A DNA stretch of 22,922 nucleotides from a virus. This document shows, piece after piece, positions 1 through 22,922 of the stretch (the stretch's first letter is position 1; each line of letters opens with the position of its first letter). The notes beneath the pieces were generated by a model that had not been told where the DNA came from, did not search any database, and saw only the letters and a list, made by a program, of their open reading frames with translations. A program made the translations under genes and the position numbers. The DNA lies in the IMG/VR virus record IMGVR_UViG_3300038701_000677, positions 1 to 22,922 of that record; one strand, written 5' to 3'.

Positions 1-982
1 GAGCCTTCAGCTCTGCGGCGGCCGGGTATTGCCCAAGCTTGGTGCCGTGGTGGACGCGGTAGAAGTCCCAGAGTAGGAAGCCGGGCTTCATGTCTTCCTC
101 GCCCTGCGGCGAGGCGATCGTGCCGCCCTGGATCAGCTTCACATCGAACTCGTCGAGCCCGAAGAGCTGGTCGATGCGCAGCGAACGCAGATTGACGAGG
201 GCCGGGGCGACCTGCGTCAGGTAGCTGGCCAGCCGGTCCACGCCGTGGTTGCCCCCCGTCATGAACAGGTCGCCAGTGAAGCCCACGTCCTCGCGAACCT
301 GCCGGACCATCTCGCGCTGGAAGTCCAGCTCGTCCTGGAGTGGCACCGTCCAGCCGGGGATCTTCTTGTGCGAGCTGATCTCCGTTCCGTCGAGGATGTC
401 CCCGTTGAACAGGACGGCGTCGGGCTTGAGGTCCTCGATCGCCTGGAGGAAGGACAGCCACACGAACGGGTCGAGATACTGGCTGTGCGTGTCGCTGATC
501 GACAGCATGAGGTAGGGGTCGTGCAGCTCGCGGAACTCCGATTGCCGAGCGACGAACGGCTCGACGTAGCGCTCCACGTAGCGCTTGGTGTGCTCTTCGC
601 GGCTGCTCTTGGCCCGAGTGCGGCGCCAGAGGCGCGTGCCGGGCTGGTCGCGCAGACCGGCGACTTCGAGAGCGTGCGTGAACTGACCGAACTCGCGGTC
701 GACGAACTCGACTGGGTAGTAGCCGTAGAGTTCGTAGCGACGTCGCGAGATCGAGCGGAACTCGTGCCAGGGATTCGTGTCCTCGTCCTCGGCAACGCGG
801 ATGATGTCCGACAGAAGATCTTCCGTCGACGGGGCCTCCTGGCGCTTGAACGCGCGAATGCGCTCCTTCTTGGCCAGCTCCTGCTCCTTCCTCTGGATGT
901 ACTTGGTCTTCTCGCCCTCGTTCTTCCGGACGGTGTCCGGTGCGGCGAGGAGGTCATCGACGTGATCTTCTGGCTTCTTCAT
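1..982 (-). CDS. Calcineurin-like metallophosphoesterase, 3' end beyond window
   Basis: The frame opens with ATG at 982 and stays open for 327 codons to the left edge, so the C-terminus is missing. Residues 1-150 are charged and mostly helical-looking. The catalytic part then shows the metallophosphoesterase metal-binding series: SDTH (D164, H166), NGDILD (G194, D195, D198) and GGNHG (N245, H246). The family uses two metal ions to hydrolyse phosphomono- or diesters; phage members are often nucleases or nucleotide phosphatases, but the substrate here is unknown. The usual GNHE/GNHD motif has Gly (G247) instead of an acid, which may alter specificity. The start overlaps the upstream stop by 4 nt (ATGA), which fixes it. 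It is the last gene of the leftward replication operon within this window. The family call is firm; the role is open. Confidence 0.82.
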   Translation of the reverse strand, partial: MKKPEDHVDDLLAAPDTVRKNEGEKTKYIQRKEQELAKKERIRAFKRQEAPSTEDLLSDIIRVAEDEDTNPWHEFRSISRRRYELYGYYPVEFVDREFGQFTHALEVAGLRDQPGTRLWRRTRAKSSREEHTKRYVERYVEPFVARQSEFRELHDPYLMLSISDTHSQYLDPFVWLSFLQAIEDLKPDAVLFNGDILDGTEISSHKKIPGWTVPLQDELDFQREMVRQVREDVGFTGDLFMTGGNHGVDRLASYLTQVAPALVNLRSLRIDQLFGLDEFDVKLIQGGTIASPQGEEDMKPGFLLWDFYRVHHGTKLGQYPAAAELKA

Positions 983-1251
983 CGGATGCTCTCTCCGGTC
1001 TTGGGGTCGAGGCCCAGGACGTCGCGGGCGTACTTGCGCACCGTGTCGATGCTCTTCGGGCCACCGTACTTCTGGCGGAGCTTGTTCTCGTAGAACCACT
1101 TGAGGCTGACGTGAGCGCGCTTGTCCCCCTCCGCCTTGAGGCGGAGGAAGTAGCTGATCGCGTCGGCCAGCGGCTGGTTGTCCTCGACGATGTTCCGAGT
1201 GCGGGCCTCGGGCACCTCGTCGAGGAGCTGTTCGACGTCGTCGTTCTTCAC
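979..1251 (-). CDS. Hypothetical protein, 90 aa
   Basis: I do not recognise this small protein. It starts with GTG at 1251, overlapping the upstream protease stop by 4 nt (GTGA), and its own stop overlaps the next gene by 4 nt (ATGA). That tight packing on both sides is the main reason to accept it as a gene. The sequence is charged and soluble with no signal peptide or membrane segment. The C-terminal half (about residues 45-80: WFYENKLRQKY, then SIDTVRKYARDVLG) reads as two amphipathic helices rich in Lys/Arg and could bind nucleic acid, but no canonical helix-turn-helix can be assigned. Translational coupling to the metallophosphoesterase suggests the two act together; that is inference only. 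Confidence 0.7.
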   Translation of the reverse strand: MKNDDVEQLLDEVPEARTRNIVEDNQPLADAISYFLRLKAEGDKRAHVSLKWFYENKLRQKYGGPKSIDTVRKYARDVLGLDPKTGESIR

Positions 1252-1871
1252 CGGGCTTCCTCCATGATCTCGTTGTACCAGTCGCGGAACTCGTCCACCG
1301 GGACGTAGCCTGCGACGTGCGGGATGGGATGCGGCGAGAAGCCGCCAGTGTGCGCCATGCCCACCGTGACGATGATGCCGACGAGCTGCGCGTGCTTGTT
1401 CAGGACAGCGCCGCCAGAGGCGCCGAAGATCACTGGGCAGGACATCGAGCCCAGCTTGCCGCCAGCTCGCCCCTCGGTCATGAGGAGGTCGCGGCCCAGG
1501 TGCCAGCCGATTGCGTAGAGGGGCTGGGGGTAGGTGGGCATCTCGTCGGCGAAGATGCCGATGCCGAGCAGTTGGACGTCAGCGACGATCAGGGCGATGT
1601 CGAGGTCGTCGTGGGCCCAGATCTTGAGGATCGGGGCGCCGCGGACGGTCGCCGTCTCCAGCTCGGCCTCGTCGTCGATGCCGTCGATCAGGTGAGCGAT
1701 GACGTGCTTCGCGGTGAGGAAGTAGGTCTTGCCGTCCTGGATGCGGATCGGGACGGCGGAACCTCGCGCCGATGCGGTCTCGATCAGAGAGACGCTCGGC
1801 ATGCGTCCGCCGGGCGACGAACATGCTGGCACCAAGAGGAGCAGCGGGAGTAGCAGTGCGGTCAGTTTCAT
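1248..1871 (-). CDS. Trypsin-like serine protease, predicted lipoprotein
   Basis: The 207-residue product begins with a typical export signal: Lys2, a Leu-rich core at residues 5-14, then a lipobox-like LVPAC with lipid-accepting C17 followed by Ser. Proline at -2 is unusual for a lipobox. The mature part carries a chymotrypsin-fold triad: H56 in TAKHVIAH, an Asp in DDLDIAL (D91 most likely) and S152 in GASGG. In Gram-negative cells Ser at +2 usually sends a lipoprotein to the outer membrane. A longer frame exists, but ATG at 1871 is chosen because it begins the signal peptide and follows AGGAGA closely. The gene starts 8 nt after the primase-helicase stop. An exported protease in a replication operon is out of place; infection-stage envelope modification or superinfection exclusion are possible roles, unproven. 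Confidence 0.8.
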   Translation of the reverse strand: MKLTALLLPLLLLVPACSSPGGRMPSVSLIETASARGSAVPIRIQDGKTYFLTAKHVIAHLIDGIDDEAELETATVRGAPILKIWAHDDLDIALIVADVQLLGIGIFADEMPTYPQPLYAIGWHLGRDLLMTEGRAGGKLGSMSCPVIFGASGGAVLNKHAQLVGIIVTVGMAHTGGFSPHPIPHVAGYVPVDEFRDWYNEIMEEAR

Positions 1872-1879
1872 GTGGTCTC

Positions 1880-4255
1880 CTAGAAGTGTTCTGTGCCCTG
1901 GGGTTCCGTCTCGTCGGCCTCCAGGATCTCCTGCCACGACTGCTCTCCGAACATCTCGTCCCACGTTGCTCGGCAGTCTTCGAGCGGCGGGAACACAAAG
2001 ACCCAGGGGCGACGTCGTTCATGCTCGCGGCCCTTCGAGTCCATGTAAACCAAGGTCCTCGGCTCTTGCCTGCTTCCGACAGCGGGGCAGACCTTCTGGA
2101 GGAACTTGCCTAAGTGTATCCGACTCGCGTGGCGCGAGTCACGAGTATTTCTCATGTGGTCGAGATAGTCGTCGAGCAGCTCGTCCTTCATCGCGAACTC
2201 CTCCCAGCGGGCGGAGTTCGGCAGGATCTTGCCGTCCTGGAGCTTGCGCAGCCACCACGACTGCTCGGGGGTGATCGACGCCATCTGCTGCGCCCTCAGC
2301 TCCTCGGTCTTGGGGACCTTGCGGAGGTTGAACTTCGACAGATCGTAGGTCAGCAGGTGATGCAGGAGCGCCTCTCGGCCTCCGTCGTCCATCTGCTGGA
2401 GCATGGCCTCGAAGTACTTGTCGTTCATGCGCTGAGAGTCGCTGGTCTCCAGGATGAAGAAGCGACGATCGTCCCAGCGGGCGGGCACGACCCAGTCCTC
2501 GTTCGACGCGATGATGAGGTGGACGTAGTTCTTCGCCTCGACGGCGTCGACGCCCTTCAGCTCGACCATCATCGTCTCTTCGGTGATGAGCGCCTTCAGC
2601 GCGCTCTCGTGCTTCTTGTTCCCGGCGTAGAACGCCTCGTCAGCAAACACGACAACGGCGTCGCGGAGCTGGGAGTTGAACTTGCCGAGGATGTGCTCCG
2701 CGTTCACGAGGTGCTTGAAGTGACACCCGAAGAGGCTGCCGAAGATCTTGGAGAACGTGCCCTTGCCCGTGCCCTGCTTGCCGCGGAACACGACGGCTAC
2801 CTCCCCTGGGCGCCCTGGGTTCTGGACGGTGTTGGCCATCCAGCCGAGCAGGTATTGGTAGTACTCGTCGACGCCCTTGCACAGGACCTTCTTGCAGTGG
2901 TCCAGGAACAGACTACAGTCGCCCGGGAGGGCCTCGCAGGTGAAGCCGCGCCAGAGGTTCAGCTCGTCCACGTACTCGCCGCTCGGGTCGAAGACGATGC
3001 GTGAGTAGGTGCGCCGCATCGGGTGGGTCATCCACCACTGGCCCAGGGCCATCTTCTTGTTCTTCTCCTTGTCGATAACGACGAAGCGGTTGCCGTAGGT
3101 GCGCTGGAAGCCCTCGATGGTGAGATACTCGATCTCAGGCTCGGGCTCCATGTGCTCCTTGACGATGCGGCACTTGCCGCCCACCGACTCGACGAGGGCG
3201 TACTTCTCGTTCAGCTCGCGGAGTTCGGGCTGGAACGCATACTCCTTGGCCCGAGCGATCTGGCGGATGGCGTAGCGCTCGATCGCGTGGCTGCTGCCCT
3301 TGTCGAGCACGCTCTCGCTGATCTTGAAGTCGGGGTCGGTGATGATCGAGTAGATGGTCTCGTCGGCCACACCGGCCCGGACCAGCTCGCAGATGACGTA
3401 GAAGACCCACGCGCTGCGCGAGTTGTCCTTCTGGAGCGGCTCGTCGTCGTCCTTGCCCTGGACGATCGCGACCTTGACGCGGGGCTTGACCGTCTTCGGA
3501 AGCTCGTCGATCGACCCGAGGCGCTGGATGTTGCCCGAGATCTCCACCTTGGCGCCGCCCCCGCCGAGGTCCGACATGCCGTCCTGGACCTTCGGGGCGG
3601 GAGTGAAGTCCTTGATCGAGTGGCGATCGTCCGTCCAGCGGACGACCTCTGCCAGCACAGGCTCGCGCCCCTTGGCGCGCTTCTTGGCATTTGGCCAGTT
3701 GACACTGCCGGGCAGGCGCATGATCCTGTCGATGTTGTGGCAGGAGTCGCCGCCCATGAGGTTCTCGATCTGGAGGTTGTAGAGCTTGGCGCGCTCCGCA
3801 CGACGAATGTCGCCGTTGATGTCCAGCGGCTCTTCGAGGAACCAGAACCCCTGATAGCCACCGCCCGAGAAGATGACAAGGTCCGGGGGCGAGACGCCCT
3901 CGGGCCGGTTCATGATCCGCAGGATGCGCGTCTGCTCTCGGTCGATCGGCTTGTCGGGCCGCGGGTCGATGTCGACATGCAGCACGTCCACCTGGGCCAC
4001 GTCCTCTCGACTGGCCTTCTTGTTCACCTTCCTCGTCAGGGTGTTGACGGTGAAGTAGATGTTCCGCTCGTGCTGCTGATGCTCCTCGATCCAGACACGG
4101 ATCTCAGACTTGTTCGACTCGTCGAACGTCGCAGTCTCGATCCGCCTCCCGCCGATGCTGTCCTTGTCGTCCGAGCAGATAGCAGTCAGGACCCATGGGC
4201 CTTCCGACTTCCATCGTTCGAGGAACTCAATGCAGTCTTGCGTCTTGGGTCTCAA
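1880..4255 (-). CDS. Primase-helicase (RepB/AEP-like primase + DUF5906-type SF3 helicase)
   Basis: This 791-residue protein should prime and unwind DNA during phage replication. The N-terminal part resembles the archaeo-eukaryotic primase fold: HVDID (acidic D95, D97), SGGGYQGFWF (130-139) and IDRIMRLPGSVNWPN (175-189, D176). The C-terminal part is a D5/SF3-like helicase of DUF5906 type: Walker A GKQGTGKGT (492-500, K498), Walker B VVVFADE (534-540), a sensor-like IIASNEDW (581-588) and an arginine-finger-like RWDDRRFF (593-600). Motif II of the primase has Gln135 where His is common. The start is TTG at 4255, preceded by GAGGAA and overlapping the upstream nuclease stop by 4 nt (TTGA). No in-frame ATG lies near enough to compete. 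The domain architecture is clear; primase activity is inferred. Confidence 0.87.
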   Translation of the reverse strand: MRPKTQDCIEFLERWKSEGPWVLTAICSDDKDSIGGRRIETATFDESNKSEIRVWIEEHQQHERNIYFTVNTLTRKVNKKASREDVAQVDVLHVDIDPRPDKPIDREQTRILRIMNRPEGVSPPDLVIFSGGGYQGFWFLEEPLDINGDIRRAERAKLYNLQIENLMGGDSCHNIDRIMRLPGSVNWPNAKKRAKGREPVLAEVVRWTDDRHSIKDFTPAPKVQDGMSDLGGGGAKVEISGNIQRLGSIDELPKTVKPRVKVAIVQGKDDDEPLQKDNSRSAWVFYVICELVRAGVADETIYSIITDPDFKISESVLDKGSSHAIERYAIRQIARAKEYAFQPELRELNEKYALVESVGGKCRIVKEHMEPEPEIEYLTIEGFQRTYGNRFVVIDKEKNKKMALGQWWMTHPMRRTYSRIVFDPSGEYVDELNLWRGFTCEALPGDCSLFLDHCKKVLCKGVDEYYQYLLGWMANTVQNPGRPGEVAVVFRGKQGTGKGTFSKIFGSLFGCHFKHLVNAEHILGKFNSQLRDAVVVFADEAFYAGNKKHESALKALITEETMMVELKGVDAVEAKNYVHLIIASNEDWVVPARWDDRRFFILETSDSQRMNDKYFEAMLQQMDDGGREALLHHLLTYDLSKFNLRKVPKTEELRAQQMASITPEQSWWLRKLQDGKILPNSARWEEFAMKDELLDDYLDHMRNTRDSRHASRIHLGKFLQKVCPAVGSRQEPRTLVYMDSKGREHERRRPWVFVFPPLEDCRATWDEMFGEQSWQEILEADETEPQGTEHF

Positions 4256-4659
4256 CGGATTTCCTCCAGGAACTCCTGCGGATCGAAGATGTGGTGCGAC
4301 TCCAGCAGAGCGTTCTCACGGATCTCCTCAATGGTGTGTCGCCCGAAGGACTGCCAGTAGTATTCGCCGTCCAGGAGCAGCCACAGCTTGCCCAGGACGA
4401 GGACCATGTAGCAACGCCCCTCCCCCTTGGTCCACCAATAGGCGAAGTGCCGTTGCTGGGCCGTGAAGTGGTCGATCCGGATCGGCGTGGTGATCCTCTT
4501 CGGGAGGTTGCAGTTCTCGATCGTCTTCACCTCGATCCACCCCTCGGGGTAGGCGATGTCCGGCGTCCCGGGCCAGGAGGTATTCTCCACTGGGATCGCT
4601 GGAACCCCAGCTTCCTTGAAGAGCCTCAAGAGTCTCTTTCGTGCCGTGCTCTCTTTCAT
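4252..4659 (-). CDS. VRR-NUC / PD-(D/E)XK nuclease
   Basis: This is a compact 135-residue nuclease. The PD-(D/E)XK core is readable: GTPD with D34, then WIEVK with E43 and K45, preceded by a basic N-terminal helix and E25. A later FTAQQRHF stretch (residues 65-72, Q68/Q69) fits the glutamine motif helix of VRR-NUC and resolvase-like members. In phages these enzymes cut branched or flapped DNA during replication and recombination or help process concatemers. The gene sits between the polymerase and primase-helicase genes, joined to both by 4-nt overlaps (ATGA before, TTGA after), consistent with work at the replication fork. The size is normal for a single-domain VRR-NUC protein. Family assignment is good; the exact substrate is unknown. 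Confidence 0.78.
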   Translation of the reverse strand: MKESTARKRLLRLFKEAGVPAIPVENTSWPGTPDIAYPEGWIEVKTIENCNLPKRITTPIRIDHFTAQQRHFAYWWTKGEGRCYMVLVLGKLWLLLDGEYYWQSFGRHTIEEIRENALLESHHIFDPQEFLEEIR

Positions 4660-6650
4660 ACCTTCTCCAGGTGCCCCCAGTCGGGGCCGATCTCGGTGTC
4701 TACGGCGAACGGGACGTTCGCGTTCACTGCGATCTTCATGATCTCGGCGATCTCTTTTGCCTCTGCGGGCGAACTCACGGTGTTGTCGACCTCATCGTGG
4801 ACTTGGATCTGGATGGAAAATCCAGCGTCATCCAAGTCTACCATGGCCTTCTTCATCTGGTCGCCGCTCGAACCTTGAATCAGACGATTCAGCGCCTTGT
4901 AGGCCCTGTAGTAGCCCCTGCCGCTCTTCTCGCGCGGGAAGTAGCATCGACGCCCAAGCACCGTCCGGATGAAGCCACGGCCACTCACAGCCGCCTCAGT
5001 GGCCTTGGACAGCTTGCGGACGTAGGGGACGGAGTCGTCGAACTGGCGGAGCTGGGCCGCCCCCTCCGGGCCAGCCATCTCGAACGAGCGCACGCCGTCC
5101 GAGACAAGCTCGTCGAACTGCGGGGTGCCCTCCTCGTAGACCTTCCACCGCTTCATCCTCGGGTCTCGGACAACGGTGATCGTGGGCAGCCCGACAGAGT
5201 GGCAGTACTTCGCGCCGCCCATGCCGTAGAGCTTGCCCAGGAAGATCTGCTTCGCGTCGCTGCGCTTGAGTCCGGTCAGCTCGGCCATCATCGAGTGGTT
5301 GTCGGTGTTCGGGTCCTCGCGGTAGCGCGTCGCCACCTCACGGCCGCCCGGGGCCTGGATCAGCTCGCCGAAGTGCGCGACCCACCTGGGCTCCTGCTGG
5401 CTGTAGTCATTGCAGGCCCAGATGCCGTCGCCGTCTGGGAGGTAGAGCGAGCGCCACAGCGGGCCCAGGACATCGTCGCGGGCGGGCTGCTGCTGGATGT
5501 TGAGGTCGGAGCTGGACAGGCGGCCGAAGGCGGCGCCCTTCTCGTCGCCGCTCTCGGTCGACGATCGGAGCTGGTTGAACGTCGAGTGGATGCGGGTCTC
5601 CCCGTTCTTGACGATGCCGTGCCGCCGGACGCTCTTGACGAACGTCGTTCGGATCTTGGCGTACTTGCGCGCCTCGATCAGCGCCTTGGCGGCGTCGTTG
5701 TTCTGCTCCTTCAGCCACGGGGCGGTGATGCTCGGCTGGCCGGTTGCAGTCCTGCCGACCGTGAGCCCTGCCTTCTCCAGGGCGGGGGCGAGGGCCGCGG
5801 CCTTCATCACGTCGTCGTAGGCCAGCTCCGTCCCGGTCAGGGTGCAGAACGTGGCCATGGCGCGCTTCTGGACCTTCAGGGCCTCGTCGGCGATCTCCCC
5901 GAGCTTGTCGGTGTTGACCCTGACTCCGCGTCGCCGCATCTTGACCAGGACGGGCAGCAGGCGGCACTCCAGCTCGTAGACGTCCCAGAGGGTGCGCCCC
6001 TCGCGGACGCCGGACGCTAGGTCCTCATCCTTGGCGCGGTGCAGCATGATCTCCTGCTTGGCCAGGACCTGGAGCGGCAGCGTGACGTCGCCGATCGCGT
6101 ACTCCGCGACGACGCTGGCTGGCATCTTCCACAGGTCCTTCTTCGGATGCAGTCCGTGCTTCTCCGCAAAGGCCAGCAGGTTGTGCTCCACCTTGCCCGA
6201 GAAGCCCAAGCGCTGAGCGATGGCGTTGAGGTTCATGTCGTAGAGGCGCCCGTCCGAATACATCTCGGAGCTGGTCGCCAGGAGCGGGCCAGCGATCTGC
6301 ACATCGCGGAACGTCGCACGGCGAAAGACGATGCCAGCCTCGGCCAAGTAGTCGAGGTCGTACTGGAGGTTCGCCCCGACGATCTCGCCCTTGAAGTTCT
6401 CGGCTTGGTGGCGCAGGTAGAGGAGCGCCATCTCCGGCTCGCCGTAGTTCCCGCCCCCAGCGTGAGCGATCGGCAGGTAGTGCGAGGGCCCGCCCTCGAT
6501 CGCGAACGAGACGCCGACGATCTTGCCGCCTCGCCGAGCGCCGCAGCCGAGCGCCGTCAGCTCCGGGTCCTTCGTCTCGATGTCGACTGCAACGCGGCCG
6601 TGCTCGGGCCAGACGGGCAGGTCAGATAGTGGGGGCGGGGTCCAGGTCAT
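4656..6650 (-). CDS. Family A DNA polymerase with 3'-5' exonuclease
   Basis: This is the replicative polymerase, 664 residues. The N-terminal proofreading domain keeps all three exonuclease motifs: VDIET (D23, E25), NLQYD (N94-D98) and YAIGD (Y184, D188). The polymerase domain has motif A NDYSQQEPR (D415), the O-helix R463-K467-L471-Y475 followed by GMG, and motif C VHDE (H618, D619). No 5'-nuclease domain is present, as in T7-like phage enzymes. The residue equivalent to E. coli Phe762 is Leu471, a variant common in environmental viral PolA. An upstream in-frame ATG would add 26 poorly polymerase-like residues and overlap the methyltransferase gene; the ATG at 6650 forms a 4-nt ATGA overlap with its stop and is preferred. 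It is followed by the nuclease gene with another ATGA overlap. Confidence 0.95.
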   Translation of the reverse strand: MTWTPPPLSDLPVWPEHGRVAVDIETKDPELTALGCGARRGGKIVGVSFAIEGGPSHYLPIAHAGGGNYGEPEMALLYLRHQAENFKGEIVGANLQYDLDYLAEAGIVFRRATFRDVQIAGPLLATSSEMYSDGRLYDMNLNAIAQRLGFSGKVEHNLLAFAEKHGLHPKKDLWKMPASVVAEYAIGDVTLPLQVLAKQEIMLHRAKDEDLASGVREGRTLWDVYELECRLLPVLVKMRRRGVRVNTDKLGEIADEALKVQKRAMATFCTLTGTELAYDDVMKAAALAPALEKAGLTVGRTATGQPSITAPWLKEQNNDAAKALIEARKYAKIRTTFVKSVRRHGIVKNGETRIHSTFNQLRSSTESGDEKGAAFGRLSSSDLNIQQQPARDDVLGPLWRSLYLPDGDGIWACNDYSQQEPRWVAHFGELIQAPGGREVATRYREDPNTDNHSMMAELTGLKRSDAKQIFLGKLYGMGGAKYCHSVGLPTITVVRDPRMKRWKVYEEGTPQFDELVSDGVRSFEMAGPEGAAQLRQFDDSVPYVRKLSKATEAAVSGRGFIRTVLGRRCYFPREKSGRGYYRAYKALNRLIQGSSGDQMKKAMVDLDDAGFSIQIQVHDEVDNTVSSPAEAKEIAEIMKIAVNANVPFAVDTEIGPDWGHLEKV

Positions 6651-7288
6651 TGTGCTTCGAAGATGGTGACTAGCCGAACGCGGTGGTTCGTGCTGCGAAC
6701 GAGCCCGATGGTGCCGACGGTCTTCCACTCCGCCTTGCGGTGCATCGGCCAGACCTGATCTAGCCAGACGAGGCAGGCGCCCCTCACGGCGACCTTGCGG
6801 AGTTCCCGCATGATCTTGGCGCGGTTGGGGGCGGGGCAGTCATACTTCTTGGCGTCCTCCGCCGAATAGGGCGGGTCTGCCAGGATCAGGTCGAACTTGC
6901 CCTGCCGGTCCTCCAGCGCGCAGAACTCGAAGAGGTCGCCCTGCCACGTCGGGTAGCGGCCCTGCTCCGGGCCGTGCATGTCCACCAGCTCAATCACACT
7001 GCCACTGTCCAGTGCGTTGCCGGTAAGGCCGCCCCATGCAGCCAGCTCGGCGTGATCGCGCGTCAGCCCGCCGCTGAAGGCATGGAGGATGCGACCAGCG
7101 TCGGGGAACATCGCATGGACACGCTCCAGGTAGCCGTGCGGATATGCTCCGTATAAGCGATTTGGACTCTTGTAGCAGGAGCCGATCATCCAGGTCCCCG
7201 TGACGAACCCGTTGGCGCCGCTCAGGGGAGGGCGCTTCGGATACTTGCTGTTGTAGAACGCGGCTCGCTCTTCGGTGGTCCTGGTCAT
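6647..7288 (-). CDS. DNA methyltransferase (DPPY type)
   Basis: This 213-residue protein has the class I SAM-methyltransferase signature of amino-methylating DNA enzymes: a motif I-like ILHAFSGGL (67-75), an acidic strand end IELVDMHG (99-106), QGDLFEF (116-122) and the catalytic DPPY at 138-141 inside LILADPPYSAED. The DPPY form points to N6-adenine or N4-cytosine methylation. No restriction partner is adjacent, so it is best seen as an orphan phage methyltransferase that protects the phage DNA or alters regulation. There is no obvious target-recognition insert, and the recognition site cannot be read. It is linked by 4-nt ATGA overlaps to the kinase-like gene before it and the polymerase after it. 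An RNA or protein methyltransferase is less likely but not excluded. Confidence 0.78.
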   Translation of the reverse strand: MTRTTEERAAFYNSKYPKRPPLSGANGFVTGTWMIGSCYKSPNRLYGAYPHGYLERVHAMFPDAGRILHAFSGGLTRDHAELAAWGGLTGNALDSGSVIELVDMHGPEQGRYPTWQGDLFEFCALEDRQGKFDLILADPPYSAEDAKKYDCPAPNRAKIMRELRKVAVRGACLVWLDQVWPMHRKAEWKTVGTIGLVRSTNHRVRLVTIFEAQ

Positions 7289-7926
7289 GACCGGAGCACC
7301 CCGAACATATCCTCGACGGCGCGGGCGCAGATGACGCCGAGGTCGTCGAGCGACGAGTTGTTCTCGACGTCGATCTGCCGGTCACGCAGCTCGGGCAGGA
7401 AGATCGAGCCTCGGCTGTCGCCCTTGAAGCTCGTCCCCGTGCGGGTGATGCGGATCAGGCCGGTGTTCTCGGCGCCGAACGTCTCGATCAGCGGGCGAGC
7501 CTCCGCGGCGAACCCAGAGTCGGTGACGATCGCCACGTCGATGTAGGGCGTGGTGCCGTCCTGGAGGTCGTTCTTGATCTGCTGGGCTAGGACCCGGCCG
7601 AAGAACTCCATGCCGAACACCGGCTTGAACAGGCGCTCGCTCAGGGCGATGTAAGCCTGCCTGGGCGTGAGCCCGAAGAACAGCTCGTGTTCCTCGTCCT
7701 TCTCTTCCTCGAAGGCGGCGGGGTCCGTCATGAAGTCGACGCGGCTGTCGCCCAAGAGGCCCTGGAGCCCGAAGAACGCGCCGTGCGTGGCGACCTTCAG
7801 GGCGTGGGCGAACTTGAACACCTTCGTCGAGATGCCTTGGCCATTCAGGATGCGGGTGAGTTCCTCGCCAGCGGCGTCCTTGCCGGAGCGGGGCGGGCCA
7901 TTTAGGAGCAGGATCTTGGTGGTCAT
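7285..7926 (-). CDS. Deoxynucleoside monophosphate kinase-like P-loop protein
   Basis: The 213-residue product opens with a nucleotide-kinase P-loop, LLLNGPPRSGKD (G10-D17, with K16 contacting the ATP phosphates). It continues with an adenylate-kinase-like body in which IDVAIVTDSGF and LIRITRTG read as core strands, the latter ending in the Arg that often clamps the phosphate. Phage enzymes of this kind phosphorylate dTMP, dGMP or modified dNMPs to diphosphates. The position right after ThyX, which makes dTMP, supports a dTMP/dNMP kinase role in dNTP supply. ATGA overlaps join it to both neighbours. Another P-loop nucleotide kinase remains possible, since substrate residues cannot be identified by eye. 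Confidence 0.72.
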   Translation of the reverse strand: MTTKILLLNGPPRSGKDAAGEELTRILNGQGISTKVFKFAHALKVATHGAFFGLQGLLGDSRVDFMTDPAAFEEEKDEEHELFFGLTPRQAYIALSERLFKPVFGMEFFGRVLAQQIKNDLQDGTTPYIDVAIVTDSGFAAEARPLIETFGAENTGLIRITRTGTSFKGDSRGSIFLPELRDRQIDVENNSSLDDLGVICARAVEDMFGVLRS

Positions 7927-8729
7927 CGGTCGAATGTCTCCGGGTGAGTGGTCTTGAGAATGTCCTCTACTGCTTCAGCATACCACCGGATCTCGGACTG
8001 TGCGTCCTTTCCGAGGCGAAGAGCGAGAAAGTTCTTCAGGGAGCGGGCGTTCATCTTGACGATCGCCTCGTAGTAGCATGCGCCGAACGGCAGCACGAGA
8101 CGGGCCTGTTCCTTGGCGACTCCCGCGTTGAGCATTCGGTGATACAGATCGAAGCTCGCGAAGTAGATCGAGTCGCGTTCATCGGAGAAGTCGTCGGCGG
8201 CGTCGAAGTCGAGAGTCCCGTCGCTGCCCTGCTTGTTCGACGTGCTCTGCATTCGCCACTCGGTGGGGCGATAGGTGTCGGTCTCGTCGAACGGCACGTA
8301 GCGTCCGCTCTTGAAGTTGTAGCTGGCGATCCTGTGCCGCACAACCTGCCACCATACGACGACCGGGGCCTTGATGCGGAACTTGAACTCGGTCATCTCC
8401 AACGGAGAGGTGTGGCCGTGCTCTTCGAGGTAGTCCATGAGCTTGAGGTTGGCCTCGCGGCTGAACTCGCTCGCCTTGCGGTCGAAGCTCACGCGGGCCG
8501 CGTCGACCGTCGCGTCGACGTCGTCGCCCATGAAGTCGATCAGCTCCACGTAGCCGCCATCGAGCACCTCTCGGCGCTCGATGTACGACGATGGCTGTTC
8601 GACGACGGGCGGCAGCTCCGGAGCGATCTGCTCGATCTGCCGTTGGTAGTCCCTCCAGTCGTAGAGCGCGACCAGCACCCCGACAAGGATGATCGCCACG
8701 AAGACGGCGGTGAAGGTTAGTTCAGCCAT
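7923..8729 (-). CDS. thyX: Flavin-dependent thymidylate synthase with N-terminal membrane helix
   Basis: ThyX makes dTMP from dUMP with methylene-tetrahydrofolate, FAD and NADPH. The ThyX motif RHRxxS...SGR is intact at R131-R143. Flanking family landmarks are HGHTSPLE (104-111), KEQARLVLP (206-214), NARSLKNFLALR (227-238) and AQSEIR (243-248). The catalytic domain begins near residue 55, so residues 1-54 are extra. They contain a hydrophobic stretch at about 5-23, then a charged linker. This would tether the enzyme to the inner membrane, which is unusual for ThyX. ATG at 8729 has GAGGAG six bases upstream and overlaps the preceding small membrane-protein gene by 13 nt. A soluble internal start cannot be ruled out, but none has a better ribosome site. 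An ATGA overlap leads into the kinase gene. Confidence 0.93.
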   Translation of the reverse strand: MAELTFTAVFVAIILVGVLVALYDWRDYQRQIEQIAPELPPVVEQPSSYIERREVLDGGYVELIDFMGDDVDATVDAARVSFDRKASEFSREANLKLMDYLEEHGHTSPLEMTEFKFRIKAPVVVWWQVVRHRIASYNFKSGRYVPFDETDTYRPTEWRMQSTSNKQGSDGTLDFDAADDFSDERDSIYFASFDLYHRMLNAGVAKEQARLVLPFGACYYEAIVKMNARSLKNFLALRLGKDAQSEIRWYAEAVEDILKTTHPETFDR

Positions 8730-8887
8730 TTCTTCTCCTCGATCTTGCGCTGGACGTAGTCAGCGATGTCCCTGGCGTTCCGCTTGGCCAGCGCCTTGCG
8801 GCGGTTGTTGGCGGCGATGCGCTCGATGCTGATCTTCAGGATCACGAAGCCCAGCATGAGCACGACGATTGCTTCGATCAGGTTCAT
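8717..8887 (-). CDS. Small single-pass membrane protein, 56 aa
   Basis: A 56-residue protein with a hydrophobic helix at residues 3-19 (LIEAIVVLMLGFVILKI) followed by a strongly basic, helical tail. That pattern predicts one inner-membrane segment with a cytoplasmic C-terminus. A longer in-frame extension is basic low-complexity sequence that overlaps the preceding gene and is rejected. ATG at 8887 makes a 4-nt ATGA overlap with the upstream stop. The end overlaps the start of thyX by 13 nt, so the two are probably translated together. ThyX itself begins with a membrane helix, so the two could meet in the membrane; that is inference. I do not recognise a family. Small phage membrane proteins may also be holin-like, but the position in a nucleotide-metabolism operon does not favour lysis. 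Confidence 0.68.
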   Translation of the reverse strand: MNLIEAIVVLMLGFVILKISIERIAANNRRKALAKRNARDIADYVQRKIEEKKWLN

Positions 8888-9141
8888 GATCTCTGCTTCC
8901 TCTTCTTCTCCTCGATCATGATGGCGTTGATCGCGGACTGCTGGAGCTGCTGCTCCGCGCGCATCTTGTCGTTCAGCATGATCTGCCCGGCGTTCGCGAG
9001 GAGCTGACCTGCGCGGATGAGACTGTGCATGACGCACGGGATCTCGCGGCCGGTGCCGTCGCTCATGTGTTCGCGGATGCAGCCGCAAGGCAGCTTGTCG
9101 GTCTTGGTGACGGTGACTTCGTCTTGCTTGTTTTCGGTCAT
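8884..9141 (-). CDS. Hypothetical protein with possible CxC...CxxH metal site, 85 aa
   Basis: This is an unrecognised 85-residue protein. Residues 18-39 carry C19-x-C21 and C36-x2-H39, a possible small zinc-binding site, and the C-terminal half is a charged helix (about 56-85) ending in Lys/Arg. ATG at 9141 is chosen: it follows the reductase stop by four bases and is preceded by GTGAGACC. A longer frame from 9210 would overlap the reductase gene by 65 nt and add low-complexity residues. The end overlaps the next small gene by 4 nt (ATGA). Position between the reductase and thyX suggests a part in nucleotide metabolism or its control, but nothing in the sequence shows it. Metal binding is inferred only from the Cys/His spacing. 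Confidence 0.65.
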   Translation of the reverse strand: MTENKQDEVTVTKTDKLPCGCIREHMSDGTGREIPCVMHSLIRAGQLLANAGQIMLNDKMRAEQQLQQSAINAIMIEEKKRKQRS

Positions 9142-9145
9142 GGTC

Positions 9146-10864
9146 TCACTCACACTCTCGTCTTCCGGTTTCTGAGTCGATGCGGCACTGCGCCGCTTCC
9201 TTGGTTCCATCTTCCTGCGCGTTCAGGATTCCGAACCGCTTGCCGCCGATCTGGAACGCGGTGCAGCCCTTGGCCCCGCCCTTCCATGCTTCGACGTAGA
9301 GGTTGCAGAAGTCATCCCACGGCGTGTCAGGCGAGACGTTGCAGGTCTTGCTGACTGCGCTGTCGACGCGACGCTGCGCGGTGGTCAGAACGCGGATGTG
9401 CTCCTCGATCGAGACCTCAGAGGCGATGCGCCCCTTGACCCCCAGTTTGTCGACACCGTAGTCGACGACTTCCACCTCTCGCTGCCCGTCGGGCATGTTG
9501 ACGGTGCGCGTGTAGGAGTGCGCGAAGACTGGCTCGATGCCCGAGCTGACGTTGTCGGCGCAGAGGCTGATCGTGCCGGTGGGGGCGATGCTGGTCAGAT
9601 GCGAGTTGCGCATGCCGTGCTTGTCCATCATCGAGAGCGTCTCGGGCCAGAGCGTCTTCACGAACTCGCTCTCCATGAACATGCTGCGCTGGTAGACCGG
9701 GAAGCACCCCTTCTCCGCGGAGAGCTGGGCGCTGGCTTGGTAGCACTTGTTCGTGATGATCTGGAGGATCGCGTCGAGGCGCTGGCAGAAGCCCGGGGTT
9801 CCGTAGTCGTATCCCTCGGCTTCGATGGCGTTCGCGACTCCCGTCACGCCGAGGCCCATGCGGCGCTTCGACTTGGCTTCGATCTCCTGGGACCTGTGTG
9901 GGTAGACGGCCGCGTCCACCACGTTGTCCATCGCCCGCACGACGTGCGGAATGTCGGCGATCAGCCTGTCCTGGTCGATGGTGTAGGTCCTCTGGTCGAG
10001 ATACTTCACGAGGTTGAAGCTGCCCAAGAGGCACGCGCCGTTGGGCGGCAGGGGCTGCTCGCCGCACGGGTTCGTCGCAGCGATGGTCTCGCAGTACGAC
10101 AGGTTGTTCATCTTGTTCACGCGGTCGATGAAGATGACACCGGGCTCGGCCCAGTCCCACGCCGAGCGCATGATCTTCTGCCAGAGCGCGCGGGCGCTGA
10201 CGGTGCGGTAGACCTTGCCGCCGAAGCGGAGGTCGAAGCCATTGTCCTGTAGCACTGCCATCATGAACTCGTCGGTGACGGCGACGCTGATGTTGAAGCC
10301 AGTGAGCTTGTCGTGGTTCTGCTTGGCGAGAATGAACTCCTCGATGTCCGGGTGGTCGACTCGCAGGACGCCCATCTGCGCTCCGCGGCGATGCCCGGAG
10401 GAGCTGATCGTTAGGCACACGGCGTTGAAGATCTCCATGAAGGAGACCGGGCCGGAGCTGTAGGAGTCGAGCTTCAGGATGCGGTCGCCCCGCGGACGGA
10501 GCGTGCTGAAGTCGTAGCCGATGCCTCCGCCCATGCGCATCGTGTTCGCGGCGTACTTCGCCATGTCCATGATCGACAGATCCAGCCCCAGTGGGTCGGT
10601 GGTCTCGACCAGCGTGTCCTCGAACCGCGGGCTCACGAAACAGTTGTAGGGGGTGACGACGCGCGGGCTGCCGATCGCAGCCTGGATGCGTCCGGCAGCA
10701 AGGAAGCGCATGTCGAGCAGCACATCGCGCAGTGCGCGATAGTGGGGCTCGTCATCTGCCAGGGGAGACGCGACTCTCTGCATCGCCTCGCGGAAGTCCT
10801 CGCCCGTGCCGCGATACTTCGTGGCGTGCAGATCCTGGCAGAATAGGTTCGTGGGTCCGTTCAC
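9146..10864 (-). CDS. nrdJ: Adenosylcobalamin-dependent (class II) ribonucleotide reductase
   Basis: This 572-residue enzyme reduces ribonucleotides to deoxyribonucleotides using a B12-derived radical, without oxygen or a second subunit. The diagnostic active site is [21 protein letters not shown]-like (N265-P266-C267-G268-E269, with C267 as the radical Cys). C75 in PYNCF and C278 in NGACLLG fit the redox pair. The SIAPTGTIS loop is the usual substrate phosphate site. The extreme C-terminus has C560 and C571, not the close CxxC pair commonly used to regenerate the active site. The phage would depend on host cobalamin. The start is GTG at 10864, overlapping the upstream stop by 4 nt (GTGA). 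The gene belongs to the dNTP-supply group with thyX and the kinase. The class assignment is strong. Confidence 0.94.
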
Positions 10865-11139
10865 TTGGTCTTTTCCTCTTCGATCACAGCCGCCATGAGG
10901 CGCTGGAGTGCTTTCTTCTTGGCTGGAAGGTTGCAGCCTGGGTTCTTGGTGTAGGCGAGGATCGCCTCTTCTAGCGTGCGGATGCGACGGCGTGCCCAGA
11001 TCAGGCCGGTGTCGATCACGACGTCATCGTCGTTGTCCTGTGCTGGGACGTGGATCGCCAGCGAGTAGTTCTGCTTCTTCGTGACCTGCTGAAGCCTGTC
11101 CAGCGCGCGGTCGAGCGGGTTCTTCTTTTTCTTCGGCAT
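10861..11139 (-). CDS. Hypothetical protein, 92 aa
   Basis: I do not recognise this protein. It begins with a Lys-rich MPKKKKNP and continues as a predicted helix (about 8-22), a short beta-like segment (SLAIHVPAQ, 26-34), then two charged helices, the last running to the C-terminus (about 74-92). It has no signal peptide, membrane segment or metal site. The basic N-terminus could touch nucleic acid. ATG at 11139 is supported by GGGGGAG just upstream, one of the better ribosome sites in the window. The stop is coupled to the reductase GTG start (GTGA). It follows a 68-base gap that holds a hairpin, so it may be the first gene of a sub-transcript. Confidence 0.68.
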   Translation of the reverse strand: MPKKKKNPLDRALDRLQQVTKKQNYSLAIHVPAQDNDDDVVIDTGLIWARRRIRTLEEAILAYTKNPGCNLPAKKKALQRLMAAVIEEEKTK

Positions 11140-11158
11140 GGCTCCCCCGGAATGGGCC

Positions 11159-11186
11159 GACGGCCGAGGCTTTCGCCCCGGCCGTC
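11159..11186 (-). terminator. GC-rich hairpin with GAAA tetraloop between SSB-like gene and next gene
   Basis: GACGGCCG and CGGCCGTC form a perfect 8-bp stem. It extends inward by GGGC/GCCT (one G-U pair on the leftward transcript) around a GAAA loop, giving a 12-bp stem with a stable GNRA cap. There is no T-run on the minus-strand side, so it is not a textbook intrinsic terminator. It may be a leaky terminator, an RNA-stability element that raises SSB-like mRNA relative to downstream genes, or a processing site. It lies 22 bases past the SSB-like stop. Confidence 0.55.
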
Positions 11187-11207
11187 GAGTGGTGGTCTCG
11201 TCGTGGA

Positions 11208-12059
11208 TCAGAAGGGGATGTCCTCGTCCCCGTCACCCTTGCCGAAGCCGCTCTCCGCCTCCGCGTTGTGGTCGACCTTGGCGTTGCCGGACTTCACGAC
11301 CTCGGCGAAGTCCTTGGCCGCCACCATGAGCGGGTGGGGCTTGCCGTCGACCGGCAGCAGGAGGGACTCCTTCGCGCTCCCGTTGCGGAAGCGGATGTCG
11401 AAGTTGTAGAAGTCGCCGTGCGCGTTCTTCTCGGACTTGCTCTTGATGAGGAGCTGGTTCGCGAACATCGGCGGGTTGACGCGGCGGCCGTCGCCGACCG
11501 GAACCATGAGCGAGCGCATGGTGGTCATCATCTTCTTGTAGCCCTTGATCTTGGTGCTCGTGAAGCTGATGACGGCAGCACTCTCGGGCTCGTCCGTCTC
11601 CGGGTCGACGATGATGCCGTAGAGCATGAACGTCTCCTTGAGCTGGTTGCCCTCCGGCGTGTAGTACTTGCCGAACTCTTTCGACTCGCGCTTGGCCTTC
11701 AGGACGACCGGGGAGTCCGATGCGTGCATGCCCACGAAGCCGCCGTTCTGGTCGCGCGGCACCCACTCGATGTAGACGTGCTCGCGGTGGCTCGGCACGA
11801 AGACCACGCCTTCCTTGCCGGAGTAGAGGTCGCTCGTGACGGAGTTGATGAGCATGCCCGGGCGGGCGCCCTCGATGCCGTCTTCCTTCACCTGGGGGCT
11901 GAGCCCCTGGAGCAGGACGAGCATCGGGATCGCGAAGTCTTCCTGGTTCGTGTCCTCGTAGCCTGCACCGGCATCCTGCCCGAAGTCGTAGACCTCCGGA
12001 AGCATGTCTTCGCGAGGCTCGATCGCATTCTCGTTCTCGTTCTTGTTCTTGGTCGCCAT
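11208..12059 (-). CDS. Single-stranded DNA-binding-like protein with acidic DIPF tail
   Basis: This 283-residue protein ends in GDGDEDIPF (275-283). The acidic tail closing in Asp-Ile-Pro-Phe is the hallmark of bacterial SSB proteins, which use it to recruit polymerase, helicase and recombination partners. The N-terminus is a low-complexity Lys/Asn/Glu tract (2-12). The body is rich in beta-like segments (for example GVVFVPSHREHVYIEW, 87-102, and FYNFDIRFRNG), compatible with an OB fold, though I cannot assign strands with certainty. ATG at 12059 is selected for AGGAGAA upstream; the longer frame adds 43 Arg/Ser-rich residues. It stands apart from its neighbours by 61- and 68-base gaps, so it may be expressed separately and more strongly, as SSBs are. 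The tail is direct evidence; ssDNA binding is inference. Confidence 0.65.
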   Translation of the reverse strand: MATKNKNENENAIEPREDMLPEVYDFGQDAGAGYEDTNQEDFAIPMLVLLQGLSPQVKEDGIEGARPGMLINSVTSDLYSGKEGVVFVPSHREHVYIEWVPRDQNGGFVGMHASDSPVVLKAKRESKEFGKYYTPEGNQLKETFMLYGIIVDPETDEPESAAVISFTSTKIKGYKKMMTTMRSLMVPVGDGRRVNPPMFANQLLIKSKSEKNAHGDFYNFDIRFRNGSAKESLLLPVDGKPHPLMVAAKDFAEVVKSGNAKVDHNAEAESGFGKGDGDEDIPF

Positions 12060-12120
12060 GTGGCTTCTCCTACGGGTGTTGCAGGGGCGTCTTTTACGTC
12101 GGCCCGTGCTTTCGACGTTG
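12060..12120 (-). promoter_or_regulatory. Short gap upstream of the SSB-like gene
   Basis: This 61-base gap separates the coiled-coil gene from the SSB-like gene. It holds the AGGAGAA ribosome site (7 nt before ATG) and a weak 6-bp inverted repeat, acgtcg at 12096-12101 with cgacgt at 12113-12118. No convincing -35/-10 pair is visible. A promoter here would fit the need for plentiful SSB, but the sequence does not prove it. Confidence 0.25.
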
Positions 12121-12678
12121 TCAGCGCGCCACCTTGACGCGCTTGAAATCGGATGCCTTGAAGAGGTCCATCGGGGCCTCATCACCATTCTCGCGCAGCT
12201 CCTTGAGGAGCGACGCGGCTGTTCCCCACTCGACGAAGGCTTCGACCTTGGCGTCCATGCCCATCTCGCCGAGCTGCTTCGCCAGCTTCTTCGCCTTCTC
12301 GCGGTCCTCGCGAGGCAGGGCGACGCCGACGTTGGTCTTGATGACCCCGGCGTGACCGTTCTCCTCCAGCCACTGGAGAGCCTCGGGGGACTTGACCCGG
12401 CCGACGCGGATCTTCTCCTCCAGCTTGACCTTCATGCCCTGCTGGGTCTCGAAGGACTTCATCCCCAGCTCCTCCATGAGTTCCGGGATCGTGCTCTCTT
12501 CCAGCTCCTTGACCCGGTGCTGGGCGGTCTTGAGGGCCTCCTCGCGGCTCTTGACGACGTCCTGTGCGTCGCCGAGGGCGTCGATCAGCTCAGAGAGGAG
12601 CCCGAGCTTCTCGGTGCGCTGCTCGGGGGTCAGCTCGTCGTAGTCGTCTCCGAAGTCGAAGATCTCGTCGGTGGTCAT
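12121..12678 (-). CDS. Coiled-coil protein of unknown function, 185 aa
   Basis: The protein has an acidic start (FDFGDDYDEL), a long coiled-coil-like helix at about residues 20-72, then a compact mixed region. The latter reads strand-strand-helix (KSFETQQ, KVKLEEKIRVGRV, PEALQWLEENG), a second charged helix (123-140) and a C-terminal LLKELRENGDEAPMDLF-KRVKV segment. A long helix followed by a beta-rich DNA-binding-like part recalls Gam-type host-nuclease inhibitors, but the resemblance is structural guesswork. ATG at 12678 overlaps the HNH stop by 4 nt (ATGA), with GGAG upstream; a longer frame into the HNH gene is rejected. It lies between the helicase/HNH pair and the SSB-like gene, so a recombination or replication accessory role is reasonable. 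Function is not established. Confidence 0.7.
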   Translation of the reverse strand: MTTDEIFDFGDDYDELTPEQRTEKLGLLSELIDALGDAQDVVKSREEALKTAQHRVKELEESTIPELMEELGMKSFETQQGMKVKLEEKIRVGRVKSPEALQWLEENGHAGVIKTNVGVALPREDREKAKKLAKQLGEMGMDAKVEAFVEWGTAASLLKELRENGDEAPMDLFKASDFKRVKVAR

Positions 12679-13103
12679 ACGTGTCTCCAGGTTTCTCGCC
12701 TCACGGCGCTTCTGATTGTGGATCGGCAGACGCCGAAGCGTTCCGCTAGTTCCTTGAATGATACGCCACCCTGGGCGTAGAGTTCCCGCATTTCTCGGAC
12801 TTTTTCTTCCGTCAGGTGACTCGACGGGGAGTTCTCCCCCTTCTGCCCCCTGCGGACGATCTTCTTCAGGCGGAGGTGGGCAGGGTTGCAGCACGCCGGG
12901 TTGCCGCACCGTTGATAGACCTTCTTGCCCGGGGTGGGGTGGAAGTATCCTCGCGCCACGCGGTGGGCAAGCAGGACCCTCGTCGGGGTCATGCAGAATC
13001 GGCCGTAGCCTTCCCTGGTCTTGGCGCCGGTCCACGGCCAGCAGTCGTCCTCGCCGCCGCTCATGTCGACCTTCTCCCAGAACCTCTCCTTCCAGGACTT
13101 CAT
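12675..13103 (-). CDS. HNH-family protein with C-terminal helix-turn-helix, catalytic His replaced
   Basis: This 142-residue protein has the layout of free-standing phage HNH endonucleases: an N-terminal CWPWTGAKTREGYGRF (21-36), AHRVARG (46-52), then the zinc/HNH core with C66, C71, N73 and H76 (CGNPACCNPAHL), and a helix-turn-helix at about 98-135 (FKELAERFGVCRSTIRSAV). Where relatives normally show HxC, this protein has Q64-R65-C66, so the presumed general-base His is missing and the nuclease may be inactive. ATG at 13103 is preferred: it has AAGGAG five bases upstream and an ATGA overlap with the helicase stop. A GTG two codons earlier would lie on top of the ribosome site. Such genes often move as homing elements, but this one is fitted neatly into the operon. 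Confidence 0.8.
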   Translation of the reverse strand: MKSWKERFWEKVDMSGGEDDCWPWTGAKTREGYGRFCMTPTRVLLAHRVARGYFHPTPGKKVYQRCGNPACCNPAHLRLKKIVRRGQKGENSPSSHLTEEKVREMRELYAQGGVSFKELAERFGVCRSTIRSAVRRETWRHV

Positions 13104-14545
13104 AGCCACTCCTTCAGTGTGTCGCCAGTCACCTGCGATGCGATGTCGAGCTTCTCGCGCAGCGCGGTGATGATCTTCTCGTCGAGGGTGCCCTCGGCGA
13201 CGATGTCGATGTAGGTCACGGGGAACTTTTGGCCGATCCTATGCGCGCGGTCCTCGGACTGGAGCCTCTCGGTGAGCTTGAACGAGTTGGTGTAGTAGAC
13301 CACCGTCCGAGCTGCGTGCAGGGTGAGACCCTCGCCAGCACACGCTGGGTTCGCAACGAAGACCTTCGCATCTCCCTTCTGGAAGGAGTCGCGCGCCGTC
13401 TCACGCTCGTCAGTCCCGACGGCTCCGTCATAGCGGACGTGGCTGATCCCCGCCGCGGTCAGCGCCTTGCAGATGCTGTCGATGTCATAGCGGAAGCGGG
13501 CCCAGACGATCATCTTGTGGGGGCAGTCCTCGACGATCTCCATGAGCGCGTCGAGCCGGGGGTTCTTCTTGAACTCCACGATCTCGTCCGTCCCGTCCAG
13601 TCCAGCGAAGCCCGACAGGATCTGCTGGACGCGCAGGAGCTGCGTGATCGCGAGGACCGCGGAGATCTCCCTGCCGTCCTCCGTCTCGGAGAAGAGCTGC
13701 GTCTTCAGATCCTTGATCGCTCGGGTCTGGGAGGGGTCGGGGGCGAAGTAGCGGCGCTGGTAGAGCTTCGGCGGGAGGTCGAGCACGTCCTCCTTCAGGA
13801 GCCTCGACCCGATGGAGTCGACGACCTTGTGCAGCTTGTCCAGGTCCTTGTAGTGGACCAGCTTCGGGAAGCTACGTCCGGCGCCGAGCTGCTGGTTGAC
13901 CCACTCGCCGAAGCGGGTCTTGAAGGCCCGGAAGTTCGAGCAGCCCAGGGGCTTCCAGATGTCGGGATCTAGGAAGCGGAGCTGGGTGTAGACGTCGAAC
14001 GGGGAGTTGGCCACGGGAGTCCCGGTCAGGGCGCGGCGATAGGGGGCGTACTTCCCGGCGGCGATCGCGCGCTTGGTCCGCTTGGCGGAGGGGGTCTTGA
14101 TGCGCGCCGACTCGTCCAGCACCATCATGCAGGTCCGGGTCGTGAGCAGCTCCTTCGCGCAGGCGCCTCCGCGGTCAGTCATGAAGCCCTCGTAGCTCAT
14201 GACCAGCACCGCGAGGCCGTCGTGCTCCATCATCTCCTTGGCCGACTTGGCGTGCTTCTTCGTCGAGGCGCGCTTGCTCTCCCACAGGTGGCAGCGCACG
14301 CGGAGACAGTCGGGGGCGTGGACGGGGATCTCGTCGCGGACCCAGTTGGGGGCGACCGCGGGCGGGGCGATGACCAGGAGGGCGTCGATCTTGCCATCCA
14401 TGAACAGGTGCCCTGCCGTGTCGATCACGACCTTCGTCTTGCCCAGGCCCTGCTCCAGGAACAGGCCGTAGGCAGGGAGGTCCCTCGTGTCGCGGTGGAG
14501 GTCCGCCTGATGCGGGAACGGCTTCGTCTTTGGTGTGTAGCTCAT
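13100..14545 (-). CDS. SNF2-type superfamily 2 helicase/translocase
   Basis: This 481-residue protein has the two RecA-like lobes of SNF2/Rad54-type ATPases: a Q-like PHQ (11-13), Walker A EQGLGKTK (31-38, K36), DESA (144-147) in place of DEAH, LTGTP (173-177), and the C-terminal lobe with RYDGAV (371-376), AGEGLTL (403-409) and SEDRAHRIGQ (430-439, arginine finger). These enzymes move on duplex DNA and remodel protein-DNA complexes; phage members take part in replication start and recombination. It is the first gene of the leftward replication operon, downstream of the long control region. ATG at 14545 is preceded by TGAGACCACA, a poor ribosome site that recurs before other genes here. ATGA overlaps the HNH gene. 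Family assignment is strong; the partner is unknown. Confidence 0.9.
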   Translation of the reverse strand: MSYTPKTKPFPHQADLHRDTRDLPAYGLFLEQGLGKTKVVIDTAGHLFMDGKIDALLVIAPPAVAPNWVRDEIPVHAPDCLRVRCHLWESKRASTKKHAKSAKEMMEHDGLAVLVMSYEGFMTDRGGACAKELLTTRTCMMVLDESARIKTPSAKRTKRAIAAGKYAPYRRALTGTPVANSPFDVYTQLRFLDPDIWKPLGCSNFRAFKTRFGEWVNQQLGAGRSFPKLVHYKDLDKLHKVVDSIGSRLLKEDVLDLPPKLYQRRYFAPDPSQTRAIKDLKTQLFSETEDGREISAVLAITQLLRVQQILSGFAGLDGTDEIVEFKKNPRLDALMEIVEDCPHKMIVWARFRYDIDSICKALTAAGISHVRYDGAVGTDERETARDSFQKGDAKVFVANPACAGEGLTLHAARTVVYYTNSFKLTERLQSEDRAHRIGQKFPVTYIDIVAEGTLDEKIITALREKLDIASQVTGDTLKEWL

Positions 14546-14579
14546 GTGGTCTCAGGTCCAGCACTCCAGTCTACCCAGT

Positions 14580-14601
14580 AGAACGCGGAGCTGGGCGAAA
14601 G
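14580..14601 (+). repeat. Direct-repeat words, left copy
   Basis: Two 12-base words abut here: agaacgcggagc (14580-14591) and gctgggcgaaag (14590-14601). Both recur exactly and in the same orientation at the other end of the gap, at 14831-14842 and 14886-14897. The first also forms one arm of the late hairpin. Confidence 0.7.
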
Positions 14602-14727
14602 GTTCCCAGAAAATCGAGAAACTTGGATCTCTTGTAAGTGACTACCCAACCGTCGACATCTAAGGAGACATTCAAGGCAACAGAACATACGGTGCCATCG
14701 CGAGAACCGGAACCTGAACTTGTATCT

Positions 14728-14762
14728 CTCAAACCCCCAACACATATATGTAGGGGTTAGAG
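14728..14762. repeat. Imperfect palindrome with ATATAT centre
   Basis: The arms ctcaaacccc (14728-14737) and ggggttagag (14753-14762) match at nine of ten positions. Between them lies the perfect 10-bp palindrome acatatatgt (14742-14751). Such a site could be an operator for a dimeric repressor or an easily melted segment. No binding protein for it is encoded in this window. Confidence 0.5.
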
Positions 14763-14832
14763 AAACAATGCTTTCCTGCTGGGCCACAGCGATTCAGAAA
14801 GGGGTCGTGCGGAGAAAGATATACAAGTGAAG

Positions 14833-14869
14833 AACGCGGAGCACCCGGCGTCACCGAATGCTCCGCGTT
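14833..14869 (-). terminator. Probable intrinsic terminator of the leftward late operon
   Basis: The perfect 11-bp arms aacgcggagca (14833-14843) and tgctccgcgtt (14859-14869) flank a 15-base loop that can add a further CGG/CCG pair. On the leftward transcript the stem is followed by a T-rich run (CTTCACTTGTATATCTTTC). It lies about 50 bases past the stop of the last late gene (14920), the expected place for transcription to end. The T-run is interrupted, so termination may be partial. Confidence 0.7.
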
Positions 14870-14896
14870 ACTTAGATGTCGTCTCGCTGGGCGAAA

Positions 14897-14926
14897 GATC
14901 CAAGTAGATCCAAGTAGATCTAAGTG
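14897..14926 (+). repeat. Three tandem 10-bp repeats overlapping a stop codon
   Basis: gatccaagta occurs twice in tandem (14897-14906, 14907-14916), followed by the variant gatctaagtg (14917-14926). The third unit covers the TAG stop of the coiled-coil gene. An inverted copy, acttggatct, lies at 14621-14630. Ten-bp phasing places the units on one face of the helix, which suits operators or origin iterons. Confidence 0.75.
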
Positions 14927-15399
14927 GAGTCAGGCTCCCCGTCCTCCGCGTCCGTCAGTTCCAGCGACTCTCGCCGTTCGGCCCACGCCAGTCGCATGTC
15001 CCTGGCGATGTCCTTCAGCAGATACTTCTGCTGGAGCTGCGTGTCGCTGATCTTCGCCAGCGTCTCGGTCAGTCGGCTCTGCGTCTCGATGATCCGCGCC
15101 TGCGCGTCCACGAGGTTCTTCATGCCGATGAAGAGCGAGTTGTTCGACTTGGCCTCTTCCCGCTCGAAGCTCTCGAAGCGGTCGACGGCACGCGCCAGCA
15201 GGGAGATCGAGTCTCGCACTGAGGCGATGAGTGCCTCGTTCTGCCTGTCCTGGGAGTCATCACGGCTCTTCTCCGTCGCGTTGCGCGACGCCTCGATGCT
15301 CTTGTCGCGGCGAATGAAGTAGGTGAGGACCCCGACCAGGATGACCAGGGCCACGGCCCAGGGACCGAAGAACTCGAAGAGATTGCCGTTGTCGATCAT
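14920..15399 (-). CDS. Membrane-anchored coiled-coil protein, 159 aa (holin-like topology)
   Basis: The N-terminus has one clear membrane helix at about residues 12-29 (GPWAVALVILVGVLTYFI), followed by RRDK, which would keep the rest in the cytoplasm. Residues 35-145 are long charged helices with heptad-like spacing, and the end is acidic. It is the last gene of the late operon, right after the tail tip gene (ATGA overlap) and before the terminator. Small membrane proteins at the end of the tail module are often holins or spanin-like lysis proteins, yet the long coiled coil is atypical for a holin and no endolysin is visible nearby. An alternative is a tail-assembly or DNA-entry membrane factor. 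I do not recognise a family. Confidence 0.72.
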   Translation of the reverse strand: MIDNGNLFEFFGPWAVALVILVGVLTYFIRRDKSIEASRNATEKSRDDSQDRQNEALIASVRDSISLLARAVDRFESFEREEAKSNNSLFIGMKNLVDAQARIIETQSRLTETLAKISDTQLQQKYLLKDIARDMRLAWAERRESLELTDAEDGEPDST

Positions 15400-18374
15400 G
15401 TGAAGGTCCCGTACGCGACGGAGGTTGCCGATGGGTTCTGGAGTTCGACGAAGTTCGGATCAGGCGTGGTCAGCGTCGTGTGACGAAGCTCGATCGTGTC
15501 AGTGGCGGTCACTCCAGGGATGTTGCCGGTCGTGTTGCCGGTCGTGATGCAGACGTTCCATGCGCCGCCGTTGAGACGGTACTCGACGTTGCCCGCGGCG
15601 AATGCGGCGCCGATGTTGGCGACGTAAGTCCCGCTAGCAAGGGCGGTGTAGGAGTTGCCGGGGCTGCCAGCGCTGGAGCTGCCGAGGTAGAACTGGCCGG
15701 TCAGCGTGCTCGTCGGGGTGACGTTGTGCTCACACGGGACGAGGGATTCGAGGTTCGTCTCACTCTCGATGTCGTGCCGCGTGGTCAGCTCCAGGCGAAT
15801 CTCCGTGCCCGCCGCCGCGGCCTCGATGATCGTGAGCCGGTCGACCTGAATCGGCCCCGAGCCGGTCGTCCAGCTCGACGTCTGGACCAGGGTGTTCGAC
15901 CCGGCCGGGTCGACGTAGACCTTGACCTGATACTCGGTGGACCCGTCGACGGTGCTGTCGTCGGCCTGCACCGCAGCCAGCTCGTTCGGGGGCTCGTATC
16001 CGCGCCGATCCCAGTCCACATCGAACCCGAAGCCGTTGAGCCCAGAGCCGTCGCCTTCGAGGTCTGGCGTGCCCCAGTCCGTTGAGGTGCCGTTGTAGCG
16101 CAGGACAGCCGCGGGGTAGGGCCGAAGGTATCGCTTGTTCAGCGTCAGCGATGTGGTAGTGGCGCTGCCCTCGGCCAGCTCGCTCGTGATGCTCCGCGGG
16201 ATGAGCTTGATGTCGACGTTGTTCGTCGACGGGAACGTCGTGTCCGTGAGCCCAGCGCCGAAGAAGACCAGGAAGACTGGCGTGGCTGCCGCGTGCTCCT
16301 TCTGGGCCGTGTCCAGAACCCCGCGGTAGACGGTGTCCAGGTCCACGTCAGCGGCGCTCACAGACGCCCCCTCGGCCAGCATGAACTCGCCGTCGACGTA
16401 GATCAGGTGCTGGAGGTCGGCGCCGATGTCGACGCTCGTCGCGTCCGCATCGAAGGTGGCCAGGATGCGGGTCTGCGTGTCTGGGTCCGCCTCGATGGTG
16501 ATCGCCGTGGTGGGGATCGCTGTGCCGTTGCCCAGAGCGGACTTCAGCTTGCCGATGCGCATGAAGGTCGGAACCGTCGCGGCCTTGGCGTAGGTCCCGC
16601 CGGGCGCCCCGGAGTCGTTGCGCTGCCTGACCTCGTACAGGGACTCAGCTCCCTGTCTCCTGGCACTCATGAAGACTTTGGACCCCAGAGCCCCAGTGAG
16701 GTTCGGATCGCGAGAGAGGAGCGCACGCGGCGCCTCGATGACCAGATACTCGTCCGCCGGGTAGTCCACGACGGCCGCGGCCGGGACAGTCCAGCCCGTG
16801 TCGGGCGGATCGCCGTAGCTCGCTGCCGCGAAGTAGAAGACATCCTGGACCAGCTCCAGCTTGATCTCGTTCGACTGGAGTCGACCGTGGTCGATCGAGA
16901 CGATGCGCATCGGTAGCTGCGTGAACCCGTACTCCGCCGACGTCCATGCGACAGGGTCGCCGACGGTCAGGTCCCAAAGCTCGCGCGTGACCGTGATGGT
17001 GGCCCGAGCGAGGGGGTAGCTGCTGACGCGGAGATCGCGCCATGCGATGTTGTTCGCCAGGGCCGCGGTCTTGACGCCTGGGTAGACACTCTTCGCGGAC
17101 ACCGGCCTCGTGGTCGTGACGGTGCCGCCGCCCTGGATCAGGGCGTTGCCCATGTCCTGGGCGCGGGCGAAGTCGCCGACGTACTTGTTCGAGCGGTTCT
17201 GGAACTGGACGTCCACCTGATTCGAGGTGTCCTGCCACGAGCCCCGGGTGAAGTCGTCGACCTTCTTGATGTTGTCGTCGTCCAGGAGGGGGACGCTGCC
17301 GATGCTGTAGTCAGCCCGAGCGAGCTTGACCTTCCAGGTCCCGGTGCGGTGATCCAGGAAGACGACTCCGTCGATCTGGCGCTGGAGTTCGTTGAGCAGG
17401 TCGACCGCGGTCATCTCCTTGTCCAGGACCATCGAGAAGCCGTTCTCCTCGGTGCGCATGGTGTCCGCGGCGCTGACGAAGGAGCTGCCGAAGCCGACGT
17501 CGACGTCCGCCTCGGGGAAGCCGAAGCCCCACTCCTCGTTTGTCAGGATCTCGTAGATCACGTTGACCGGGTTGCAGTCCAGCGAGTTGATGATGTGCTC
17601 GCCCGCGGATTGCCCAGTGAAGATGCCGGGGAACCGCTGGACCTCAGCGCTGATCGGCTCGATGGAGGTGGTGTTGCCGACGTAGGCGCCCGCCGCGTTC
17701 GCCGCGGTCACGTCAAGCTCGCGGAACACGAGGTAGCAGGTTCCGGTGTAGCGCGGGGTGCGGTCAGTGCCAGCCCCGGCGTCCTGGAAGCCAGCGAGGT
17801 AGTCGCTCGGGCTCTGGGACGTGGTGCCGGTGAAGACGTCGACCGTCGCCTCGAACCCCTGCTGACGCAGCTCCTGGTCCTCGGCGATCTCAACGTCGAT
17901 GCTCGACGTGGTGCTGCCGTCGAAGGCCAGCGTCTCGCCGACGTAGAGCTTGGTGACGGCGTCGATGGGGCCGCGGCAGAGCGCAGCCTGGAACCCGATG
18001 CGATACTTGTAGCCAGCGATGACCTTCTCGGACGACCAGAGCCCAGTCTTGACGTCGTCGATGATCGCGTCCTGGCGGAGGTCGCCGTACCAGACGATGT
18101 TCGGGCCCTCAAGCAGGTTCGTTCCCCAGACCAGCGGGACAACGCGGTCCTGCGTGGCAGTGGGGAATCGGAAGTCGCCGAGCCCAGCGGGGCGGGCGTC
18201 CTCGATGTCGGGCTTCGGGCGGAGCAGCTCTTGGAGAACGAAGAGCCCGGCGTAGATGAGCAGGGTGACGAAGAACCCCGCCTCTGCGACAGGTCCGGGC
18301 TCCTCTACGAATGGAGTGGTGATGACTGCCGCAGCGACGAGCGCCGCGAAGCCCCACTTGAGCGCCGCCATCAT
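15396..18374 (-). CDS. Large tail tip/hub protein candidate, 992 aa
   Basis: This is the largest protein in the window. Two hydrophobic stretches open it (about 4-20 and 33-49). A central tail-hub-like region follows, with the landmarks RVVPLVWGTNLLEGPNIVWYGDL (near 76-98) and a long beta-rich body of the kind seen in siphovirus tail tip/J-like and gene-transfer-agent hub proteins. The C-terminal part (about 880-992) is Gly/Ser/Thr-rich with short repeats and may contact the host receptor. The start is ATG at 18374, directly followed by a second ATG; GGGAGG lies 6 nt upstream and an ATGA overlap joins the DUF2163-type gene, which precedes hub genes in other phages. A tail tip role is well supported by context; the receptor role is inference. 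Confidence 0.75.
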   Translation of the reverse strand: MMAALKWGFAALVAAAVITTPFVEEPGPVAEAGFFVTLLIYAGLFVLQELLRPKPDIEDARPAGLGDFRFPTATQDRVVPLVWGTNLLEGPNIVWYGDLRQDAIIDDVKTGLWSSEKVIAGYKYRIGFQAALCRGPIDAVTKLYVGETLAFDGSTTSSIDVEIAEDQELRQQGFEATVDVFTGTTSQSPSDYLAGFQDAGAGTDRTPRYTGTCYLVFRELDVTAANAAGAYVGNTTSIEPISAEVQRFPGIFTGQSAGEHIINSLDCNPVNVIYEILTNEEWGFGFPEADVDVGFGSSFVSAADTMRTEENGFSMVLDKEMTAVDLLNELQRQIDGVVFLDHRTGTWKVKLARADYSIGSVPLLDDDNIKKVDDFTRGSWQDTSNQVDVQFQNRSNKYVGDFARAQDMGNALIQGGGTVTTTRPVSAKSVYPGVKTAALANNIAWRDLRVSSYPLARATITVTRELWDLTVGDPVAWTSAEYGFTQLPMRIVSIDHGRLQSNEIKLELVQDVFYFAAASYGDPPDTGWTVPAAAVVDYPADEYLVIEAPRALLSRDPNLTGALGSKVFMSARRQGAESLYEVRQRNDSGAPGGTYAKAATVPTFMRIGKLKSALGNGTAIPTTAITIEADPDTQTRILATFDADATSVDIGADLQHLIYVDGEFMLAEGASVSAADVDLDTVYRGVLDTAQKEHAAATPVFLVFFGAGLTDTTFPSTNNVDIKLIPRSITSELAEGSATTTSLTLNKRYLRPYPAAVLRYNGTSTDWGTPDLEGDGSGLNGFGFDVDWDRRGYEPPNELAAVQADDSTVDGSTEYQVKVYVDPAGSNTLVQTSSWTTGSGPIQVDRLTIIEAAAAGTEIRLELTTRHDIESETNLESLVPCEHNVTPTSTLTGQFYLGSSSAGSPGNSYTALASGTYVANIGAAFAAGNVEYRLNGGAWNVCITTGNTTGNIPGVTATDTIELRHTTLTTPDPNFVELQNPSATSVAYGTFT

Positions 18375-19195
18375 ACCACACCTCCCTGGAACGGGTTGCG
18401 GAGCGGGACGAAGGCGAAGCCGCCGAACTCAAGCGCGTTGTCGAACTTGGGGGCGCAGTCGCCCGTGAGGACGTGGTCGCAGCCAGCGAAGACCTGGATG
18501 TTGGTCCCGGTCACGTCTGAGCCGAACGGGAGGAGCAGCGTCAGGTCGTTGCCGGTGTGGCCCAGGATCAGGCGGAAGTCGTTGCTGCCCACCGGGGTCG
18601 CATACCCTGCCGTCCAGTAGCCGTCGGCCTGACTGTTGGCGTTGTTCACGGTGAGGACGCGGCCGGACACGGCCGTCGCCTCACCGATGAAGTCGAACGA
18701 CGCGGGGTCGACCCCGCAGCCGCTGTCGTAGAGGACGTGGTTGCACTGCCCACTGAACTTGAACCGAGGGATGTTCTGGTTCAGCGCGGACTCGATGCCC
18801 TGGCAGTGGAGCTGCGACGTCCGCCCGTCGTCGGGGAACGTGACAGACTTGACCTCGCCCTTGTAGATCAGGACCTGCGTGTCGAACGTCGGGGTCTCGT
18901 CCCGCTGGAGGCGTGTGATGGTCACGGTAGCCTTGCTGCTCGGGACGATCTCCTTGTACTGGGACGCGAACGCATCGTTGCCCGGCAGGGTGATGTCGAG
19001 GGTCCGGTTACGGTCCTCGCTGCTGCGCGAGATGTTGCTGCGCGAGATCGGCTTCGGGGAGTAGGTGTCTCCGTTGACGGTCAGCTCATCCTCGGCCGAG
19101 GTGTAGCGGAACGTGCTGGACCCGACAGCGAACGTGTAGATCTCGATCGGCCGTGAGCTTTCTGTGCTCGTCTCGTATGCGTCGTATGAAGTCAT
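18371..19195 (-). CDS. DUF2163/BR0599-type tail protein
   Basis: The 274-residue protein matches the pattern of the DUF2163/phage BR0599 family found in siphovirus and gene-transfer-agent tail tips. It has CNHVLYDSGCGVD (C151, C160) and the C-terminal cysteine block AGCDHVLTGDCAPKFDNALEF (C239, C247), ending in FGGFAFVPLRNPF. The paired cysteines probably bind a metal or cluster at the baseplate hub, and the N-terminal half is beta-rich. It lies between the 588-residue tail protein (12-base gap) and the large hub candidate (ATGA overlap), the usual place for this family. ATG at 19195 follows GAGAGACCACA. The function is structural: assembly of the tail tip that meets the cell envelope. The family call rests on motif recall. 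Confidence 0.82.
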   Translation of the reverse strand: MTSYDAYETSTESSRPIEIYTFAVGSSTFRYTSAEDELTVNGDTYSPKPISRSNISRSSEDRNRTLDITLPGNDAFASQYKEIVPSSKATVTITRLQRDETPTFDTQVLIYKGEVKSVTFPDDGRTSQLHCQGIESALNQNIPRFKFSGQCNHVLYDSGCGVDPASFDFIGEATAVSGRVLTVNNANSQADGYWTAGYATPVGSNDFRLILGHTGNDLTLLLPFGSDVTGTNIQVFAGCDHVLTGDCAPKFDNALEFGGFAFVPLRNPFQGGVV

Positions 19196-19207
19196 CTGTG
19201 TGGTCTC

Positions 19208-20974
19208 TCAGATGTTGTCGAACACGACTCTGACCGGGAGCTGCGTGCGTGCGAAGCCCCCGCGGTCGTAGGTAAGTGTGATGACGTCGGTGTCGAAGCG
19301 CATGAGTTCGTAGAACTGGACGCGCGTGATCTCGTCGACAGTGCGGTTGGCTGGCCATGTCGAGGAGAGCGTAAGGCGCTCCTCGGTGCCGGACAGTGTG
19401 GCGGAGGATGCGATCTCCCGCTCCAGGCTCGTGCCGTCCGTGAACGTGATGCGGATGGTCTTCTTCGACTCCCGGGCGTTGACGAACCGCGTGTAGTCGA
19501 TGCGGTTGATGTCGACCGTCGACCCTCCGCTGACGAGGTCCTGGGTCACTTCCAGGTCGTCGTGGAACGTGGGCAGCCAGAAGCTCTTCTGCTTGCCACG
19601 GATGGCGAGCAGGGCCTTGCGCAGAGACATGATCTCCGCACGGTTGTGGGCGACGAACCCCTTCTGGCTCGTCTTCTTGTTCCGGTCCCAGAACGAGTAC
19701 TGGTTGATGTTGCCAGTGCCATTGTCGATCCGGACGACGCGCTTCAGGTGCTGCTCAGGGGTCCGCTCGTTCGCGACGTTGCAGTCGTCGAAGAGCACCT
19801 TGCCCGAGTAGGACGAGAACCCCGAGGTGTCCTCGGAAAGGACGCCCGTGTCGTTGTCGAAGACATCGAAAGCCACCGTGTACTCGATCAGGTTGTTCCG
19901 GAAGCGCGTCCCAGTCACGAGGTTCGAGATGAAGGCGATCCGGACAGGCATGACCTGCGTGCCAGCACTGTAGCTGTTGACGAGAGGCGACGCGAGGTTG
20001 ATCTGCGTGGAGGTCATCGACGAGATCGTCGCGACGTCGTAGATCTGCGAGTCCTGGATGATCGCGACTAGCCCGCCGACTCGAAGGTCGACGCTTGCCG
20101 TGTCCTGCACCTGGAGCTGTGTGCCCGCCGCGGAGACGTCCGCCGTCTGCTCCTGCGACTCGTGCCAGAGAGGGACAGCGAACAGCGCCGACTGCCAGTC
20201 GAAGAGAATCGTCTGGAAGTTCTGGAGGTCAGTATCGGACAGGCGGTAGCGCACAGTGAACGCCTGCCGAGGGTTCTTGCGCAGAGCGATGCGCTGCTCT
20301 TTGCCGTTCGTCGTTTCGATGACGTCGGTGAGCCATTCGAGCCGCTCCTGGGCTGGGGCCTCGAACTGCTGTGTGAGGAGGACGATGCGAGTGCCGGTGA
20401 CACTGATCGCGACGTCGTTCTCTGTGCTGACGAAGCTGACGTCTGCATCGAACGTAGGCAGTCCGTCCTGAGTCGCGGTGAGAACCGTCTTCGTGATAGT
20501 GCCAAGTCCCGTGCCCCCTGTGTTGTCCGTCGTCGCCGGATCGAGAATGGAAGTCTGCGCCGGAAGGATGACCGGCGTAGACACGTTGGTCGTCTCCAGG
20601 CCCGGAGTCGCGCCGTTCACGATGGACGTGACGGTGACTTCAGTGTTCCTGAAGGCGTTGTAGATCTCGTACTCCTCGGTGACATCTGTGATGATGTTGC
20701 CGAACTCGATTGGGACGCGGGGCAGGGCGTGGAGCTTCTCGAACCACAGCGTCGTCGGGCCGATGTCGTCTTCGCCGAGATGCCCCTCGACGGCGGCAGC
20801 AACGGCCTTGGCTCCGCCGCCTCCTGCTGCGGTCACGGTGCCGAAGCCGCTGGGTGCGGGCATGAGGGCTGCGTTGACGCCGTTACGGAACCCTCCCCCA
20901 AAACCAACACTCCGCCCAGAGGGCGGAGCAAAGGCGTCTGGGGTGACGGTCGGCTTGACTCCGGAGTATGGCAT
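19208..20974 (-). CDS. Tail-associated structural protein, 588 aa
   Basis: I recognise this only as a tail-module protein. The first 60 residues are Gly/Ala/Pro-rich. The body is beta-rich, with segments that read as two related halves, each ending in a strand pair: TLWFEKLHALPRVPIEFGN near 75 and NNLIEYTVAFDVFDND near 363. The C-terminal end RFDTDVITLTYDRGGFARTQLPVRV-like stretch suggests an Ig- or distal-tail-like fold. It comes before the DUF2163 gene in a late operon and starts one base after the preceding stop (TAACATG), so the two are translationally linked. Distal tail or tail-tube adaptor is the best guess. No enzymatic motif is visible. Confidence 0.65.
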   Translation of the reverse strand: MPYSGVKPTVTPDAFAPPSGRSVGFGGGFRNGVNAALMPAPSGFGTVTAAGGGGAKAVAAAVEGHLGEDDIGPTTLWFEKLHALPRVPIEFGNIITDVTEEYEIYNAFRNTEVTVTSIVNGATPGLETTNVSTPVILPAQTSILDPATTDNTGGTGLGTITKTVLTATQDGLPTFDADVSFVSTENDVAISVTGTRIVLLTQQFEAPAQERLEWLTDVIETTNGKEQRIALRKNPRQAFTVRYRLSDTDLQNFQTILFDWQSALFAVPLWHESQEQTADVSAAGTQLQVQDTASVDLRVGGLVAIIQDSQIYDVATISSMTSTQINLASPLVNSYSAGTQVMPVRIAFISNLVTGTRFRNNLIEYTVAFDVFDNDTGVLSEDTSGFSSYSGKVLFDDCNVANERTPEQHLKRVVRIDNGTGNINQYSFWDRNKKTSQKGFVAHNRAEIMSLRKALLAIRGKQKSFWLPTFHDDLEVTQDLVSGGSTVDINRIDYTRFVNARESKKTIRITFTDGTSLEREIASSATLSGTEERLTLSSTWPANRTVDEITRVQFYELMRFDTDVITLTYDRGGFARTQLPVRVVFDNI

Positions 20975-20975
20975 G

Positions 20976-22001
20976 TTACGTCGTCACTTTCTTGTAGGCG
21001 ATCCCCTGGTATCCGCTGTAGCCGCTGACGGTGTTCGGAGCCGGGCTCCGGCGGTAGGACGGGAAGACGGTCCAGGTGTCGGACCCGATGGTGATCTCCT
21101 GCGCCGCCGTGAAGTTGCGCATGGAGCATCCTCGCACGTCCTTCATCGCGCCCATCGGGCCGACGACGTCGTCGCTCGTGCGGTCCCAGTAGTAGGGCGT
21201 GATCGGATAGAACGGGGCCAGACCCTTTGACTCGGAGCCAGGGAGGAATGCGAAGTCCTTGACGGCTGGGCCGCCACGGAAACCGCCGACCATGTGGACG
21301 CGATCCACGGGAACCGTCTGCCGGTCCTGTCCGAGGTTCGCCGAGTTCTGGTTGCCGAGGCAGACGGCATACTTGCCGGAGCCGGGCTGGTTCAGGAGGC
21401 CCTCGCAGTGGATGGTGGCGCAGCGCTCTTCCATGTTGACGATGAACCCGCCGTCCTGCGCGACGCTGTCCAGGAGGATCGTCGACTCGGTCGACACTGC
21501 GACGCCGGAACTGATGCCGGTCTTCTGCTCGAAGCCGTAGACGTACTCGCCGCCTGTCCAGTCGTTGTTCTTCTCCAGGTAGCCAGCGCCGAAGTGGCAG
21601 TAGATGCCCGTGCTGGTCTCGACGACCACATGGAAGTAGTCGTCATCCTCGAAGCACCAAAACTGAACCGGGGAGTTTGTGATCGGAGCGTGACGCTGCC
21701 CCCCGATTGTAGCGTCCGTGGTCGATGCCGCGCCACTTCCGGAGTCGTCGTTCTGGGCCCACGGGCTGTTGCCTGCGTTGTACACAGCGCCGTGCCACTG
21801 ATAGATGCCGAGGTTGTTCGGCGAGCCCGTGTCCCACTGCGTCGCGAAGCCAATGTCGAAGCCGCTGCCCGTCTTCCTCGCGGCGAACTCTCCGGATGCT
21901 GGGACGTGGTGAGTCGTCCAGCCGGGCGTGCCACTGAGGAACGTGTTGAGCTTCGAGATGAGATCCGCGAGGCTCGACGTCTGCTGGTTCGTGTAGCTCA
22001 T
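20976..22001 (-). CDS. Virion-associated protein of unknown function, 341 aa (paralogue of neighbour)
   Basis: The protein starts with a short helix (SSLADLISKLNTFLSG) and then becomes Gly/Asn/Trp-rich and beta-like, as in phage structural or adhesin-like proteins. It shares a layout and several words with the next gene upstream: VQFWCFEDDDYFHVVVET resembles that protein's MDFWLSVNDRRLVAVIN, and TIGSDTWTVFPS resembles its TIGSDRYRVFQN. The two are probably tandem duplicates. ATG at 22001 has GGAGG five bases upstream and an ATGA overlap with the paralogue's stop. The gene ends one base before the 588-residue tail gene. Six Cys residues are scattered without a metal pattern. A decoration or tail-fibre-like role is possible. 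Confidence 0.68.
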   Translation of the reverse strand: MSYTNQQTSSLADLISKLNTFLSGTPGWTTHHVPASGEFAARKTGSGFDIGFATQWDTGSPNNLGIYQWHGAVYNAGNSPWAQNDDSGSGAASTTDATIGGQRHAPITNSPVQFWCFEDDDYFHVVVETSTGIYCHFGAGYLEKNNDWTGGEYVYGFEQKTGISSGVAVSTESTILLDSVAQDGGFIVNMEERCATIHCEGLLNQPGSGKYAVCLGNQNSANLGQDRQTVPVDRVHMVGGFRGGPAVKDFAFLPGSESKGLAPFYPITPYYWDRTSDDVVGPMGAMKDVRGCSMRNFTAAQEITIGSDTWTVFPSYRRSPAPNTVSGYSGYQGIAYKKVTT

Positions 22002-22922
22002 ACGTCCTCCAGGATCGCGATGTACTGGTAACGAGTTGTGTGGGTCTGGTTCTGGAAGACGCGGTAGCGGTCGGACCCGATGGTGACATAGTCTTCACTG
22101 AAGTTCGTGATCTGCGCTCCCGCATTGTCAGTTGCGTGGACCCAGAAGACGCCGTCGATCTGGGCAACGGCGCGGTCCTGCGCAGTGTTGATGGCCGACC
22201 CGTCTGGCCGTGTGACGAGCGTGAACGGGAAGAGGGTGTGGAGGTCGCTGGCGCTGCCAGGGATCGGATAGAGCGCTCGGGTAGGGGCGCTTCGGCTGAG
22301 GCTGGCCACGCCGCTCCAGAGGACGACAGGGCCGTCAGTCGCGATGTCGTCGGCGGTGTTGGCTGCGCTCGTCGGCTCATCCACCTGCGCCATGGGCGAG
22401 AAGATGCGCGTTCGCTCAGAGTTCGCCTGAAGGTTGACCGTGTTGGCGATGTTCTCCCAGGAGGCGGTCAGGTCATCGTAGTGGTTCCATGCGCTGCTCG
22501 TGCCGGTGGGCGCGTTGACCTCCGGAAGCCCGGAGATGGCGCCGGATGCCGCAGACTCGTCGAGGCCGAACTGGGACGCGCTAGCGCCGATGAGCAGCGG
22601 ATAGGGCGTCTCCGACTCGGTGCCGAACCGATTCATGAAGCCCAGGTGGGCGTGATGGTAGGAGCCGTCGTCGGTGTTGCCAGCGCCGGGATTGTTGTTG
22701 ATGACCGCCACGAGCCGTCGGTCGTTCACCGACAGCCAGAAGTCCATGTTCTGCACCTGATTCTCGTCACAGTGCAGCACAGAGCCGGGGTTCTCGTACG
22801 CGCCCGAGAGCTGGTTGAGTCCAGGACTGAGCCCTGGGGACTCCCAGAGGTTCAGCCCGGAGTTGTGCGCGGTCATGCCGAAGCAGCCGATCCAGTAGCG
22901 CGTGTCGAGCCCGCTCGTGCCC
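21998..22922 (-). CDS. Virion-associated protein, 5' end beyond window (paralogue of neighbour)
   Basis: The frame runs open to the right edge: 15 further codons lie upstream of the first Met (22876), reading GTSGLDTRYWIGCFG, which parallels GSGFDIGFATQWDTG in the neighbour. The true start is therefore outside the window and the internal ATG should not be used. The visible 307 residues are beta-like and rich in Asn, Ser and Gly, with no enzyme motif. The C-terminus, YVTIGSDRYRVFQN then RYQYIAI, matches the end of the next gene. Its stop overlaps the paralogue's start by 4 nt (ATGA). It probably belongs to the virion, perhaps as a tail accessory or host-contact protein, since it is directly ahead of the tail tip genes. 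No family is recognised. Confidence 0.68.
   Translation of the reverse strand, partial: GTSGLDTRYWIGCFGMTAHNSGLNLWESPGLSPGLNQLSGAYENPGSVLHCDENQVQNMDFWLSVNDRRLVAVINNNPGAGNTDDGSYHHAHLGFMNRFGTESETPYPLLIGASASQFGLDESAASGAISGLPEVNAPTGTSSAWNHYDDLTASWENIANTVNLQANSERTRIFSPMAQVDEPTSAANTADDIATDGPVVLWSGVASLSRSAPTRALYPIPGSASDLHTLFPFTLVTRPDGSAINTAQDRAVAQIDGVFWVHATDNAGAQITNFSEDYVTIGSDRYRVFQNQTHTTRYQYIAILEDV

Follow-up and report, generated by a model that had tools for sequence, protein, structure and literature searches.

The intergenic region between the structural and replication modules

The window analysed here is an IMG/VR virus record of 22,922 bases. Its recognisable genes lie on the minus strand, where the order is tail genes, a tail-tip protein gene, a gene for a 159-aa protein, an intergenic gap, an SNF2-type helicase gene and a replication module containing ribonucleotide reductase, ThyX, DNA polymerase A and a D5-like primase-helicase. 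As tail genes lie on one side and the helicase and replication module on the other, the gap at 14546-14919 is the border between the structural and replication halves of the window. The genes needed below are the following.

18374-15396, minus strand: tail-tip protein gene
15399-14920, minus strand: 159-aa protein gene, last of the tail region
14546-14919, no strand: origin-like element in non-coding DNA, flanked by the SNF2-type helicase and 159-aa protein genes (from the open reading frames); the outermost word copy reaches 14925
13100-14545, minus strand: SNF2-type helicase, first gene of the replication module (phrog_62, E 2e-122; PF00176/PF00271)
1880-4255, minus strand: D5-like primase-helicase (DUF5906/VapE-like), candidate initiator (from profile families and co-variation with the words)

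The gap has a GC content of 0.51, compared to 0.64 for the whole record. An 81-aa open reading frame in the gap (14542-14787) matched no PHROG family, no relative of the neighbouring 159-aa protein was found among phage records, and Rfam and tRNA searches gave no match.

A mirrored array of decamers surrounds the least stable DNA of the record

The first-pass annotation had described two inverted copies of an ordered set of three words in the gap, with spacers of 23 and 53 bases in one half and 14 and 42 in the other, and two 12-bp direct repeats. The positions of the six words, both spacer pairs and both repeats proved exact, base for base. The three words are not independent because ACTTGGATCT, CGACATCTAAG and ACTTGTAT are all variants of one decamer, ACTTRKATST. 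With at most one mismatch, this decamer has 10 matches in the gap, compared to 2.7 expected in the whole 22.9-kb record. Eight copies, both strands counted, surround the least stable DNA of the record in a mirrored arrangement (distances are from the helicase ATG):

14621-14630, plus strand: word copy ACTTGGATCT, at -85, opposite to the gene strand
14656-14665, minus strand: word copy CCTTAGATGT (previously read as cgacatctaag), at -120
14718-14727, plus strand: word copy ACTTGTATCT, at -182
14720-14769, no strand: candidate DNA unwinding element, with the lowest stability of any 50-bp stretch of the record; ACATATATGT forms the centre of an imperfect palindrome in it
14819-14828, minus strand: word copy ACTTGTATAT, at -283
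14833-14869, no strand: G+C-rich hairpin (AACGCGGAGC...GCTCCGCGTT), from an inverted-repeat search; no clear U run
14870-14879, plus strand: word copy ACTTAGATGT, at -334
14896-14925, minus strand: three tandem word copies ACTTAGATCT-ACTTGGATCT-ACTTGGATCT (starting at 14896, 14906 and 14916), at -380, -370 and -360

In gene orientation, the layout is +++-+ | -+- (-380, -370, -360, -334, -283 | -182, -120, -85). The mirror is not one to one, since the outer right word is the innermost of the three tandem decamers. The gap combines two features of iteron origins: several copies of one short putative binding word in non-coding DNA and, at 14720-14769, an adjacent AT-rich tract of low stability. 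When stability was computed with nearest-neighbour energies, no place in the 22.9 kb was weaker than this region at either 30 or 50 bp.

The inverted arrangement was compared with 1000 dinucleotide-preserving shuffles, the control that had been proposed for it. When exact inverted words of 8 bp or more are chained by nesting, the gap gives three words with a total of 32 bases; the shuffles reached a maximum total of 21 and none contained three nested words. This best-scoring chain takes the local hairpin at 14833-14869 as its third word; the three words first reported total 29 bases, again above every shuffle. Elsewhere in the record, 58 windows of 381 bp gave nested totals of 25 at most. Gapped alignment of the gap with its own reverse complement gave z = 3.3 (2 of 200 shuffles as high), and upon RNA folding the gap was more stable than shuffles (z = -4.9 and -5.2).

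The hairpin at 14833-14869, located after the tail operon, is a possible terminator of this operon; a canonical intrinsic terminator (a G+C hairpin then a T run) was sought in the gap and none was found; the hairpin is not followed by a T run. Its arm sequence is found again at 14582-14591, at the other end of the gap. Outside the gap, an exact copy of the word occurs once in the record, at 4801-4810 (plus strand) within the DNA polymerase gene; 17 bases further on is an inverted near copy (4828-4837, minus strand). This pair may be due to chance.

Related phages carry a similar array upstream of the helicase

Homologous helicases were used as an anchor to compare upstream regions across related viral loci. 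In 20 of 80 loci, the 600 bp upstream of the helicase hold a family of 10-bp words larger than that of any control window from the same locus; in the other 60, the upstream array does not stand out. Among the carriers examined, few copies of the word (0-4) occur elsewhere in the locus, and it is largely confined to the gap and to the second copy described below. The words differ between phages (TCTTAACTTA, TGACTTTACT, TACTTATGTG, TGACCATACT, ACATCACTTG and others) and most have an ACTT/AAGT core, which is absent from the word TGTACACCAT of G006. The layout is similar between the window and its relatives, as in contig G001 (L022), where it reads, in gene orientation, ++-+ | ---- (-349, -328, -298, -252 | -202, -177, -168, -94). 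The element is common but not universal, because L003 and L004, two relatives by the tail-tip protein, have a short gap and no array. These two were the close relatives of the window returned by the tail protein in single-protein scans, which gave one for the polymerase and none for the helicase; a search of viral contigs for the tandem decamer of the window returned none.

As to whether related phages would conserve the words, the outcome was mixed: the letters diverge, but many relatives retain the position, the core motif, the layout and the tract of weak DNA. No 50-bp stretch of the genome is less stable than one within the helicase-side element in YuA, PaMx11, Pam3, G001, G002, G007, G008, G009, G010 and the window (G009 and G010 being fragments of 31-32 kb). 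One weaker place lies outside the element in G004 and in G005, and G003 and G006 are exceptions that break the rule.

The earlier interpretation as a diverged inverted duplication of a regulatory or origin element is right for the window element and for several relatives, but not for all of them. Alignment of an element with its own reverse complement scored above nearly all shuffles (no more than 2 of 200 as high) in the window, G001, G003, G004, G008, G010, PA_LZ03 and YuA gap 1; a 260-bp stretch of the G003 element is 70% identical to its reverse complement, and the palindrome is global in several relatives. The alignment did not stand out in this way in G002 (helicase copy), G005, G009 and AIIMS-Plu-RaNi.

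The element was also searched for blindly. The tandem 9-mers adjacent to the weak tract were used to derive a pattern, TTACTTNACTTACTTNAC, and a search of all viral contigs with it returned 80 loci. In 16 of these, the array lies 170-494 bp upstream of a relative of the helicase or of terS, and the strand relation of the tandem 9-mer to the gene is identical in all 16 scored cases. Two contigs have one match at each place, helicase and terS (L177/L185 and L190/L203). The 16 matches are not all independent, as a few come from contigs already present in the helicase comparison (e.g. L141, L149, L152); the remaining matches are unexplained or due to chance.

In related phages, a second copy of the element precedes terS

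The whole genomes of YuA, PaMx11, Pam3 and five metagenomic phages each carry two copies of the element: besides the one ahead of the helicase, another lies immediately upstream of terS, the gene with which the structural half begins. Alignment of the copies gave 225 bp at 92% in Pam3, 98 bp at 88%, 39 bp at 100% and 29 bp at 97% in PaMx11, where the two copies are in opposite orientation, and an exact match of 30 bp in YuA, whose two gaps lie at 413-839 and 32840-33498. Identity by alignment was 79% in G001, 75% in G002, 99.5-100% in G003 and 75% in G008. In G006, the nearest full-length relative of the window (52% identity for the tail-tip protein and 53% for the helicase), the second copy was found by its words, which occur six times. 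A second array was sought in G004, G005 and G007 and none was found. The terS copy also holds DNA weaker than any 50-bp place elsewhere in the genome in YuA, PaMx11, Pam3, G001 and G008. As the record stops short of terS, a second copy in the window phage is a prediction; its array would consist of ACTTRGATCT words some 300-430 bp upstream of terS. In PaMx11, a long CAGCAC tandem run adjoins the element in the terS gap (L126 1-829).

A candidate replication origin

Combined, the word array, the weak DNA, their conserved place and the duplication in relatives lead us to favour, with moderate confidence, the interpretation that the gap is one copy of a cis-acting iteron-type replication origin, present in duplicate in relatives. 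The initiator would be encoded by the phage, with the D5-like primase-helicase as the most likely candidate, and would bind the repeated 9-10 bp words (iterons), which sit as a mirrored array around an easily melted tract; the bound initiator would then open this tract and load the replication machinery. The two elements of each relative, one at the start of the replication module and the other at the start of the structural module, might act as oriL and oriR do in SPP1; early theta replication could start from one of them, and the other could be used in the switch to concatemers. Of the checks proposed for an origin, GC skew gave no support, showing no inflection at the gap in the window, nor in PaMx11 or Pam3; this is a weak test in phages with all genes on one strand, and a strand-composition change is a supporting but not an obligatory sign of an origin.

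Known systems show parts of this anatomy. The Bacillus phage SPP1 has two similar origins, oriL and oriR, with repeats and an AT-rich unwinding tract; of the two, one lies within the structural half (PMC6316719). The likeness lies in words and weak DNA heading the replication and structural modules, the pair being known here from relatives. SPP1 differs in using gp38 and a DnaB-type helicase and in having oriL inside gene 38, whereas here both copies are intergenic, the arrays are often palindromic and a D5-like primase-helicase is present. SaPI Rep and SCCmec Cch2 are D5-type initiators, each a self-loading helicase acting on short intergenic iterons, and the Cch2 iteron is AAGTG (PMC7581432). 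Short intergenic words are likewise found here and most arrays have an AAGT core; with so short a core, this likeness may be due to chance. The SaPI and SCCmec origins adjoin the initiator gene, whereas the primase gene of the window is ~10 kb away; moreover, the element here is duplicated in relatives and binding to its words is putative.

The main rival to an origin is a control region serving the two main early promoters, in which a phage-encoded regulator would bind the words and so switch both operons, replication and structural, in concert. One copy lies ahead of each module, and the YuA record (GenBank NC_010116) places early promoter regions in the same two gaps, before the helicase and before terS, with measured promoters (1000 Miller units) in both. 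The annotated -35 (TTAGGT) of YuA is inside word-like sequence, its -10 is 84-85 bp from the shared 30-bp block in both gaps, and the fixed strand of the tandem 9-mer relative to the gene in the 16 scored cases would suit operators, for which the CtrA-site arrays in the gap of a YuA-related phage offer a precedent (PMC9437464). The YuA record annotates the gaps as promoters only and does not note the repeats, the duplication or the unstable tract. Such a role is nevertheless less likely than an origin, given that copy 1 of PaMx11 is inverted relative to copy 2, that the gaps hold the weakest DNA in most whole genomes, that word arrays are absent from other gene starts and that a search of the window gap for the sigma-70 -35/-10 consensus gave zero hits. 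Both functions could reside in one element. In the YuA record, 28-bp repeats at L127 22639-22666 and at four further places are also annotated as putative sigma-70 promoters that require a phage cofactor.

A recombination, packaging or partition site used twice per genome is improbable: two similar copies do stand at module borders and one adjoins terS, but copy 1 is away from the packaging genes and, in the window, none of the genes near the gap was recognised as a recombinase or partition gene. Slightly less probable still is a structured RNA or cruciform, in which the nested inverted words would give the helicase transcript a long folded leader or terminator. The fold scores of the window and of G003 (z = -8.1) and the strong hairpin at 14833-14869 point in this direction; however, negative values in most relatives say little for an RNA, since any palindromic DNA would give them. 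Tandem and non-mirrored copies occur in other phages, the fold z is weak in G002 and Pam3, and Rfam gave no match. The large nested stem suggested at first thus loses ground as an RNA, since the arrays of some relatives are not mirrored at all. Brevundimonas phage Delta, which is related to YuA, has a large gap near the terminase with a dense array of CtrA sites (PMC9437464), which resembles the present element in being a dense array of one motif in a similarly placed gap; TTAA occurs inside the words of G001, G003 and G008, but an array of host CtrA sites is next to impossible here, as TTAA-N7-TTAA has a count of zero in every element tested, which refutes canonical CtrA sites, and the window gap is without any TTAA.

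Returning to the origin, a broader and more tentative proposal is that YuA, PaMx11, Pam3 and their uncultured relatives form a widespread group that may replicate from two duplicated, often palindromic iteron origins, one heading each genome half, with words co-evolving with a D5-like primase-helicase that would recognise the AAGT core. This protein, gp26 in YuA, is present in all 12 genomes compared for it. Since a first co-variation test, with hand-assigned words, was post hoc, it was redone with word-free 6-mer spectra, and the effect shrank. Element similarity tracks primase identity better than that of five other proteins under two of three settings (12 genomes, the pairs not being independent), with rho 0.63 and partial 0.45 at the loosest setting, and the correlation fades at the strictest; this co-variation is a lead only.

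Iteron origins and paired phage origins are already known. The duplicated, often palindromic element across YuA-, PaMx11- and Pam3-like phages appears to be undescribed within the searchable literature: PMC11946847, PMC11619397, PMC5418858, PMC11236537 and PMC4482731 yielded no passage about an origin or about intergenic repeats in these phages, and no origin reported for Mesyanzhinovviridae-type phages turned up in the literature covered. The element is a possible case of an initiator-site pair diverging in letters with its layout kept, and a DNA signature for finding such phages in metagenomes. As the cultured phages YuA, PaMx11 and Pam3 each offer two precise matching candidate sites, the number of origins, the initiator and the word specificity are directly testable.

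Elsewhere on the minus strand of the window, an HNH endonuclease with a C-terminal helix-turn-helix-like match (12675-13109) lies between the helicase gene and a phrog_2378 (Pam3 gp33-like) gene, and looks like a homing endonuclease. A DNA methyltransferase-like protein (phrog_3816) is encoded at 6647-7288; among the compared genomes, only G006 has one (64% identity).
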